Source of the DNA: Flavobacterium orientale
GTDB taxonomy: Bacteria > Bacteroidota > Bacteroidia > Flavobacteriales > Flavobacteriaceae
Assembly: GCF_014638005.1 (NCBI RefSeq)
Contig: NZ_BMFG01000001.1
Coordinates: 62,001-126,000, forward strand
Length of the DNA: 64,000 nt
Reading direction: 5' to 3'
Position numbers and translations under genes: made by a program
Part shown: piece after piece, positions 1 to 64,000 of the stretch
Layout of the letters: each line of letters begins with the position of its first letter
How positions within the stretch are numbered: the first letter of the stretch is position 1
The notes under the pieces: generated by a model
The model's input: the letters and a program-made list of their open reading frames with translations, nothing else
Databases searched by the model: none
Told to the model about the DNA's origin: nothing

Positions 1-767
1 CCCAATGCATCATATACATATTGAAACGTAGAAAGCAACTCAGGTTTGCCATCAATCAACGCCACATTGTGTTCAAAATGAGCACTTGGTTTCATATCAG
101 CCGTCAAAATCGTCCAACCGTCTTTTAGTTGTTTGATGTTTTTTGTCCCCATGTTAATCATCGGCTCAATCGCAACCACCATACCTTCTACAAACAATTT
201 TCCACGTCCTTTTTTACCATAATTAGGCATTTCCGGATCTTCGTGCATTTTTCGTCCCAAACCGTGGCCTACTAATTCGCGAACAACGCCATAACCATTT
301 GATTCGCAATGCTTTTGAATTGCATTTCCCACATCTTCCACACGATTACCCGCTCTAAATTCCCGAATCCCAACATATAATGATTCTTTGGTTACTTTCA
401 AAAGCCTTTTCGTCTCTGGAGTCACTTCACCAATCTCAAAAGAATAAGCGTGATCACCATAAAACTCATTCATCAAAACCCCACAATCCACCGAAATTAC
501 ATCCCCACTTTCTAACGGTTTGTTGTTAGGAATCCCGTGAACCACCTGAGCATTAGGACTCATACACAACGAATTTGGAAAACCATATAAGCCCAAAAAA
601 GCTGGAACACCGCCATTGTCACGAATAAATTCTTCGGCCAATTTGTCTAAGTATAACGTCGTTACACCAGGCTTAATCTCCTTTGCAATCATGCCAAGTG
701 TTTTCGAAACCAATAGCGAACTGGCACGCATCAACTCAATTTCTTCTCGGGTTTTTGGAATAATCAT
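1..767 (-). CDS. map: Methionine aminopeptidase, type I (3' end cut by window edge)
   Basis: Removes the initiator methionine from new proteins in the cytoplasm. I read 255 codons from an ATG at 767 down to the window edge, so about the last 15-20 residues are missing. Metal-ligand motifs are visible in order: SVDCG followed by GDHAYSF (two Asp ligands), GHGLGRKMHEDP (His ligand), AIEPM (Glu) and FEHNVAL (Glu). The N-terminus MIIPKTREEI is typical of type I enzymes. A TAnnTTTG element lies about 20 bases upstream. The gene stands alone here, transcribed away from the CoA-transferase gene. Identification is firm. Confidence 0.95.
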   Translation of the reverse strand, partial: MIIPKTREEIELMRASSLLVSKTLGMIAKEIKPGVTTLYLDKLAEEFIRDNGGVPAFLGLYGFPNSLCMSPNAQVVHGIPNNKPLESGDVISVDCGVLMNEFYGDHAYSFEIGEVTPETKRLLKVTKESLYVGIREFRAGNRVEDVGNAIQKHCESNGYGVVRELVGHGLGRKMHEDPEMPNYGKKGRGKLFVEGMVVAIEPMINMGTKNIKQLKDGWTILTADMKPSAHFEHNVALIDGKPELLSTFQYVYDAL

Positions 768-785
768 AGTCAAAATTTAAAGTGG

Positions 786-793
786 CAAAGGTA
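786..793 (-). promoter_or_regulatory. Probable map promoter, -7 element
   Basis: Read leftward the bases are TACCTTTG, an exact match to the Bacteroidetes -7 consensus TAnnTTTG, ending 19 bases before the map start codon. No TTG lies at the usual 17-23 base distance, so only half the promoter is recognisable. Confidence 0.5.
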
Positions 794-819
794 CACAATT
801 TTATTATTTTTTATTAGAA

Positions 820-1010
820 GCAAAATCCCATCATCCACTACAAGCTTTTTTGTCTTGTTGCGTTTTTCTAAGAGCAAAATTCCGATAGCTATCGGGACCT
901 TTGGTCGCTCTTTTTGCCAAAGAAAAACTGCAACAATCCAGCAAAAGGCTTTCTGTCAGCCGACAGGTGTGGTTCGCTACTACCGGGGCTAAAAATCCCA
1001 AAAACAATGA
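820..1010. repeat. Intergenic repeat-like block with palindromes
   Basis: The 300 bases between map and the CoA-transferase gene hold no convincing reading frame. This block is richer in GC than its surroundings. It carries a perfect 14-base palindrome (CCGATAGCTATCGG, 882-895) and a short inverted repeat (CTGTC-AGCC-GACAG, about 955-968). From memory, similar GATAGCTATC and CTGTCAGCCGACAG blocks recur between genes in Flavobacterium genomes, so I read it as one copy of a dispersed non-coding repeat. Only one copy is present in this window, so its repeat nature is inferred. Confidence 0.45.
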
Positions 1011-1042
1011 GAAATATCAGTTTTTAAACAGATTTTCACCCT

Positions 1043-1050
1043 TATCTTTG
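1043..1050 (+). promoter_or_regulatory. Probable CoA-transferase promoter, -7 element
   Basis: TATCTTTG matches the TAnnTTTG consensus, 17 bases before the start codon at 1068. No TTG is present at the expected upstream distance. Confidence 0.5.
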
Positions 1051-1067
1051 TTCAAAATTTAGGAAAT

Positions 1068-2354
1068 ATGAGCAAATATGTAACAGCTGAAGAGGCCGTA
1101 AAAGTAGTAAAATCCGGAGATAGGGTTTATTTACAGGCGGCTGCAGCAACACCGTCTGTTTTAACCAAAGCATTGACACAACGAGCATCCGAACTAAAAA
1201 ATGTAGAAATTTGCCACCTTCACACCGAAGGCGAAGCACCTTATGCTAATCCCGATTTAGCAGAAAGTTTTCATGTTAATTCTTTCTTTATCGGAGCAAA
1301 TGTTCGTCATACACTAAAAGCCGGTAACGGTTCCTATACCCCTGTTTTTCTTAGCGAATTACCCAATTTATTTCGTAAAAATGTACTGCCCTTAGATGTG
1401 GTTTTTATACACGTTTCACCACCTGATAGACACGGTTATTGTTCACTTGGCGTTTCTGTTGAAGCTTCATTAGCCGCAATAGAGAATGCAAAAATTGTTA
1501 TTGCCCAGGTGAATCCACAAATGCCACGTACTTTCGGCGACGGAATTCTTCACGAATCTGAAATTGATTATTTAGTTCCTGTTAATGAATCTATTTTTTC
1601 ACATCAAATAGATGAATTTACACCCGAAGAAGAAAAGATTGGCGAATATATTGCCTCACTAATTGAAGATAGAAGTACGCTTCAAATGGGAATTGGGTCT
1701 ATTCCAAATGCTGCTTTAAGTAAATTATCAAATCATAAAGATTTGGGATTACACACCGAAATGTTTTCGGATGGCGTTATTGATTTAATTGAAAAAGATG
1801 TCATCAATTGCAACTACAAAGGTACTACACGTGGTCGTGTTTTGGCTACATTTTTAATGGGTTCACGCCGTCTGTATGATTTTGTTGATGACAATTCTTT
1901 TATAGAAATGAAAGAATCATCAGCGGTAAATGACACAGCAAGAATTCGTAAAAACCCAAAAATGGTCGCTATTAATTCAGCCATTGAAGTAGATATTACG
2001 GGTCAAGTTTGTGCTGATTCCATTGGAGGGAAAATGTATTCCGGAGTGGGAGGTCAGATGGATTTTATCAGAGGAGCTTCGTTGAGTGTAGGAGGAAAAG
2101 CAATTATTGCTTTGCCATCTCAAACCCGAAGAGGAGAAAGCAGAATAGTTCCTTTTTTGAAACAAGGGGCAGGTGTTGTAACTACAAGGTCACATGTGCA
2201 ATACATTATTACGGAGTATGGAATTGCTAATTTATATGGCAAAACCTTAAAACAACGTGCTGCTGAAATGGTCAGAATTGCACATCCAAATCACAGAGAA
2301 TGGATTGAGAAAACTTATTATGAAATGATGGAGATTAAAAAAATGATTTGCTAG
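1068..2354 (+). CDS. Acetyl-CoA hydrolase/transferase family protein (4-hydroxybutyrate CoA-transferase type)
   Basis: Cytoplasmic CoA-transferase of 428 residues, the normal length for the family that moves CoA between acetyl-CoA and a small carboxylic acid such as butyrate or 4-hydroxybutyrate. The N-terminal half runs from VTAEEAVKVVKSGDRVYLQ, and the C-terminal half contains GLHTEMFSDG. E231 in that motif corresponds to the glutamate that forms the glutamyl-CoA thioester. Glycine-rich stretches near residues 208-212 and 325-340 fit the CoA-binding loops. The ATG start is 17 bases past a promoter element. It is a single-gene unit ending in a strong hairpin. The family is certain, but the acyl substrate cannot be told from sequence. 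Confidence 0.88.
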   Translation: MSKYVTAEEAVKVVKSGDRVYLQAAAATPSVLTKALTQRASELKNVEICHLHTEGEAPYANPDLAESFHVNSFFIGANVRHTLKAGNGSYTPVFLSELPNLFRKNVLPLDVVFIHVSPPDRHGYCSLGVSVEASLAAIENAKIVIAQVNPQMPRTFGDGILHESEIDYLVPVNESIFSHQIDEFTPEEEKIGEYIASLIEDRSTLQMGIGSIPNAALSKLSNHKDLGLHTEMFSDGVIDLIEKDVINCNYKGTTRGRVLATFLMGSRRLYDFVDDNSFIEMKESSAVNDTARIRKNPKMVAINSAIEVDITGQVCADSIGGKMYSGVGGQMDFIRGASLSVGGKAIIALPSQTRRGESRIVPFLKQGAGVVTTRSHVQYIITEYGIANLYGKTLKQRAAEMVRIAHPNHREWIEKTYYEMMEIKKMIC

Positions 2355-2365
2355 TTTTATTATAT

Positions 2366-2399
2366 TATACCTGACAGGTTTTTGAACCTGTCAGGTATA
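2366..2399. terminator. Bidirectional hairpin between convergent genes
   Basis: A perfect 15-base-pair stem (2366-2380 with 2385-2399) closes a TTTG loop. It lies between the convergent CoA-transferase and TolC-like genes. There is no long T run on either side, so it may work as a mixed terminator or RNA stabiliser. Palindromes built on CCTGACAGG are, from memory, common between genes in this family. Confidence 0.7.
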
Positions 2400-2415
2400 T
2401 CCAAAGATTTAAAAC

Positions 2416-3816
2416 TTAATTATTAAACTGCGGATTTGCAATCAACTTAAACAAATCTGCATTAGCAACAAAAAATCGAAATTCGGTTTCAATTTGTTGC
2501 AAACTCGTACTTAGCAAACTGTTTTCTCTGGAATTTATTAAAAACAAGGAGCTTTCTCCAAAAAAGAATATTCTTTCTTCAGCATCGAGCATCGTAGTAA
2601 AATCATTCACCAATTCATTCGCAATTGCAATCTGATTTTTCAATGAACTGATTTCTTCCAATTGATAGTCAATTTTATTTCTAAGGACTTGATCTTCAAA
2701 TTTTAGATCTAATTCAGCATCTTGCAGTTTCAATTTGGCAATTTTAAAATTTCCTCTTTCTTTTCTCAAAAACAAAGGAAAACTAAAATTTATGCCATAC
2801 TTATAATTCACGGTATTAAAATCCCTCACAAATTCCGGTTCCGACAAATAATTGTAATTTAGGTCGATAGTTGGTTTTAATAAATCGCCTTTCAACTGTT
2901 TGTCCACTTCTAAAATCGAAACTTTATTTTGCAACGATCGAATCTTCGGGTGATTTTGAAAGTCAATATCGGCTAACAATAAACCGTTTGTTTTTAATGT
3001 ATTTTCAACCTTTTTTTCTAATTCACTTTCAGGTGAAATACCATCTTGTAATTCTAACGGAAGATTATTTTCAAACCATAAAAAATTGGATAATTCCAAT
3101 TTAGATTTAAGCAATTTTAAACGCGATTGTTCCAAACTCAGTTTTCTGGATTTTACTAAAATTCCGGCTTCAATACTATCAATGGCAGGTCGATCTCCGG
3201 CAGTAATTAATCCTTTAATTCCATTAAAACGCACTTCCGCATTCGTTAAAAAAGTTTCATATAATTTGTATTCATTATAACTTCTATACCAATTAAAATA
3301 GCCGTTTGCTGCGGCATAAAGCACGTTGGCTACTTCCAAATCTCTTTCGGCTTGTGATAAATTAGCATAAATTTTAGCTTTTCTCAAATCGGCCATTCGA
3401 TTATTAATAAGCAATCCTTGACCAATCGGAACAGAAATTCCCGCCATCGCCAATCCGTTTGCCGGAACTGTATTTTGAGGATTCAAATACACACCTTCCA
3501 TTTGATCAAAACCGGCTTTAATTTCAATTCCATACCAAGTTGGAATTTTAAACGTCGCATTTAATAAGTCATAATATTCCGTTGATTTGAATTGTTTATT
3601 TTCATAGTCCACTTCAATTTTTGGATCAAATCCACCACGAGCTGCAATAATTCCGGCTTGAGCTTGACTCACTTCTAAGTTGGCTTGCTTGACCAACGGA
3701 TGAAATTGCTTGACATAACCCAAATAAGCATCCAAAGTCAAAATAGAATCAGAAGCATTATTTTGCGACCAAGAAATAGCGGATAAAAACAGTAAAATTG
3801 GCAAAATTCTTTTCAT
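2416..3816 (-). CDS. TolC-family outer-membrane efflux protein
   Basis: Outer-membrane channel of a tripartite exporter, about 466 residues. It begins with a signal peptide (MKRILPILLFLSAISWSQ) and then shows the two-repeat, Ala/Leu/Gln/Glu-rich helical pattern of TolC proteins. I place the start at the ATG at 3816, where the signal peptide begins. The frame also has an ATG at 3840, which would add eight polar residues before the signal and overlap the upstream gene by 17 bases. It is the last gene of a leftward tetR-ABC-hlyD-tolC operon, 7 bases after hlyD. Family assignment is firm; the exported substrate is unknown. Confidence 0.85.
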   Translation of the reverse strand: MKRILPILLFLSAISWSQNNASDSILTLDAYLGYVKQFHPLVKQANLEVSQAQAGIIAARGGFDPKIEVDYENKQFKSTEYYDLLNATFKIPTWYGIEIKAGFDQMEGVYLNPQNTVPANGLAMAGISVPIGQGLLINNRMADLRKAKIYANLSQAERDLEVANVLYAAANGYFNWYRSYNEYKLYETFLTNAEVRFNGIKGLITAGDRPAIDSIEAGILVKSRKLSLEQSRLKLLKSKLELSNFLWFENNLPLELQDGISPESELEKKVENTLKTNGLLLADIDFQNHPKIRSLQNKVSILEVDKQLKGDLLKPTIDLNYNYLSEPEFVRDFNTVNYKYGINFSFPLFLRKERGNFKIAKLKLQDAELDLKFEDQVLRNKIDYQLEEISSLKNQIAIANELVNDFTTMLDAEERIFFFGESSLFLINSRENSLLSTSLQQIETEFRFFVANADLFKLIANPQFNN

Positions 3817-3823
3817 CAAATAC

Positions 3824-5170
3824 CTATTTTTTAGTTTCATTGGTTTGTGTTGGCGTATAAAAATTCGGTGGGAATCCGTTTAATTTTCGCCACAATTCAT
3901 ACCAAATCGGAACATTATCTAGTAGAGCAAATGTTTGAGCACCCGCACCAATGTTGAGTTCTTTTGGCCACGGTTTATCGTTAGGATCTTGGGCAATTAA
4001 AACGCGGTATTTTCCATTCACACTAATAAAATTTTCGACAGCAATAATTTCGCCACCAAATGTTCCGTAGGAGGAATTTGGCCAGCCGCTAAAAACGATG
4101 GTTGGCCAGCCATCAAACCAAACTCGCACTTTTTCACCTTTGTGAATTAACGGCATATCGATGGGTTGAATATACGTTTCAACCGCAATATCATATTTTG
4201 ATGGCATAATGCTCACAACCGGCGTTCCTTCTTTAATCGTTTCTCCAATTCCGGATTGCAAAGCACGGTTTACATACCCATTTTGCGGAGCTTTGATGTA
4301 ATAAAGTTCGTTCCGCATTTTATAATTCGTAACCTGATTCTGCAATTTATTCACTTGAGCTTCCGTGTCAAATTGACTGCTTAATGCGGTAAAACGTTCG
4401 CTTTGAGCTTTCGAAATTTTATCGGTATATTCTGCTGTGATTCTATTAATTTCAACTTTTGCATTGATTAATTCGTTTCTGGCGGTTAATAATTTATTTT
4501 GCTGTGTGATGATTTTTGCTTCTGCATCTTGCAATTTCAATCGTTTATCCTCCACATCGGTCATTGGTTTTAGACCTTCTTTATTTAAATCTTCCGAACG
4601 TTTAAATTGGGTTTGAGCAATTTTAAGTTGCGTTTTCACTGCTTCCAAATCCATACTGTCACTTTTTACTTTTAAAAGTGATTGTTCTATTTTGTTTCTG
4701 GCTTGTTCTAATTTTAAAATTCGTTCGCGTTCAATAGCGGCAATTTGAGACGAAAGTGAGTTGGCTTTTCCTTCGTACGATTCTTCCGAAAGCATTTTCG
4801 CCTTCATTTGGTTTTCTGTATTATCAACCAAATTAGGGTCAAAATAATCTTCTTTTACCTCCGAAATAAATAAAATTGTATCACCTTTATTCACATATTG
4901 ACCTTCTGCAACATACCATTTTTCAATTCGTCCGGCAATGGCAGTATGAATTGTTTGCGGACGTTGTTCAGGTGAAATGGTGGTCACAAAACCGGTTCCT
5001 TGAATATTTTGCGTCCAAGGTAGCAAGACAAACAGAAAACTTCCGATAAAAAACCACATTAAAAGTCGATTGAACGTTTTAAAATAACGTCTTTCACTCA
5101 ATTTCCGAATGGTTTTAAACCGAGTTAGATTTACTTTTTCGTTGATATTATTTTTAGCGATATTCAGCAT
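3824..5170 (-). CDS. HlyD-family periplasmic adaptor (membrane fusion) protein
   Basis: Adaptor of 448 residues linking the inner-membrane ABC protein to the TolC-like channel. A single membrane segment lies at residues 36-52 after a basic cytoplasmic N-terminus. It is followed by a lipoyl-type half-motif (IAGRIEKWYVAEGQYVNKGD), a long coiled coil at roughly 130-290 rich in Lys/Glu/Gln/Leu, and the second lipoyl half (IKAPQNGYVNRAL). A beta-barrel region follows. The gene starts one base after the ABC gene ends, so translation is probably coupled. The order is typical of type I secretion or drug-export operons. Confidence 0.88.
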   Translation of the reverse strand: MLNIAKNNINEKVNLTRFKTIRKLSERRYFKTFNRLLMWFFIGSFLFVLLPWTQNIQGTGFVTTISPEQRPQTIHTAIAGRIEKWYVAEGQYVNKGDTILFISEVKEDYFDPNLVDNTENQMKAKMLSEESYEGKANSLSSQIAAIERERILKLEQARNKIEQSLLKVKSDSMDLEAVKTQLKIAQTQFKRSEDLNKEGLKPMTDVEDKRLKLQDAEAKIITQQNKLLTARNELINAKVEINRITAEYTDKISKAQSERFTALSSQFDTEAQVNKLQNQVTNYKMRNELYYIKAPQNGYVNRALQSGIGETIKEGTPVVSIMPSKYDIAVETYIQPIDMPLIHKGEKVRVWFDGWPTIVFSGWPNSSYGTFGGEIIAVENFISVNGKYRVLIAQDPNDKPWPKELNIGAGAQTFALLDNVPIWYELWRKLNGFPPNFYTPTQTNETKK

Positions 5171-5171
5171 A

Positions 5172-6842
5172 TTACTTGGTGTCTGAAATTAATTTTCCTT
5201 TTTCTAATGTGATGATTCGGTCACATTTTTGTTTCCAATATTCATTTTTAGAAGTCACAATTACTGTCCAATTATTTTCTTCTGATAAAATGAAATCGAT
5301 GATTTCTTTACTTTCGTCATCATCCATTTTATCAAAAGGATTTTCTAAAAATAGAATAAGCGGATCATTCACAATTGCTCTCGCCAAGAGAATTTTTTGA
5401 GTTAACGAAGTTGGCAATTGTTTTCCGTCGGTTAGAATTTTTTCGTCTAATCCTTTTGGCATTTTCTTGATAACATCGGTTAATTTTAGTTTGTCCATCA
5501 CCCATTTTACTCGTTCGGTGGATACGAAAGCATTTTTGAACGTAATATTTTCCAAAATTGAACCTTCAAATAATGATTGACCTTCTGTAATTATTCCAAT
5601 TTGAGCTCGATATTGTTCGATATCTATTTTATTATAATGTTCATCGTTAATATAAATCGAACTACTATTGGTATGAATTAATCCCGCCAAAATGCGAAGC
5701 AAAGTTGTTTTGCCGGAACCATTTCTTCCATCCAAATATATTTTTTCGTTTTGGTTGATATGAAGCGAAATTGCGTTTAGAATTTTCTTGTTCGAATCTG
5801 GAAAAGCAAAATTTAGCTCATCAATTTCAAAATGAATATTTTTATAACAGTAGGTACTATCGGAAGTTTCATCCTCTTCAATTTCCATATCAACTACTTG
5901 ACCAATTTTTTCCAAAGAGGTTAAAACATCATAAAATGTTTCTAATCCAACGATGATTTTTTCAACCGAATTTATCACTAACAAAATGATGATTTCTGCT
6001 GCCACAAACTGACCAATGTTCAATTGTTGATTGATTACCAGATAACCGCCAATTAACAATAAACCAGCGGAAATTAACGCTTTGAAACCAATTAATTGGA
6101 TGAATTGTCGTTTGATGACTTCAAAATGGCTTTCTCTGGATTTGAGGTATTCAGTTACTAGTTTATCATTTTTGGTCAATGCAAATTCTGATTCGATTTT
6201 ACTCTTAAAACCAAAATAATTTCTGGCAATTTCTTGAATCCAGTGAGCTACTTTGTATTTGTATTTTGATTCCGTTAAACTTGTTTTCAAACCGGTTTCA
6301 AAGGACATTCTGAAAATTAAATACAAAACAATAAACAGTAAAAGGCCGAAAAGTATAAATAACGGATGATAAATGGAAAGTAAAAGTAACCCGAAAATGA
6401 TTTGTAATAACGAGTCAGAATAATCTAAAATTAATTTTGCAACACTTTTTTGAACCGTGATTGTGTCAAAAAAACGATTGGCTAATTCCGGTGGATAACT
6501 GTTGTTAAATTCTGTGTATTTAATTTTAGGAAAACGATAGGAAAATTCGAATGACGACCGGATAAATATTTTTTGTTGAATGGTTTCTGTAATTCTAAGT
6601 TGCATCAAACGTAAAATTCCATTAAAAACTACACCTAAAATTACGATTGCTACGAGAATAATCCACGACAAACTAACTCGTCCTCCTTGAATAAGGTTGA
6701 TGATTGCTTGAACTCCTAATGGCAATGAAAGGCTAACAATTCCTGAAAAAACTGCATAAAAAAACACTTGATAAATGTCTTTTTTATCTAATTTTAATAG
6801 GTTTATAAAACGTTTTAAAGGAGATTTTGATGATTTTTCCAT
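5172..6842 (-). CDS. ABC transporter with fused membrane and degenerate ATPase domains
   Basis: Half-transporter of 556 residues. Several membrane helices lie between residues 25 and 300, and an ATPase domain fills about 335-556. Walker A is intact (GRNGSGKT, 372-379). The other motifs are not: the Q-loop Gln is E420; LSGGQ reads LPTSL (476-480); the Walker B Asp is E500; the catalytic Glu is N501; and the switch His is S531. The DNA shows no frameshift and the fold-defining hydrophobic pattern persists, so the protein seems maintained but probably hydrolyses ATP poorly or not at all, or pairs with another subunit. It lacks the N-terminal C39 peptidase seen in many bacteriocin exporters. It sits two bases after tetR and one base before hlyD. 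Confidence 0.85.
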   Translation of the reverse strand: MEKSSKSPLKRFINLLKLDKKDIYQVFFYAVFSGIVSLSLPLGVQAIINLIQGGRVSLSWIILVAIVILGVVFNGILRLMQLRITETIQQKIFIRSSFEFSYRFPKIKYTEFNNSYPPELANRFFDTITVQKSVAKLILDYSDSLLQIIFGLLLLSIYHPLFILFGLLLFIVLYLIFRMSFETGLKTSLTESKYKYKVAHWIQEIARNYFGFKSKIESEFALTKNDKLVTEYLKSRESHFEVIKRQFIQLIGFKALISAGLLLIGGYLVINQQLNIGQFVAAEIIILLVINSVEKIIVGLETFYDVLTSLEKIGQVVDMEIEEDETSDSTYCYKNIHFEIDELNFAFPDSNKKILNAISLHINQNEKIYLDGRNGSGKTTLLRILAGLIHTNSSSIYINDEHYNKIDIEQYRAQIGIITEGQSLFEGSILENITFKNAFVSTERVKWVMDKLKLTDVIKKMPKGLDEKILTDGKQLPTSLTQKILLARAIVNDPLILFLENPFDKMDDDESKEIIDFILSEENNWTVIVTSKNEYWKQKCDRIITLEKGKLISDTK

Positions 6843-6844
6843 AG

Positions 6845-7516
6845 TTAGTTAATCTGTTTTAAAACTAAAGATTTGAAAAATTCAGTTGGTGTTATTTCGT
6901 CTGAACAATCGGTTATTGATTTAAAATGGGTTTTTAAGAAATGTTGGTGTAAAGCACCTTCCACAACTGTCGAAATCAAACTTTTTGCGTAAGGAAAAGT
7001 TGGATTTACATCGTTTACCATTTCAATCATTCGATTAATGACGCGTTTATAAATTTGAAAATAACCTTCTTTGTTTTCTTCGTCCACTTCTTTAGTTAGA
7101 TAAGATTTTGAGAACTCACAAATAATAATTTTGTTTAAAATCATTTCATTTATGTGTGGGTGATTGTTGTCTGTAAAAATTTCTTCTGTCACAATTTCTA
7201 TGGCTTTCATCAATTTATCTTGTGGATTTGAAATACTGTTGGTGGAAAGCACTAATTTGAATTCTACCCAGCCCCAATACCAAGAAGTTAAGTAAAGCAA
7301 AAGTTTGTGTTTGCTCTCAAAGTAGCGATAAATCGAGCTTTCATTCGAACCAATTTTTTGTCCTAATTTTTTAAAAGTAAAATTATCAAATCCAATTTCA
7401 TCAATCAAAAGAATGCTTTGTTCAATAATTTTTTTACCCAAATCTGATGTTTCAGGATCTTTTAGATAGATTTTTGAACTAATTGCTACTTTAAGACCGC
7501 CAAGTATAGATTGCAT
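6845..7516 (-). CDS. TetR/AcrR-family transcriptional regulator
   Basis: DNA-binding repressor of 223 residues, first gene of the efflux operon. The N-terminal helix-turn-helix is clear: a helix around IIEQSILLIDEIGFDNFTF, then KKLGQKIGSNESSIYRYFESKHKLL (about residues 29-72), the TetR signature. The C-terminal half is helical and would bind an inducing ligand. The start is an ATG 27 bases downstream of a good promoter. It probably represses its own operon, since no other promoter lies between it and the ABC, HlyD and TolC-like genes. Ligand and operator are not identified. Confidence 0.88.
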   Translation of the reverse strand: MQSILGGLKVAISSKIYLKDPETSDLGKKIIEQSILLIDEIGFDNFTFKKLGQKIGSNESSIYRYFESKHKLLLYLTSWYWGWVEFKLVLSTNSISNPQDKLMKAIEIVTEEIFTDNNHPHINEMILNKIIICEFSKSYLTKEVDEENKEGYFQIYKRVINRMIEMVNDVNPTFPYAKSLISTVVEGALHQHFLKTHFKSITDCSDEITPTEFFKSLVLKQIN

Positions 7517-7542
7517 AATCGCATAATTAATAAATTATATCG

Positions 7543-7574
7543 CAAAGATAATAGTAAAGCTATTAATCTAGCAA
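7543..7574 (-). promoter_or_regulatory. Promoter of the tetR-ABC-hlyD-tolC operon
   Basis: Read leftward there is TTG (7574-7572), a 21-base spacer and TATCTTTG (7550-7543), matching TTG-N17-23-TAnnTTTG. The flanking DNA is AT-rich with short inverted repeats that could hold a TetR operator, but I cannot define one. Confidence 0.7.
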
Positions 7575-7592
7575 GTTATTAACTTATTTTTA

Positions 7593-7622
7593 ATAAAAAA
7601 AACCACTGATTAGTGGCTTTTT
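7593..7622 (-). terminator. Terminator of gpmI
   Basis: Read leftward, a CCACT-AATC-AGTGG stem-loop (7616-7603) is followed by about eight T residues. It lies directly after the gpmI stop and separates it from the tetR operon. Confidence 0.8.
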
Positions 7623-7642
7623 ATTGTTTGAATAATTCAAAA

Positions 7643-9160
7643 TTATACTAATTCTTTACCGGTCATAGCAAGTGGTTTTTCAATTTCCATAATTTTTAAG
7701 ATTGTTGGAGCCATATCACCCAAAACACCATTTGCTATAAAATTCCTATCGGGATCTACTAAAATAACCGGAACCGGATTTGTTGTATGAGCTGTATTTG
7801 GCGAGCCATCTGGGTTAATCATCGTTTCACAATTGCCGTGATCAGCAATTACAATTGTGGTGTAATTATTAGCTAGTGCTGTTTCTATTACTTCTTTTAC
7901 ACAAATGTCAACGGCTTCACATGCTTTAACTGCTGCTTCCATAACGCCGGTGTGTCCCACCATATCGCCATTGGCAAAATTTAAACACACAAAATCAACC
8001 TCGCCTTTTTTTAATTCAGGAATCAAAGCATCTTTTAATTCAAAAGCACTCATTTCGGGTTTTAAATCATAAGTTGCTACTTTAGGGGAATTTCTTAATA
8101 TTCGTGTTTCGCCTTCAAAAGTATCTTCTTGACCACCTGAAAAGAAAAAAGTAACATGAGGATATTTTTCGGTTTCAGCAATTCTAATTTGCTTTTTGTT
8201 ATTTTTGGCTAGTACTTCTCCTAATGTTTCAGTGATGTTGTCTTTGTTGTAAATGACTTTGATGTTTTTATAGGTTTCATCATAATTGGTCAACGTGACA
8301 TAATATAAATCCAATTGGTGCATATTTTGCTCATGACAATCAAACTGAGTCAAAACTTCCGTTAATTGTCTCCCGCGATCGGTTCTAAAATTAAAGAATA
8401 TAACGACATCACCATTTTTAATTGTAGTTAATGGTTTGTTGTTTTCATCCACCATAATAATGGGTTGAATAAATTCGTCAGTAACCTCTTTTGCATAATT
8501 GTCTTGAAGACTGTCAACTGCATTTTGTGAATGATTTCCAATGCCATTTACCAAAAGATCATAAGCAAGTTTAACACGTTCCCATCTTCTGTCTCTATCC
8601 ATGGCATAATACCTACCAATGATTGAAGCTAATTTTGCGGTAGTGTTTTTACAATAATTTTCAATTTCTGAAATAAATCGAACACCTGATTTAGGGTCAA
8701 CATCTCTTCCATCAGTAAAAGCGTGAATGTAGACGTTTTTCAAACCAAAATCTTGAGTTGCATCAACCAAGCCTTTTAAATGTTCTATGTGTGAATGAAC
8801 ACCACCATCTGAAACCAATCCTAAAAAATGAACATCCTTTTGATTTGTTTTGGCATATTGAAAAGCTTCTTGTAATACCTTTTCATTATTTAAAGTTTTG
8901 TGTTGAACTGCCAAATTAATTCGTGTCAACTCCTGATAAACAATTCGGCCGGCACCTAAATTCATGTGACCAACTTCAGAATTTCCCATTTGACCTTCCG
9001 GAAGACCAACGTTCAATCCGTCCGTTCGTAGTTCGGCATTTGGATAATTTCTGTAAAGTGAATCAATAAAAGGTGTGTTGGCGTTGTCAATTGCGGAAAC
9101 TTTTGGATCGGGAGAATGGCCCCATCCGTCTAAAATCATCAGGATTACTTTCTTGTTCAT
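7643..9160 (-). CDS. gpmI: 2,3-bisphosphoglycerate-independent phosphoglycerate mutase
   Basis: Glycolytic and gluconeogenic enzyme interconverting 3- and 2-phosphoglycerate through a phosphoserine intermediate with Mn2+. At 505 residues it has the usual length. The N-terminus MNKKVILMILDGWG carries the first metal Asp. MGNSEVGHMNLG contains the phospho-acceptor S61. GRYYAMDRDRRWER is the substrate-binding arginine segment. DHGNCE and NTAHTTNPVP near the C-terminus are the remaining metal sites. The ATG at 9160 sits just after a promoter element, and a terminator follows the gene. Identification is secure. Confidence 0.97.
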   Translation of the reverse strand: MNKKVILMILDGWGHSPDPKVSAIDNANTPFIDSLYRNYPNAELRTDGLNVGLPEGQMGNSEVGHMNLGAGRIVYQELTRINLAVQHKTLNNEKVLQEAFQYAKTNQKDVHFLGLVSDGGVHSHIEHLKGLVDATQDFGLKNVYIHAFTDGRDVDPKSGVRFISEIENYCKNTTAKLASIIGRYYAMDRDRRWERVKLAYDLLVNGIGNHSQNAVDSLQDNYAKEVTDEFIQPIIMVDENNKPLTTIKNGDVVIFFNFRTDRGRQLTEVLTQFDCHEQNMHQLDLYYVTLTNYDETYKNIKVIYNKDNITETLGEVLAKNNKKQIRIAETEKYPHVTFFFSGGQEDTFEGETRILRNSPKVATYDLKPEMSAFELKDALIPELKKGEVDFVCLNFANGDMVGHTGVMEAAVKACEAVDICVKEVIETALANNYTTIVIADHGNCETMINPDGSPNTAHTTNPVPVILVDPDRNFIANGVLGDMAPTILKIMEIEKPLAMTGKELV

Positions 9161-9176
9161 TTTAATAAATTTGAAA

Positions 9177-9184
9177 CAAAGATA
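9177..9184 (-). promoter_or_regulatory. gpmI promoter, -7 element
   Basis: Read leftward the bases are TATCTTTG, an exact TAnnTTTG match ending 16 bases before the gpmI start codon. The upstream -33 TTG is not evident. Confidence 0.55.
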
Positions 9185-9213
9185 AGTAATGCAGAACTTT
9201 TTAAAAGAATGAG

Positions 9214-11616
9214 TTAGGCTTTTTTAATCCAATTTTTAGCTTTATTGTAATCTATAAAATAGCGTAAGCTAATAGAGAAGACATGATTCAAATTAGTTTC
9301 GAACAAATTACTCACATTAGAGCCATAATTTTTATTGATATCATTAGTAAAGTCCTGAGCGTTATTTCTATATAATGCCGTGATTTGACTTCCCGGAGCA
9401 AACCACCATGAATAGGACAAATCGAAATTCCATAAATTGAAATTTACATCTTTATCTGTTGTATAGTTTTGATTTTCTTCAAAACTCCCATCTTCAAGAA
9501 GTGTATGAAATTTTATGTTTTCAGCAAATGAAAAATAATGTCTTGAAGTTAAATTTAAAGTCATTTTGTCATTTATAGCATATTTTCCGGTTAACGAATT
9601 GGTAAACGTAGACCTATTTCTCTCTGCTAAAATAATGTCGTCATTCATAAAATCAACCCAGCCTATGTCGCTATTTTGACGGTTATAATTGGCACTATAA
9701 ATCAAAGTTAATCTGTCGTTAAAACGATATCTCGGGCTAACAAAAAAGTTATAGTTTATTCTATTTTCTTGTTTAAAAATTCTAATATTAGGTTCAATAT
9801 CAAGAGCAAATTTTCTGTTGTAATTTGATGAGAAAAAAATGTTAGCATATACATTTTCAGGAATGGCTAAAACACGCCCGGAAACACGTGACTCATAAAA
9901 ATTGAATGTTTGAACAGGACTAATTAATAAGTTGTAACCAATGTAATCGTTTTTTAAAGTTGTTGAATTTATATTTGCTTTTAACCAGTGCTCTTGAAGT
10001 TTTCCGGTAGTATTTTCAATTTCAATATAATAATCTGTGTTAACTCGAAATGAATTATATCTTTTAGTTGGGTTTAAAATTCTATAATTATAATAGGCAT
10101 AAATATTATGATAATTGGTCACAAAATTTATTCCCAAGTCGTTAATGTCAAATTGTTCAGAAACATATTTCGTTGCAATTCCATATCTGGATTTTCCAAA
10201 AGTTTTTGCTACATTAAAATAGCCTGAAAACCCATTTGAATTTTCTGCATCATAAATACTGCTCATTTTTAGATCTCCCGAAACATTATATTTATTGCCC
10301 GAAGTGTTGATGTCAAATATAACGGCACTAACATTTGCATCACGAAAATCGCCAACTCTTGTTACATTTGTATTAATAAAAGATACGGAAGAATTCTTAT
10401 TAAAACGTTGATCAAAAACCAGAATATTATAGTTTGAGAGTGGTTCAACAACAACATTTCTAGATTCGTTGTTTTGAGTATTTAAAACCCTTGCAGTTGT
10501 TTTTTCGGTTATCGCATTTAAAAAACCAATCCCCAAACCATCATCGGTTCTTCCGGAAATTTTTACTGCATTTAATAAATTAACTGTATTTGGATATTCT
10601 ACAACTTGTTCTCCTTCATTTGTAGCAGGATAAGTTGAAGGAGGACCACCTATTCTTCTTGAATAAAGTAAATCTCCTTTTGAAAATAAATCAGTTCCTT
10701 CTGTAAAGAACGGGCGGTTTTCATTAAATTGTTGTTCGAATGGACCCAGATTTAGAACAACATTATCAAATGCAGCTTGACCAAAATCAGGTACTAAGAT
10801 GGCGTCAAGAGTGAAAGAATCATTGATGCCATATTTTATATCCATACCCACTTTTGCGGTGCTTATTGTGTTTGTAGCAGAAGATTCAACATAACCCGAA
10901 GTATAAGGAATAAAGAATAATCGGGTAGGAGGTTTAATGTTTTCAATTCCGGTCAAAACTCCAGCTTGATTTATAACATTCCCGATGTTTCTGTCGATAA
11001 AACTCCAAGTAAATTTTTGTCTGTCACGTCTAATTTCTCTTAAAATATTCAATCCCCATGTTTGGCTATCTTCTTTGGAAAATCGAAGTGCTGCAAAAGG
11101 GATTTCCATTTCTACAACCCAACCATAATCTGTAATTTGAACCTTGCTATCCCAAATTGCATCCCATGAAAAATCTTCATTATTTTCAGTTGCTAAACAG
11201 TCCATTTGAACCCCAGAGGCACTAACAAAAAAGCGAAAATCTTGCTGACCGTCGTTAAAACCATTGATAAAAACACCAAAATGATCAGAAACACCAAATC
11301 GATCACGTTGTGTAATTTCTTTGTTTATCAAATTCGGATTATCATATAAAATTGCACCTATATATATTGAATTGTCACTATATAAAATTTTTACTTCTGT
11401 TTTTCTATCATTGAATTCCCGTTGACCATTGTCCGGTTCAAACATAATAAAATCTGATGCAGGAAGTGCTTCTTGCCAAATGGATTCATCTAATTTTCCA
11501 TCTATAACTATAGGTTGCGAAGTCTTTACAGCTTGAACAGATTTCTTTTGACTATATAAGTTTGAAGTTGTTGTAACCAAAAAAAACAGAAGAAAGAATG
11601 GGGCAAATTTTTTCAT
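9214..11616 (-). CDS. DUF5916-type outer-membrane protein with CBM9-like N-terminal domain
   Basis: Secreted or outer-membrane protein of 800 residues with a signal peptide (MKKFAPFFLLFFLVTTTSNLYSQ). After it comes a carbohydrate-binding-family-9-like region (about 30-220), starting with PIVIDGKLDESIWQEALPAS and including WGLNILREIRRD. The remainder is rich in aromatic, alternating-polarity strands and ends in SISLRYFIDYN-type strands, consistent with a beta-barrel (DUF5916). The longest open frame starts at a TTG at 11637, but that TTG belongs to the promoter's TTTG, so I use the ATG at 11616. Function is unknown; a role in binding or passing glycans is inferred only from the CBM9-like fold. 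Confidence 0.82.
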   Translation of the reverse strand: MKKFAPFFLLFFLVTTTSNLYSQKKSVQAVKTSQPIVIDGKLDESIWQEALPASDFIMFEPDNGQREFNDRKTEVKILYSDNSIYIGAILYDNPNLINKEITQRDRFGVSDHFGVFINGFNDGQQDFRFFVSASGVQMDCLATENNEDFSWDAIWDSKVQITDYGWVVEMEIPFAALRFSKEDSQTWGLNILREIRRDRQKFTWSFIDRNIGNVINQAGVLTGIENIKPPTRLFFIPYTSGYVESSATNTISTAKVGMDIKYGINDSFTLDAILVPDFGQAAFDNVVLNLGPFEQQFNENRPFFTEGTDLFSKGDLLYSRRIGGPPSTYPATNEGEQVVEYPNTVNLLNAVKISGRTDDGLGIGFLNAITEKTTARVLNTQNNESRNVVVEPLSNYNILVFDQRFNKNSSVSFINTNVTRVGDFRDANVSAVIFDINTSGNKYNVSGDLKMSSIYDAENSNGFSGYFNVAKTFGKSRYGIATKYVSEQFDINDLGINFVTNYHNIYAYYNYRILNPTKRYNSFRVNTDYYIEIENTTGKLQEHWLKANINSTTLKNDYIGYNLLISPVQTFNFYESRVSGRVLAIPENVYANIFFSSNYNRKFALDIEPNIRIFKQENRINYNFFVSPRYRFNDRLTLIYSANYNRQNSDIGWVDFMNDDIILAERNRSTFTNSLTGKYAINDKMTLNLTSRHYFSFAENIKFHTLLEDGSFEENQNYTTDKDVNFNLWNFDLSYSWWFAPGSQITALYRNNAQDFTNDINKNYGSNVSNLFETNLNHVFSISLRYFIDYNKAKNWIKKA

Positions 11617-11634
11617 ATAGGAATATAAAACGTT

Positions 11635-11664
11635 CAAATTTAGATAATAGATTTTTACTTACAA
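11635..11664 (-). promoter_or_regulatory. Promoter of the DUF5916 gene
   Basis: Read leftward: TTG (11664-11662), a 19-base spacer, TAAATTTG (11642-11635). It is a full match to the Bacteroidetes consensus, 18 bases before the ATG at 11616, and rules out the upstream TTG start. Confidence 0.75.
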
Positions 11665-11834
11665 TTACTTTATCATTTTCTTAAGAAATTGAAGTTGGAA
11701 TATTTAATAGAGTGCTTATTTTAAAAAATGTTACAGATTTATATACGATTAAGTAAAAATGTGCGTTAATTTAACTTGTGAAAAAAATATAACAAATTTA
11801 AAGTGAAATGTTTATGAATTAATTGAACTAACGT

Positions 11835-11864
11835 TTGGTTTTTAATTTTTAATATTTACTTTTG
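11835..11864 (+). promoter_or_regulatory. Promoter of the YkuD_2-type L,D-transpeptidase gene
   Basis: TTG (11835-11837), a 19-base spacer and TACTTTTG (11857-11864) match the consensus, 35 bases before the start codon at 11900. With the leftward promoter at 11635-11664 it makes a divergent pair in an AT-rich 283-base gap. Confidence 0.75.
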
Positions 11865-11899
11865 GAGCCCCAAGTCTAACAGTAACTTATAGAATTTCA

Positions 11900-12610
11900 A
11901 TGACATACAAAATATTTACAGTTTTGTTGACGATATGTTTAACATCTTCAACAACGTTCAAAACAAGTACCGACCCCAAATTAGTTGCCGTAAATGCAGC
12001 TGTTACTTTTGAATCAAAAGTCAATTCTGCCTATACTGAATTGAAAAATTCAAATTTCACCATTCTTCCTGATATGCAGAGTTTTTCATCTGCTCTTGAA
12101 GGTTTTTATCAATTGAAGGAAACGGGAAAAATCAAAAAAGATGTTTTAACAATTATTGATTTTACGTTGTCTTCAACCGAAAAAAGAATGTGGGTTATTG
12201 ATATGACTACTCACAAAATTTTATACCACACGTTAGTTGCTCACGGCAGAAACACCGGTGAGGAATTTGCAAAACAATTTTCAAACAGAGAAGAATCGTA
12301 TCAGAGTAGTTTAGGATTTTATGCTACTGCAGAAACCTATATTGGAAAACATGGATTTTCATTGCGTTTAGATGGTTTAGAAAAAGGCATCAATGATAAA
12401 GCAAGAGATCGTGCAATTGTAATTCATGGTGCAGATTATGTTTCTGATAAATTTGTAAAACAAACCGGCAGGTTAGGAAGAAGTCAAGGTTGTCCTGCAT
12501 TACCGGTTGAATTGACAAAAGATATTATCAATGTAATAAAAGAAAAATCATGTCTTTTCATTTATTATCCTTCACCAAAATACACGGTTCAATCTAAATT
12601 AGTTTCTTAG
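11900..12610 (+). CDS. Murein L,D-transpeptidase catalytic-domain family protein (YkuD_2 type)
   Basis: Exported protein of 236 residues with a hydrophobic N-terminus (about 4-18). The catalytic segment is present: H176 in IVIHGADY and C198 in GRSQGCPALP, the His and nucleophilic Cys of L,D-transpeptidases. An earlier stretch, MWVIDMTTHKILYHTLVAHG, is the conserved strand pair of this family. It should form or remodel 3-3 peptidoglycan cross-links or attach proteins to the wall; the exact reaction is inferred. Its last 12 bases overlap the convergent LdtD-like gene, so the two cell-wall genes share their 3' ends. Confidence 0.85.
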   Translation: MTYKIFTVLLTICLTSSTTFKTSTDPKLVAVNAAVTFESKVNSAYTELKNSNFTILPDMQSFSSALEGFYQLKETGKIKKDVLTIIDFTLSSTEKRMWVIDMTTHKILYHTLVAHGRNTGEEFAKQFSNREESYQSSLGFYATAETYIGKHGFSLRLDGLEKGINDKARDRAIVIHGADYVSDKFVKQTGRLGRSQGCPALPVELTKDIINVIKEKSCLFIYYPSPKYTVQSKLVS

Positions 12611-14182
12611 TTTTTTATACAGTTCAGCATCTAAGTTATAAATGTCATCTCTGAAAATAAGTTGACCATTTTCACTCCATGCGGTCCAATATAATAAATG
12701 GATGTAACAATTTTGATTAATGTTTACATTTTTTGTAGTGCCTTCTTCCAGAATTTCGTCTATTGTTTCTTTATTCCATTTTTCAGGATCATTCAAAAGG
12801 TATTCTGTTAACTCAAAAGGATTTTGAACCCGAACACATCCTGAACTTATTGACCTATTTTCGCGTTCAAAATACCCTCGAGTGTTCGTGTCGTGAAGAT
12901 AAACTGAAAATCTGTTTGGGAACATGATTTTCACTAATCCCAATGAATTATTTGGTCCCGGACTTTGCACATAACGATAATTTCTGGCTTTAGAGGCTTG
13001 CCAATTTTCAGCTGAAACAATTTGTCCTTTTGAATCATAAACAGTAATGTTCTTTTTGGCCAAATAACTTCTATTTTTTTGAGTTGCGGGAATCACATCT
13101 TCTTTTAAAATAGTTGGTGGCACTGTCCAAGTTGGATTAAACACCACATAACTCAATTTTGAAGAAAGAATTGGCGTGCTTCTTTTTGCGGTTCCAACAA
13201 TAACTTTATGAGTTCTTGAAGTGTCCTTGTCTTTAATGGCCAATAAAGTGTAATCAGGAATATTGATTATCAAATGGTCTTTTTCAAATTCTTTTGGATA
13301 CCATCTCCAACGTTCCATGTTGGCAATAATTTGTGCTTTTCTTTTTTCTTTTGAAAAATTTAAGGCAGCAACAGTTCCTTTTCCAATAACACCATCCGGA
13401 GCTAAACCGTGACGCATTTGGAATTTTTTTATTGCATTTTGAGTTGATTCATCATAAATTGACGTCAAACTATCAAGAGGTTTTAAATCGTTCCAATACA
13501 TCAATCTTCTCTTAATTGGAATAATTACATCGTTTGTGTCGTTTGCAACAATTTTTTCTGAAATTTCAATTTTGCTCAAATCGTCTTTTGGAAAAGTTTC
13601 CAATAATTTTAGTGCTTCTTCTAAACTTTGATACACTTTGTGTTTTGGTTTTACTCTAAAAAGTGCATAATCGAAAGAATCTTTTTTTTGAAAATCAAGT
13701 AAGTGTTCTTGGATGTCTATTTTGTTTTTTTTCAAATCCCAATCTTTATAAAGCGATTTGGGATCAAGTGAACCTACAGCTACTTTTTTTATGTATTGAA
13801 TCAGATTTTTGGTTAGTAAAAAATCATAGTCAACTAATTCATTGTCATTTAATTTTTGAAATGATTTTTCATTTTTGTTTATTTTTTTTAAATCAAAATC
13901 TTTTGAATGGAGCCCATCAAATTCAACAGATTGAAATAATTGAACCAAATTTTCACGACACGAATGATTTGACCAAAATGTTTTTAATGCATTTTTTTTG
14001 TAAAAAGAAATCAGAATAGAATCGTTAGATTTTGAAAGAAAAACAGAATCAATTGCTACGATTCTATTTTCAACGGTATTAATTGTAATTTCATCTTCTA
14101 CATCAGTTTCAATGAGTTTATTTTTGTCTTTACAAGAAAAGGTGGTAATAAGCAATATAATGAAAAAGTAAATTCTACTCAT
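12599..14182 (-). CDS. L,D-transpeptidase lipoprotein, YcbB/LdtD type
   Basis: Cell-wall cross-linking enzyme of 527 residues. The N-terminus (MSRIYFFIILLITTFSC) is a lipoprotein signal with lipid-accepting C17. The order is: a helical scaffold region (about 60-230), a peptidoglycan-binding domain at 245-275 (STQNAIKKFQMRHGLAPDGV), then a YkuD catalytic domain (about 300-460) with H430 in YLHDTNTRGYF and nucleophile C449 in SISSGCVRV. This matches the YcbB/LdtD architecture. It starts one base after a GNAT acetyltransferase gene, suggesting co-transcription, and its end overlaps the opposing L,D-transpeptidase gene by 12 bases. Confidence 0.9.
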   Translation of the reverse strand: MSRIYFFIILLITTFSCKDKNKLIETDVEDEITINTVENRIVAIDSVFLSKSNDSILISFYKKNALKTFWSNHSCRENLVQLFQSVEFDGLHSKDFDLKKINKNEKSFQKLNDNELVDYDFLLTKNLIQYIKKVAVGSLDPKSLYKDWDLKKNKIDIQEHLLDFQKKDSFDYALFRVKPKHKVYQSLEEALKLLETFPKDDLSKIEISEKIVANDTNDVIIPIKRRLMYWNDLKPLDSLTSIYDESTQNAIKKFQMRHGLAPDGVIGKGTVAALNFSKEKRKAQIIANMERWRWYPKEFEKDHLIINIPDYTLLAIKDKDTSRTHKVIVGTAKRSTPILSSKLSYVVFNPTWTVPPTILKEDVIPATQKNRSYLAKKNITVYDSKGQIVSAENWQASKARNYRYVQSPGPNNSLGLVKIMFPNRFSVYLHDTNTRGYFERENRSISSGCVRVQNPFELTEYLLNDPEKWNKETIDEILEEGTTKNVNINQNCYIHLLYWTAWSENGQLIFRDDIYNLDAELYKKLRN

Positions 14183-14183
14183 A

Positions 14184-14636
14184 CTAGAAACGAATCGGAT
14201 TAAGTTTTTTAAACATTACAAAATGTTTGCCAATATTTTCAATAAAAAAGGAATCGCCACAAATTTGATAGCCTTTCTTTTCATAAAAACCTACAGCGTT
14301 TTCGCGAGCATTAAACCAAATTAAAGTGCCGTAATATTTAACTGCATGATTTTCAGCTTCAAAAAGTAACTCTTCGCCATAACCCATTTTTTGATGGTGT
14401 TTTAAAACGGCCATTCCTCTTACTTGAAATTGTTTTTTTGAATCAAAAAAAACATGATTTTTTTCAAACACAGAAACAACTCCAACCAATGCGGCGTTGA
14501 TATACAAACCTAAATGAATGGTTGAAGTTAAATCATCACCATCAAATTTGCAGGAATCCATCGATTGTCCTTCTCTTAAAACGGGATGTCTAACAGAATA
14601 GGTCTCAAGTGAGCTTATTTCTTTGATGGTTTTCAT
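14184..14636 (-). CDS. GNAT-family N-acetyltransferase
   Basis: Acetyl-CoA-dependent transferase of 150 residues. The acetyl-CoA loop is visible around residues 73-86 (RGMAVLKHHQKMGYGEEL, the R/Q-x-x-G-x-G/A motif), and a C-terminal NAVGFYEKKGYQ strand-helix is typical of the fold. The substrate is unknown. It is the first gene of a likely two-gene unit with the LdtD-like gene, separated by one base. The only promoter-like element upstream is a near-match, TATCTTTA, about 28 bases before the ATG. Confidence 0.85.
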   Translation of the reverse strand: MKTIKEISSLETYSVRHPVLREGQSMDSCKFDGDDLTSTIHLGLYINAALVGVVSVFEKNHVFFDSKKQFQVRGMAVLKHHQKMGYGEELLFEAENHAVKYYGTLIWFNARENAVGFYEKKGYQICGDSFFIENIGKHFVMFKKLNPIRF

Positions 14637-14759
14637 GTAAGAGTTCGAATTTTTCCTGAAAACTAAAGATATAACAAATTAAAAATAAAACCATTAGAAA
14701 TTTAAAAATGTTTTCATGATTAAATTGTTACGAAGCGATTAAATATTTTTAAAAAAAAC

Positions 14760-14791
14760 TTGCATTGAAGAAAACTAATTTTCTATATTTG
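14760..14791 (+). promoter_or_regulatory. Promoter of tRNA-Gly
   Basis: TTG (14760-14762), a 21-base spacer and TATATTTG (14784-14791) match the consensus. Transcription would start just before the tRNA 5' end at 14803. Confidence 0.7.
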
Positions 14792-14802
14792 CACTCACAA
14801 AA

Positions 14803-14875
<73 letters not shown>

Positions 14876-14877
14876 CT

Positions 14878-14912
14878 AAAAAAAACCTCAAACGAAAGTT
14901 TGAGGTTTTTTG
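14878..14912. terminator. Bidirectional terminator after tRNA-Gly and pepE
   Basis: The stem AACCTCAAAC / GTTTGAGGTT with a GAAA tetraloop is flanked by an A run on the left and a T run on the right. It can therefore end rightward tRNA transcripts and leftward pepE transcripts. Confidence 0.85.
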
Positions 14913-14934
14913 TTTTTATCAATGTTATAAAAAA

Positions 14935-15636
14935 TTAAAAATTCATTTTACTTTCTGCCGGCAATTCTAAAGGTTCTTTATTGGGTTGAAATAATCTAGC
15001 GGTTAATGCTCCTTTTAATACTATTGAATCCCCTTTCACATCAAGCCAGCTTCCTTCGCGTAGGCCCAAAACAGAAAGGTTGTTGAATTGATGAAATTCT
15101 TTAATTCTGGTTTCACGCGTTTCGCCCATGTGTGTTGAATTTGTATCAGGATCCAAATAATGCGGATTTAAATTAAACGGAATTACTCCCAGCGTTTCAA
15201 AACTTGGCGGATAAATAATCGGCATGTCGTTTGTGGTTTGCATAGAAATGCCACAAATGTTACTTCCGGCACTGGTTCCTAAATAGGGAGTTCCGTTTTC
15301 AAGTGCTTGTTTTAAAACGGTCATACAATTATTTTTATACAATTGCGAAACCAACAAAAAAGTGTTGCCACCACCTGTGAAAATTCCCTTTGCATTTAGA
15401 ATGGCTTCTGATGGATTTTTAAATTCATGCAAACCTTTTACGGCAATATTTATAGTTGAAAAAACAGCTTTCACTTTCGCGGTATAATCATCGTGTGAAA
15501 CGCCTCCGGGTCTGGCATATGGAATGAAAATGATTTCAGAACAACCTTTAAAGTGTTCTTTTAATTCCGGCAATAGATAGTCTAAATAACCACCGTTATG
15601 TAAAGTTGAAGTGCTAGCAATGAGTAGGTTTTTCAT
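14935..15636 (-). CDS. pepE: Dipeptidase E (alpha-aspartyl dipeptidase, S51 family)
   Basis: Cytoplasmic serine peptidase of 233 residues that cleaves N-terminal Asp-X dipeptides. The nucleophile S122 lies in YLGTSAGSNICG, the family's elbow motif. GIFTGGGNTFLLVSQLY (about 84-100) and PFNLNPHYLD (about 173-182) are further conserved blocks. Length matches Salmonella PepE. The ATG at 15636 follows a TAnnTTTG element. It is monocistronic and convergent with tRNA-Gly across a shared terminator. Confidence 0.92.
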   Translation of the reverse strand: MKNLLIASTSTLHNGGYLDYLLPELKEHFKGCSEIIFIPYARPGGVSHDDYTAKVKAVFSTINIAVKGLHEFKNPSEAILNAKGIFTGGGNTFLLVSQLYKNNCMTVLKQALENGTPYLGTSAGSNICGISMQTTNDMPIIYPPSFETLGVIPFNLNPHYLDPDTNSTHMGETRETRIKEFHQFNNLSVLGLREGSWLDVKGDSIVLKGALTARLFQPNKEPLELPAESKMNF

Positions 15637-15652
15637 TAAAATTTATTTAAAA

Positions 15653-15679
15653 CAAAGTTACTTAATATTGGTTATTCAA
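15653..15679 (-). promoter_or_regulatory. Probable pepE promoter
   Basis: Read leftward: TTG (15679-15677), a 16-base spacer, TAACTTTG (15660-15653). The spacer is one base short of the usual range. The element ends 16 bases before the start codon. Confidence 0.5.
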
Positions 15680-15876
15680 ATTTAATTATGCCTTTAAACT
15701 TTCAGATTAACAAAATATTAGTAAGTGATTGGGAGTAAATTAAGGGAAACAGTTGTTATTTTTACAAAACAAATTTTGCAAATGGATTTTTTTTGTTGTT
15801 CAAAGCAATAGCTTTTATCCGTAAAAATTCGTAAATTCGTTAGAATAATTAAGGTTTTAAATCAATCATTTTATTT

Positions 15877-16614
15877 GTGATAAAAAAATACTTATATCTA
15901 TTTTTTATTTCCTTTTTTGCTATTCAAGTAATGGCTCAAGAGAATTCTGAAAAAATCATAAAAGGTAAAATTGAAGTAGAAGGTGCTTCATCTGAAGGAG
16001 TTCATGTTTTAAATTTAGTCAATGAAAAATCAACAGTTTCAGATAGTAAAGGTGATTTTTCAATTTTAGCTAAAGAAGATGACTTGTTGGTTTTTTCTGC
16101 AATTCATTTAGAATATGCCCGAAAAAGCATTAGTAAAAAAGAATTTGAAGCTGGTTTTGTTTCAATTAAATTACAAGAAAAAATTACAGAACTGGAAGAA
16201 GTAGTAGTTACCGAATACACAAAAATTAACGCTAAAGATTTAGGAATTATTGATTATACTCCAAAAAAATATACACCAGCTGAACGAAAATTATATACTG
16301 CAACTTCAGGTGGTGGAATTCTTCCAATTGATCCTATTTTGAATTGGATTTCAGGACGAACTAAAATGCTGAAGAAAGAAATTTTAGTTGAAAAACGAGA
16401 ATTTTTATTAGAAAAATTGGATGATTTTTATGATGGAGATTTTTTTAATAACACCTTAAAAATACCCGAATTATATGTAGATGGTTTTAAATATTATGTG
16501 GTAGAAGATACAGATTTGGCAAAAGCTTTAAATCAAAAAAACAAAACAAGATCTACATTTTTATTAAGTAAATTGGCCGCCGATTTTAATGAATTTTTAA
16601 AAGATGAAAACTAA
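15877..16614 (+). CDS. Carboxypeptidase-like regulatory-domain protein (first of pair)
   Basis: Exported protein of 245 residues starting at a GTG; no ATG lies before the signal peptide (MIKKYLYLFFISFFAIQVMAQ). After it comes one carboxypeptidase-regulatory-like beta-sandwich (about 27-110; IIKGKIEVEGASSEGVHVLN, then STVSDSKGDFSILAKEDDLLVFSAI). This is the same module that begins TonB receptors, here without plug or barrel. The rest has no domain I recognise. It is the first gene of a run with a related neighbour, a DUF6702 protein and an M1 peptidase, and overlaps the next gene by 11 bases. Function is unknown. Confidence 0.75.
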   Translation: MIKKYLYLFFISFFAIQVMAQENSEKIIKGKIEVEGASSEGVHVLNLVNEKSTVSDSKGDFSILAKEDDLLVFSAIHLEYARKSISKKEFEAGFVSIKLQEKITELEEVVVTEYTKINAKDLGIIDYTPKKYTPAERKLYTATSGGGILPIDPILNWISGRTKMLKKEILVEKREFLLEKLDDFYDGDFFNNTLKIPELYVDGFKYYVVEDTDLAKALNQKNKTRSTFLLSKLAADFNEFLKDEN

Positions 16615-17395
16615 AACATTACTTTTTTTTATTTTACTTTTTGTTTCTAATTCTTTTGGACAAATTGTTCCTCGAGAAATTTTGCGTGGTCAAGTGGTTT
16701 CTGATTCCATAGAGATTGAACGAGTAACCATTTTTAATATCTCATCTAACAAAGGAGCTGTTTCAGATGATTTGGGTTATTTTACACTTTATGCAAGACC
16801 AACAGATACTTTAGTTTTTTCGAGTGTAGTAATAAAGCCAACAAAATTGGTTTTGACTGAGTTAGATTTTACTATCAAAATAATGAAAGTGAAATTAAAT
16901 GTTAGAGTTAATGAATTGGACGAAGTAATTGTTTCACCTTTTTCATTGTCCGGAGATTTAGTCAAGGATAATAAAAATTTAAAAGTAACCATGATCAATC
17001 CTGAAATCAATAAATTGGAAGCAAAGGATTTAATGATTGAAGGCGATGAATATTCTTCTCCTAAAAACAGAGCGATGCTTCCCGATGGTAGCATGGAATA
17101 TGCTATGGATTTGAAACGAATTGGAAAATCAATTTATAATTTCTTTGCAAAAGATAAACCAAAAGAATCCAATTATACTAATGATAAATATTTTCAAGAT
17201 GTGGTTAAAGAAAAATTCACATATCACTTTTTTACTGAAACACTCGGTTTGAAACATGATGAGATTGGACTCTTTTTAAGTTATTGTGAGAATGATTCTT
17301 CTGTAAAAAAGTTATTAGCACCAAATAAAGAAATTGAACTTATTGACTATTTGATTTCTAAAAGTGAGATATATAAAAAAATACCTAAAAATTAA
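16604..17395 (+). CDS. Carboxypeptidase-like regulatory-domain protein (second of pair)
   Basis: Exported protein of 263 residues with signal peptide MKTKTLLFFILLFVSNSFGQ and the same beta-sandwich as its neighbour (VPREILRGQVVSDSIEIERVT, then NKGAVSDDLGYFTLYARPTDTLVFS). The C-terminal half again lacks a known domain, though both proteins end in a helical, charged region of similar length, so they are probably an old tandem duplication. It starts inside the end of the upstream gene (11-base overlap) and ends one base before the DUF6702 gene, so the three are probably translated together. Function is unknown. Confidence 0.75.
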   Translation: MKTKTLLFFILLFVSNSFGQIVPREILRGQVVSDSIEIERVTIFNISSNKGAVSDDLGYFTLYARPTDTLVFSSVVIKPTKLVLTELDFTIKIMKVKLNVRVNELDEVIVSPFSLSGDLVKDNKNLKVTMINPEINKLEAKDLMIEGDEYSSPKNRAMLPDGSMEYAMDLKRIGKSIYNFFAKDKPKESNYTNDKYFQDVVKEKFTYHFFTETLGLKHDEIGLFLSYCENDSSVKKLLAPNKEIELIDYLISKSEIYKKIPKN

Positions 17396-17396
17396 A

Positions 17397-17903
17397 ATGC
17401 TAAAAAAAATAAGCTTTTTTTCTCTTGTAGTGCTAATATGTTTAAGCTTAACGGCTGTTTCGGTTCACAAATTTTATGTTTCCATTAATCAAATAAATTA
17501 TTCACAAGAGAAGAAAGAACTTCAAATTACTTCGCGATTTTTTATTGATGATGTTAATAATGCGTTACAAAAGAGGCATAAATCACAATTCTATTTAGGT
17601 TCAGATAGAGAAACATCCGAAATGGATAAACACCTTGAAAATTATTTCCTTGAAAATTTCTCTATAAAAGTTAATGGAAAACCTTCTGTTGTTCAGATTG
17701 TTAATCGCGAAATTGAAGACGATGTGATTATAATTTATGCAGTTTCCAAAAGCAAATCAAAAATTTCTTCTATCGAAGTCAAAAACACGATGCTTTTTGA
17801 TTTTATCTCTGAACAACAAAATATTATCCATAGTTCAATTCTAGGAAAAAAGAAAAGTGCTTTGTTAACTGTGAGTAAATCAGTTGATGTGTTAAAATAT
17901 TAA
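17397..17903 (+). CDS. DUF6702 family protein
   Basis: Small exported protein of 168 residues. The open frame extends back to a GTG at 17364, but that lies inside the previous gene. The ATG at 17397 gives a normal signal peptide (MLKKISFFSLVVLICLSLTAVS) and a 1-base gap. The mature part starts with HKFYVSINQINYSQEKKELQIT, the conserved opening of DUF6702, followed by a cytochrome-c-free beta-rich domain with the FIDDVNNAL motif. In this group the gene is found beside M1-family peptidase genes; the molecular role is not known. Confidence 0.75.
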   Translation: MLKKISFFSLVVLICLSLTAVSVHKFYVSINQINYSQEKKELQITSRFFIDDVNNALQKRHKSQFYLGSDRETSEMDKHLENYFLENFSIKVNGKPSVVQIVNREIEDDVIIIYAVSKSKSKISSIEVKNTMLFDFISEQQNIIHSSILGKKKSALLTVSKSVDVLKY

Positions 17904-17959
17904 AAAAACACGCAGTTCCTTTTTTAAAATTCTTATTTTCGAAGCTTAAATCAATTAAA

Positions 17960-20212
17960 ATGAAGAATAGTTTACTTCTATTGCTTATTCCGGCTATTTT
18001 GTTTTCTCAAGAAAAGGCAGAAACCAAAAAAGAGCAAGGTCATTACGACAACAATAAATTCAGTCAAAATTATGATCTTTATGCCACGCCAAACATGTTC
18101 AGAACGGCTTCCGGAGCACCCGGTCCGGCTTATTATCAGCAACAAGCAGATTATAAAATGAACATCATTTTAGATGATAAAAACAAAAAATTATATGGTG
18201 AACAAACTGTCACTTATTTTAATAATTCACCCGATGTTTTAGAATATCTGTGGGTACAATTAGATCAAAATCAAAAAGCCAGAGATTCGAAAACACCATT
18301 GGTAGAAAATCAATCGGTGAATAGTGTTTTGCCTGTTGATGGATTTTCTAAAACCTATCTAGAGGAAAAATTTGATGGTGGCTTCAAAATTGAGTATGTT
18401 CATGATGCCAAAGGAAATCCGCTTTCCTACACAGTAAATAATACTATGATGCGTATTAATTTAACAACTCCTTTAAAATCAAAGGAAAGTGCGTCATTTT
18501 CTATCAAATGGTGGTATAATGTTAACAATTATAGAATTAATCGGGATAGATCAGGTTATGAAGAATTTGAAAAAGATGGGAACCGATTATATGTTATTGC
18601 TCAGTTTTTTCCAAGAATGGCAGTATACAATGATGTTGAAGGCTGGCAAAACATGCAGTTTTGGGGAACAGGTGAGTTTGCACTTACATTTGGAAATTAT
18701 GATGTTAATATTACCGTTCCAGCTGATCATGTTTTGGAAGCTACCGGAGTTTTGTTAAATCGAAAAGAAGTGTTTACGCCTGAACAAATAAAAAGATATG
18801 AATTGGCCGAAAAAACATTTGACAAACCGGTTTTAGTTATTACTCCTGAAGAAGCAAAAGCTAATGAAAAAGGATTTTCAGATAAAACAAAAACATGGAA
18901 ATTCAGAGCAGAGAATGTGAGAGATTTTGCTTTTTCATCTTCCAGAAAGTTTATATATGATGCGATGGCAGTTAAGTTAGATACCAAAAATGTTATGGCA
19001 ATTTCGTTATATCCAAATGAAAGTAATCCACTTTGGGAAGAATATTCAACCCGTGCTGTTGCTCAAACTTTGAAAACGTATTCCAGACATACCTTTGACT
19101 ATCCTTATCATAAAGCTATTTCAATTTCCGCTGAAGATCAAGGAATGGAATATCCAATGATTTGTTGGAATTATGGGAGACCAAATCAAGATGGTTATGT
19201 TTCGGATAGAATCAAATACGGAATGATAAGCGTGATTATTCATGAAATTGGACACAATTATTTCCCTATGATTGTTAATTCAGACGAACGTCAATGGAGT
19301 TGGATGGACGAGGGTTTAGATACTTTTTTACAATATTTAGCCGAACAAGATTTTATGGAAAATTATCCGTCAAGTAGAGGTCCGGCTCATAAAATTGTGC
19401 CTTATATGAGTGGTAGTCAACAGTTCTTAGAGCCCATTATGTCGAACTCAGAAGTTATTCATCAGTTTGGTGCTAATGCTTATGGAAAGCCGGCAACAGC
19501 TTTAAATATTTTGAGAGAAACAATTATGGGTCGCGAATTGTTTGACCATGCATTTAAAACTTACGCTAACAGATGGAAATTCAAACATCCAACTCCTGAA
19601 GATTTTTTCAGAACAATGGAAGATGCTTCTGCTGTTGATTTGGACTGGTTTTGGAGAGGATGGTTTTATTCTACCGATTATGTAGATATTGAAATTACTG
19701 ATGTAAAACAATATTATGTAACCGAAACTCCAACCGAAGAACTAAAAAATGCGACCGTTAGAAGAGGTCGTTTTGGTAATGCAAGCGGACCATTTGTTTA
19801 TCTTGTTGAAAGCAATCATAAAGAATTGAAAAACGATAAGAAAAAAGCTTTAGCAATTGAAGAATTTAAAGATTTGGAGGCTTTTTTAAATACGAAATTT
19901 ACACCTCAGGAAAAAGCAGCTTTAAAATCTCCAAAGTTCTTTTATGAAGTTAATTTTGGAAAACCCGGAGGTTTAATTATGCCAATAATTGTTGAGTTAA
20001 CTTTTGAAGATGGTACTACTGAATTACACAAATTCCCGGAACAAATTTGGAGAAAAAACAATCAAACTGCCAAACGCGTTTTTGCAACGGATAAGAAAGT
20101 TACAAAATTTCAAGTGGATCCAAAATTAGAAACAGCTGATATTGATGTTGACAATAACGTTTGGCCTAGAGAAAAATCAGAATCTAAATTTGAATCGTCT
20201 CAAAAGAAATAA
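17960..20212 (+). CDS. M1-family zinc metallopeptidase
   Basis: Exported aminopeptidase-like protein of 750 residues with a short signal peptide (MKNSLLLLLIPAILFSQ). The zinc site is intact: H428-E429-I-G-H432 and E451 in WMDEGLDTF, the HExxH-x18-E pattern. The substrate-recognition GxMEN block reads DQGMEYPM (about 393-400), a variant with Tyr for Asn. The N-terminal half (about 60-260) is the beta-rich M1 domain. It follows the DUF6702 gene by 56 bases and likely belongs to the same run. It may act on secreted or surface peptides; the true substrate is unknown. Confidence 0.88.
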   Translation: MKNSLLLLLIPAILFSQEKAETKKEQGHYDNNKFSQNYDLYATPNMFRTASGAPGPAYYQQQADYKMNIILDDKNKKLYGEQTVTYFNNSPDVLEYLWVQLDQNQKARDSKTPLVENQSVNSVLPVDGFSKTYLEEKFDGGFKIEYVHDAKGNPLSYTVNNTMMRINLTTPLKSKESASFSIKWWYNVNNYRINRDRSGYEEFEKDGNRLYVIAQFFPRMAVYNDVEGWQNMQFWGTGEFALTFGNYDVNITVPADHVLEATGVLLNRKEVFTPEQIKRYELAEKTFDKPVLVITPEEAKANEKGFSDKTKTWKFRAENVRDFAFSSSRKFIYDAMAVKLDTKNVMAISLYPNESNPLWEEYSTRAVAQTLKTYSRHTFDYPYHKAISISAEDQGMEYPMICWNYGRPNQDGYVSDRIKYGMISVIIHEIGHNYFPMIVNSDERQWSWMDEGLDTFLQYLAEQDFMENYPSSRGPAHKIVPYMSGSQQFLEPIMSNSEVIHQFGANAYGKPATALNILRETIMGRELFDHAFKTYANRWKFKHPTPEDFFRTMEDASAVDLDWFWRGWFYSTDYVDIEITDVKQYYVTETPTEELKNATVRRGRFGNASGPFVYLVESNHKELKNDKKKALAIEEFKDLEAFLNTKFTPQEKAALKSPKFFYEVNFGKPGGLIMPIIVELTFEDGTTELHKFPEQIWRKNNQTAKRVFATDKKVTKFQVDPKLETADIDVDNNVWPREKSESKFESSQKK

Positions 20213-20218
20213 ACTTTG

Positions 20219-20226
20219 TACTTTTG
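20219..20226 (+). promoter_or_regulatory. Possible tatA promoter, -7 element
   Basis: TACTTTTG matches TAnnTTTG, 18 bases before the TatA-like start codon. The nearest upstream TTG is 26 bases away, outside the usual spacing. Confidence 0.4.
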
Positions 20227-20244
20227 CTGTAAAGAAATTGGATT

Positions 20245-20592
20245 ATGTTTGGAATTGGTGGTAGCGAATTATTGTTTATTATTTTTATAGTACTGATGCT
20301 TTTTGGATCGGATAAGATACCTGAAATTGCAAGATCAGCAGGTAAATTTATGAAACATCTCAAGCATGCTACAAATGACATAAAAAGCGAGATTCAAAAA
20401 AGTGCAGAAGCCAACGGGATTGATACCAACAATATTACAGGAGGAATTTCAGAAGAAATTGACAAAGTAAAACAAAGTTTTAGTGATACGGTGGATTCTA
20501 CGGCATCTATTGATACTAATTTTACAACCGAAATAGAAAAGGTAAAAGAAGACATAGAACAAATCACAGGACCCATCAAAAGACAGTTTTAA
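20245..20592 (+). CDS. Sec-independent protein translocase TatA/TatB-family protein
   Basis: Twin-arginine translocation component of 115 residues. One N-terminal membrane helix (about 8-22, GGSELLFIIFIVLMLFG) is followed by the conserved FGSDKIPEIARSAGKFMKHLK amphipathic helix and a charged tail. The tail is longer than in most TatA proteins, so a TatB-like role is possible; in this phylum TatA and TatB are hard to separate by sequence. It ends two bases before the PAP2 gene. tatC is not in the window. Confidence 0.82.
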   Translation: MFGIGGSELLFIIFIVLMLFGSDKIPEIARSAGKFMKHLKHATNDIKSEIQKSAEANGIDTNNITGGISEEIDKVKQSFSDTVDSTASIDTNFTTEIEKVKEDIEQITGPIKRQF

Positions 20593-20594
20593 CC

Positions 20595-21158
20595 TTGGAA
20601 GAACTAATTCAACTCGATAAAAATTTATTTCTTTTTCTCAACAACCTTGGATCAGAACAATGGGATGGTTTTTGGTTATTTATCACCAAACAATTGCATT
20701 GGTCACCGTTATTTGTTTTTGTTTTCTACTTCATCATCAAAAAAATCGGTTGGAAACAATTTGGAATTTTAGTACTTTTTCTAGCGGCTTTAATTCTCGT
20801 CACTGACCAATTAACCAATCTTAGCAAGTACATGTTCGAACGTCTTCGACCTTGTAGTGACCCAACTTTAGAAGGTCAAGTTCGAGAAGTGTTAGAACGA
20901 AGTTCGTATGGTTATTTTTCGGGTCACGCTTCTAGTTCTATGGCAACCACGACTTTTATTTTTTTTCTATTTAGAAATCATTTTAAGTATTTATTTTTGT
21001 TATTCCTTTTTCCATTGATTTTTGCTTACAGTCGCATTTATCTCGGATTGCATTTTCCTGCAGATATTATTTCAGGCTATATTTTCGGAATTTTTACCGG
21101 AACTTTATTTTATCGTATTTATAAAATAATGCAGCCTAAGTATTTCCCGACCAATTAA
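20595..21158 (+). CDS. PAP2-family membrane phosphatase
   Basis: Integral membrane phosphatase of 187 residues with about five membrane helices. The three catalytic signatures are present: K78-x6-R85-P86, F108-S109-G110-H111 and S146-R147-x5-H153-x3-D157. These suit hydrolysis of a lipid phosphate such as undecaprenyl diphosphate or phosphatidic acid; which one is not clear. The start is a TTG at 20595, two bases after the TatA stop. No ATG or GTG is available, and the family N-terminus (EELIQLDKNLFLFLNNLG) begins right there. The end overlaps the convergent O-methyltransferase gene by four bases. Confidence 0.87.
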   Translation: MEELIQLDKNLFLFLNNLGSEQWDGFWLFITKQLHWSPLFVFVFYFIIKKIGWKQFGILVLFLAALILVTDQLTNLSKYMFERLRPCSDPTLEGQVREVLERSSYGYFSGHASSSMATTTFIFFLFRNHFKYLFLLFLFPLIFAYSRIYLGLHFPADIISGYIFGIFTGTLFYRIYKIMQPKYFPTN

Positions 21159-21796
21159 AGCACCCGACTCACCGTTAATCCATCTCGAATAGGCAACAAC
21201 ACCGTTTCTACTCTCGGGTCATTCTTTAAACGTTGATTGTATTCCAATAAAATTTTCGTACTCAAATCGCCTTCTTTCAAAGGTTCAACTACTTTTCCTG
21301 ACCATAACACATTATCTGATAAAATAATTCCGCCTTTGTTCATTTTTGGAACTATCAATTCATAGTAGTTTAGGTAGTTCTCTTTATCCGCATCAATAAA
21401 AACCAAATCAAATTTTGTTTCTAAGGTTGGAATAATAGCTACAGCTTCACCCAAGTGTTGCATAATCTGACTTCCCCAAGGCGATTTATCAAAATATTTC
21501 CGTTGAAAATCAACCAATTCTTCTTTGATGTCAATGGTATGAACAATTCCGTTTTCTTGCATGCCTTCACACAAACATAAGGTAGCATAACCCGTATAAG
21601 TCCCAATTTCTAAAATAGAAGTTGGTCGAATTAATTTCGATAACATACTCAAAACCCGTCCCTGAAAATGTCCACTCAACATTCGAGGCAACAATATTTT
21701 TTGGTAGGTTTCTTTGTTTAATAGGGCTAATAATTCCGGTTCATCTTGCGAATGAGCCGTCACGTAATCTTCTAAATCTTCGGAAAGGAAATGCAT
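21155..21796 (-). CDS. SAM-dependent O-methyltransferase (catechol/caffeoyl-CoA OMT-like)
   Basis: Cytoplasmic class I methyltransferase of 213 residues. Motif I is ILEIGTYTGYATLCLCEGM (about 55-73), followed by VHTIDIKEE (acidic ribose-binding end of strand 2) and FDLVFIDADKENYLNYYE (about 129-146), the metal-binding block of class I O-methyltransferases. The substrate is unknown. The ATG at 21796 lies divergent to rlmN across a 71-base gap. Confidence 0.88.
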   Translation of the reverse strand: MHFLSEDLEDYVTAHSQDEPELLALLNKETYQKILLPRMLSGHFQGRVLSMLSKLIRPTSILEIGTYTGYATLCLCEGMQENGIVHTIDIKEELVDFQRKYFDKSPWGSQIMQHLGEAVAIIPTLETKFDLVFIDADKENYLNYYELIVPKMNKGGIILSDNVLWSGKVVEPLKEGDLSTKILLEYNQRLKNDPRVETVLLPIRDGLTVSRVL

Positions 21797-21855
21797 GTAA
21801 AATGATTTTCGACAAAATTACAAATTACAAATCAATCAATTCCGTAAATAGTTCC

Positions 21856-21863
21856 TATTTTTG
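21856..21863 (+). promoter_or_regulatory. rlmN promoter, -7 element
   Basis: TATTTTTG matches TAnnTTTG and ends only four bases before the rlmN ATG at 21868, so the transcript may have almost no leader. A -33 TTG is not present. Confidence 0.5.
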
Positions 21864-21867
21864 CACC

Positions 21868-22920
21868 ATGAATACCACCAAAAAAGACATTCGGGCATTA
21901 ACCAAAACACAACTACGGGATTTTTTTGTGGCCAATGGCGACAAAGCTTTCCGTGGCAATCAAGTGTATGAATGGTTGTGGAGCAAAAAAGTGTATTCTT
22001 TTGAAGACATGACCAATGTTTCCAAAGAAACTCGTCAAATGTTGGAAGATAATTTTGTTATTAACCACATCAAAGTAGATCAAATGCAACGGAGCGAAGA
22101 CGGAACTGTGAAAAACGCAGTTCGTTTGTATGATGGCTTGGTGGTTGAAAGCGTTTTAATTCCCACCGCAACTCGAACCACCGCTTGCGTTTCCAGTCAA
22201 GTAGGTTGTAGTTTAGATTGTAATTTTTGTGCAACGGCTCGTTTAAAGCGAATGCGAAACTTAAACCCTGACGAAATTTACGATCAAGTGGTTGCCATCG
22301 ATAACGAAAGCCGTTTGTATTTTGATCGACCGCTTTCTAACATCGTTTTTATGGGAATGGGCGAACCATTGATGAATTATAACAACGTCATCAAAGCCAT
22401 CGAAATGATTACTTCGCCGGAAGGATTAGGAATGTCGCCCAAACGAATCACACTTTCGACTTCGGGAATTCCTAAAATGATTAAAAAAATGGCCGATGAA
22501 GAAGTGAAATTCAAATTAGCCGTTTCGCTACATTCAGCAATCGATGAGATTCGTGCTGAAATCATGCCTTTTTCCAAAAGTTTTCCGCTGAAAGAATTGC
22601 GTGAAAGTTTAGAATATTGGTACCAAAAAACCAAAAGCAAGATTACCTATGAATATGTAGTTTGGAAAGGAATCAACGACGATAAAAAATCAATTGATGC
22701 CTTGGTGAAATTCTGCAAGTATGTGCCTTGCAAAGTCAATTTAATTGAATATAACCCCATTGATGATGGAATGTTTCAACAGGCTTCGGATGCTGCTTTA
22801 GAAGAATATGTGAAAGCGTTAGACAAAATCGGCGTGATCGCCAAAGTGCGAAGAAGCCGTGGAAAAGATATTGATGCCGCTTGTGGTCAATTGGCCAATA
22901 AAAACGAAGCAGTTTCCTAA
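21868..22920 (+). CDS. rlmN: Dual-specificity 23S rRNA/tRNA adenine C2-methyltransferase
   Basis: Radical SAM enzyme of 350 residues that methylates C2 of A2503 in 23S rRNA and A37 of some tRNAs. The [4Fe-4S] ligands are C114, C118 and C121 (CSLDCNFCATA). C339 near the C-terminus (AACGQLAN) matches the second catalytic Cys. GMGEPLMNYNNV and LSTSGIPKMIKKM are further RlmN blocks. The open frame extends 82 codons upstream, but that part is antisense to the methyltransferase gene, and the ATG at 21868 sits just after a promoter element. The next gene follows after 47 bases with its own promoter. Confidence 0.96.
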   Translation: MNTTKKDIRALTKTQLRDFFVANGDKAFRGNQVYEWLWSKKVYSFEDMTNVSKETRQMLEDNFVINHIKVDQMQRSEDGTVKNAVRLYDGLVVESVLIPTATRTTACVSSQVGCSLDCNFCATARLKRMRNLNPDEIYDQVVAIDNESRLYFDRPLSNIVFMGMGEPLMNYNNVIKAIEMITSPEGLGMSPKRITLSTSGIPKMIKKMADEEVKFKLAVSLHSAIDEIRAEIMPFSKSFPLKELRESLEYWYQKTKSKITYEYVVWKGINDDKKSIDALVKFCKYVPCKVNLIEYNPIDDGMFQQASDAALEEYVKALDKIGVIAKVRRSRGKDIDAACGQLANKNEAVS

Positions 22921-22929
22921 TAATTCAAG

Positions 22930-22960
22930 TTGTGATTTTCTAACTTTCTAACTATCTTTG
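22930..22960 (+). promoter_or_regulatory. Promoter of the polyprenyl synthase gene
   Basis: TTG (22930-22932), a 20-base spacer and TATCTTTG (22953-22960) give a full consensus match ending 7 bases before the start codon, implying a very short leader. Confidence 0.7.
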
Positions 22961-22967
22961 AACTTTC

Positions 22968-23948
22968 ATGAAAATCACCGAACAAATCAAGCAACCCATC
23001 ATCAAAGAGATGGAACTTTTTGAAAAAAAGTTCTATGAATCGATGTCTTCCAAAGTGGCGTTGCTCAACAGAATCACCTATTATATCGTAAACCGAAAAG
23101 GAAAACAAATGCGTCCGATGTTTGTGTTCCTTACAGCCAAAATGGTGTCGGAAGGTTTTGTAAACGAACGAACCTATCGCGGTGCTTCGGTTATCGAATT
23201 GATTCACACGGCTACACTAGTACATGACGACGTTGTGGATGACAGTAATCGCCGTCGCGGATTTTTTTCCATTAATGCGTTGTGGAAAAACAAAATCGCC
23301 GTTTTAGTGGGTGATTTTTTATTATCCAAAGGATTACTGCTTTCTATTGATAACAATGATTTTGATTTATTGAAAATCATTTCTGTTGCCGTTCGTGAAA
23401 TGAGTGAAGGTGAATTACTTCAAATTGAAAAAGCCAGAAGATTAGATATTACAGAAGACATTTACTACGAAATCATCCGCCAAAAAACGGCTACGTTAAT
23501 TGCAGCTTGTTGTTCGCTTGGAGCTTGTTCGGTTTTACCCGAGAATCAAGAAGTGGTCGAAAAAATGAGGAAATTTGGCGAACTAATCGGAATGGCTTTT
23601 CAAATTAAAGATGATTTATTTGATTATACAGACGAAGCTATTGGCAAACCTACCGGAATTGATATCAAAGAGCAAAAAATGACGCTTCCTCTTATTTATG
23701 TCTTAAATAATTGTACTTCCAAGGAAAAAAGTTGGCTCATCAATTCTATCAAAAATCATAATAAAGACAAAAAAAGAGTCAAAGAGGTTATTGCTTTTGT
23801 GAAAAACAATAACGGATTAGACTATGCTGAACAGAAAATGATTCAATACCAACAGGAAGCTTTGCAACTTTTAAATAATTTTCCAACTTCAGCATACAAA
23901 GATGCTTTGATTTTGATGGTGAATTATGTGATTGAGAGAAAGAAATAA
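22968..23948 (+). CDS. Polyprenyl diphosphate synthase (trans-prenyltransferase)
   Basis: Cytoplasmic enzyme of 326 residues that lengthens prenyl chains, probably making the side chain of menaquinone. The first aspartate-rich motif is LVHDDVVDDSNRRRG (D87-D88-x-x-D91, about 83-97) and the second is FQIKDDLFDYTD (about 210-220). GKQMRP (45-50) binds the incoming isopentenyl diphosphate. No bulky residue pair just before the first motif limits the chain, which fits a long product. The exact chain length (hepta- or octaprenyl) cannot be read directly. Confidence 0.88.
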   Translation: MKITEQIKQPIIKEMELFEKKFYESMSSKVALLNRITYYIVNRKGKQMRPMFVFLTAKMVSEGFVNERTYRGASVIELIHTATLVHDDVVDDSNRRRGFFSINALWKNKIAVLVGDFLLSKGLLLSIDNNDFDLLKIISVAVREMSEGELLQIEKARRLDITEDIYYEIIRQKTATLIAACCSLGACSVLPENQEVVEKMRKFGELIGMAFQIKDDLFDYTDEAIGKPTGIDIKEQKMTLPLIYVLNNCTSKEKSWLINSIKNHNKDKKRVKEVIAFVKNNNGLDYAEQKMIQYQQEALQLLNNFPTSAYKDALILMVNYVIERKK

Positions 23949-24252
23949 TTTTGTAGGGAGTTGATAGTAGGGAGTTTTCAGTCTTAGTCTCGGTTTTGTC
24001 ATTTTGCAAGATGACGAAGTCGAAATAAAAATCTCCTGCGAAGCAGGCAAAACTGTTTTTACAATAAAAGTTTATCATACTTAATTATTTTTAATTAATT
24101 TTAAATTATTGAATTTTAATTAGTTACTATTTTTTTAAATTTTTTTTCAAACCCCATGCAACCAAATTCAAACTTCATTCGTCTATAACTATAGAATCTG
24201 ATTTTAAACAAATTGTTAAACGGAAGTGACCATTTATCAATTACAGCAAAAA
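23949..24252. other. Intergenic gap with a small hairpin and AT-rich leader
   Basis: About 300 bases without a gene. A short hairpin, CCTGC-GAA-GCAGG (24035-24047), lies in a block that also carries GTAGGGAGTTGATAGTAGGGAGTT, a small imperfect direct repeat at about 23952-23976. The remainder is AT-rich and leads into the sigma-factor gene. No exact TAnnTTTG promoter is seen before the sigma gene, which would fit control by its own sigma factor, but that is conjecture. Confidence 0.4.
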
Positions 24253-24813
24253 ATGAAAGTAATCAACTTACATCAAGACGAAAAAGACCTTATCTGCTTA
24301 GCTGTCGAAAATAATCGACATGCTCAACATCAGATATACACAAAATTTTCGCCAAAAATGTTGGGCGTTTGCAGACAATACATCAAAGATTTGCACCAAG
24401 CCGAAGATGTAATGATTACCGCTTTTATGAAAGTTTTTTCTAGTTTGAAAAATTTTGAACACAAAGGCAGTTTTGAAGGTTGGATTAGACGGATTATGAT
24501 AAATGAATGTATTTCGTTTATCAGAGTTCAAAAACAAGTAAAGTTTATTGAAGACGAAACTTTTTTTGAAGAACGGCATAACGATATCGAAAGTAAATTT
24601 TCAGTGGATGACATTCAGTTTCTTATCGATAGTTTGCCTGATGGTTACAAGATGGTTTTCAATCTTTATGCTATCGAGGGTTACAAACATCAGGAAATTG
24701 CCGTAATGCTGGGAATTAATGAAGGAACATCAAAATCGCAATTGTCACACGCCAGAAAGATGCTTCAAAATCTGATTAACAAGTTAAAAAATTATGAAAA
24801 TGGAACCGAATAA
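24253..24813 (+). CDS. ECF-type RNA polymerase sigma factor
   Basis: Alternative sigma factor of 186 residues. Region 2 (about 25-95) shows KDLHQAEDVMITAFMKVFSSLKNFEHKGSFEGWIRRIMINEC, with the GSFEGWI promoter-melting block. Region 4 (about 118-175) has SLPDGYKMVFNLYAIEGYKHQEIAVMLGINEGTSKSQLSHARKML, a standard helix-turn-helix. I start at the ATG at 24253; a GTG at 24226 would add nine residues not expected in the family. The next gene overlaps by 20 bases and encodes a single-span membrane protein, a typical sigma/anti-sigma pair. Confidence 0.88.
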   Translation: MKVINLHQDEKDLICLAVENNRHAQHQIYTKFSPKMLGVCRQYIKDLHQAEDVMITAFMKVFSSLKNFEHKGSFEGWIRRIMINECISFIRVQKQVKFIEDETFFEERHNDIESKFSVDDIQFLIDSLPDGYKMVFNLYAIEGYKHQEIAVMLGINEGTSKSQLSHARKMLQNLINKLKNYENGTE

Positions 24814-25480
24814 TATAGAAAAACAAATTAAAGAAAAGTTGAGTCAACGAGAGATTCAACCTTCTGCAAATGCATGGGATCGTTTGGATGCGATGCTTTC
24901 TGTTGAAGAGCAAAAGCCAAAAAGAAATTACAAATGGCTTTCTATTGCGGCAGTTTTTGTGGGATTTACGGTGATTGGAATTTTTATGATGAATAAAGAA
25001 AATTCAAATGAAAATGTAATTCCATCTAATCCTGTTGTTTTAGAAAATGAAATGGAAACAATTAAAAATGAAATTAGAATTGATTCTGAAAATGTTTTTT
25101 CAGAAGTAGAAAAAACAGCAGTTGTAAACAATCAAACAACAAAAAAAATTATAGAATCAAAAACCGAAATCAACCCTAAAAAAGACATTATTTTAGATGT
25201 TCAGCCTATCAAAGAAAATCCAATTGTTGAGAATAAAATTATTGAAAAATCAACAAACAGTTATATAAATCCTGAATCTCTTTTGGCTGAAATAACTTCC
25301 GGTGAAAAAGTAAAACTGAAAGAATTGCCATTAAAACCTCAAGTAAAGGTTGATGCAAATATGCTGCTGAATTCAGCAGAAAATGAAGTCAATGAAAGTT
25401 TCAGAAATAAAGTTATTCAAACCTTTAACGATAAATATAACGCAGCTAAATCATCATTAGCTAACAGAAATCACGAATAA
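24794..25480 (+). CDS. Putative anti-sigma factor, single-span membrane protein
   Basis: Protein of 228 residues with a cytoplasmic head (1-46) containing WDRLDAML, a membrane helix at about 47-67 (YKWLSIAAVFVGFTVIGIFMM), and a long polar periplasmic part rich in Asn, Glu and Lys. It overlaps the sigma-factor gene by 20 bases, so translation is coupled. Position and topology suggest it holds the sigma factor inactive and senses the envelope. No zinc-binding anti-sigma motif (HxxxCxxC) is present, so the role is inferred. An ATG two codons in is equally possible as the start. Confidence 0.65.
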   Translation: MKMEPNNIEKQIKEKLSQREIQPSANAWDRLDAMLSVEEQKPKRNYKWLSIAAVFVGFTVIGIFMMNKENSNENVIPSNPVVLENEMETIKNEIRIDSENVFSEVEKTAVVNNQTTKKIIESKTEINPKKDIILDVQPIKENPIVENKIIEKSTNSYINPESLLAEITSGEKVKLKELPLKPQVKVDANMLLNSAENEVNESFRNKVIQTFNDKYNAAKSSLANRNHE

Positions 25481-25516
25481 AAACAATCAAATCACGAACA
25501 GTTAAATTTTTAAATT

Positions 25517-26602
25517 ATGCAGAAAATTATTTTTTATGTAGCAGTATTGCTATGTGCCTTTGCAACGCAATTGTATGGTCAAGTTACTTTTGAAGAAAAA
25601 GCGAAAGTTATTTCACAAAACATTCAAAAGATAACAGCAGAAGAGAAAGAAGCCCTTAAAAATGAGGTTGAAGACATTAATAAGCTTTTGGAAAACGGAG
25701 TAATTTCTAAAGAAAAAGCTGACGCTGAAAAATTAAAAGCAGCTGAAGTCAGAGCTAAAAACATTGAAACTCGTGTGGCTGAAGAAGAACAAAAATTGAC
25801 TTCACTGGTTAGAGATCAAGTCGATGGAAATATTGCCACAAAAACGACCCAAGATGTTGATACGGTTAGAATGGGAAGAAATAGATTTATAATTTCCTAC
25901 GAACGAGGTAAGAAAGATGATAAAGATTACAAACCTTGTAAGCCTCATTATGAAAAACGAACAACATCGCAATTTGTATTTTCTTTTGGTTTGAACAATT
26001 TAATTACAGACGGTAATCTTGGTTCATTAGAAGATAGCGATTTTAGAGTTTGGGGCTCACATTCCTATGAATGGGGATTATCATATAATACCAGAATTTT
26101 TAAAAATGATAATTTACTGCATTTAAAATACGGTTTATCGGTAATGTATAACAATTTAAGACCTACAGATAATCGATATTTTGTAAAGAATGGAGATCAA
26201 ACCGAATTGCAGGATTTTGGTTTAGATTTGAGAGAAAGCCGTTTTAGAAATGTTCAGTTGGTGGTTCCAATGCATTTAGAATTTGATTTTACACCAAAAA
26301 CCATTGACGAAGATGGCGTTACCCGATTTAAAACACATAGAACATTCAGATTAGGAGTTGGAGGTTTTGCAGGGTTTAATGTAAAAAATAAACAAATTTT
26401 AAAATATAAAGAAGATGATGTTCGAGTGAAAATAAAAGAAAAAGGCGATTTTAATACAAATCCAATTGTTTATGGTTTGTCAACTTACATCGGTTATAAA
26501 GAAACAAGTTTGTATTTAAAATATAATTTAAACACCTTGTTCAAAGACAATCCGGTTGATCAAAACAATATTTCTTTAGGAGTTCGATTCGATTTCAATT
26601 AA
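25517..26602 (+). CDS. Outer-membrane beta-barrel-like protein with coiled-coil N-terminus
   Basis: Exported protein of 361 residues. A signal peptide (MQKIIFYVAVLLCAFATQLYGQ) precedes a charged coiled coil at about 30-95 (repeating Glu/Lys/Ala heptads) and then an aromatic-rich domain. That domain's alternating strands (for example FVFSFGLNNLI, SHSYEWGLSYN, NISLGVRFDFN at the end) look like a small outer-membrane barrel. It ends in an aromatic residue and Asn rather than the usual terminal Phe. It lies 36 bases after the anti-sigma gene and before a terminator, so it is probably the third gene of the sigma operon and perhaps its sensor or target. I do not recognise the family. Confidence 0.6.
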   Translation: MQKIIFYVAVLLCAFATQLYGQVTFEEKAKVISQNIQKITAEEKEALKNEVEDINKLLENGVISKEKADAEKLKAAEVRAKNIETRVAEEEQKLTSLVRDQVDGNIATKTTQDVDTVRMGRNRFIISYERGKKDDKDYKPCKPHYEKRTTSQFVFSFGLNNLITDGNLGSLEDSDFRVWGSHSYEWGLSYNTRIFKNDNLLHLKYGLSVMYNNLRPTDNRYFVKNGDQTELQDFGLDLRESRFRNVQLVVPMHLEFDFTPKTIDEDGVTRFKTHRTFRLGVGGFAGFNVKNKQILKYKEDDVRVKIKEKGDFNTNPIVYGLSTYIGYKETSLYLKYNLNTLFKDNPVDQNNISLGVRFDFN

Positions 26603-26623
26603 TCTTTTGTTAGTTTATACTTT

Positions 26624-26658
26624 TAAAAATGGCACTTAATTTTGAGTGCCATTTTTTA
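26624..26658 (+). terminator. Terminator of the sigma/anti-sigma operon
   Basis: GGCACT (26631-26636) pairs with AGTGCC (26645-26650) across an eight-base loop, extended by AAAAT/ATTTTTT, and followed by a T run. It lies 22 bases after the barrel gene. Confidence 0.85.
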
Positions 26659-26719
26659 TTTTTGGTAGTAAATCTAAATAAGGAATTATGTACTTTTACA
26701 ATCTTTCCAATTTAAGCTC

Positions 26720-28708
26720 GTGATTACACAAAACACCATCGATTTAGTATTTGAAACCGCCCGAGTTGAGGAGGTGATTGGTGATTTTGTTCAACTCAAA
26801 CGTGCCGGAAGTAATATGAAAGGCTTGAGTCCGTTTTCCAATGAAAAATCTCCGTCTTTTATGGTTTCTCCTGTAAAGCAAATTTGGAAAGATTTTAGTA
26901 CCGGAAAAGGAGGAAACTCCGTTACTTTTTTAATGGAACATGAACATTTTTCATTTCCGGAAGCCATTCGCTATTTAGCAAAAAAATACAATATCGAAAT
27001 TGAAGAAACTGTTTCAAGCGATGAAGATAAGGCTGTAGCCAATGAAAAAGAGAGCATGTATTTGGTTTCTGAATTCGCAAGTAAATATTTTCAACATGTG
27101 TTGTGGGAAGAAGAAGAAGGTAAAGCAATCGGATTATCGTATTTTAAAGAACGTGGTTTTTCTACTGGAACGATCAAAAAATTCAACTTAGGTTATTCGC
27201 CGAATACATGGGATGCATTTACTAAAGAAGCTCTCGGAAAAGCATACAAACTAGAATATTTAGAAAAAACCGGACTAACCATTGTTGGTGAAGACAAACA
27301 GTTTGACCGATTCAAAGGAAGAGTGATGTTCCCAATACAAAGTATGTCAGGAAGAGTACTTGGTTTTGGCGGTAGAATTTTGACTAATGATAAAAAAGCG
27401 GCCAAATATTTGAATTCACCCGAAAGTGAAATTTACCATAAAAGTAATGTGCTTTACGGAATTTTTCATGCCAAACAAGCCATTGCTAAGCTTGATAATT
27501 GTTTTTTGGTAGAAGGTTACACCGATGTGATTCAAATGCATCAATCCGGAATTGAAAACGTTGTTTCTTCTTCAGGAACGGCATTAACGCCAAATCAAAT
27601 TCGATTAATTAATCGATTGACGAAAAATATTACGGTGCTTTTTGATGGCGATGCGGCGGGTTTACGAGCTTCTCTTCGCGGAATCGACTTGATTTTGGAA
27701 GAAGGAATGAACGTCAAAGTTTGTACTTTTCCAGATGGAGATGACCCGGATAGTTTTGCCAAAAAAACACCTTATGAAGAATTGATAAAGTATTTAGACG
27801 AAAATGCTAAAGACTTTATTCAGTTCAAAGCTTCTTTGTTAATGCAAGATGCTAAGAATGATCCTATCAAAAAAGCCGAATTAATTAGGGATATGGTGAC
27901 GAGTATTTCTAAAATTCCTGATAGAATTAAAAGAGAAATTTACATTCAGGAATGTAGTCGAATCATGGATATCTCTGAAGATGTTTTGTTTAGCACGTTG
28001 GCACAAATGGCTCAAAAAGATTTGTCTGAGGCCAATAAAAAATTCAAACAAGAACAAAAAGCGTTTGATGTAGTTAAAAATGAAACGGATCAAAATGTTT
28101 CAAAAGTTGATATTGTTACCTTATTAGAAAAGTCAATCCTCGAAATTTTAATGCTTTACGGACATCATGAAGTAGAATTTGAAAATGTTTTTGTTCAATT
28201 TGATGAAAATGGGAAAGAGGTTGAAATTATTGAAAAGGTAAAACAAAAAATTTATGAACGTATATATTTGAGTTTACAAGAAGACGAAATCGAATTGGCG
28301 AATCCGGTTTTTAATGCTATTTATATTGATTTAGTTTCACAATACCACCAAAATGAATTGTTTGATAAAAATAATTATCTCAACAACTTATCGCCGGAAC
28401 ATGCGGATGTAGTTACAGATATTTTAATGAATGATGAAAAATACCAATTGCATGGTTGGTTAGATAAAAAGCAGGTTTTTGTTAAGGAGAAAGATGATTT
28501 TGAAATTCTATCTCGATTGGTATCCGAAACAATAGTTACCTTTAGGGAATATCTTATCAATAAAATTAATAGAGAATTGATGTTGCAAATTCAGGAAGAT
28601 GCACCTGAATTTACACCAGAAGAAATAATAACCTTAATAAACGATTACAACAAACTCAAAGTTACGATTACCCGTAGAATTGGAAGAATGCGAACAGATT
28701 ATAACTAA
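26720..28708 (+). CDS. dnaG: DNA primase with zinc ligands replaced
   Basis: Replication primase of 662 residues, which makes RNA primers at the fork. The TOPRIM core is intact: FLVEGYTDVIQMHQSG (catalytic Glu), VLFDGDAAGLRASLRG and FPDGDDPDSF (metal-binding Asp). The N-terminal zinc-ribbon region keeps its sequence framework (KGLSPFSNEKSPSFMVSP...DFSTGKGGN). However, all four expected Cys/His ligands are replaced, by S37, S40, D58 and T61. The start is a GTG at 26720; the family N-terminus begins there and no ATG is near. The C-terminal region after 430 would contact the helicase. Function is secure despite the altered ribbon. Confidence 0.94.
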   Translation: MITQNTIDLVFETARVEEVIGDFVQLKRAGSNMKGLSPFSNEKSPSFMVSPVKQIWKDFSTGKGGNSVTFLMEHEHFSFPEAIRYLAKKYNIEIEETVSSDEDKAVANEKESMYLVSEFASKYFQHVLWEEEEGKAIGLSYFKERGFSTGTIKKFNLGYSPNTWDAFTKEALGKAYKLEYLEKTGLTIVGEDKQFDRFKGRVMFPIQSMSGRVLGFGGRILTNDKKAAKYLNSPESEIYHKSNVLYGIFHAKQAIAKLDNCFLVEGYTDVIQMHQSGIENVVSSSGTALTPNQIRLINRLTKNITVLFDGDAAGLRASLRGIDLILEEGMNVKVCTFPDGDDPDSFAKKTPYEELIKYLDENAKDFIQFKASLLMQDAKNDPIKKAELIRDMVTSISKIPDRIKREIYIQECSRIMDISEDVLFSTLAQMAQKDLSEANKKFKQEQKAFDVVKNETDQNVSKVDIVTLLEKSILEILMLYGHHEVEFENVFVQFDENGKEVEIIEKVKQKIYERIYLSLQEDEIELANPVFNAIYIDLVSQYHQNELFDKNNYLNNLSPEHADVVTDILMNDEKYQLHGWLDKKQVFVKEKDDFEILSRLVSETIVTFREYLINKINRELMLQIQEDAPEFTPEEIITLINDYNKLKVTITRRIGRMRTDYN

Positions 28709-28734
28709 AAAAGACCCCAATTGAGGTCTTTTTT
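28705..28734. terminator. Bidirectional terminator between dnaG and the response regulator gene
   Basis: AAAAAAGACC pairs with GGTCTTTTTT around CCCAATTGA, with one mismatch in the upper stem. T runs exist in both directions, serving dnaG and the convergent regulator gene. Confidence 0.8.
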
Positions 28735-28737
28735 CTA

Positions 28738-29367
28738 TTAAACGATTTCTAATGTTTTTGCTTTATTAACTAAATCCACTAGGTTGGTAACATTCAATTT
28801 GGTCAGTAATCGCAATTTATAAGTACTGATGGTTTTTTCATTCAATCCTAAAATTTTAGAGATTTCATTATTTTTCTTCCCATCACTCAAAAAGCGTAGT
28901 ACTTCAATTTCGCGATTGGATAGTTTTCTATACAAACGCTCGCTTTTGTTTTGTTTTGCAATTAATGCTAAGTTTTTCTTAACGGTATCACTATAAATAA
29001 TCGCTCCGTGGCTAACTTTTGTAATTGTATTACCTAAAGTTTCCAATTTTGAAGTTTTATGTAAATAGGATGAAACACCGGCTTTCAAAGCATTTGGTGC
29101 ATAGATGTTTTCAGACAGATTGCTGAAAATAATAATTTTTGTGCTTGGAAATTCCTTTAAAAGAAATTTCACCATATTTAAACTGCTCAAACCCTCAAGT
29201 TCAAGGTCTAAAATTAATACGTCTACGGGTTTGATTTTAAGTAAGTCTAAAATCATATTATAATTGCCTACATGGCCAACTAAACTGATTTCAGCATGAT
29301 CCTTAAAATACGATTTAACCCCAAAGTGAACAACAGGTTGGTTGTCGGCTAAACAAACTTTAATCAT
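28738..29367 (-). CDS. LuxR/NarL-type response regulator
   Basis: Two-domain regulator of 209 residues. The receiver domain (1-120) has the acidic pair around D8 and phospho-acceptor D54 in VLILDLELEGL. The LuxR helix-turn-helix (about 145-205) reads LSNREIEVLRFLSDGKKNNEISKILGLNEKTISTYKLRLLTKLNV. I start at the ATG at 29367, where the receiver fold begins. An in-frame ATG at 29424 would add 19 residues, and a near-consensus promoter element (TATCTTTA) overlaps that extension. No histidine kinase is nearby, so the partner is unknown. Its neighbours are nadE and gldBC. Confidence 0.87.
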   Translation of the reverse strand: MIKVCLADNQPVVHFGVKSYFKDHAEISLVGHVGNYNMILDLLKIKPVDVLILDLELEGLSSLNMVKFLLKEFPSTKIIIFSNLSENIYAPNALKAGVSSYLHKTSKLETLGNTITKVSHGAIIYSDTVKKNLALIAKQNKSERLYRKLSNREIEVLRFLSDGKKNNEISKILGLNEKTISTYKLRLLTKLNVTNLVDLVNKAKTLEIV

Positions 29368-29469
29368 GATAAGTGGTATTTTGGTTGAAATGATTAATTT
29401 TATTAGGGCTGTTAAAGATAACATAAATTTTTCATTTATGTAGTAAAAATGTTAAAAATTTTTATTTCT

Positions 29470-30285
29470 TTAGTAGGAAAATTTGATTTCATTAGGGATT
29501 TCACAAACTGGAATGGGTCTCATTTTGTGTTGATTAGCAGAATTTAATCTTTTAAAAATTGTAAAAACTTCTTTTTCTCTTCCTGAGAAATCTGTTGCTA
29601 ATTTTCCTTCAGCCTCTTTATTCATCGCCCATTCCAATTCGTCATAGCTAGCTCCAAGTTGGTCTTCGTCAGTGCGACTATCGCCAAATAAACCATCAGT
29701 AGGTTGAGCTACTAAAATTGAATTGGGAACTTTTAGAAATGCTCCTAATTTATATACTTCTGATTTCATTAAATCAGCAATCGGACTTAAATCTACGCCT
29801 CCATCACCATATTTTGTATAAAAACCAACTCCAAAATCTTCAACTTTGTTTCCGGTTCCGGCTACTAACAAACCATGAATTCCTGCAAAATAATACAAAG
29901 TTGTCATTCTAAGTCGGGCTCTCGTGTTGGCTAAAGTAAGTGCTTGTTGTGGATGTGATTCATAATCAGGTAAGCATTTTTTGAAAGTTTCAAAGGAATT
30001 GGTCAAATCCACATTCAAACTTTCTACATTAGGAAATCTATTTTTTAATTGTTGAATGTGTTCTCTTTTTCTATCTACATGACTTTGAGCTTGATGTATG
30101 GGTAATTCCAAACATAAAGTCTTTAAACCGGTTTGAGCACATAGTGTTGAAGTTACCGCACTATCAATTCCTCCGGAAACACCAACAACAAAACCGTTTA
30201 CTTTTGCGTTTAAGGCATAATCTTTTAGCCAATTTACTATGAAATTGTTTATTTTTTCAATAGCAAGAGTATTTTTTGGTGTCAT
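29470..30285 (-). CDS. nadE: NH3-dependent NAD+ synthetase
   Basis: Last enzyme of NAD synthesis, amidating deamido-NAD with ATP. The protein has 271 residues, the length of the ammonia-using form; there is no glutaminase domain. The N-type ATP pyrophosphatase loop is GVSGGIDSAV (about 34-43). GTGNKVEDFGVGFYTKYGDGGVDLSPIADLMKSEVY is the strongly conserved central block (about 143-178). The ATG at 30285 faces gldB across about 100 bases. Confidence 0.94.
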   Translation of the reverse strand: MTPKNTLAIEKINNFIVNWLKDYALNAKVNGFVVGVSGGIDSAVTSTLCAQTGLKTLCLELPIHQAQSHVDRKREHIQQLKNRFPNVESLNVDLTNSFETFKKCLPDYESHPQQALTLANTRARLRMTTLYYFAGIHGLLVAGTGNKVEDFGVGFYTKYGDGGVDLSPIADLMKSEVYKLGAFLKVPNSILVAQPTDGLFGDSRTDEDQLGASYDELEWAMNKEAEGKLATDFSGREKEVFTIFKRLNSANQHKMRPIPVCEIPNEIKFSY

Positions 30286-30318
30286 TTGTTATCTAGTAAA
30301 TTGAGCATTGTATATTTG
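30286..30318 (+). promoter_or_regulatory. Promoter of gldB-gldC
   Basis: TTG (30286-30288), a 22-base spacer and TATATTTG (30311-30318) match the consensus. The -33 element abuts the nadE start codon, and the leader to gldB is about 65 bases. Confidence 0.62.
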
Positions 30319-30388
30319 CAAAGCCTTATTTTTTTGTAAAAGTAAAAAAACATTTGATAAAAGGTCTTAACACATTATATTTTTAAAT

Positions 30389-31354
30389 ATGTCAAAGAAA
30401 ATTTTATTTTTCGTTTGCTTTTTGTTCCTCTTTTCGTGTAATGAAAAATCTTCTTTACCAAAAGAAATTGAAGAATTGTCTGTTGATTTAAATATAGTTC
30501 GTTTTGACAAATTTCTCTATGAAACACCAATTTCCGAATTCAAAACGATGCGTTCTGAATATTCTGTTTTTTTTCCGGAGGAAATTGCTGATTCTGTTTT
30601 TATAAACAAAATTCAAGATCCATTGTATAGAGAATTGTATGAAGAGGTTCAAAAAAAATACAGTGATTTTACTCCGGTTCAAAATGAAATTGAAGACCTT
30701 TATAGACATATAAAATTCTATTTCCCTGATTTTAAAATGCCTTCAACAATCACAACTTTGATTAGTGAAATGGAATACCAAAACAAAGTGATTCTGACCG
30801 ATAGTTTGATGATTCTTTCGTTAGACTTATATTTAGGGAAAGACCATAAATATTATGTAGGTGAATTTCCGGGTTATTTTTGCCAAACTTTTGAGCGTTC
30901 TCAAATTCTACCGGATATTGTCACTGAATTCAATACTAAAGTAACTACCCCAGCAAGAGACAGAATGTTTATTTCGCAAATGATTTATTATGGAAAAGAA
31001 CTTTATTTAAAAGATATTTTGCTGCCCGATTATGCTGATTATGATAAAATAGGTTATACCAAAGAACAGTTGGAGTGGTGTGAAGCTAACGAAAATGAGA
31101 TGTGGCTCAATTTTATTCAAGAATCTTATTTATATAGTACTGATTTAAAATTAGTTCACCGATTTATTGCTCCGGCACCATTTTCAAAGTTCTATCTTGA
31201 TATTGACAATGAATCCACGGGTCGTGTTGGTGTGTGGTTAGGTTGGCAAATTGTGCGTTCTTATATGAAAAACAATAATGTATCTTTGCAGCAATTATTA
31301 GCTATGGATGCTAGAGAATTATTTGAATTATCCCGATATAAACCCAAAAAGTAA
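30389..31354 (+). CDS. gldB: Gliding motility lipoprotein GldB
   Basis: Lipoprotein of 321 residues required for gliding motility in Flavobacterium. The signal MSKKILFFVCFLFLFSC has the lipid-accepting Cys at residue 17. The body matches GldB in length and in blocks such as LPKEIEELSVDLNIVRFDKFLYE near the start and PAPFSKFYLDIDNESTGRVGVWLGWQIVRSYM near the end. The adjacent one-base-overlapping gene is gldC, the known gldBC arrangement. Its precise role in the gliding machine is not established. Confidence 0.9.
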   Translation: MSKKILFFVCFLFLFSCNEKSSLPKEIEELSVDLNIVRFDKFLYETPISEFKTMRSEYSVFFPEEIADSVFINKIQDPLYRELYEEVQKKYSDFTPVQNEIEDLYRHIKFYFPDFKMPSTITTLISEMEYQNKVILTDSLMILSLDLYLGKDHKYYVGEFPGYFCQTFERSQILPDIVTEFNTKVTTPARDRMFISQMIYYGKELYLKDILLPDYADYDKIGYTKEQLEWCEANENEMWLNFIQESYLYSTDLKLVHRFIAPAPFSKFYLDIDNESTGRVGVWLGWQIVRSYMKNNNVSLQQLLAMDARELFELSRYKPKK

Positions 31355-31686
31355 TGGCAACGAAACAATCTGAAATAAATCTTTTTATAGAATTAGACGA
31401 AAATCAAATTCCTGAAAAGTTACAATGGTCTGCTGAGGATGGTGGCGTTGTAAATCAAGAATCGAAAGCAATATTATTGTCGGTTTGGAACAATCAAGAA
31501 AAGCAAACTATGAAGATTGATTTGTGGACCAAAGATATGCCTGTTGATGAAATGAAACGTTTTTTCTACGAAACATTAGTCGCCATGTCAGACACTTATG
31601 AACGAGCCACAACTGATACTAAAATGGCAGACACTATGCGTGATTTTTGTGAATATTTTGCTGAAAAGCTAGAGTTAAAATCTTAA
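31354..31686 (+). CDS. gldC: Gliding motility protein GldC
   Basis: Small cytoplasmic protein of 110 residues without signal peptide, known to increase gliding efficiency in Flavobacterium johnsoniae. The opening ATKQSEINLFIELDENQIPEKLQWSAEDGG and the central LSVWNNQEKQTMKIDLWTKDMPVDEMKRFF are typical. Its ATG shares one base with the gldB stop (TAATG), so translation is coupled. The 3' end overlaps engB on the other strand by four bases. Confidence 0.9.
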   Translation: MATKQSEINLFIELDENQIPEKLQWSAEDGGVVNQESKAILLSVWNNQEKQTMKIDLWTKDMPVDEMKRFFYETLVAMSDTYERATTDTKMADTMRDFCEYFAEKLELKS

Positions 31687-32300
31687 AAAGTATTCGTCTT
31701 AAAGAACTGCTGATTGATATCGTCAATAAAAGTCAAAATGGATTCTTTTCCCAAGGCTTCTGTTGATGAAGTTACAAAATGTTGCGGCATTTCTTCCCAA
31801 CCATTGGCCAAAACTTGTTTTTTGTAAGCTGAAATATGGGAATCGATTTTGGTTTTTCCAATTTTGTCAGCTTTGGTAAAAACGATACAAAATGGCACCT
31901 CGGTTACGCCAAGATAATTTATAAATTCAAGGTCAATTTTTTGAGCTTCAAGTCGGATGTCAATTAACACAAAAGCACAAACCAATTGTTCTCTTTTTTC
32001 AAAATAATCAGTAATGAACTTTTGAAAAATTTCTTTCGTCCTTTTAGACACTTTTGCATATCCATAACCTGGTAAATCAACCAAAAACCAATTGCTGTTA
32101 ATTTTAAAATGATTAATCAGTTGTGTTTTTCCCGGTTTTGATGAGGTTTTTGCTAAGTTTTTGTGATTCGTCAACATGTTGATCAACGATGATTTTCCAA
32201 CATTCGATCTTCCAATAAAAGCATATTCCGGAAGCGGGTCTTTCGGACATTTGCTTACTTCGGAATTACTAATTATAAACTCAGCGGTATTTATCTTCAT
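31683..32300 (-). CDS. engB: Ribosome biogenesis GTP-binding protein EngB (YihA/YsxC)
   Basis: Essential-type GTPase of 205 residues assisting large ribosomal subunit assembly. The G motifs are visible: G1 GRSNVGKSSL (about 31-40), G3 DLPGYGYAKV (about 75-84), G4 TKAD (about 142-145). The N-terminal SEVSKCPKDPLPEYAFIG is the conserved lead-in. The gene follows the alpha/beta hydrolase gene on the same strand, but a hairpin lies between them, so it may have its own unrecognised promoter. Confidence 0.95.
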   Translation of the reverse strand: MKINTAEFIISNSEVSKCPKDPLPEYAFIGRSNVGKSSLINMLTNHKNLAKTSSKPGKTQLINHFKINSNWFLVDLPGYGYAKVSKRTKEIFQKFITDYFEKREQLVCAFVLIDIRLEAQKIDLEFINYLGVTEVPFCIVFTKADKIGKTKIDSHISAYKKQVLANGWEEMPQHFVTSSTEALGKESILTFIDDINQQFFKTNTF

Positions 32301-32307
32301 AACTTAA

Positions 32308-32331
32308 ATAAAAAATCCCTTTGTAAAGGGA
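32308..32331 (-). terminator. Terminator or attenuator between hydrolase gene and engB
   Basis: Read leftward, TCCCTT-TACA-AAGGGA (32331-32316) is followed by a T run, and starts two bases after the hydrolase stop. It is only 8 bases before the engB start, so read-through may matter. Confidence 0.7.
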
Positions 32332-32332
32332 A

Positions 32333-33097
32333 TTATAAATTTGATTTTTTTAACCATTCTAAAAGCAAACGGTTAAATTCATCAGGATGTTCCATCATGG
32401 CAGCATGTCCACATTTATCAATCCAGTACAAATCAGAATTTGGTAATAGTTTGTCAAATTCTACAGCCACTTCTGGGGGCGTTACTTTGTCATTTTTTCC
32501 CCAAATTATACAAGTTGGAGTTGTCATTTTTGGCAAATCTTTAGCCATATTATGACGAATTGCACTTTTGGCTATGGTTAATGTTTTGATTAATTTGATT
32601 CTGTCATTAACCGTTTGATAAACATCGTCAATTATTTCCTTAGTTGCAACTGTTGGGTCATAAAATACGTCTTCGGCTTTTTTACGGATGTATTCATAAT
32701 CACCTCGTTTCGGATAACTATCACCCATTGCACTTTCGTAAAGTCCTGAACTGCCTGTGATTACAAGTCCGGCCATTTTTTCAGGGTACATTTTAGTATG
32801 ATATAAGGCAATATGTCCGCCTAAAGAATTTCCTAATAAAATAACTTTCTCATATCCTTTAAACGTGATAAAGTCTTTTACATATTTTGAAAAAGCTTTG
32901 ACGTTAGTTTTTAAAATGTTTTGTGTATAAATAGGAAGTTCAGGTATTACAACTTTATATCCTTCTTTTGGAAAAAAGTTTGCCACACCGTCAAAATTAC
33001 TCAATCCTCCCATTAAACCGTGTAAAACAATTATTGGGGTTCCTTCGCCTGCTTCAAAATAAGAGTATTTCCCTTCTTTTTTAAAGTTGTCTTTCAT
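32333..33097 (-). CDS. Alpha/beta hydrolase
   Basis: Cytoplasmic hydrolase of 254 residues with unknown substrate. The oxyanion segment is VLHGLMGGLSNFDG (about 24-37). The nucleophile elbow is GNSLGGH (Ser near residue 92). The acid is in IWGKNDKVTPPE and the catalytic His in DKCGHAAMMEHPDEF. The longest frame begins at a TTG at 33115, but the ATG at 33097 fits the promoter and family start better. It stands upstream of, and divergent from, the dcw cluster. Confidence 0.88.
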   Translation of the reverse strand: MKDNFKKEGKYSYFEAGEGTPIIVLHGLMGGLSNFDGVANFFPKEGYKVVIPELPIYTQNILKTNVKAFSKYVKDFITFKGYEKVILLGNSLGGHIALYHTKMYPEKMAGLVITGSSGLYESAMGDSYPKRGDYEYIRKKAEDVFYDPTVATKEIIDDVYQTVNDRIKLIKTLTIAKSAIRHNMAKDLPKMTTPTCIIWGKNDKVTPPEVAVEFDKLLPNSDLYWIDKCGHAAMMEHPDEFNRLLLEWLKKSNL

Positions 33098-33122
33098 TAA
33101 AAAATGATTATTCAATTCCTCA

Positions 33123-33130
33123 CAAATATA
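33123..33130 (-). promoter_or_regulatory. Alpha/beta hydrolase promoter, -7 element
   Basis: Read leftward the bases are TATATTTG, matching TAnnTTTG, 25 bases before the ATG at 33097. The nearest TTG upstream is 27 bases away, slightly outside the usual range. Confidence 0.5.
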
Positions 33131-33401
33131 AGATTTTATAGATTAAAATAAATTTTTCAAAAATTTATTTATCAAAGAAGTTTTAAAGCAACTTTATTTA
33201 TTTTTTTCAAATCTTAACAATCATAAAATCAATATTTTATTTATTTTTTTCACTTTCTTTTATTCCTTAATTTTTTTGAATAAAATGCAGTAAAAATGCC
33301 AATTGTTGTTTTTTATTGTTTTAAATCGTTTGTTTTTTGATGATTTGTTAAATATAACTTAAAAAATTGGACAGCTGCATTTTAGTCAAAATTTAATAGT
33401 A
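33131..33401. other. Long AT-rich, T-rich gap upstream of the dcw cluster
   Basis: About 270 bases of exceptionally AT-rich DNA with repeated runs of five to eight T on the plus strand and no usable reading frame. Such DNA is likely bent and easily melted. It may form an extended leader or upstream activating region for the hydrolase and dcw promoters, but I see no defined site other than the MraZ boxes that follow. Confidence 0.5.
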
Positions 33402-33448
33402 GTGGTAAAACTTATCAACAAAGTGGTAATTTGTGGTAATTTGTGGTA
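33402..33448 (+). promoter_or_regulatory. MraZ box array (operator of the dcw cluster)
   Basis: GTGGTA occurs at 33402, 33423, 33433 and 33443. The last three are exactly ten bases apart, one helical turn, and the first is 21 bases upstream. MraZ proteins bind direct repeats of a TGGG/GTGG-type box spaced by one turn in front of their own gene. The array covers the promoter region from about -69 to -24 relative to the expected start of transcription, so binding should repress the cluster. Identity as MraZ sites is inferred from position, spacing and the known habit of the family. Confidence 0.72.
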
Positions 33449-33457
33449 AAATATTTT

Positions 33458-33465
33458 TATTTTTG
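33458..33465 (+). promoter_or_regulatory. dcw cluster promoter, -7 element
   Basis: TATTTTTG matches TAnnTTTG and lies ten bases after the last MraZ box and 27 bases before the mraZ start. TTG at 33431-33433 is 24 bases upstream and overlaps the second box of the triplet. Confidence 0.62.
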
Positions 33466-33492
33466 CTACTATTACACACAAACTCAATTCAA

Positions 33493-33966
33493 TTGAATAG
33501 TATAATTGGAACATATGAATGTAAAGTTGATGCTAAAGGAAGGCTCATGTTGCCGGCTCCTTTAAAAAAGCAATTGGCGTCATCGTTGCAAGAAGGTTTT
33601 GTGTTGAAGCGTTCGGTTTTTCAACCTTGTTTGGAATTGTATCCGATGGCGGAATGGAATGTTTTGATGAATAAAGTAAATAAGTTAAACAAGTTTGTTA
33701 AAAAGAACAATGATTTTATTCGTCGGTTTACCGCCGGAGTTAAAGTGGTAGAAATTGATAATCTGGGAAGGTTGTTAATTCCAAAAGATTTAGTGGTTTT
33801 TGCTTCAATAAAAAAAGATTTGGTATTGTCTTCAGCAGTGAATATTGTTGAAATATGGGACAAAGATTTATATGAAAAATCAATTGATGATGCAACAATT
33901 GATTTTGCCGATTTGGCTGAAGATGTAATGGGAAATATAAATGACGATGATAATGGAATATCATAA
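33493..33966 (+). CDS. mraZ: Transcriptional regulator MraZ
   Basis: DNA-binding repressor of 157 residues with two AbrB-like repeats. The repeat signatures are DAKGRLMLPAPLKKQL (about 13-28) and DNLGRLLIPKDLV (about 90-102). The frame is open back to a GTG at 33433, but that codon lies inside the operator boxes and upstream of the promoter. The family N-terminus (NSIIGTYECKVDAKGR) begins right after a TTG at 33493, which I take as the start. It is the first gene of the dcw cluster and should repress its own operon. Its end overlaps rsmH by 14 bases. Confidence 0.92.
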   Translation: MNSIIGTYECKVDAKGRLMLPAPLKKQLASSLQEGFVLKRSVFQPCLELYPMAEWNVLMNKVNKLNKFVKKNNDFIRRFTAGVKVVEIDNLGRLLIPKDLVVFASIKKDLVLSSAVNIVEIWDKDLYEKSIDDATIDFADLAEDVMGNINDDDNGIS

Positions 33967-34849
33967 CCCGGTTCTTTTAAAAGAATCTATAGATGGTCTA
34001 AACATAAATCCGGATGGAGTTTATGTTGATGTGACCTTTGGTGGTGGCGGACATTCCAAAGAAATTCTTAGCAGGTTGAGTCCAAAAGGCAGATTGTTTG
34101 CTTTTGATCAAGATCAAGATGCATGGGAAAATGCTTTGAACGACGAACGGTTTTGTTTGATTAAAGAAAATTTCAGATTCATCAAAAACTTTTTAAGATT
34201 TCAAGGAGTCAAGTCTGTTGATGGAATTTTAGCTGATTTGGGAGTTTCTTCACATCAATTTGATGTGGCTGAACGAGGTTTTTCAACCCGTTTTGATGCG
34301 GAACTGGATATGAGAATGAATCAAAAAGGAGATTTAAGTGCATTCATGGTGGTTAATAATTATGAAGAAGCCGCTTTAAAAAAATTATTTTTTGAGTTTG
34401 GAGAATTAAAAAATGCCGGAGCTATTGCAAATACAATTGTTTTAGCTAGAAAAGATCATCCTATTAAAAACACAGAACAATTAAAACAAGTCTTGAGCAG
34501 ATTTTTACCGGCTCATAAAAGTCATAAAATATTAGCTCAAATATATCAAGCCATTCGAATTGAAGTGAATCAAGAAATGGAAGTTTTAAAAGAATTTTTA
34601 ACTCAGTCGTTGGAAATTTTAAAGCCACAAGGCAGATTGAGTGTAATTTCTTATCATTCATTAGAAGATCGTTTGGTAAAAAGATTCATGAAAAACGGCA
34701 TGTTTGAAGGTGAACCTGAACGTGATTTTTTTGGCAATTTTTCTGTACCGCTGAAGCATATAGGTAAATTGATAGTGCCAACTAATGATGAAATACGAAT
34801 AAACAACAGAGCCAGAAGTGCAAAACTAAGAATAGCAGAAAAAGTCTAA
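33953..34849 (+). CDS. rsmH: 16S rRNA (cytosine-1402-N4) methyltransferase
   Basis: Also called MraW; methylates N4 of C1402 in 16S rRNA. It has 298 residues from the ATG at 33953; two more ATG codons at 33941 and 33947 are possible. Blocks: MEYHNPVLLKESIDGL at the N-terminus, the SAM-binding VDVTFGGGGHSKEIL (about 24-38), ILADLGVSSHQFD (about 97-109) and GRLSVISYHSLEDRLVKRF (about 224-242). It is second in the dcw order, as in most bacteria. Confidence 0.95.
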   Translation: MEYHNPVLLKESIDGLNINPDGVYVDVTFGGGGHSKEILSRLSPKGRLFAFDQDQDAWENALNDERFCLIKENFRFIKNFLRFQGVKSVDGILADLGVSSHQFDVAERGFSTRFDAELDMRMNQKGDLSAFMVVNNYEEAALKKLFFEFGELKNAGAIANTIVLARKDHPIKNTEQLKQVLSRFLPAHKSHKILAQIYQAIRIEVNQEMEVLKEFLTQSLEILKPQGRLSVISYHSLEDRLVKRFMKNGMFEGEPERDFFGNFSVPLKHIGKLIVPTNDEIRINNRARSAKLRIAEKV

Positions 34850-34850
34850 A

Positions 34851-35174
34851 ATGAAGGGAAGTGTTTATAACATATTAAAAGCTCGGTTTTTAGTAAATGA
34901 AGATGCTTCAAGGAACTGGAAGTTTATAGTTTTCTTGATTTTTTTAGCCATGTTGATGATAAATAACATTCACCGCTATGAAAAGAAAGTTTTTAGAACT
35001 TTAGAATTAGCAAAAGAAGTAAAAGAATACAGGTCTGAATTTGTTGACAGACGATCGGAACTGATGAAATTGAAAATGGAAAGCACCATTTCAAGCAAAA
35101 TGGAACAAAGAGGAATAGTGCCCTCATCAGTTCCTCCAAAGAAAATAAAAGTAATAACTGAAACCAAAAATTGA
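34851..35174 (+). CDS. ftsL: FtsL-like cell division protein
   Basis: Bitopic membrane protein of 107 residues. A short cytoplasmic head is followed by a membrane helix at about 24-42 (KFIVFLIFLAMLMINNI) and a periplasmic coiled coil (about 45-90, rich in Lys/Glu/Leu). Sequence alone is weak for this fast-evolving family; topology, length and position between rsmH and ftsI decide it. It should join FtsQ and FtsB-like partners at the division site. One base separates it from rsmH. Confidence 0.85.
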   Translation: MKGSVYNILKARFLVNEDASRNWKFIVFLIFLAMLMINNIHRYEKKVFRTLELAKEVKEYRSEFVDRRSELMKLKMESTISSKMEQRGIVPSSVPPKKIKVITETKN

Positions 35175-35184
35175 TAAACTAAAA

Positions 35185-37179
35185 ATGGAAGCAAACGATA
35201 AACATATCTTATATAGAATGTATCTGACTGCTTTCGTTGTGTTAGTTTTGGCTATTGCAATTGCGGTTAAACTTGCCAATATTCAAATAGTTGAGGGTGA
35301 TCATTACAGAAAATTAGCATTAGAAAGAACGGTAAAAAACTTTGTAATTCCTGCCAATAAAGGAAATATTTATTCTGCTGACGGAAGTCTTTTAGCTACT
35401 TCAATTCCTAATTACAAAATCAGATTTGACGCACTTGCTCCAACAAAAGATGATTTTAATGAAAATCTGCAACCCCTTTGTGATTCACTTTCAACAATGT
35501 TGGGAAAGCCAAGTCAATTTTATAAATCAGAATTATTAAAAGCAAGGTCTTCCAAAAACAGGTATTATTTGATAGCCCGAAGTTTAAGTTATACAGAATA
35601 TATTCGAATAAAGAGTTTTCCACTATTTAATAAAGGACCTTATAAAGGTGGGATTATTACAGAACAAAGAACAATTCGCGAACATCCAATCGGATTAATT
35701 GCAGAACGAACAATTGGTTATGAAAGAATAACTCCAAACGGTAATCCTGACGGAAAAGGTATTGAATGGGCCTTTAAAGATTATTTGAACGGCAATGACG
35801 GAAAACGATTAATGCAAAAAATGTCCAAAGGACAATGGAAGCCAATTCGTGATGAAAACGAAATTGAACCACAAGACGGTTATGATGTAATTTCTACAAT
35901 TGATGTTTATATGCAAGACATTGCTCATCATGCCTTGTTGAAACAATTACAATATTATGAAGCCGATCATGGATGTGTTGTTGTTATGGAAACAAAAACC
36001 GGACATGTTAAAGCAATTTCAAATTTAGGAAGAGATAAAAACGGAAACTATTCTGAAACCATAAATTATGCGATCCAAGAATCTCACGAACCGGGTTCTA
36101 CCTTTAAAATATTGGATTTATTAGCTCTTTTTGAAGATAAAAAAGCCGATACCAACACGGTTTACGATTCAAACGGAGGTGAAATTACTTATTACAACAG
36201 AAGAGTAAGAGACTCAAAAAAAGGGGGTTATGGAAAAATAACGTTAGCTCGAGGATTTGAACTGTCTTCCAACACTGTTTTAGTTCAAGCAGTTTATGAG
36301 AACTATAAAACCAATCCTCAAAAATTTGTCGATCACATTAAACGTATGAAATTGCATGAGCCACTTGGTCTACAGTTAAAAGGAGAAGGAAAGCCTATTA
36401 TTCCTCAACCTGGTGAAAAAAATTGGTATGGTACCACTTTACCTTGGATGGCTTATGGTTATAATGTTTCCATGACGCCACTTCAAACCTTGACCTTATA
36501 TAATGCTGTAGCAAACGATGGCGAAATGGTTAAGCCTTTGTTTGTTAAAGAAGTAAAAGAATGGAATAAAACAATTAAAACTTTTGAAAAAGAAGTAATT
36601 GTATCTCAAATAGCATCAAAAGAAACAATTGACAAAGTGAAAGTGGTTTTGGAAAATGTAGTAAAACGCGGAACAGGTTCAAAACTATATTCTAAAGATT
36701 TTTCAATGGCAGGAAAAACAGGCACGGCTCAAATAAATTATGCTACCAAAGCCAATCTGTATTATGCCTCATCATTTGTGGGTTATTTTCCAGCGGATCA
36801 ACCTAAATATTCGTGTATAGTTGTAATTCATAAACCAAGTATAACAAAAGGATATTATGGTGCGGATGTTTCCGGACCGGTTTTTAAAAGAATTGCACAA
36901 AAAGTGTTTACTGATGTGCCGTCTACAAACGAAGTTAGAGAATCAGATAAATCAAATGAAATTCAAGATGCCAATTTTGAAAAATATTATACGCTGATAA
37001 ATAAAGATTCAAAAACGATTCCCAATGTGGTTGGAATGGCCGGAATGGACGCCGTTGCATTGTTTGAAAATTTAAAAATGAAAGTAAAAATAATCGGACA
37101 AGGAAAAGTAAAAAAACAATCCATTCATCCGGGTGAACCTTTACAACAAAACAAAACTATAATCCTTGAATTGTCATGA
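35185..37179 (+). CDS. ftsI: Division-specific penicillin-binding protein (peptidoglycan transpeptidase)
   Basis: Class B PBP of 664 residues that cross-links septal peptidoglycan. A single membrane helix lies at about 11-30. The dimerisation or pedestal region follows, then the transpeptidase domain with active-site S305-T-F-K308 in EPGSTFKILD, SSN in FELSSNTVL (about 354-356) and KTG in MAGKTGTAQINY (about 510). The C-terminal 60 residues form one PASTA domain (TIPNVVGMAGMDAVALFENL onward), which E. coli FtsI lacks but many Bacteroidetes and Gram-positive enzymes have. It overlaps murE by four bases. Confidence 0.94.
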   Translation: MEANDKHILYRMYLTAFVVLVLAIAIAVKLANIQIVEGDHYRKLALERTVKNFVIPANKGNIYSADGSLLATSIPNYKIRFDALAPTKDDFNENLQPLCDSLSTMLGKPSQFYKSELLKARSSKNRYYLIARSLSYTEYIRIKSFPLFNKGPYKGGIITEQRTIREHPIGLIAERTIGYERITPNGNPDGKGIEWAFKDYLNGNDGKRLMQKMSKGQWKPIRDENEIEPQDGYDVISTIDVYMQDIAHHALLKQLQYYEADHGCVVVMETKTGHVKAISNLGRDKNGNYSETINYAIQESHEPGSTFKILDLLALFEDKKADTNTVYDSNGGEITYYNRRVRDSKKGGYGKITLARGFELSSNTVLVQAVYENYKTNPQKFVDHIKRMKLHEPLGLQLKGEGKPIIPQPGEKNWYGTTLPWMAYGYNVSMTPLQTLTLYNAVANDGEMVKPLFVKEVKEWNKTIKTFEKEVIVSQIASKETIDKVKVVLENVVKRGTGSKLYSKDFSMAGKTGTAQINYATKANLYYASSFVGYFPADQPKYSCIVVIHKPSITKGYYGADVSGPVFKRIAQKVFTDVPSTNEVRESDKSNEIQDANFEKYYTLINKDSKTIPNVVGMAGMDAVALFENLKMKVKIIGQGKVKKQSIHPGEPLQQNKTIILELS

Positions 37180-38639
37180 TGCAATTAAAAGACATATTAT
37201 ATAAAGTAAGCATTGAGGCAGTAAAAGGTGCAACCGATTTGTCAATCAATAAACTCGAATTCGATTCTAGAAAAATTGAGTTCAATGATGTGTTTATTGC
37301 TATTGAAGGGTCACTTTCAGATGGTCACACGTTTATTGATAAAGCATTAAATAATGGTGCAGTCGCCGTTATCTGCAATAGATTTCCGGATGTAATTGTA
37401 AATGGAGTAACCTATATTCAAGTAAAAGACACCAATCTTGCTTTAGCATTAATGGCATCTAATTATTATGGAAATCCATCTAAAGATTTAAAATTGGTTG
37501 GAATAACCGGAACAAATGGAAAAACAACAGTGGCTTCTTTGTTGTATCAATTGTTTAAAAATGCAGGATTTAAAGTTGGATTAATTTCTACTGTAAAAAT
37601 TTTGGTAGATGAAGTTGAATACAAAGCAACGCATACTACGCCTGATTCTTTAACCATTAATTTCTATTTGGATGAAATGATAAAAGCGGGTGTTTCACAT
37701 TGTTTTATGGAAGTAAGTTCACACGGTATTCATCAAAAACGCACAAAAGCATTAGAATTTGCAGGAGGTGTTTTTACCAATTTATCACATGACCACTTAG
37801 ATTATCACAATTCCTTTGCTGAATATAGAGATGTAAAAAAATCATTCTTTGATGAAATGTCAAAGTCAGCTTTTGTTGTTACCAATACTGATGATAAAAA
37901 CGGAAGTTTTATGATTCAAAATTCGGCAGCTAAAAAAGTGACTTATGCTCTAAAATCATATGCCGATTATAAAGCATTAATTCTTGAAAACCAATTGAAC
38001 GGATTGCTTTTAAAAATTAATGAAAATGAGGTTTGGGTCAAATTAATTGGAGCTTTCAATGCCTATAATCTCTTAGCTATTTATGCAACTGCCGTTGAAT
38101 TGGGATTAGAAAATTTTGAAGTGCTGCGTTTGATTTCAAATTTGGAAAGTGTTTCCGGAAGATTTCAATTTTTTATCACTAAAAATAAAATCACAACCAT
38201 TGTTGATTATGCTCACACACCAGATGCTTTAGAAAATGTGTTGGATACGATTAATGAAATTCGAACCAAAAACGAACAACTTATTACAATTGTGGGATGT
38301 GGCGGAGATAGAGATGTGACTAAAAGACCTATCATGGCTAAGATTGCCACAACATTAAGCGATAAAGTGATTTTAACTTCAGACAACCCAAGAAGTGAAG
38401 ATCCAATAGATATTATTCAACAAATGGAGAAAGGAGTTGAATTACAAAATCAAAAAAAGACATTGTCAATTGTTGATAGAGCTCAAGCTATAAAAGTAGC
38501 TTGTCAATTAGCCAATACAAATGATATAATTCTTATTGCCGGAAAAGGTCATGAGAATTATCAAGAGATAAAAGGGGTAAAGTATCATTTTGACGATATG
38601 GAAACCATAAAAGAAGTTTTAAATCAACTTGATAAATAA
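37176..38639 (+). CDS. murE: UDP-MurNAc-L-alanyl-D-glutamate--2,6-diaminopimelate ligase
   Basis: Cytoplasmic ATP-dependent ligase of 487 residues adding the third amino acid of the stem peptide. N-terminal domain: INKLEFDSRKIEFNDVFIAIEG. The ATP loop is GITGTNGKTTVASLLYQL (about 109-126). The C-terminal TSDNPRSEDP motif (about 404-413) contains the DNPR signature that selects meso-diaminopimelate over lysine, so the wall is the DAP type. The start ATG overlaps the ftsI stop (ATGATG), with a second ATG one codon in. Confidence 0.96.
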   Translation: MMQLKDILYKVSIEAVKGATDLSINKLEFDSRKIEFNDVFIAIEGSLSDGHTFIDKALNNGAVAVICNRFPDVIVNGVTYIQVKDTNLALALMASNYYGNPSKDLKLVGITGTNGKTTVASLLYQLFKNAGFKVGLISTVKILVDEVEYKATHTTPDSLTINFYLDEMIKAGVSHCFMEVSSHGIHQKRTKALEFAGGVFTNLSHDHLDYHNSFAEYRDVKKSFFDEMSKSAFVVTNTDDKNGSFMIQNSAAKKVTYALKSYADYKALILENQLNGLLLKINENEVWVKLIGAFNAYNLLAIYATAVELGLENFEVLRLISNLESVSGRFQFFITKNKITTIVDYAHTPDALENVLDTINEIRTKNEQLITIVGCGGDRDVTKRPIMAKIATTLSDKVILTSDNPRSEDPIDIIQQMEKGVELQNQKKTLSIVDRAQAIKVACQLANTNDIILIAGKGHENYQEIKGVKYHFDDMETIKEVLNQLDK

Positions 38640-38645
38640 AAACCT

Positions 38646-39872
38646 ATGTTGTACTATCTATTTGAGTATTTAGACAAATCAGCTGACATTCCGGGAACAG
38701 GTGTTTTTCAATATATAACGTTCCGTTCGGGTTTGGCCGTTTTAATGTCGCTTTTGATTTCTACAATTTATGGTAAAAAAATTATCAACTTTTTGAGAAA
38801 CCAACAAGTTGGTGAAACCGTTAGAGAACTAGGTTTAGAAGGTCAAACTCAAAAAGCGGGTACGCCAACAATGGGTGGACTCATCATCATTCTGGCCACC
38901 TTGATTCCGGTGCTTTTATTGACAAAATTAGATAATATTTATATCGTCTTACTGATTGTTACCACCCTTTGGATGGGAACAATCGGATTTATTGATGATT
39001 ACATCAAAATATTTAAAAAAGACAAAGAAGGATTAAAAGGAAAATTTAAAGTTATTGGTCAAGTGGGGCTTGGTCTAATTGTTGGCTCAGTATTATATTT
39101 TCATCCTGGAGTTACAGTTAGAAAAGATACTCAGAGAACAAATATTTTACAAACAACTGAAACAGCCGTTCCGTCAATTGCTTTAGAAGAAAAATCAACA
39201 GCAACCACTATTCCTTTTTTTAAAAATAATGAATTTGATTATGCTGAAGTAATTTCCTTTTTAGGTGATGGATTTCAAGATTATGCTTGGTTGATTTTTA
39301 TTCCGGTAGTAATATTTATTATCACCGCGGTTTCAAACGGAGCAAATTTAACCGATGGCATCGATGGACTTGCTGCGGGAACTTCTGCAATTTCAGTTCT
39401 TACGCTTGGTATTTTCACATTCGTTTCTGGTAATATTATTTTTTCCAATTACCTCAATATAATGTATATCCCAAATTCGGGTGAAATGACGGTTTTCATA
39501 TCAGCTTTTGTTGGGTCGTTGATTGGATTTTTATGGTATAACAGTTATCCCGCAGCTGTATTCATGGGAGATACGGGAAGTTTAACTATCGGTGGAATCA
39601 TTGCCGTTATTGCCATTGCTATTAGAAAAGAATTGCTTATTCCGGTAATCTGCGGAATATTTTTAGCCGAAAATTTATCTGTGGTTTTACAAGTAAGTTA
39701 TTTCAAATACACCAAAAAGAAATTTGGCGAAGGAAAACGAATTTTCCTCATGTCACCCTTGCATCATCATTTTCAAAAGAAAGGATATCATGAAAGTAAA
39801 ATTGTTACCCGATTTTGGATTGTTGGGATTTTGCTGGCTATTCTTTCAATTGTAACCCTTAAATTAAGATAA
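38646..39872 (+). CDS. mraY: Phospho-N-acetylmuramoyl-pentapeptide transferase
   Basis: Integral membrane enzyme of 408 residues with about ten helices that makes lipid I from UDP-MurNAc-pentapeptide and undecaprenyl phosphate. Signatures: [18 protein letters not shown] (about 76-93), [17 protein letters not shown] (catalytic Asp pair, about 116-132), [12 protein letters not shown] (about 237-248) and [14 protein letters not shown] near the C-terminus. It is about 50 residues longer than the E. coli enzyme; the extra segment (about 157-205) follows the fourth or fifth helix and is polar. Spacing to murE is six bases. Confidence 0.95.
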
Positions 39873-39873
39873 G

Positions 39874-41205
39874 ATGCGATTGGTGATTTTAGGTGGAGGC
39901 GAAAGCGGAGTTGGAACCGCAATTCTCGGAAAGAAAAAAGGATATGATGTGTTTCTTTCTGATTTTGGAATGATTAAAGAAAATTATAAAGAAGTTCTAA
40001 CGCTTAACGGCATTAAATGGGAAGAATCAAAGCATACAGAATCAAAAATTTTGAATGCTGATGTGGTGATGAAAAGTCCTGGAATTCCGGATAAAGTAGA
40101 AATTGTAAAAAAATTAAAGGCTTTATCCATTCCGGTTATTTCAGAGATTGAATTTGCATCACAATTTACCAATGCTATAACCATAGGAATTACAGGTAGC
40201 AACGGAAAGACCACAACAACAATGCTAACTTATCATTTGCTAAAATCCGGAGGATTAAATGTAGGCCTAGCCGGAAATATAGGTAAAAGTTTTGCTTGGC
40301 AAGTGGCAGATGAAAATTATGATGTTTATGTATTGGAGTTAAGTAGTTTTCAATTGGATGGAATAATCAATTATAAACCACATATTGCTATTATCACAAA
40401 TATAAGTCCCGATCATTTGGATCGCTATGAATACAAGTATGAAAAATATATAAATTCAAAATTTAGAATAACAAAGAATCAAACAGCAGATGATTATTTA
40501 ATCTATGATGCTGATGACCAAGAAATAAAAAATTGGCTCCTAAACAACAAAACTAATGCTCAATTGATTCCTTTTTCGCTACTAGACAAACACGAAAAAG
40601 GAGGATTTTTAAATCAAAACACTATGGAACTTTACATCAACGAAGAAGAATTTACAATGGACACAAAATCCATCGCTCTTGAGGGAAAACACAATATGAA
40701 AAATGCAATGGCAGCTGCTTCGGTAGCTCAATTAATGCGAATCAGAAAACAAACCATTCGCGAAAGCCTATCTAATTTTCAAGGTGTTGAACATCGCTTG
40801 GAGAAAGTCCTAAAAATTCAAAATGTTCTGTATGTAAACGACAGCAAAGCTACTAATGTTAACGCTACCTTTTTTGCCCTAGATAGTATGAACACCCCAA
40901 CAGTTTGGATAGTTGGGGGTGTTGACAAAGGAAATGATTATTCAGAATTGATGCCTTTGGTTCGTGAAAAAGTGAAAGCAATTATTTGTTTGGGTGTTGA
41001 TAATAAAAAAATTATTGATGCTTTTGGAAATGTGGTAGATGTGATGGTTGAGGTAGGAAGCATGAACGATGCTGTTCGAACAGCTCTTCATTTAACTGAA
41101 AAAGGGGATACTGTTTTGTTATCACCTGCTTGTGCAAGTTTTGATTTATTTGAAAATTACGAAGACAGAGGGCGTCAATTCAAACAAGCAGTTAGAAATT
41201 TATAG
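39874..41205 (+). CDS. murD: UDP-N-acetylmuramoylalanine--D-glutamate ligase
   Basis: Cytoplasmic ligase of 443 residues adding D-Glu to UDP-MurNAc-L-Ala. N-terminal Rossmann part: RLVILGGGESGVGTAILGK. The ATP loop is GITGSNGKTTTTMLTYHLL (about 107-125), followed by ELSSFQLDGI and ITNISPDHLDRYE (about 170-183). The C-terminal part has YVNDSKATNVNATFFAL and LLSPACASFDLFENYEDRG. One base separates it from mraY. Its last codons form one copy of a 14-base direct repeat that recurs in front of ftsW. Confidence 0.95.
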   Translation: MRLVILGGGESGVGTAILGKKKGYDVFLSDFGMIKENYKEVLTLNGIKWEESKHTESKILNADVVMKSPGIPDKVEIVKKLKALSIPVISEIEFASQFTNAITIGITGSNGKTTTTMLTYHLLKSGGLNVGLAGNIGKSFAWQVADENYDVYVLELSSFQLDGIINYKPHIAIITNISPDHLDRYEYKYEKYINSKFRITKNQTADDYLIYDADDQEIKNWLLNNKTNAQLIPFSLLDKHEKGGFLNQNTMELYINEEEFTMDTKSIALEGKHNMKNAMAAASVAQLMRIRKQTIRESLSNFQGVEHRLEKVLKIQNVLYVNDSKATNVNATFFALDSMNTPTVWIVGGVDKGNDYSELMPLVREKVKAIICLGVDNKKIIDAFGNVVDVMVEVGSMNDAVRTALHLTEKGDTVLLSPACASFDLFENYEDRGRQFKQAVRNL

Positions 41206-41217
41206 CAGTTAGAAATT
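41187..41217 (+). repeat. 14-base direct repeat at the murD/ftsW junction
   Basis: AGCAGTTAGAAATT occurs at 41187-41200, encoding the end of murD, and again at 41204-41217, ending at the base before the ftsW ATG. The copies are perfect and 17 bases apart. A small tandem duplication probably created the spacer between the two genes. Confidence 0.8.
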
Positions 41218-42534
41218 ATGAAAACAATTTTAAAACACATAAAAGGAGATAAAGTTATTTGGGCATTGGTTGCTCTTTTGGCTCTGTTTTCGTTTATGCC
41301 TGTTTTTAGTGCGAGTAGTAATTTAGCTTATGCCGGTCATGGAACCGGAAACACACTTGGTTACTTGGTAAAACACTTAATTCACGTGTCGTTAGGATTT
41401 TTTGTTATTTATCAAATTCATAGAATTCCCTATCATTATTATAGAAGTATATCCCGATTCTTATTGCCATTTATTTGGATTTTATTGGCTTACACCTTGT
41501 TTTTTGGAGTAGAAAAAGGAAATGCCAGACGATGGGTTGAAATTGGCGGTATTTCATTACAGCCTTCAACTTTTGCATTTATAATCCTAATGGTTTTTGT
41601 GGCTCGTTATTTGTCAAAAACACACAAAGAACCAATTACATTCAAATCGTCTTTCGTTGATTTATGGATTCCGGTGGGACTTACATTGATTTTAATCTTA
41701 CCGGCAAATTTTTCTACGGCAGCTTTTATGTTTCTGATGGTTTCTATGTTGGTTTTTATTGGAAAGTACCCTTTGAAGTATCTTGGAATAATATTTGCGT
41801 CAGGATTGTTGTTGCTAATTTCATTTGTCGGAGTAGCCAAAGTTTTAAAAGCGGTTAACCCTGATAAAGTCCCACATATTTTTGAACGTGTTGAAACTTG
41901 GGAAAACAGAATTACAAGGTATTCTGATAATTCGGTTAAAGATCCTGATGAGGTTTATCAAATTGAAAGAGCCAAAACAGCCATTGCTACCGGAGGACTT
42001 TATGGTCTTGGCCCTGGTAAAAGTGTCCAGAAAAATTTCTTACCACAGTCATCATCCGATTTTATATATGCTGTAATTGTTGAAGAATTTGGTTTGGCAG
42101 GTGGTTTTACAATCATTGGAATTTATTTGTTGTTGCTTTTTAGAATAATAGTAACTGCTCAAAAAACCAATACACTTTTTGGACGATTAGTGGTGGTTGG
42201 TTTAGGTTTTCCTATTGTTTTTCAAGCCATGATAAACATGGGAGTTGCGGTTGAATTACTGCCAACAACAGGACAAACCCTACCTTTAATTAGTAGTGGA
42301 GGAAGTTCGATTTGGGTAACATGTTTAGCCATAGGAATCATTTTGAATGTTACTAAAAAGGACGAAGAGATTGCTGCTGAAAATGCTGAGAAAAACAAAA
42401 GAGATGCTGCTCTTCAACGAATAATTGATAAACAAATTAAAGATGAAGAAGAAAGTGGATTGCCTTCAGAAAATGAATCGATAAAAGATACATCAAACGA
42501 AGATAATCCAATGAATGTTGTTTTAAATAAATAA
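41218..42534 (+). CDS. ftsW: Septal peptidoglycan polymerase / lipid II-handling protein FtsW (SEDS family)
   Basis: Polytopic membrane protein of 438 residues with about ten helices. SEDS-family blocks: [21 protein letters not shown] (about 101-121), the [41 protein letters not shown] region (about 256-296), and [22 protein letters not shown] (about 342-363). The last 75 residues are a charged cytoplasmic tail longer than usual. It partners with the class B PBP FtsI encoded four genes upstream. The position in the dcw cluster supports FtsW over RodA. Confidence 0.93.
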
Positions 42535-42538
42535 TGGA

Positions 42539-43630
42539 ATGAAGAAACTAAAATTCATAATTAGTGGCGGCGGAACGGGTGGACATATCTATCCGGCAAT
42601 TGCTATTGCTGATGAATTGAAGTTAGAATTCCCCGATTGCGAAATTTTGTTTGTGGGTGCAAAAGATAAAATGGAAATGCAAAAAGTACCGCAAGCGGGT
42701 TATGAAATAAAAGGGTTGTGGATTTCCGGAATTCAACGAAGATTAACGTTTGACAATGCATTATTTCCTTTGAAATTATCGCAAAGTTTATTGAAATCAC
42801 TGCGAATAGTAAATGATTTCAAGCCTAATGTAGTTATAGGAACCGGTGGATTTGCGTCCGGACCATTATTAAAAGCCGCTTCAATTCTTGGAGTACCAAC
42901 GTTAATTCAAGAGCAAAATTCCTATCCGGGAATTACCAATAAATGGTTGAGCAAAAAAGCCAATCGGATTTGTGTAGCCTATGAAAATTTGGAGCGTTTT
43001 TTTCCAAAAGATAAAATTGTTTTAACAGGAAACCCGGTTCGTCAGGATTTGATTTCTTCAGAAGGAAATAGAGAAGAAGCAATGCAATATTTTTCCCTGA
43101 ATCCTTCAAAAAAGACACTCTTAATTTTGGGAGGAAGTCTAGGAGCACGACGAATTAACCAACTAATTGCAAAAGAAATTGATGCAATTTTAGGCTTCGG
43201 TGTTCAAGTTTTTTGGCAATGCGGAAAATTGTATTTTGAAGAATACAAACATTTTAACGAAAGGGAAAATGTAACTGTTGTAGCGTTTATTGACAGAATG
43301 GATTTGATTTATACAGCGGCTGATTTTGTTGTTTCAAGAGCAGGAGCTTCATCGGTTTCAGAATTGTGTTTGGTGGGAAAACCAATAATTTTTATTCCAT
43401 CTCCAAACGTTGCCGAAGATCATCAAACCAAAAATGCAAGAGCAATTGTTGATAAGCAAGGAGCTTTGCTAATTGAAGAAAAAAGTCTCGAGATGGAATT
43501 TCTAAAGCAGTTGAATTCATTGTTTTCTGATGAATTATTACAAAAGGAATTAAGTGCAAATTGTAAAAAATTAGCCAAACCCAATGCAACTAAAGAAATT
43601 GTTGCAGAAATAAAAAAATTAATTGCATAA
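42539..43630 (+). CDS. murG: UDP-GlcNAc:lipid I GlcNAc transferase
   Basis: Peripheral membrane glycosyltransferase of 363 residues converting lipid I to lipid II. The N-terminal glycine-rich loop is [21 protein letters not shown] (about 7-27), a second is [16 protein letters not shown] (about 98-113), and the UDP-GlcNAc side has [10 protein letters not shown] (about 196-205) and [24 protein letters not shown] (about 263-286). An ATG overlapping the ftsW stop runs into a stop codon at once, so the ATG at 42539 is used. Confidence 0.96.
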
Positions 43631-44983
43631 ATGAATCTTAATCAAATACATAACGTTTTTTTCATTGGTATCGGTGGCATCGGAATGAGTGCACTTGCTC
43701 GTTATTTTCATTCTATTGGAAAAAATGTTTCCGGTTATGACAAAACAGCCACATCGCTTACAGACGATTTGATTGTAGCTGGAATGAATATTCATTTTGA
43801 GGATTCAATTGGTTTAATTCCAAGTGATTATTTTGTAGAAAACACTTTGGTGGTTATAACTCCGGCAATTCCGGTTACACATTCACAATGGAATTATTTT
43901 ATTGAACGAGATTTTACCATTAAAAAAAGAGCTGAAGTTTTAGGAATTATTACCAAAGATACTTTTTGTTTTGCAGTTGCCGGGACTCACGGAAAAACAA
44001 CAACTTCCAGTATTTTAGGTCATATAATGTATGAAAGTGGTGCAGATGCTACTTCCTTTTTGGGAGGAATTGTAGAAAATTACAACACCAATTTAATTGG
44101 AAACGGTAAATCAATTACAGTAGTTGAAGCCGATGAGTTTGACAGGTCGTTTTTACATTTACATCCTGACATGGCTTGTGTGACTTCAATGGATGCAGAT
44201 CATTTAGATATTTATGGCGATAGCACTTCCATTGAAGCTTCTTTTGTTGAATTTGCAAATAAAATTCAAGACAAATCAAAATTATTCATTCCCAACAGTC
44301 TTCCTTTATCGGGAACCACCATTGGAATTAATGAAAAAGCAGATTTTCAAGCATTAAATGTAAGAATTGAAAATAGTGCTTATGTTTTTGACATAAAAAC
44401 ACCAACAGATTATATTTCTGGAGTAAAATTTAAACTACCCGGGAAACACAATTTGATGAATGCATTAATGGCTTTTTCAATGGCAAATTCCTATGGAATT
44501 TCTAAAGAAAAAATTGTGAAATCATTAGCATCATTTGCCGGAATTAAAAGAAGATTTTCTTATCAAATTCAACTGGAAAATTTAATTTATATTGATGATT
44601 ATGCTCATCATCCAACAGAAATTGAAGCTGTTCATAATGCCGTTAGAGAACTTTACCCAAACAAAAAAGTGATGGCCGTTTTTCAGCCGCATTTATATTC
44701 AAGAACTCGTGATTTTATTGATGGCTTTGCAAAAAGTTTGGAGGTTTTTGACGAAATAATTTTATTAGATATTTATCCGGCTCGAGAATTGCCAATTGAA
44801 GGAGTTACTTCTTCTTGGTTGTTGTCTAAAATTATTAATTCCAATAAAAAAATTGTACAAAAAGACGAATTGTTGCAAGCATTAGTAATGAGTGACGCTA
44901 CAGTTTATGTTACAATTGGAGCAGGTGATATAGGTGAATTAGTAGATCCAATTAAAAAAGCATTGTATGAAAAAACATTTTAA
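43631..44983 (+). CDS. murC: UDP-N-acetylmuramate--L-alanine ligase
   Basis: Cytoplasmic ligase of 450 residues adding the first amino acid to UDP-MurNAc. N-terminus: VFFIGIGGIGMSALARYFHSIG. The ATP loop is FAVAGTHGKTTTSSILGH (about 116-133). VVEADEFDRSFLHL and MDADHLDIYGD follow, then IYIDDYAHHPTEIEAV in the C-terminal domain. It begins immediately after the murG stop and overlaps ftsQ by 17 bases, so translation of the three is probably coupled. Confidence 0.95.
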   Translation: MNLNQIHNVFFIGIGGIGMSALARYFHSIGKNVSGYDKTATSLTDDLIVAGMNIHFEDSIGLIPSDYFVENTLVVITPAIPVTHSQWNYFIERDFTIKKRAEVLGIITKDTFCFAVAGTHGKTTTSSILGHIMYESGADATSFLGGIVENYNTNLIGNGKSITVVEADEFDRSFLHLHPDMACVTSMDADHLDIYGDSTSIEASFVEFANKIQDKSKLFIPNSLPLSGTTIGINEKADFQALNVRIENSAYVFDIKTPTDYISGVKFKLPGKHNLMNALMAFSMANSYGISKEKIVKSLASFAGIKRRFSYQIQLENLIYIDDYAHHPTEIEAVHNAVRELYPNKKVMAVFQPHLYSRTRDFIDGFAKSLEVFDEIILLDIYPARELPIEGVTSSWLLSKIINSNKKIVQKDELLQALVMSDATVYVTIGAGDIGELVDPIKKALYEKTF

Positions 44984-45692
44984 CTGGACCAATTTGCGTT
45001 TGTTGCTGGTTTTAGGATTGGTTGTATTTCTTTTTGCCTTTTCTACAAAGCGAAATGAACAACGAAAATTAACAAAATCTATAGTAGAATTTGTTGGAGA
45101 AGACCAACTTTTTGTAACTCATGAAACGGTTAATAAATTGTTAATAGAAAATAAAAAAGATGCTTCAGCTATTAGGAAAGTTGCGTTAGATTTGAATAGT
45201 TTGGAATTTGCCATAAATCAGCATGACATGGTTGAGAAATCTCAAGTCTATGTTAGTATTGATGGCATCTTAAAAGCAGTAGTAAAACAAAAAACACCAA
45301 TAGCAAGAGTTTTTAATGCTAATGAGTCTTACTATATTGATTATGAGGGAACAAAAATGCCGTTGTCTGACATTCATACAGCAAGAGTTCCACTAATTTC
45401 AGGCATGAATAGTCAAGACGAATTGCCTCAACTGATTGGTTTATTACGGCATATTTATGATTCCGAATTTTTGAAAAGAAATATCATTGGAATTCAAATT
45501 TCACCAACAGGTCAGTTGATGATGAAGAATAGAAACTTTGATTATGTGATTGATTTTGGAAAATCGTTAGCTTTTGAAGATAAATTTAAAAATTACGAAG
45601 CTTTTTTTTACAAAGCAATTCAAGATAGTTCGATATATCAATACAAAAAAATTGATTTGAAATATTCGCAACAAGTGGTTTGCACAAAATAA
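44967..45692 (+). CDS. ftsQ: Cell division protein FtsQ/DivIB
   Basis: Bitopic membrane protein of 241 residues with a short cytoplasmic N-terminus, one helix (about 9-25, LRLLLVLGLVVFLFAFS) and a periplasmic part containing a POTRA-like segment followed by a beta domain. Sequence conservation is low as usual for FtsQ. The order murC-ftsQ-ftsA identifies it. It overlaps murC by 17 bases and ends 8 bases before ftsA. Confidence 0.87.
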   Translation: MKKHFNWTNLRLLLVLGLVVFLFAFSTKRNEQRKLTKSIVEFVGEDQLFVTHETVNKLLIENKKDASAIRKVALDLNSLEFAINQHDMVEKSQVYVSIDGILKAVVKQKTPIARVFNANESYYIDYEGTKMPLSDIHTARVPLISGMNSQDELPQLIGLLRHIYDSEFLKRNIIGIQISPTGQLMMKNRNFDYVIDFGKSLAFEDKFKNYEAFFYKAIQDSSIYQYKKIDLKYSQQVVCTK

Positions 45693-45700
45693 CACGAAGT

Positions 45701-47050
45701 ATGGAAAAACAAAACATTGCAGTAGGTTTAGACATTGGTACAACAAAAATTGTAGCAATGATTGGCAAGAAAAATGAATACGGAAAACTTGAAATTTTAG
45801 GTGTTGGTAAATCTAAAAGTTTAGGCGTACATCGTGGTGTGGTGAATAATATTACACAAACCATACAATCCATCCAAGCGGCAATAACAGAAGCTGAAGA
45901 AAAATCAGGTTATAGCATCAAAGATGTTGTGGTTGGAATCGCAGGTCAACACATCAGGAGTATTCAGCATAGTGATTACATTAGTAGACCTAATCCCGAT
46001 GAAGTGATTGGCGATAAAGATATTGAACAATTAATCAATCAGGTTCATAAATTGGCAATGCTTCCGGGTGAAGAAATCATTCATGTTTTACCTCAAGAAT
46101 TTAAAATTGATGGTCAATCTGAAATCAAAGAACCTATCGGAATGTATGGTGGTCGATTAGAAAGTAGTTTTCATGTGGTTGTTGGTCAAGCAGCTTCCAT
46201 TAGAAATGTTGGTCGATGCATTCAAAGCTCCGGAATTGAATTGTCAGGATTGACATTAGAACCATTAGCTTCGGCCGATGCTGTTTTGAGCCAAGAAGAA
46301 AAAGAAGCAGGTGTGGCTTTGATTGATATTGGTGGTGGAACAACGGATTTGGCAATTTTTAAAGATGGAATTATCAGACATACAGCCGTAATTCCATTTG
46401 GCGGAAATGTCATCACAGATGACATCAAAGAAGGTTGCTCTATTATTGAAAAACAAGCGGAGTTGTTAAAAGTGAAATTTGGATCAGCTTGGCCCGGAGA
46501 AAATAAAGACAACGAAATTGTTTCAATTCCCGGACTTAGAGGTAGAGATCCAAAAGAAATTTCTTTGAAAAACCTTTCAAAAATTATTAATGCAAGAGTT
46601 GTAGAAATAATTGAACAGGTTTTTACAGAAATAAAAGCCTATGGTCATGAAGATCCAAGAAAGAAATTAATTGCCGGAATTGTTTTAACCGGAGGTGGTG
46701 CACAATTAAAACACATCAAACAATTGGTTGAATATATCACCGGAATGGATACAAGAATTGGTTATCCAAACGAACATTTGGCGGGAAATTCTGATGAAGA
46801 AATTTCAAGTCCGTTATATGCCACAGCTGTTGGTTTGGTGATGAATAGTATTGGAAACAATTCAAAAAGTGCCGTGCCAATGTGTGAAATGGAACAACCG
46901 GTAAAAGTTGAAGTAAAAAAACAAGAAGAAAGTATTCCTGAAGCCCCAAAATCAGAAATAAAAGAAGAAACGACTGAAGGTAAAATCAAACGTTCCTTTT
47001 TTGACAAGTATGTAGAAAAAATAAAAGAATTTTTAGACAACGCTGAATAG
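45701..47050 (+). CDS. ftsA: Cell division protein FtsA
   Basis: Actin-like ATPase of 449 residues tethering FtsZ to the membrane. Phosphate-1 motif: VGLDIGTTKIVAMIG (about 8-22). The SHS2 subdomain lies around DVVVGIAGQHIRSIQ. Phosphate-2: ALIDIGGGTTDLAIF (about 206-220). Adenosine: IVLTGGGAQLKHIKQLVEYI (about 326-345). The extreme C-terminus (IKRSFFDKYVEKIKEFL) is an amphipathic membrane-targeting helix after a charged linker. The frame is open from a TTG at 45680 inside ftsQ, but the ATG at 45701 gives the family N-terminus. Confidence 0.95.
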   Translation: MEKQNIAVGLDIGTTKIVAMIGKKNEYGKLEILGVGKSKSLGVHRGVVNNITQTIQSIQAAITEAEEKSGYSIKDVVVGIAGQHIRSIQHSDYISRPNPDEVIGDKDIEQLINQVHKLAMLPGEEIIHVLPQEFKIDGQSEIKEPIGMYGGRLESSFHVVVGQAASIRNVGRCIQSSGIELSGLTLEPLASADAVLSQEEKEAGVALIDIGGGTTDLAIFKDGIIRHTAVIPFGGNVITDDIKEGCSIIEKQAELLKVKFGSAWPGENKDNEIVSIPGLRGRDPKEISLKNLSKIINARVVEIIEQVFTEIKAYGHEDPRKKLIAGIVLTGGGAQLKHIKQLVEYITGMDTRIGYPNEHLAGNSDEEISSPLYATAVGLVMNSIGNNSKSAVPMCEMEQPVKVEVKKQEESIPEAPKSEIKEETTEGKIKRSFFDKYVEKIKEFLDNAE

Positions 47051-47100
47051 CCTGAAATTCAGATTAGTTAATAAAATTAAAATAGCAAAAACCAAGTAGT

Positions 47101-49032
47101 ATGATAAGCAACTCAGATTTTGGAAGTATTTCATTTGATTTACCAAAAAACCAATCAAATGTAATTAAAGTGATAGGTGTTGGAGGTGGCGGTAGCAATG
47201 CCATCAACCACATGTTTAAATTAGGAATTAAAGGCGTAGATTTTGTGGTTTGTAATACCGACTCACAAGCTCTACAAAACAGCCCTGTTCCTAATAAGAT
47301 TCAGTTGGGAGTAAATTTAACTGAGGGTTTAGGGGCAGGAGCAAATCCTGAAGTAGGCCAACAGTCAGCCATGGAAAGCATGGAAGAAATTGAAACCATG
47401 TTGGATAGAAATACCAAAATGATTTTTATTACTGCCGGAATGGGTGGTGGGACAGGTACAGGTGCTGCTCCCGTAATTGCTCAAATGGCAAAAGAAAAAG
47501 ACATTTTAACGGTTGGAATTGTAACTATGCCTTTTCAATTTGAAGGTAAAGTTCGATTGGAACAAGCCATGTCCGGAATTGAACGATTAAGAAAACAAGT
47601 AGATTCTCTAATTGTTATAAACAACAACAAATTGAGAGAAGTTTATGGAAATTTAGGTTTCAAAGCCGGGTTTTCAAAAGCTGATGAAGTTTTAGCTACT
47701 GCTTCCAGAGGAATTGCAGAGGTTATTACGCATCACTATACTCAAAATATTGACTTAAAAGATGCTAAGACCGTATTGTCTAACAGCGGAACAGCAATTA
47801 TGGGTTCTGCTATTGCATCAGGAGAAACCAGAGCGAAAGATGCTATTATTTCAGCTTTGGATTCACCACTTCTTAATGATAATAAAATTACAGGAGCTAA
47901 AAACGTATTGTTGCTTATCGTTTCCGGTTCTTCAGAAATTACTATTGATGAAATTGGTGAAATCAATGATCACATTCAAGCGGAAGCTGGCTTTAATGCC
48001 AATATCATTATGGGTGTTGGTGAAGATGAATCGTTGAATGATTCAATTGCCGTAACTATTATTGCCACGGGTTTTAACATTGAACAACAAAAAGGAATTG
48101 TAAATGTTGAACCTAAAAAAATAATTCATTCTTTAGAAGATAGTCAGTCTAGTTCAATTAATTTGTTATCTAATGTTGTCGATTCTGTTACTGATTTCAA
48201 AAAAGAAGAAGCAACTACAAAACCTGTAGTTGAAGATAAAATTGTGTTTGAATTGATCGAAGAAATAGAAGTTGTAGCTCCAACTACGGTTTCCGAGTTA
48301 ATTACAACTACAGAAGCAATCAGAAATATTGAAACAACCTACGAAATAGTTTCTCCGATCTTTGAAAATCAATTGATAAATACTACTTCTGAAATTTCAG
48401 AAATAATGGTTAACGAACCTGAATTTGTCATTGTTCAAAAGAAAGAACAAATCGCTTTTACATTTGATTTACCTACTGCTACTCATCATGTAAAAGAAGA
48501 AAAAAACACCTTTTTTGACCTCAATCAAGAAACTACAAATGAAATTAAGGTAAACAATCCGGTTCAAGTTATTCCAATGACTGAATTAAATGAAACAGGA
48601 GTTGTTCGTTATTCTTTAGAAGAATATATGGAAATTGAAAATGACTTGCTTAGTTCAAAACCAGTTGTTTCTAAAGTTGAAGAGCCTATTCAGGAAGAGT
48701 TGAACATCACGATGAAGAATGTTGAGCCTGTATCTGATAAGTTTTCAACAGCACACGAAGAAATTAATCCGATGGAAATGACAATTGAAGAAACTTTGAA
48801 ATTTCGTGCCGATGAAAGAAGAAAGAAATTAAAAGATTTCAATTATAAATTTCATAACAATTCAAACAGAATTGAAGAATTAGAAAAAGAACCGGCTTTC
48901 AAAAGAACCGGAGTTGATATTTCTTCAAATCCAATTTCTAACAATTCATCAAGAATTTCTTTAGGAACAGATAGTAATGATGATATTCAATTGCGTTCAA
49001 ATAATTCATTTTTACACGATAATGTAGATTAA
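47101..49032 (+). CDS. ftsZ: Cell division protein FtsZ with long C-terminal extension
   Basis: Tubulin-like GTPase forming the division ring. The GTPase core (about 20-330) has VGGGGSNAINHM, the tubulin signature GGGTGTG (115-121) and a T7-loop region near NANIIMGVGEDESLNDSIAV. The protein is 643 residues, whereas most FtsZ proteins are 350-420. Residues 330-600 are an acidic, Thr/Val/Glu/Asn-rich, probably disordered linker. A basic patch (RADERRKKLKDFNYKF) and a conserved-looking end (GVDISSNPISNNSSRISLG) follow. It is the last gene of the cluster and is followed by a terminator. Confidence 0.96.
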   Translation: MISNSDFGSISFDLPKNQSNVIKVIGVGGGGSNAINHMFKLGIKGVDFVVCNTDSQALQNSPVPNKIQLGVNLTEGLGAGANPEVGQQSAMESMEEIETMLDRNTKMIFITAGMGGGTGTGAAPVIAQMAKEKDILTVGIVTMPFQFEGKVRLEQAMSGIERLRKQVDSLIVINNNKLREVYGNLGFKAGFSKADEVLATASRGIAEVITHHYTQNIDLKDAKTVLSNSGTAIMGSAIASGETRAKDAIISALDSPLLNDNKITGAKNVLLLIVSGSSEITIDEIGEINDHIQAEAGFNANIIMGVGEDESLNDSIAVTIIATGFNIEQQKGIVNVEPKKIIHSLEDSQSSSINLLSNVVDSVTDFKKEEATTKPVVEDKIVFELIEEIEVVAPTTVSELITTTEAIRNIETTYEIVSPIFENQLINTTSEISEIMVNEPEFVIVQKKEQIAFTFDLPTATHHVKEEKNTFFDLNQETTNEIKVNNPVQVIPMTELNETGVVRYSLEEYMEIENDLLSSKPVVSKVEEPIQEELNITMKNVEPVSDKFSTAHEEINPMEMTIEETLKFRADERRKKLKDFNYKFHNNSNRIEELEKEPAFKRTGVDISSNPISNNSSRISLGTDSNDDIQLRSNNSFLHDNVD

Positions 49033-49057
49033 TTCTACTAACTAACCTACCTTGTTC

Positions 49058-49097
49058 AACCCGAAAATGACACTGTTGTTTTCGGGTTATTTTTTTT
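49058..49097 (+). terminator. Terminator of the dcw cluster
   Basis: AACCCGAAAA (49058-49067) pairs with TTTTCGGGTT (49079-49088) around an 11-base loop, followed by eight T. It closes the roughly 15.5-kb operon after ftsZ. Confidence 0.9.
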
Positions 49098-49104
49098 ACA
49101 TTTG
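49076..49104 (+). promoter_or_regulatory. yqeY promoter embedded in the dcw terminator
   Basis: TTG (49076-49078), an 18-base spacer and TACATTTG (49097-49104) match the consensus. The -33 element is in the terminator loop and the spacer is its right arm and T run. Confidence 0.65.
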
Positions 49105-49138
49105 CAACTTGTTTTAAACACGATAAAATTAAAAAACC

Positions 49139-49588
49139 ATGAGTTTACAAAATACAATTAATGAAGAAATAAAAAACGCGATGCGAGCCAAAGATACTTT
49201 GTCTTTAGAGGCATTGCGAGCGGTTAAATCAGCTATTTTAATGGCATTAACAGAAACGGGTTCAAAAGACGAATTATCCTCTGAAGAAGAGATAAAATTG
49301 TTGCAGCGTTTGGTAAAGCAAAGAAAAGACAGTGCGGCAATATATGTTCAACAAGGAAGACAAGATTTGGCTGAGCCGGAATTGTTACAATCTGCTGTCA
49401 TTGAAAAATTCTTACCAAAACAATTAACAGAAGCAGAAGTAGAAGTAGCAGTTGCTCAAATTATTTCAGAGAATGGATTTTCAGGAATGGCTTCAATGGG
49501 TCAATTGATGGGAATTGCTTCAAAACAATTAGGAGGAAGTGCCGACGGCAAAACTATTTCAACTATCGTTAAAAAGCTTTTAGCATAA
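49139..49588 (+). CDS. GatB/YqeY domain-containing protein
   Basis: Cytoplasmic helical protein of 149 residues, family of YqeY, related to the tRNA-binding tail of GatB. The pattern LQNTINEEIKNAMRAKDTLSLEALRAVKSAI at the start and MGQLMGIASKQLGGSADGKTISTIVKKLL at the end are the hallmarks. The family may affect tRNA amidation, but its role as a stand-alone protein is not established. It has its own promoter after the dcw terminator, and tRNA-Arg follows 39 bases downstream. Confidence 0.9.
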   Translation: MSLQNTINEEIKNAMRAKDTLSLEALRAVKSAILMALTETGSKDELSSEEEIKLLQRLVKQRKDSAAIYVQQGRQDLAEPELLQSAVIEKFLPKQLTEAEVEVAVAQIISENGFSGMASMGQLMGIASKQLGGSADGKTISTIVKKLLA

Positions 49589-49627
49589 TTTTATTTGTTG
49601 TAGATTCGCACACTAAATAAAAAAAAG

Positions 49628-49701
49628 GGCCTCGTAGTTCAACTGGATAGAATATCAGATTTCGGCTCTGATGGTTGGGGGTTCGAACCCCTCCGAGGTC
49701 A
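49628..49701 (+). tRNA. tRNA-Arg (anticodon UCG)
   Basis: A 74-base cloverleaf. The acceptor GGCCTCG pairs with CGAGGTC (one G-T pair), with discriminator A. The anticodon stem TCAGA/TCTGA holds the loop TTTCGGC, so the anticodon is TCG, reading CGN arginine codons. The T arm GGGGGTTCGAACCCCTC is clear. CCA is not encoded. Confidence 0.94.
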
Positions 49702-49714
49702 CTTTTCAAAAATA

Positions 49715-49764
49715 ATAAAAGAAACATTACTCCAATAACTTTGGTGTTTTTGTTTCTTTTTTTG
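49715..49764 (+). terminator. Terminator after tRNA-Arg
   Basis: AAAAGAAACA (49717-49726) pairs with TGTTTCTTTT (49751-49760), with a smaller inner CCAA/TTGG pairing, followed by more T residues. Confidence 0.7.
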
Positions 49765-49839
49765 TTTATGAGGATATTGTAATAAATTAATAATTTAATT
49801 TTTTAATATATTTACATAATTGTCCCAACTATACTTTTC

Positions 49840-50643
49840 ATGGTAATTGTACTCCTTTTATTGATAATTCTTATTCTTCTTATTTTGTTATTGTTTTCTG
49901 CTATTGTATTGAACACAATCGAGCACTACCATCTAAAGTTTTTTAACAAGCCGGTTTTTGTTCATTTTTACATCTCACCTAAAGTTTTATCTGATAAAGA
50001 AAGAAATATTCTCAACAATAAAATTGAGTTTTACAAAAAATTAGACCCAAAAAGAAAGAGTTATTTTGAACATCGAGTAGCCAAATTTATTTCACACTAT
50101 CAATTTGTGTCAAAAGAAGATTTAGTGGTGACAGATGAAATGAAATTAATGATAGCGGGAACAGCTGTAAAAGTAACTTTCGGAATGCGAAAATACCTGC
50201 TTGATGTATTTGATAAAATAATTTTATATCCCAATATTTATTATTCAACAATTAATGACGCTTGGCATAAAGGTGAATTTAATCCTCGAATGAAAGCTTT
50301 GGTTTTTTCATGGCAAGATTTTCTAGATGGTTATGAATATTCTAATGATAATTTGAATTTAGGAATTCACGAATTTGCTCATGCGGTTCATATGCATGGA
50401 TTAAAACGAACAGATGCTAGTTCGTTACAGTTTGCAAAAATGTATGTTAAGATTAGAGAATATATTGAAAAACCGGAGGTTTTAAATAAATTGATTGAAT
50501 CAAATTATTTCAGAATTTACGCCTACTCCAATCATTTTGAGTTCATAGCTGTAATTTTAGAACACTTCTTTGAAACCCCTGAACAATTCCAAGAAGAACA
50601 TCCTGAGCTTTTTAATAAAGTAAGAAAAATGATAAATCTTTAA
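49840..50643 (+). CDS. MtfA-like zinc-dependent peptidase
   Basis: Membrane-anchored peptidase of 267 residues. A strongly hydrophobic N-terminal helix (2-24) precedes a soluble domain of the MtfA (M90) type. The zinc motif is H177-E178-F-A-H181 in GIHEFAHAVHMHGL, and E234 in NHFEFIAVILEHFFETPEQF is the likely third ligand. MtfA of E. coli interacts with the Mlc repressor; Mlc is not expected here, so its targets are unknown. The E. coli protein lacks the membrane helix. The gene is monocistronic. Confidence 0.85.
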   Translation: MVIVLLLLIILILLILLLFSAIVLNTIEHYHLKFFNKPVFVHFYISPKVLSDKERNILNNKIEFYKKLDPKRKSYFEHRVAKFISHYQFVSKEDLVVTDEMKLMIAGTAVKVTFGMRKYLLDVFDKIILYPNIYYSTINDAWHKGEFNPRMKALVFSWQDFLDGYEYSNDNLNLGIHEFAHAVHMHGLKRTDASSLQFAKMYVKIREYIEKPEVLNKLIESNYFRIYAYSNHFEFIAVILEHFFETPEQFQEEHPELFNKVRKMINL

Positions 50644-50751
50644 TTTAAGGTTACTTATATATGAAAATTTAATCGATTTAGGTCTGACTTAAGTCATTTT
50701 TTTTGTAAATTTATAAAAGCAATTTTGCTTCATAATTAAACACTTCGAGTT

Positions 50752-51171
50752 ATGAAACAGAAAGTTCCTGTGTCATCTATTATGACAAAAAATGTGGTTA
50801 AACTAAATATAACTGATGACTTAACAAAGGCAGAATCTTTATTTAAAAAATACCATATCAGACACATTCCTGTAGTAAAAGACAATACAATTGTAGGTAT
50901 GTTAAGTTTTACCGATTTACTACGTATATCTTTTGTAGATGCAGTTGACGACGACGACGATGTGGTAGATGTTACAGTTTACAATATGTTTACGGTTGAA
51001 CAGGTAATGGCAAAAAAATTAACGACAGTTTCTCCTGAAACAACCATAAAAGAAGTTGCAGAAATCTTGGCCTCAAAAGAGTTTCATGCTTTGCCGGTTG
51101 TTGAGGGTGATTTATTGGTAGGTATTGTAACAACTACCGACTTAATAAAATATTTAATTGATCAATATTAG
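50752..51171 (+). CDS. CBS-domain protein
   Basis: Cytoplasmic protein of 139 residues made of two CBS motifs in tandem and nothing else. The first (about 3-60) contains VSSIMTKNVVKLNITDDLTKAESLFKKYHIRHIPVVKD and the second (about 77-135) VEQVMAKKLTTVSPETTIKEVAEILASKEFHALPVVEG. Such pairs bind adenine nucleotides and report energy state. A short Asp-rich insert (VDDDDDVVDV) lies between them. The partner protein is unknown and the neighbours give no hint. Confidence 0.9.
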   Translation: MKQKVPVSSIMTKNVVKLNITDDLTKAESLFKKYHIRHIPVVKDNTIVGMLSFTDLLRISFVDAVDDDDDVVDVTVYNMFTVEQVMAKKLTTVSPETTIKEVAEILASKEFHALPVVEGDLLVGIVTTTDLIKYLIDQY

Positions 51172-51274
51172 GTGGGAAACCTATTTAGTCAAATAGTTCT
51201 TAACATTTTTGTTAAATGAATTAATAATATTTATATCTTTATTTAAAATTATTAATCATTTAATCTTTAAAAAC

Positions 51275-52927
51275 ATGAAAAAAACTACTTTAATGAGTGT
51301 TTCAAAGTCGAAATTGACTTTGATTTTTTTATTACTTTTATCGGGATTATCTTTTGGACAAACAGACTTTTACTTTGCTTTGCCAGGAAATGGCTCAACT
51401 TCTCAAAACGGAAGAGCACCCCAAGGTGCACAAAGGTATAATAGATCAGTTTGGTTAATTTCTGCTGCTGAAATGTCAGCTTCTGGTTTGACTACAGGTA
51501 CATCTTTTAATTCAATCACATTTTCATATACTGTTCCTCAAAATATTGCTACCTCGGGCAATATGATTGTATACCTCGAAAACACTTCTGATATAGCAAA
51601 TAACAAATCTACAAATTGGGCTACCGCTATTGGTGGTATGACTGTTGTTAGTAATGGAGCTGTAACTATTCCTGCATCTGAAACTTTTACAATTACATTT
51701 GCGGGTGGAAGCCCTTTTACTTATAGTGGTAGTGGGCTTTATGTGGCATTTGATTATTCAAATCCTGCTGGAACCTTATCAACACCTAATACTGGGTTGT
51801 GTACAACGACATTGACTGGAGGATTAAAAAGTGCGATGTCAACAACAGCAGCTCCTACTACCATTGCTGCTTCAAACTGGAGGCCTCAAACCGTTTTAGG
51901 TATTGCTGTCAGTTGTGCCAGACCTGTAACATTAAATTTTTCTCCAACAAGCACAACAAGTGCTACTCTGAGTTGGACAACAATTGCACCAGACAGTACT
52001 ATTGAATGGGGACCTATTGGCTTTACACAAGGATCAGGAACTACATTGTCCAATGTAACAAGTCCTTATCTATTAGGTGGTTTGGCAGCCAGTTCAAATT
52101 ATAGTTATTATGTTAGATCAAATTGTGCTGTATCAAATTCAAGTATTTGGGCTGGACCAATAGACTTTCATACGGTTTATGAACCGGTAACACCACCGTA
52201 CACTGCTGGATTTGAAGTAAATTCTTTACCATTCGTTGGATGGTCAGCTAGTGGTACAGGTGGAAACGACTGGTTTATTAATCCTGGTGCAGCTTTGGCT
52301 CAGGAAGGGAATAATGCAGCTGCTGTTGTTACTGGTACAACTGTAGCTAATAATTGGATGTTTTCAAGAGGGGTGAATTTAGTTGCTGACCAACAGGCAA
52401 CAATAACTTACTATGTGAGAAATTTTGTTAATGGTTCAACAAATATAGCTAGTTATCAATTACGAGTAGGTACTTCGCCAAATTCTGTTGATCAAACAAC
52501 AACTTTGCTTTCTGAAGCTAACATTAATAATGTAACTTATGCTTTAAAAACAGTAAATTATACTCCAACTGTTACGGGAACTTATTATTTTGGGTTTTTA
52601 CACAATTCTCCTGCTAATGCTGTGGGGACACATGCATTTTTGATGGATAATTTTAATATTCAACAGACATTATCTGTTAATGATTTAGTGTCTTCTTCAA
52701 TGAAAATATATCCTAATCCATCTAAGGATTTTGTAACTATTGAAAGTGATAATAATTATATGATTGATGCAATTCAAATAACAGATTTGAACGGAAGAAT
52801 TATTGATTCTTATTCGGTTAATGCAAATGAATACGGTTTAAATATTTCTAACTTATCAAAAGGTGTTTATTTAATTAGAATAGCTACCGATAATGGAGTA
52901 GGGGTTAAGAAGCTTGTTAAAGAGTAA
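51275..52927 (+). CDS. Secreted protein with fibronectin III domain and type IX sorting domain
   Basis: Cargo of the type IX secretion system, 550 residues. The longest frame begins at a TTG at 51209; the ATG at 51275 gives a normal signal peptide (residues 1-29, ending SGLSFGQ). Regions: an N-terminal beta domain of unknown family (about 30-195); a fibronectin type III domain (about 200-288, starting CARPVTLNFSPTS); a jelly-roll or MAM-like adhesion domain (about 290-460); and a type A sorting domain in the last 75 residues (MKIYPNPSKDF...GRIIDSY...KGVYLIRI...VKKLVKE). It is probably a surface adhesin or released protein. Base composition is slightly less AT-rich than its neighbours. Confidence 0.87.
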   Translation: MKKTTLMSVSKSKLTLIFLLLLSGLSFGQTDFYFALPGNGSTSQNGRAPQGAQRYNRSVWLISAAEMSASGLTTGTSFNSITFSYTVPQNIATSGNMIVYLENTSDIANNKSTNWATAIGGMTVVSNGAVTIPASETFTITFAGGSPFTYSGSGLYVAFDYSNPAGTLSTPNTGLCTTTLTGGLKSAMSTTAAPTTIAASNWRPQTVLGIAVSCARPVTLNFSPTSTTSATLSWTTIAPDSTIEWGPIGFTQGSGTTLSNVTSPYLLGGLAASSNYSYYVRSNCAVSNSSIWAGPIDFHTVYEPVTPPYTAGFEVNSLPFVGWSASGTGGNDWFINPGAALAQEGNNAAAVVTGTTVANNWMFSRGVNLVADQQATITYYVRNFVNGSTNIASYQLRVGTSPNSVDQTTTLLSEANINNVTYALKTVNYTPTVTGTYYFGFLHNSPANAVGTHAFLMDNFNIQQTLSVNDLVSSSMKIYPNPSKDFVTIESDNNYMIDAIQITDLNGRIIDSYSVNANEYGLNISNLSKGVYLIRIATDNGVGVKKLVKE

Positions 52928-52948
52928 TTGATTTAATTGATATATTAG

Positions 52949-52984
52949 AAAAGGCTATTCATATTACTTGAATAGCCTTTTTTT
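52949..52984. terminator. Bidirectional terminator between T9SS cargo gene and rpe
   Basis: GGCTATTCA (52953-52961) pairs with TGAATAGCC (52969-52977), flanked by an A run and a seven-base T run. It serves the cargo gene and the convergent rpe. Confidence 0.88.
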
Positions 52985-53005
52985 ATAATTATTAGATTTT
53001 CGCTT

Positions 53006-53665
53006 TTATAAAAGTAATTTTTTCAATTCACTAATTGTTTCTGTTGGGTTTTCTGCTTTAAACACAAAATTTCCCGCAACTAAAACATCGGCACCGCAAT
53101 CGACCAATTGTTTAGCATTTTTGTTAGTTACGCCTCCATCAATTTCTATTAAAGTTGAGGCATTATTGCGAATGATTATTTCTTTTAATTGCTTTACTTT
53201 AGTATAAGTTTGTTCAATAAAAGACTGTCCACCAAACCCCGGATTTACACTCATCAAGCAAACTAAATCAATATCTTTAATGATATCTACTAGTAAACTA
53301 ACCGGTGTGTGAGGATTTAACGCAACACCTGCTTTCATGCCTTCTGCTTTTATAGCTTGTAATGTGCGATGTAAATGTGTGCAAGCTTCATAATGAACCG
53401 TTAAATTAGTTGATCCCAATTGAGCAAAAGTTTTAATGTAACGATCTGGGTCAACAATCATTAAATGTACATCTATTGTTTTGTTCGCATGCTTGGCAAT
53501 TGCTTCCAGAACAGGCATACCAAATGAGATATTTGGAACAAAAACCCCATCCATAATATCAATATGGAACCAGTCTGCATCGCTATTGTTTATCATTTCA
53601 ATGTCGCGTTGCAAGTTGGCAAAGTCGGCAGCCAATACTGAAGGAGCTATTAAGGTGTTTTTCAT
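53006..53665 (-). CDS. rpe: Ribulose-phosphate 3-epimerase
   Basis: Pentose phosphate enzyme of 219 residues, a TIM barrel interconverting ribulose-5- and xylulose-5-phosphate. N-terminus IAPSVLAADFANL, metal site DWFHIDIMDGVFVPNISFG (about 31-49), LMSVNPGFGGQSFI (about 137-150) and IEIDGGVTNKN (about 173-183). The length is the family norm. It is transcribed alone from a promoter near 53720. Confidence 0.96.
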   Translation of the reverse strand: MKNTLIAPSVLAADFANLQRDIEMINNSDADWFHIDIMDGVFVPNISFGMPVLEAIAKHANKTIDVHLMIVDPDRYIKTFAQLGSTNLTVHYEACTHLHRTLQAIKAEGMKAGVALNPHTPVSLLVDIIKDIDLVCLMSVNPGFGGQSFIEQTYTKVKQLKEIIIRNNASTLIEIDGGVTNKNAKQLVDCGADVLVAGNFVFKAENPTETISELKKLLL

Positions 53666-53715
53666 GCTTTAGTTGTTTAATCTTTTTAGATTTTGTTGTG
53701 TTTGGTTTTAGTTTA

Positions 53716-53723
53716 CAAAGATA
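53716..53723 (-). promoter_or_regulatory. rpe promoter, -7 element
   Basis: Read leftward the bases are TATCTTTG, matching TAnnTTTG, about 50 bases before the rpe start. No -33 TTG is seen at the usual distance. Confidence 0.5.
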
Positions 53724-53741
53724 ATTATATATCAGAAACTA

Positions 53742-53775
53742 GGATAAAAAAAACTCCGGTAATCAGCCGGAGTTT
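53742..53775 (-). terminator. Terminator of rpoD
   Basis: Read leftward, AAACTCCGG pairs with CCGGAGTTT (arms 53775-53767 and 53759-53751) and is followed by a run of T. It lies about 130 bases after the rpoD stop. The stretch between holds a perfect 16-base palindrome (53796-53811) in the rpoD 3' untranslated region. Confidence 0.8.
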
Positions 53776-53906
53776 CAATCATCAATCAAAAAACGAACAG
53801 TTTAAACTGTTTGTAGTCTTATTATCTTTATTGCAATTTGCATACCAAATTTTTATGAATGCAATTTACATTATTTTTTTTAAATATAAAAATTGACTTA
53901 AAAAGC

Positions 53907-54770
53907 CTATCCTAAATAGGTTTTAAGAATTTTACTTCTTGAAGTGTGTTTTAATCTTCTGATAGCTTTTTCTTTAATTTGACGAACACGTTCACGTGTT
54001 AAATCAAAAGTTTCTCCGATTTCTTCAAGTGTCATTGGGTGTTGATCACCTAAGCCAAAATACAAACGAACAACGTCAGCTTCTCTTGGAGTAAGCGTTT
54101 CAAGTGAACGTTCTATTTCTGTACGAAGTGATTCATGAATTAACTCTCTATCAGGATTTGGTGATTCACCTGAACGTAACACGTCATATAAATTAGAATC
54201 TTCACCCTCAACTAATGGAGCATCCATGGATAAATGACGTCCGGAGTTTTTCATACTCTCTTTAACATCATTAACTGTCATGTCTAATTCTTTTGCAATT
54301 TCTTCTGCTGAAGGGGGACGCTCATTAGATTGTTCTAATAAAGCATACATTTTATTGATTTTATTGATAGAACCAATTTTATTTAATGGTAATCTTACAA
54401 TACGAGATTGTTCAGCTAAAGCTTGAAGAATCGATTGACGAATCCACCAAACTGCATAGGAAATAAATTTAAAACCTCTCGTTTCATCAAAACGTTGAGC
54501 GGCTTTAATTAAACCTAAATTACCTTCATTAATTAAATCGGGTAGTGTTAAACCTTGATTTTGGTATTGTTTTGCAACAGATACCACGAAACGTAAATTT
54601 GCTTTTGTTAATTTTTCTAGTGCTCTTTGGTCACCGGCTTTGATTCTTTGGGCTAATTCTACTTCTTCATCTGCGGTTATTAAATCAACTTTACCAATTT
54701 CTTGTAGGTATTTGTCTAAGGAAGCGGTTTCACGATTGGTAACCTGCTTGGTAATTTTAAGTTGTCTCAT
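53907..54770 (-). CDS. rpoD: Primary RNA polymerase sigma factor, Bacteroidetes type
   Basis: Housekeeping sigma factor of 287 residues, without the acidic region 1.1 of proteobacterial RpoD. Region 1.2 is [20 protein letters not shown]. Region 2 has [42 protein letters not shown] and [17 protein letters not shown]. Region 3 is near [13 protein letters not shown]. Region 4 has [48 protein letters not shown]. Short primary sigma factors of this form in Bacteroidetes read the TTG/TAnnTTTG promoters found throughout this window. Confidence 0.95.
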
Positions 54771-54851
54771 TTAATTTGTTTCCTTGTTATTAAAGTTTCA
54801 AGTAGTTATACGTTTAATAAACCTAAAATGTTACAAAATAGTTTAAAAAAA

Positions 54852-57269
54852 TTATCTGATTCTTTCTTTTTCTTCTTCATTACCCGATTCTCTTAGTGCT
54901 ACGCCAAGTTTTCGATTGCCAAATTTATAACTGACTGACAATCTAATTGTGCGATCATCATAATAAATTGATCGTGTTTGCGGGGTGTTATTTATAGTAG
55001 AACTAACATAAACAAAAGAAGATCTTAATAAATCAGAACCATATAATACAAAATTCCAACCTTTATCTCTTAATGAATAACGAAGTCCGGCATCTAATCG
55101 ATGTGATGAGGTAAAATTGTTAAAAAGATTAAATCCTGGTGCATTATAACTGAAGTTTAATTCACCAAAAAAGCTTTTACTTTTATTTAAAGTGAAAGTA
55201 TTATTAGTATAAACCGAATAATTAAATCCATTTATTTCATCTGATGGAATGGTTTTGACAAAAGTTGTTGTGTTGTTATAACCATTTAAAGTGTTGGAAC
55301 TTTCCCACCAACTGAATTTGTTAAACAAATAGGTTAATGTTGCTCCCACACGTTCTTGGTCATAAAAATTATCTCTAAACATTCTAGTGATAGGTGGATT
55401 TTGATCCAATTCTATTAGTGGAATTTGGAAACTACCGTTTTTAGTATTGGAATAGTAGAGTTTGAAAGTTATATTTTCTTTGAAACTTTGATTGATTTCA
55501 AAATTATCAGTAAACGAAGGTTGTAAAAACGGATTTCCTTCTACAATTAAAAACGGACTAAAATACCATTTATAAGGATTCAAAGAATAAAAATCAGGCC
55601 TTCCAATTCTTTTGCTATAATTAAAAGATATAGAATAATTTTCATTAGCTGTATAAAGTAAATAAGCGGTTGGAAAAAGCTGGTTGTAATTGAATTTATT
55701 GGTTTCATTCAAATCTGGATCTAAAGCTTTTGTTGTTCCGATTGTTTGTGTGTTTTCGTATCTAAGACCAATTTGCGTTTGCCATTTTTCATTTAATGTT
55801 TTAGAAAAGTTAGCATAAATTGATTGTGTATTTTCAGTATAATCAAAAATATTGGTTTGTTGAGGGTCAACAATCGGACTACCACTTGTCAAATCAAAAA
55901 AACTAATATCACTAGTGTTATCAACCCAACTTACTCTTCCGCCAAATCCAAAATTTGCCCATTTTGAAGGAACTTCAAAATCAATTTTAGCACTGTAATT
56001 TTTTAAATCTTGAATACTTTTATTGTTAGCCTTAATGTAGGAAGGCCCCATGTTGTTATCAGCATCATAATCTTGTGAGGAAAAAATACGATCTTGTGAA
56101 TCATGATATTCAAAATAATCAACATCAAGAGTCATGCGTTTGCCTATTGAATCCAGCTCTTGTGAATAAAATGCATTGATGGAATTATTTTTTGTGGTGG
56201 AGTTGTTGAAGCCACTTGTCAAAATGGTGGTTTGTAAATTATTCGAATTGGAATCGTAGATTTTGGTGTTGTTAACATCATCAATATCCGGTTTGTTGAA
56301 CAATCCGATGTATTTAAAACCAACTTTAGCATTTTCAGTAAGTTTATAATCTAAATTAAAAATACCTCTGTAAACATCAACAAAATCCTCTCTTTTTGTT
56401 CTACTTATCCAGTTTTCATCAGTGAAATAAGTGTCTGCTGTTTCTGTGATTTCGTTTGAACCTTGTTGTTTTACAAAATCAGTAAACAAACTCACTTTAT
56501 TTTTATTATAAGTAAACCCTATTCCGGTTGCAAAAGTTGCAAAAGTTGACTGTAAATAACTGCTTCTAAGCGTTACTGCCCAAGAGTTGTCAATTGCTTT
56601 TTTAAGTCTAATGTTAAGTAATCCACTATTACCGTCAGCTGAATATTTTGCCGGTGGAGTGGTGATTACTTCTATACTTTTTATGTTTTCTGAACTTATA
56701 CTCCTCAAATAATTATTTAAATCTTCTCCTGATAAAGTGATGATTCTGTCATCAACCATTATACTCACATTGGTTTTGCCAATCATTGATATTGTATTTC
56801 CTTGAATTGATACTCCAGGAGTTCCTTTTAGCAATTCATAACCATCCATTCCGATAGATCTAATGCTGTTTTCAACATTAAAAACAGTGCGATCAATTTT
56901 GGTTTCCATGATTCTTTTTTTAGCAACAATTTCTACTTCTGAAAGTTGGTTGGTATTTTCAAAAGAAATTAAATTTCCTAAATCTGTATTTTCATTCAAG
57001 TCAAAGTCTGTTGCATATATAATAACTCCTACATAATAACAACGTAATTGATACACTCCTTTTGGTACAGAAATAGAAAAGTTTCCATCTAAGTCTGTCA
57101 ATCCGGATCCTTTAATTCTTTTATCTTGAATGAGTAAAATTTCAGATGATTCAATTGAAATACCTTTAGCATCAATAAGTTTTCCGCTTACAATGAAATC
57201 TTGTGCTTGTAGTTTATATAAACTTATAAAAAGCAAAAATAAAATTAGGTAGGGTTTTCTTAAATTCAT
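54852..57269 (-). CDS. Outer-membrane beta-barrel family protein (TonB-receptor-like)
   Basis: Outer-membrane protein of 805 residues. A signal peptide (1-22, ending LQAQ) is followed by a carboxypeptidase-regulatory-like domain (about 24-105, FIVSGKLIDAKGISIESSEILL), then a plug-like domain (about 110-215, GYELLKGTPGVSIQGN...PPAKYSADGNSGLLNIRLKKA), and a large beta-barrel of the OMP_b-brl_3 type. It lacks a clear N-terminal TonB box and no SusD partner is beside it, so it is not a glycan-utilisation pair. Substrate is unknown. It precedes rpoD on the same strand but is probably transcribed separately. Confidence 0.86.
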   Translation of the reverse strand: MNLRKPYLILFLLFISLYKLQAQDFIVSGKLIDAKGISIESSEILLIQDKRIKGSGLTDLDGNFSISVPKGVYQLRCYYVGVIIYATDFDLNENTDLGNLISFENTNQLSEVEIVAKKRIMETKIDRTVFNVENSIRSIGMDGYELLKGTPGVSIQGNTISMIGKTNVSIMVDDRIITLSGEDLNNYLRSISSENIKSIEVITTPPAKYSADGNSGLLNIRLKKAIDNSWAVTLRSSYLQSTFATFATGIGFTYNKNKVSLFTDFVKQQGSNEITETADTYFTDENWISRTKREDFVDVYRGIFNLDYKLTENAKVGFKYIGLFNKPDIDDVNNTKIYDSNSNNLQTTILTSGFNNSTTKNNSINAFYSQELDSIGKRMTLDVDYFEYHDSQDRIFSSQDYDADNNMGPSYIKANNKSIQDLKNYSAKIDFEVPSKWANFGFGGRVSWVDNTSDISFFDLTSGSPIVDPQQTNIFDYTENTQSIYANFSKTLNEKWQTQIGLRYENTQTIGTTKALDPDLNETNKFNYNQLFPTAYLLYTANENYSISFNYSKRIGRPDFYSLNPYKWYFSPFLIVEGNPFLQPSFTDNFEINQSFKENITFKLYYSNTKNGSFQIPLIELDQNPPITRMFRDNFYDQERVGATLTYLFNKFSWWESSNTLNGYNNTTTFVKTIPSDEINGFNYSVYTNNTFTLNKSKSFFGELNFSYNAPGFNLFNNFTSSHRLDAGLRYSLRDKGWNFVLYGSDLLRSSFVYVSSTINNTPQTRSIYYDDRTIRLSVSYKFGNRKLGVALRESGNEEEKERIR

Positions 57270-57292
57270 TTTAAAATTTCAAGGCATTAAGA

Positions 57293-57300
57293 CAAATATA
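57293..57300 (-). promoter_or_regulatory. Promoter of the beta-barrel gene, -7 element
   Basis: Read leftward the bases are TATATTTG, matching TAnnTTTG, 23 bases before the start codon. The nearest TTG is only 13 bases upstream. Confidence 0.5.
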
Positions 57301-57407
57301 ATATAAATGTTAACAAAATCTAAAAATTTTACAGTTTTAAAACGTTAAATTCATATGAATTAGTTCTACAACCCTTTTTAAACTATTCCCTCAATATTTA
57401 TTATATA

Positions 57408-57447
57408 AAATAAAAACCCTGACGTTCAAAACTGAAGTCAGGGTTTT
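57408..57447 (-). terminator. Terminator of pnp
   Basis: Read leftward, AAAACCCTGAC pairs with GTCAGGGTTTT (arms 57447-57437 and 57423-57413) and is followed by an interrupted T run. It starts 22 bases after the pnp stop. Confidence 0.88.
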
Positions 57448-57468
57448 GTGAATTAATAAATGAATTTA

Positions 57469-59631
57469 CTAACCTTGTTTTGGTGTTATTTTATTATTTT
57501 CATCTCTTGGAGGTCTTGGTAAAAGAGCTTTTCTTGAAACTTTCTCTTTTCTTGTTTTTGGATCCACTCCTAAGTATTTCACTTGGAAAACATCGCCCAT
57601 GTTTACTACATCGGTTACGTTTTCAGTTCTTTCCCATGCTAATTCTGAAACGTGTAATAAAACTTCGTTTCCTGGAGCGGCAGTATATTCTACAACAGCA
57701 CCAAAATCTAACATTTTGATTACTTTTACTTCGTAAGCTTCACCCATTTGTGGTTTGAAAAGTAACGAATCAATTTTAGCTAAAACTGCTGCAATTCCAT
57801 CAGGATCTGTTCCTAAAATTTCTACCACACCTTGCTCATCTACTTCATTAATAACAATCGTTGTTCCTGTAGCTTTTTGTAATTCTTGAATTACTTTTCC
57901 ACCAGGTCCGATTAATGCACCAATGAAAGCACCAGGAATTGTACGCATGATGATTTTCGGAGCGTGTTTCTTAACGTCAGGTCTTGGAGTAGCAATCGTT
58001 TCAACCAATTTACCTAAAATATGTAAACGACCTTCACGAGCTTGATCTAAGGCTTGCTCCATGATGTCATAACGCAATCCGTCAATTTTGATATCCATTT
58101 GACAAGCGGTGATTCCGTCTGCTGTTCCGGTAACTTTAAAGTCCATATCACCTAAATGATCTTCATCACCTAAAATATCAGACAAAACAGCAAATTTTTG
58201 ACCGTCTGTGATCAATCCCATCGCAATACCTGAAACAGGTTTTACCATTTGAACTCCTGCATCCATCAAAGCCATTGTTCCGGCACAAACTGTTGCCATA
58301 GAAGAAGAACCGTTTGATTCTAAAACTTCAGAAACAATTCTGATTGTGTAAGGACATTCGGCAGGAATCATATTTTTTAAAGCACGTTGAGCCAAGTTTC
58401 CATGACCAACTTCTCTTCTAGATGTTCCTCTTAATGGTTTTGCTTCACCGGTTGAGAAAGGAGGGAAGTTATAATGCAAATAGAATTTTTCTTCACCTTG
58501 TTCTGATGGCGAGTCAATTTGATTCGCTTCTCTTGAAGTTCCTAATGTTACTGTAGCTAAAGCTTGTGTTTCACCACGTGTAAATAAAGATGAACCGTGA
58601 ACAGATGGCAAATAATCGATTTCACACCATATTGGTCTGATTTCAGTTGTTTTTCTTCCATCTAAACGAATTCCTTTTTCAAGAATAACATTACGAACAG
58701 CTTCTTTATTTGTTTTGTAGTAATATTTTCCAACTAAACCGGCTAAATCTGCATTTTCTGCATATTCTTCTTCGGTAAATAATGCTTTACATTCTTCTTT
58801 GACTAAGGCAAATTTTTCAGTTCTTTCGCTTTTCCCCGAAGCTGCTTGAGCAATTGCATAACATTTGTCATATGCTGCTGCTTTTACTTTGGCATAAACC
58901 GCTTCATCTTCAGGTTCTCCTTCGTAAGTTCTAATCTCTTTTTTGCCAAAAGCTTCTTGTAAACGCAATTGAGCATGAATTTGAATTTTAATTGCTTCGT
59001 GAGCAAATTTAATGGCTTCCACCATTTCTTTTTCTGAAATTTCTTTCATCTCACCTTCAACCATTGCAACAGAATCCAAAGAAGCACCAATCATCATATC
59101 GATGTCTGATTGCTCTAATTGAGTTTTGCTTGGGTTGATGATGAATTTTCCGTCCACTCGAGCAACTCGAACTTCAGAAATTAAGTTGTAAAAAGGAATA
59201 TCGGAAACAGCTAACGCAGCAGAAGCAGCCAAACCGGCAAGAGCATCAGGCATCACATTTTCGTCATGACTCATTAATTGAATCATCACTTGTGTTTCTG
59301 CGTGATAATCATCCGGGAAAAGCGGACGTAAAACACGGTCAACAAGACGCATGGTTAACACTTCACTATCACTCGGACGGGCTTCTCTTTTGAAAAAACC
59401 ACCCGGAAATCTTCCTGCAGCGGCAAATTTCTCACGATAATCTACCGTTAAAGGTAAAAAATCAACATTTGGATTTGCTGTTCTGGCTGAAACAGCTGTA
59501 GCTAAAAGCATACAATCGCCTAAACGAACAACCACAGAACCGTCTGCTTGTTTCGCTAATTTTCCGGTTTCGATTGAAATGGTTCTTCCATCTCCTAAAT
59601 CGATAACCTCTTTTGTTACATTTGGAATCAT
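57469..59631 (-). CDS. pnp: Polyribonucleotide nucleotidyltransferase (PNPase)
   Basis: 3'-5' phosphorolytic exoribonuclease of 720 residues, a trimer in RNA decay. The order is as expected: first RNase PH-like domain (about 10-145), an all-helical linker (about 240-325), second RNase PH domain with [15 protein letters not shown] and the active-site [10 protein letters not shown] block, a KH domain ([20 protein letters not shown], about 565-585), and an S1 domain ([20 protein letters not shown]...[15 protein letters not shown]). It follows rpsO on the same strand as in many bacteria, but a hairpin and a 165-base leader lie between. Confidence 0.97.
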
Positions 59632-59664
59632 AAAAATTCTAATTTGGTATTAATTATTAGGTTT

Positions 59665-59693
59665 CGTTGTGTTGTTGTGTGTAGTTGTTGTGT
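59665..59693 (-). repeat. CA-rich repetitive pnp leader
   Basis: On the transcribed strand the pnp leader holds a run of ACACAAC and ACAAC units about 30-70 bases before the start codon, with no U-rich or paired structure. It is strikingly different from the AT-rich leaders elsewhere and could be a protein or ribosome contact site; nothing proves that. Confidence 0.45.
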
Positions 59694-59765
59694 AACCCAA
59701 TGAAAAACCAAACTTTTTTATTCCCAACCCAAAAGGCAAACGGGAACTTTACTTTAAAATATATA

Positions 59766-59791
59766 AAACAAAAAGGGGCACAAAGCCCCTA
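59766..59791 (-). terminator. Terminator or attenuator after rpsO
   Basis: Read leftward, AGGGGC-TTTGT-GCCCCT (59790-59775) followed by T runs begins six bases after the rpsO stop. As pnp lies downstream, it may limit but not abolish read-through. Confidence 0.85.
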
Positions 59792-59796
59792 GTTGA

Positions 59797-60066
59797 TTAT
59801 TTTCTAATTCCTAATTCTTTAATTAACTCACGATATTTTACAACATCTTTTTTCTTTAAGTAGTCAAGAAGACTTCTTCTTTTACCTACTAAAAGTACTA
59901 ATGAACGTTCAGTGTTGTAATCATGACGATTTTTTTTCAAATGCTCAGTTAAGTGAGCGATTCTAAAAGTAAAAAGGGCAACTTGTCCTTCTGTAGAACC
60001 AGTGTTTTCAGCCTTTCCTCCGTGTTTCGCGAAGATTTCAGCTTTTGTTTCTTTAGTTAAATACAT
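59797..60066 (-). CDS. rpsO: 30S ribosomal protein S15
   Basis: Ribosomal protein of 89 residues binding the central domain of 16S rRNA. Blocks: NTGSTEGQVALFTFRIAHLTEHLKKNRHDYNTERSLVLLVGKRRSLLDYLKKKD, with the S15 signature across residues 38-68, including the His-Asp and basic residues that contact rRNA. Length is standard. It has a full consensus promoter with a leader of about 55 bases, in which autoregulation would be possible as in E. coli, but I see no defined pseudoknot. Confidence 0.97.
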   Translation of the reverse strand: MYLTKETKAEIFAKHGGKAENTGSTEGQVALFTFRIAHLTEHLKKNRHDYNTERSLVLLVGKRRSLLDYLKKKDVVKYRELIKELGIRK

Positions 60067-60123
60067 TCCAATATTATTTTAAATGATTTTTATGTATGAA
60101 ATAGGCGTTTCCTAATTCGGTTG

Positions 60124-60153
60124 CAAAGGTAATTTTATTTTTTAGATGGACAA
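60124..60153 (-). promoter_or_regulatory. Promoter of rpsO
   Basis: Read leftward: TTG (60153-60151), a 19-base spacer, TACCTTTG (60131-60124). It is one of the cleanest consensus matches in the window. Confidence 0.78.
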
Positions 60154-60160
60154 GTTTTTT

Positions 60161-60616
60161 CTAATACAACTTTGCAACTTCCTTATTTACAAACTCCAAA
60201 AAACGTTCGTCTGATTCAGTAAATGGATCAATGACATGGCTGTCAATGTCAATTTGGCCTATGTTTTCTCCACGAACAAAAAGCGGAACGACGATTTCGG
60301 ATTTTACAGTTATACTACATGCAATATAATTATCCTGAGCAGCAACATCCGGAACTACAAAATTCTGATTAGAAACGGCAACTTGCCCGCAAATTCCTTT
60401 TCCGAAAGGGATAACTGTGTGGTCGGTTTCAGCACCAACATAAGGACCAAGATGCAGGGTTTGATTATCGTGATTTGCAAAATAATAACCTACCCAATTG
60501 TAGTAGGAAACATTATCTTGTAAATATTGACAAAGATTTTTTAGTTTTTCGTTTATTTCAATATCCGGTTTTTGAAGTATTTCAACCACTCCCGGTTTTA
60601 GTTTCTCTAAGTTCAT
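60161..60616 (-). CDS. GAF-domain protein, free methionine-(R)-sulfoxide reductase-like
   Basis: Single GAF domain of 151 residues resembling fRMsr (YebR/MsrC). WVGYYF, LGPYVGAETDHTVIPFGKGICGQVAVSNQ, NYIACSITVKSEIVVPLF and IGQIDIDS align block by block with the enzyme. C76 and C100 match the E. coli Cys94 and catalytic Cys118. The resolving Cys84 is replaced by H66, so the usual Cys84-Cys118 disulfide cannot form. It may reduce free Met-R-sulfoxide by another route or have another role. It is monocistronic and divergent from xrtF. Confidence 0.8.
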   Translation of the reverse strand: MNLEKLKPGVVEILQKPDIEINEKLKNLCQYLQDNVSYYNWVGYYFANHDNQTLHLGPYVGAETDHTVIPFGKGICGQVAVSNQNFVVPDVAAQDNYIACSITVKSEIVVPLFVRGENIGQIDIDSHVIDPFTESDERFLEFVNKEVAKLY

Positions 60617-60630
60617 GAGCTATTTTTTTG

Positions 60631-60638
60631 CAAATATA
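60631..60638 (-). promoter_or_regulatory. Promoter of the GAF-protein gene, -7 element
   Basis: Read leftward the bases are TATATTTG, matching TAnnTTTG and ending 14 bases before the start codon. It is back to back with the xrtF promoter. Confidence 0.55.
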
Positions 60639-60643
60639 AAGTA

Positions 60644-60672
60644 TTGAAAAACCTGATTTTTATATATTTTTG
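60644..60672 (+). promoter_or_regulatory. Promoter of the xrtF operon
   Basis: TTG (60644-60646), an 18-base spacer and TATTTTTG (60665-60672) match the consensus. It shows that the TTG at 60670 cannot be the start codon of xrtF. Confidence 0.72.
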
Positions 60673-60687
60673 TTAAAAATCAATCCA

Positions 60688-61245
60688 TTGAAAAACTATT
60701 TTACGCAATACAAACCCTTTTTGACTTTTTTGGCTAAATTCTTTTTGACTTATGCTGTTTTGACACTTCTTTATCAGTATTATTTGAGTCAATATGATGT
60801 GGCTAAAAATGAAAACGATCGATTTACGGAGGTAGTTGCCTCACAAACTCAAAAAACAATTATTTTTTTTGGACATTCGAGCGAAATTCAACCACATGAA
60901 TCGGAACCGTCTTATAAACTATTTGTAAATCAAAAATATGTTGCCCGAGTTGTTGAAGGATGTAATGCAGTAAGTGTTATGATTTTATTTGTTGCTTTTG
61001 TTTTGGCTTTCAAAGGAAAATTAATCACAACTATGATTTTTAAACTTTCCGGTTGTTTACTAATTCATCTCTTAAATATAATTAGAATTGCATTGTTGTC
61101 AATCGCATTGTTTTACTATCCACAACATGAGCATATTCTTCATGGGGTTATTTTCCCTTTAGTAATTTATGGCGTTGTATTTTTATTGTGGATAATTTGG
61201 GTCAATAAATTTTCTGTTTATGCTAAAACAACTTCAACAAGATAA
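60688..61245 (+). CDS. xrtF: Exosortase family protein XrtF
   Basis: Multi-span membrane cysteine protease/transpeptidase of 185 residues. The triad of the exosortase/archaeosortase family is intact: C92 in VVEGCNAVSVM, R133 in NIIRIALL and H152 in HILHGVIFP. About six membrane helices are visible. The open frame reaches back to a TTG at 60670, but that is part of the promoter. The next in-frame start is the TTG at 60688, which gives the family N-terminus KNYFTQYKPFLTFLAKFF. XrtF-type enzymes are found in Flavobacteriia with a small partner gene, which follows here. Their substrates are not well defined. Confidence 0.87.
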   Translation: MKNYFTQYKPFLTFLAKFFLTYAVLTLLYQYYLSQYDVAKNENDRFTEVVASQTQKTIIFFGHSSEIQPHESEPSYKLFVNQKYVARVVEGCNAVSVMILFVAFVLAFKGKLITTMIFKLSGCLLIHLLNIIRIALLSIALFYYPQHEHILHGVIFPLVIYGVVFLLWIIWVNKFSVYAKTTSTR

Positions 61246-61669
61246 AAAAGGATTTTTCATTCTATTGCTTTGTGTAATTGGTTTTGCACTTTTGCGTAAT
61301 TATGAAACAGTATTGTTTTATGATCCATTTTTAAATTATTTTAAAAATGATTACCTCAATTTGCCATTTCCTGATTACAATTCTTTTGAGTTGTTTTGGA
61401 ATTTATTATTGCGATATCTATTAAATACATCCCTCTCATTGCTTATTTTATATGTGATTTTTAAAGACATACAACTTATAAAATTCGCAACGATTCTTTA
61501 CTTGCTTTTATTTTTTCTATTAATTGTAGCCTTTTTTATTATATTACAGTTTTTTGATGAAAGTTATAATTTTTTGTTGTTTTATATTAGAAGATTTCTA
61601 ATTCAACCTTTGTTTTTACTCTTATTTATACCTGCTTTTTACATTCAAAAAAACGCTGATTCCGAATAA
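61220..61669 (+). CDS. Exosortase F system-associated membrane protein
   Basis: Hydrophobic protein of 149 residues with about four membrane helices (near 12-28, 56-80, 84-112, 120-142). It has the conserved NYFKNDYLNLPFPDYNSFELFWN loop (about 39-61). No catalytic motif is visible. It overlaps xrtF by 26 bases and is the partner protein seen next to XrtF in this group; it may position the enzyme or its substrate. Assignment rests mainly on the neighbour and membrane pattern. Confidence 0.78.
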   Translation: MLKQLQQDKKGFFILLLCVIGFALLRNYETVLFYDPFLNYFKNDYLNLPFPDYNSFELFWNLLLRYLLNTSLSLLILYVIFKDIQLIKFATILYLLLFFLLIVAFFIILQFFDESYNFLLFYIRRFLIQPLFLLLFIPAFYIQKNADSE

Positions 61670-61702
61670 ATTTCATACCTTTAATAGTGAAATTCATTTG
61701 AC

Positions 61703-62533
61703 ATGAAAGTTACAAAATTTTCCGGTGAGTTGGTGCGTTTTGACAGGGAAAAACTTAAACATTCCTTATTAAAATCAGGTGCAAACGACAAAATAATCAG
61801 TCAAGTAATGTACGAGATTGAAAAAGCATTGTATGAAGGTATTCCAACTAAAAGGATTTATAAATTGGCTTTTCAACTTTTAAAAAGTTTTTCAAATGTT
61901 CATGCGGCACGTTACAATTTAAGAAAAGCGATTCAAGATTTAGGACCTGCTGGTTTTTATTTTGAAAAATACATAGCCAAACTATTTGAATTTGAAGGTT
62001 TTCAAACCAAAACAAATCTAATTTTAGAAGGAAAATGTGTTAGTCATGAAATTGATGTGGTGATCAAACAAAACAATCAAATTGCAATGATTGAATGTAA
62101 GTTTCATGGCAGTCAAGATGCTAAAACAGATGTAAAAGTGCCCATGTATATTCTTTCTCGTTTCAATGATTTAAAAGACAAAAAAATACAACTCTTTAAT
62201 GAAAATGAAAGTATTGAAAAGTGCTGGATAATTTCTAATAATCGATTTACTGAAGACGCCATCAAATTTGGTTTGTGTTGCGATTTGAATCTTTTAAGTT
62301 GGGATTATCCGTTTGAAAATGGTTTAAAAAATAAAATTGACAGTTATCAAATGTATCCTGTAACTTGTTTGACAACTTTAACACGATTAGAAAAAGACAA
62401 GTTGTTAATGCAGGACATTATAACGGTGAAGGATTTGATTAAAAAACCAATTTGGTTGTCTAAAATTGGTTTGAGCTCCAATAGAATAAATAACATACTT
62501 AAGGAAGCAAACGAATTGTGTAATCATATATAA
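61703..62533 (+). CDS. ATP-cone domain fused to a PD-(D/E)XK nuclease-like domain
   Basis: Cytoplasmic protein of 276 residues with an unusual composition. Residues 1-80 form an ATP-cone (VTKFSGELVRFDREKLKHSLLKSG..., ending HAARYNLRKAI), the nucleotide-sensing module of ribonucleotide reductases and NrdR. Residues 85-205 resemble an Mrr-like restriction-endonuclease fold: E88, D118 in SHEIDVV, and E131-x-K133 in IECKF. Residues 238-272 (TVKDLIKKPIWLSKIGLSSNRINNIL) look like a helix-hairpin-helix nucleic-acid-binding end. It may be a nuclease whose activity is set by ATP or dATP levels. The next gene, six bases on, is a beta-CASP RNase-like protein. Function is inferred. Confidence 0.72.
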   Translation: MKVTKFSGELVRFDREKLKHSLLKSGANDKIISQVMYEIEKALYEGIPTKRIYKLAFQLLKSFSNVHAARYNLRKAIQDLGPAGFYFEKYIAKLFEFEGFQTKTNLILEGKCVSHEIDVVIKQNNQIAMIECKFHGSQDAKTDVKVPMYILSRFNDLKDKKIQLFNENESIEKCWIISNNRFTEDAIKFGLCCDLNLLSWDYPFENGLKNKIDSYQMYPVTCLTTLTRLEKDKLLMQDIITVKDLIKKPIWLSKIGLSSNRINNILKEANELCNHI

Positions 62534-62539
62534 ATTACT

Positions 62540-63895
62540 ATGAAAATTCAATTTTTAGGAGGAACAGGAACGGTAACAGGCTCAAAAACACTTATTGAGC
62601 ATAATGAACTGCGAATTTTAGTTGATTGCGGGATGTTTCAAGGTGTCAAAGCCTTGCGAGAGCTGAACAGAACACCTTTGGCCGTTGCACCTGCAACCAT
62701 AGATTTTGTTTTGCTAACCCACGGTCATCTCGATCACTGTGGTTGGTTGCCATTATTAGTAAAGAATGGATTTAAAGGAAAAATATTTTGTACCGCTCCA
62801 ACCAAACAAATTGCAAAATTAATTTTAGCCGATAGTGCCAAAATCCAAGAAGAAGAAGCATCAAAAGCCAATCAGGAGCATTTTTCTAAACACAATCCGG
62901 CAGAACCTCTGTATACCGTTACCGATGCAGAGCAAGTAACTTCATTTTTTAGAGTGGTAGAGAAGGACCTGCAAATCCGCCTATCAGAAGATGCCTTTTT
63001 TTCCTTTTTTCAAGCCGGACATATTTTAGGTGCTTGTTCAATTTCGTTGTATGTTGATGGAAAAGAGTTTGTGTTCTCTGGTGATATTGGTCAAGATGAT
63101 GATGTTTTGATGTATCCGCCACAAAAACCGAAATCAGGAGATTTTATATTCTTAGAAAGTACCTATGGTAATAGAATTCATCCTGAAACAGATGTTTATT
63201 TTGAGTTAGAAAATATCATCAATGAAACTGTTGCAAAAGGAGGAAACCTAATTATTCCAAGTTTTGCGGTAGAACGAGCTCAAACGTTAATGTATTTGTT
63301 GTGGCAGTTAAAAAAACAGAATCGAATTCCCGATATCCCTTACATTATTGATACCCCAATGGGAATTAAAGTTATTGATGTGTTTAATGAAAATTTCAAA
63401 TGGCATAAATTAAATCCTCACGAGTGTGAAGAAATGTGTAGCATGTTCACAATGATTTCTGACTTTGAAGATTCTATTGCAGCAATTTATAGTAAACAGC
63501 CTAAAGTTGTAATAGCCGCAAGCGGAATGATTACCGGCGGCAGGGTGTTATCTTATCTTGAAAGATATATTGATAAACCAGAGAACACAGTAATGCTGGT
63601 AGGTTATCAAGCAGAGGGAACGCGTGGTAGAAAACTTTTAGACGGTGATAAAGAAATTAAATTTTTTGGCAAATATTATACTGTAAACGCAAGAGTTGTT
63701 TTGGTTGAAGGACTTTCTGCTCATGGAGATCAAAATGATTTACTAAATTGGTTGAAAGAACTACAAGCTCCACCCAAATTGATTTTTATGGTTCATGGCG
63801 AAAATGAAGCTGCCGATGCCTTACGATTAAAAATAATGGAAACATTTAATTATGACTGTAAAGTGCCACTATTGGGTCAAATTATTGAAGTTTAA
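62540..63895 (+). CDS. MBL-fold beta-CASP RNase-like protein (RNA-specificity domain)
   Basis: Metallo-beta-lactamase/beta-CASP protein of 451 residues, the family of CPSF73-like and YSH1-like nucleases. The zinc motif is H61-x-H63-x-D65-H66 in LLTHGHLDHCGWL. Further ligands are in QAGHILGACSI (about 159-169) and FSGDIGQDDD. The beta-CASP part (about 205-390) includes FLESTYGNR (motif A) and VIAASGMITGGRVLSYL. The C-terminal RMMBL segment has VEGLSAHGDQNDLLNWL (His ligand). It is probably an endo- or exonuclease on RNA. It is six bases after the ATP-cone nuclease gene and likely co-transcribed. Confidence 0.88.
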   Translation: MKIQFLGGTGTVTGSKTLIEHNELRILVDCGMFQGVKALRELNRTPLAVAPATIDFVLLTHGHLDHCGWLPLLVKNGFKGKIFCTAPTKQIAKLILADSAKIQEEEASKANQEHFSKHNPAEPLYTVTDAEQVTSFFRVVEKDLQIRLSEDAFFSFFQAGHILGACSISLYVDGKEFVFSGDIGQDDDVLMYPPQKPKSGDFIFLESTYGNRIHPETDVYFELENIINETVAKGGNLIIPSFAVERAQTLMYLLWQLKKQNRIPDIPYIIDTPMGIKVIDVFNENFKWHKLNPHECEEMCSMFTMISDFEDSIAAIYSKQPKVVIAASGMITGGRVLSYLERYIDKPENTVMLVGYQAEGTRGRKLLDGDKEIKFFGKYYTVNARVVLVEGLSAHGDQNDLLNWLKELQAPPKLIFMVHGENEAADALRLKIMETFNYDCKVPLLGQIIEV

Positions 63896-63917
63896 TTGTT
63901 TTAACATCAAATTACTG

Positions 63918-63945
63918 TTGACTATTTCAAAAAATTGTACTTTTG
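63918..63945 (+). promoter_or_regulatory. Promoter of the gene starting at 63950
   Basis: TTG (63918-63920), a 17-base spacer and TACTTTTG (63938-63945) match the consensus fully. The -7 element ends only four bases before the ATG, so the transcript is probably leaderless or nearly so. Confidence 0.65.
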
Positions 63946-63949
63946 TATC

Positions 63950-64000
63950 ATGAGCTTCAAAAAATCCATGAGCTTGTTTTTGGCTATTCACTTATTGGTT
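63950..64000 (+). CDS. Start of an unidentified gene (cut by window edge)
   Basis: An ATG at 63950 opens 17 codons to the window edge. The peptide begins MSFKKSMSLFLAIHLLV, basic then hydrophobic, as in a membrane protein or signal peptide. A full promoter directly upstream supports a real gene. Nothing more can be said of its function. Confidence 0.5.
   Translation, partial: MSFKKSMSLFLAIHLLV

Follow-up and report, generated by a model that had tools for sequence, protein, structure and literature searches.

The ATP-cone is a domain reportedly defined in an early paper and known as the off/on switch of ribonucleotide reductase (RNR); its fold is common to NrdR, NrdA and NrdD. The AF1548 family (PDB 1y88; PF22357 and PF04471) includes AF1548 and marine homologues which were predicted to be restriction endonucleases in a 2007 report (PMC1821046). 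The 1y88 chain as deposited lacks an ATP-cone and begins within the nuclease domain; the native AF1548 gene may or may not encode a cone. In Can2 and Card1 of type III CRISPR systems a nucleotide-sensing CARF domain is joined to a PD-(D/E)XK nuclease, and TTHA0252 and the type VII protein Cas14 belong to the beta-CASP group. No paper on an ATP-cone nuclease was found in the open-licence literature.

In the window, which is the whole stretch of 64,000 nucleotides of Flavobacterium orientale that was analysed, an ATP-cone is fused to a predicted nuclease whose active-site residues are intact. The protein, of 276 aa, consists of an ATP-cone, a Mrr-type PD-(D/E)XK nuclease and an AF1548-type tail, and its gene adjoins one encoding a beta-CASP RNase (Table 1). 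It has the cone fold of NrdR and NrdA/NrdD, but carries it on a nuclease. It would work like Can2 and Card1 and matches their nuclease fold, although its sensor is an ATP-cone whereas theirs is CARF, a domain that was not found in it. The fusion of these three domains is already present in databases and is not new there.

Table 1. Coordinates of the features at the nuclease/RNase locus (positions in the window)
Feature	Position	Strand	Details
Exosortase family protein XrtF, upstream, co-directional	60670-61245	+	TIGR04128 232.9 bits; context only
Exosortase F system-associated membrane protein, separated by 33 bp from the nuclease gene downstream	61220-61669	+	TIGR04127 143.8 bits; context only
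Nuclease gene, ATP-cone / PD-(D/E)XK (Mrr_cat) / AF1548-like_C	61703-62533	+	ORF, 276 aa
ATP-cone domain, residues 1-70	61703-61912	+	Pfam PF03477 29.5 bits, cut-off 25.8
Mrr-type PD-(D/E)XK nuclease domain, residues 85-189	61955-62269	+	Pfam PF04471 27.4 bits, cut-off 21
AF1548-like C-terminal domain, residues 218-272, HhH-like	62354-62518	+	Pfam PF22357 31.6 bits, cut-off 23.9
Beta-CASP metallo-beta-lactamase RNase gene, directly downstream	62540-63895	+	451 aa; Pfam Lactamase_B, Beta-Casp, RMMBL

The Pfam domain calls on both proteins were above the curated cut-offs, and in a genome-wide search PF03477 scored 31.7 bits for the 276-aa protein. Its AlphaFold2 model (pLDDT 92.9, pTM 0.89) aligned with AF1548 (1y88) with a Z of 23.3 over 183 residues (rmsd 3.0), the nuclease and C-terminal domains being those that align, and phmmer placed the same match at residues 81-272 (E 2.2e-29). 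Residues 1-73 of the model aligned with the ATP-cone of Escherichia coli NrdR (9gex_D; Z 10.6, 73 aligned, rmsd 1.6), and NrdA cones were a further structural match. The fusion of an ATP-cone to a Mrr-like nuclease, first proposed from the letters alone, was in this way recovered by profile and by structure, both for the cone and for the PD-(D/E)XK fold.

The signature Glu...Asp...(Glu-x-Lys) of PD-(D/E)XK enzymes is present in the nuclease domain. E88, D118, E131 and K133, which the original prediction had named as intact, stand at those positions and do not vary in any of 17 alignment rows, nor in any of the 166 distinct sequences (the query counted) that fit the family model at E 1e-40 across 220 or more positions. 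The cone is also conserved in these 166 sequences, with Lys5 in 165, Lys17 in 162, Thr or Ser at position 49 in 156 and 10 respectively, and Tyr53 in 162. In E. coli NrdA the nucleotide is contacted by Lys9, Arg10, Lys21, Thr55 and His59. When equivalence is judged by eye, the counterparts of Lys9, Lys21 and Thr55 are conserved, His59 is replaced by Tyr, and Arg10 is not conserved, variable residues taking its place across the nuclease family. Moreover, the cone of this family mostly starts with Lys-x-Ser/Thr-Gly, whereas the Lys-Arg-Asp/Asn-Gly start of NrdR and NrdA/NrdD is seen in the two other cones of the window's genome. As Lys5, Lys17, Thr/Ser49 and Tyr53 are conserved, gating of the predicted nuclease by nucleotides bound to its cone is plausible.

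The tail had been described as helix-hairpin-helix-like, a label that seems to fit only modestly. When residues 200-276 were modelled alone no Foldseek match was obtained at E <=0.001, the best being 1y88 (E 0.014) and RAD51. VIA-align gave modest scores, with a Z of 9.3 to 1y88, of 8.3 and 8.0 to N-terminal domains of the RAD51 family and of 6.8 to NusA. The structural neighbours of the nuclease include AspBHI, MspJI, EndoMS and a repair endonuclease of Pyrococcus abyssi, and the nuclease fold and the tail together look more like those of DNA enzymes. These likenesses, the Mrr-type domain and the chief known role of ATP-cones, which is to switch RNR in response to ATP and dATP (PMC4390871), are consistent with a role in DNA repair or genome maintenance gated by dATP/ATP, in which damaged or modified DNA would be cut when dNTP pools shift. 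Nevertheless the partner is an RNase-type beta-CASP protein and no repair gene was found among the recurrent annotated neighbours, many neighbours being unannotated, which makes this role rather improbable.

The RNase has the motifs HGHLDH (61-66), GH (160-161), SGD (180-182) and SAH (393-395), and its nearest solved structures are Cas14 (E 3.7e-67) and TTHA0252 (E 2.2e-65). Identification as type VII Cas14 was rejected, the equivalog cut-off being missed (403.9 against 800 bits). In contrast to Cas14, this RNase adjoins a nuclease and lies outside any recognised CRISPR locus; family annotation of six neighbours in the window showed no Cas gene, and no CRISPR genes were found among the annotated neighbours. 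The ORF coordinates agree with the six bases claimed earlier between the nuclease stop and the RNase ATG.

The pairing of the two genes is supported as a conserved unit. In a sample of 296 Bacteroidota genomes the RNase lies directly downstream of 33 of 54 nuclease genes (a number that excludes three matches to the ATP-cone only and the latter part of a gene that is split in G396), and the 36 closest beta-CASP genes include 33 with the nuclease directly upstream, the exceptions being in G119, G277 and G385. None of the next ten beta-CASP genes has the nuclease directly upstream. Among named loci, scanned with patterns derived from Bacteroidota, an adjoining RNase was present in 69 of the best 80 of at least 591 confirmed loci, with a frame break in two of the 69 (L083 and L099). 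The adjacency is therefore not limited to the window's genome, and the pairing that had been suggested from one locus holds in both directions. The pair is not obligatory, since 21 of the 54 nucleases have no adjoining RNase. This absence, and the unrelated genes that surround the pair in the window, would suit two genes brought together by chance or shared history and having no joint function. However, the association is two-way, the genes lie only 2-61 bp apart in 32 of 33 pairs, and the pair is carried by divergent families and by a Chlamydiota plasmid (Criblamydia). Adjacency also changes nine times against 19.4 for shuffled labels, on a quick tree in which 19 of 61 forks are open, near-copies inflate the contrast and L109, with its RNase 3.2 kb away, is labelled adjacent. 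This account is very improbable, the least probable of the explanations considered. Here the evidence for spread beyond Bacteroidota consists of the AF1548 structure and the Criblamydia plasmid. MAGs titled Bifidobacterium, Nitrotoga and Lentimicrobium contain Flavobacterium-like loci and were not counted as wide spread.

The surroundings of the pair in the window are exosortase, PNPase and TonB-receptor genes, and no stress or fermentation markers were found at this locus. XrtF occurs in 9 of the 54 loci of the phylum sample, that of the window included; the exosortase genes are neighbours of the pair in some members of the genus, taken as context and not claimed as members of the system. In the Flavobacterium clade synteny is conserved, eight neighbour clusters each being found in 28-33 of 43 loci (among the best 80 of at least 591).

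Around the relatives, stress and energy genes make up many of the neighbours that were annotated. Genes in these neighbourhoods were called with a crude ORF picker and labelled by blastp comparison with marker proteins, so that an unlabelled gene is unannotated and not absent. By blastp the 54 stretches contain 33 universal stress genes, where the content of the 49 genomes concerned would predict 2.4, an expectation that is high rather than low because the background consists of HMM domains, two of which are possible per protein; by blastp 39 of the 54 loci have no such gene. In a clade mate of the same genus (L192) the genes directly before the nuclease and RNase encode a PPDK/PEP-synthase-like enzyme, a PAS histidine kinase, a Crp-type response regulator and Hsp20. 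FNR and CRP palindromes were sought between the genes of 14 loci of the stress type and 9 of the exosortase type, and their numbers lay within the range of 100 shuffles (the loosest FNR form was seen twice against a shuffle mean of 0.8); a search for palindromes de novo in the stress-type loci returned A-runs only.

A defence-like response had been one of the options of the original prediction. The logic of a ligand-gated PD-(D/E)XK nuclease, Can2 among the Foldseek matches of the model and PADLOC cross-matches of the nuclease to CARF-PD-(D/E)XK and other CRISPR-linked models would fit an anti-phage system sensing changes in nucleotide pools, analogous to Card1/Can2. The PADLOC matches are weak and all lie within residues 60-174, and the candidate was rejected. 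Moreover, Pfam found no CARF domain, no relatives of the nuclease were found in phage records, and in IMG/VR none of 16 pattern matches was confirmed. The conserved synteny in the Flavobacterium clade and the stress and metabolic neighbours at other loci also argue against defence, which we regard as very improbable.

Some relatives have larger clusters. Archaeal AMP (NMP) phosphorylase is an enzyme of the pentose bisphosphate pathway, and some clusters carry an NMP-phosphorylase-like enzyme of the archaeal type (NF003338 and TIGR02645, both passed) together with a PRPP synthase. The enzymes miss the AMP phosphorylase equivalog TIGR03327 (506.5 and 498.9 against 535 bits), and for this reason their use of NMPs is only presumed. 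The Criblamydia plasmid has, in order, genes for a P-type ATPase, phosphoketolase, alpha-glucan phosphorylase, the ATP-cone nuclease, the beta-CASP protein, a thymidine phosphorylase family protein, PRPP synthase and acetate kinase, followed on the opposite strand by a glucoamylase; the phosphoketolase and the nuclease were checked by their domains. In the 296 genomes the archaeal-type phosphorylase was above cut-off in two, and both copies follow the nuclease and RNase; a third (G181) is a fragment with 428.4 bits against a cut-off of 434, placed apart from the nuclease of that genome. Outside the query's clade it was present in 6 of 37 named loci (among the best 80 of at least 591). The full enzyme was not found in the window's genome (best match 8e-9). 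The Pontibacter plasmid came from the nuclease search and not from the phosphorylase search.

A survey of plasmids for the phosphorylase gave 115 matching records, of which 11 among the matches listed were examined. An MBL-fold gene lies beside the phosphorylase or within two genes of it in nine of them, with 34-53% identity to the query RNase, and none was found near it in Variovorax SRS16 or Natronosalvus. The ATP-cone nuclease was present in one of the 11 (Criblamydia), and the nuclease and cone HMMs gave no match in 11 phosphorylase stretches of 10 plasmids (9 proteobacterial, 1 archaeal). One Variovorax plasmid encodes a fusion of the phosphorylase with the ribose-1,5-bisphosphate kinase PhnN. 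The plasmid clusters viewed differ from the archaeal pathway in that PRPP synthase is present and neither RuBisCO nor R15P isomerase is annotated. Similar enzymes are found in Bradyrhizobium diazoefficiens, where an MBL-fold protein, a PRPP synthase and a thymidine phosphorylase family protein, consecutively numbered, are induced by microoxia, as are a phosphoketolase family protein, universal stress proteins and a Cu P-type ATPase; no ATP-cone nuclease is named in the passages of that report that were considered (PMC6515984). A relative in B. septentrionale is 35% identical to the query RNase, to which bll3115 of B. diazoefficiens may also be homologous.

Because of these surroundings of the relatives, low-energy survival is preferred here to defence, and the quality control suggested by the original prediction misses the metabolic context. 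We propose, with a probability of roughly 0.42, that the pair is the cone-gated, nucleic-acid-degrading arm of a programme for survival under low oxygen or starvation. The ATP-cone would bind and read the adenine nucleotides of the cell; a drop in ATP, or a shift of the ATP/dATP or ATP/AMP ratio, would release cutting by the nuclease, whose chief substrate is probably RNA. The beta-CASP RNase would then trim the products to mononucleotides. In relatives with the full cluster the archaeal-type phosphorylase would convert these NMPs to ribose-1,5-bisphosphate, and PRPP synthase (or PhnN) would link this to phosphoketolase and acetate kinase for the gain of ATP. The species of the window has the nuclease and RNase only, and there the products would enter ordinary salvage. 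Several of the observations above speak against the proposal: the nucleases with no adjoining RNase, the many loci in which blastp shows no universal stress gene, the surroundings of the pair in the window and the lack of a full phosphorylase in its genome, the G181 phosphorylase placed apart from the nuclease, the phosphorylase scores below the AMP phosphorylase cut-off, the phosphorylase clusters that lack the ATP-cone nuclease, the likeness of fold and tail to DNA enzymes, the loss of the usual cone Arg and the FNR/CRP result. So does the narrow margin by which the cone on the glucoamylase, described below, matches the adjoining nuclease best.

An alternative is regulatory RNA decay, in which the two nucleases would reshape or stop translation, by turnover of mRNA, rRNA and tRNA, on entry into low-energy dormancy, the products being incidental. 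The same stress context fits it, and genes such as those for Hsp20 and universal stress proteins are typical of dormancy; the partner is closest to the RNase TTHA0252 and to Cas14, and no NMP-phosphorylase step was found in the window's genome. This account is possible but doubtful, as it leaves unexplained the linkage to phosphorylase, PRPP synthase, phosphoketolase and acetate kinase, and the presence of a cone on a glucoamylase. An extension of the survival programme, no less doubtful, would make RNA a fuel: as ATP falls the cone would release the nuclease, which with the beta-CASP RNase would degrade cellular RNA, and possibly DNA as well, to NMPs, and the archaeal-type phosphorylase, the PRPP synthase, phosphoketolase and acetate kinase would turn these into ATP. 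The closely related cone on the adjoining glucoamylase would then give one nucleotide switch for the mobilisation of two cell polymers.

If the gating by the cone is real, it would be a direct molecular link from the energy charge of the cell to self-digestion of nucleic acids, the old question of rRNA as a reserve in non-growing bacteria would become testable, and a non-CRISPR member would be added to the ligand-gated PD-(D/E)XK nucleases. The ATP-cone was seen once on a polysaccharide-degrading enzyme too, and the clusters contain stress, fermentation and nucleotide-phosphorolysis genes. In three genomes of one genus a small ORF follows the nuclease gene (the one copy scanned is glutaredoxin-like), and an ATP-cone/glucoamylase fusion comes next. 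The cone of this fusion has 55-57% identity to that of the adjoining nuclease and 22-33% to the two other cones of the window's genome, and its best match is, narrowly, the adjoining nuclease (E 1e-19, against 5e-19 for the nuclease of another genome).

The 276-aa product of the nuclease gene contains three domains scoring above the curated Pfam cut-offs, namely ATP-cone (1-70), Mrr_cat (85-189) and AF1548-like_C (218-272), which confirms the predicted fusion of an ATP-cone with an Mrr-like nuclease. The beta-CASP gene follows after six bases, and its 451-aa product also exceeds the curated cut-offs for its families. The residues E88, D118, E131 and K133, originally described as intact, are constant in all 166 distinct sequences compared, the query among them. 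In the cone Lys5 (165/166), Lys17 (162/166) and Tyr53 (162/166) are kept and position 49 is Thr (156) or Ser (10). Position 6 is variable across the family and is Arg in the two other cones of the same genome (L001 and L002). Judged from this conservation, the nuclease is likely to be active and the cone is likely to bind nucleotide, in a modified manner.

Positions of the features discussed (L-numbers are individual loci; plain numbers are window positions)
Feature	Position	Context
Exosortase XrtF and associated membrane protein	60670-61669	directly upstream of the nuclease gene
ATP-cone nuclease gene, 276 aa	61703-62533	same strand as beta-CASP gene; Pfam
beta-CASP gene, 451 aa	62540-63895	same strand as nuclease gene; Pfam metallo-beta-lactamase/beta-CASP/RMMBL
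ATP-cone/glucoamylase fusions	L149:10303-11883, L150:11299-12849, L221:1223-2773	beside ATP-cone nuclease
Criblamydia sequanensis (Chlamydiota) plasmid cluster	L147:5885-19950	phosphoketolase, alpha-glucan phosphorylase, ATP-cone nuclease, beta-CASP, phosphorylase, PRPP synthase, acetate kinase, glucoamylase
PhnN (ribose-1,5-bisphosphate kinase)/archaeal-type phosphorylase fusion	L183:5242-7395	Variovorax sp. SRS16 plasmid
Rhizobium rosettiformans plasmid p2 gene run	L226:4508-16001	arginine deiminase pathway, adenylate kinase, universal stress protein, P-type ATPase, PRPP synthase, phosphoketolase-family protein, beta-CASP, phosphorylase
ORF of about 90 aa	L012:2329-2610, L112:8816-9088, L154:9915-10193	between nuclease and beta-CASP

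An AlphaFold2 model built from a 17-row alignment (pLDDT 92.9) agrees with both assignments. By Foldseek and VIA-align its top match is AF1548 (Z 23.3, 183 aligned, rmsd 3.0), followed by PD-(D/E)XK enzymes, among them AspBHI (Z 12.0), and residues 1-73 of the model resemble the ATP-cones of NrdR (e.g. 9gex_D, Z 10.6, rmsd 1.6) and NrdA. The helix-hairpin-helix-like character claimed for the tail is borne out with modest scores: modelled separately (pLDDT 87.5), it matches 1y88 (Z 9.3), RAD51-family N-terminal domains (Z 8.3 and 8.0) and NusA (Z 6.8), and Foldseek gave no match for it at E 0.001 or better.

The protein aligns with AF1548 (1y88) over residues 81-272 (E 2.2e-29); the solved structure is without a cone, since the 1y88 chain starts within the nuclease domain. 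A 2007 prediction (PMC1821046) made AF1548 a restriction endonuclease. The domain combination is already recognisable in Pfam and NCBI names the relatives 'ATP cone domain-containing protein'; no publication on an ATP-cone nuclease or its gene neighbourhood was found among the open-licence papers searched. We rate this presumed ligand-gated PD-(D/E)XK nuclease as new in both its sensor and its setting.

The nuclease is present in 38 of 61 genomes of the genus sample, 50 of 120 of the family sample and 49 of 296 of the Bacteroidota sample (54 genes). In the last, 33 of the 54 genes have beta-CASP directly 3' on the same strand, with gaps of 2-61 bp in 32 pairs and 333 bp in one. Conversely, 33 of the 36 best-matching beta-CASP genes in these genomes lie directly 3' of a nuclease (exceptions in genomes G119, G277 and G385), against none of the next ten. 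The pairing suggested at the outset is supported as a conserved unit. Among the best 80 of 591 confirmed loci the genes are adjacent in 69, comprising 43/43 in the query's Flavobacterium clade (L043-L085) and 26/37 elsewhere. In the other 11 the contig ends early (2), the RNase diverges upstream (1) or lies 3.2 kb downstream (1), or no RNase occurs within the stretch (7). Mapped onto a quick tree for 64 nucleases, adjacency requires 9 changes, against 19.4 with shuffled labels.

The best reading of the pair is cone-gated breakdown of nucleic acid during low-energy survival, under low oxygen or starvation. With plentiful ATP the cone would hold the nuclease off; a drop in ATP, or a shifted ATP/dATP or ATP/AMP ratio, would allow cutting, and the beta-CASP RNase would then break down the fragments. 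RNA is the favoured substrate, because the solved structures nearest to the partner are those of RNases and because in some loci the pair stands beside NMP-phosphorolysis genes; DNA may also be cut, as the nuclease fold and tail resemble DNA enzymes.

Across the 54 nuclease stretches 33 universal stress genes were found, in 15 loci, against 2.4 expected from their frequency in the 49 genomes as a whole (503 domain matches). Other neighbours are Crp-type regulators (7 loci), GAPDH (7 loci), 2-hydroxyacid dehydrogenase (5 loci), Ppk2 (3 loci) and phosphofructokinase (2 loci). The archaeal-type phosphorylase, an NMP-phosphorylase-like enzyme of the thymidine phosphorylase family, exceeds the cut-off in 2 of the 296 genomes, and both copies come after nuclease-beta-CASP; a third, fragmentary copy just below the cut-off (genome G181) does not. 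Among the best 80 of 591 loci, those outside the query's clade have the phosphorylase in 6/37 and PRPP synthase in 6/37. The fullest cluster is on the Criblamydia plasmid, and a Pontibacter plasmid carries a shorter one. The phosphorylase was not found in the genome of F. orientale, so this species would hold no more than the degradative half.

Three genomes of one genus carry, after the nuclease gene, a small ORF (in the single copy scanned it is glutaredoxin-like, with a score under the Pfam cut-off) and then an ATP-cone/glucoamylase fusion. The L149 copy, the one scanned, scored 30.3 bits for PF03477 (cut-off 25.8) and E 4e-86 for PF10091. The fused cone shares 55-57% identity with that of the adjoining nuclease, 44-47% with the query's and 22-33% with the two other cones of the window genome. 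Its best non-fusion match is the adjoining nuclease, by a narrow margin over nucleases of other genomes. The fused cone probably arose as a copy of the cone of a nuclease in this family, and the copying may have taken place inside the operon. That another polymer-degrading enzyme of the cluster also bears a cone is, in our view, the strongest sign that the cone signals energy state to the breakdown of reserves.

Beta-CASP, phosphorylase and PRPP synthase also recur without the cone nuclease in the proteobacterial plasmids examined, in places with heavy-metal/copper P-type ATPases, universal stress proteins or Ppk2. The R. rosettiformans cluster adds a phosphoketolase-family protein, arginine deiminase, ornithine carbamoyltransferase, carbamate kinase and adenylate kinase, and looks like an anaerobic ATP-supply island. 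The PhnN fusion suggests that the phosphorylase yields ribose-1,5-bisphosphate out of NMPs. Moreover, the consecutively numbered Bradyrhizobium diazoefficiens bll3115-bll3117 (MBL fold, PRPP synthase, thymidine phosphorylase family) are reported in PMC6515984 as microoxia-induced, with protein log2 changes of 2.9, 4.4 and 2.1, respectively. The plasmid clusters, the fusion and this induction together suggest that a beta-CASP RNase of this kind is tied to low-oxygen ATP supply even without the cone nuclease.

The genes upstream of the window nuclease are exosortase XrtF (TIGR04128) and its membrane protein (TIGR04127), with no obvious functional link to it; beyond them, on the opposite strand, lie PNPase and rpsO (assigned by eye). 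Downstream of the pair are a HYC_CC_PP protein, a TonB receptor, an HMA protein and DUF2490. XrtF and PNPase occur with the nuclease in 9 of the 54 Bacteroidota loci. Another arrangement in the query's clade (L192) runs PPDK/PEP-synthase-like enzyme, PAS histidine kinase, Crp-type response regulator, Hsp20, nuclease and beta-CASP, with a universal stress gene also close by, and in two further loci (L198 and L225) a Crp-type regulator and a small gene precede the nuclease. The ORF intervening in some Flavobacteriaceae ends in CCGGH or CCGGN in the copies inspected, and its L112 copy had no Pfam match. Three loci from MAGs titled Bifidobacterium breve, Lentimicrobium sp. and Candidatus Nitrotoga (L046, L059 and L077) are 58-63% identical to the Flavobacterium-like query, and these are probably mislabelled or contaminated bins.
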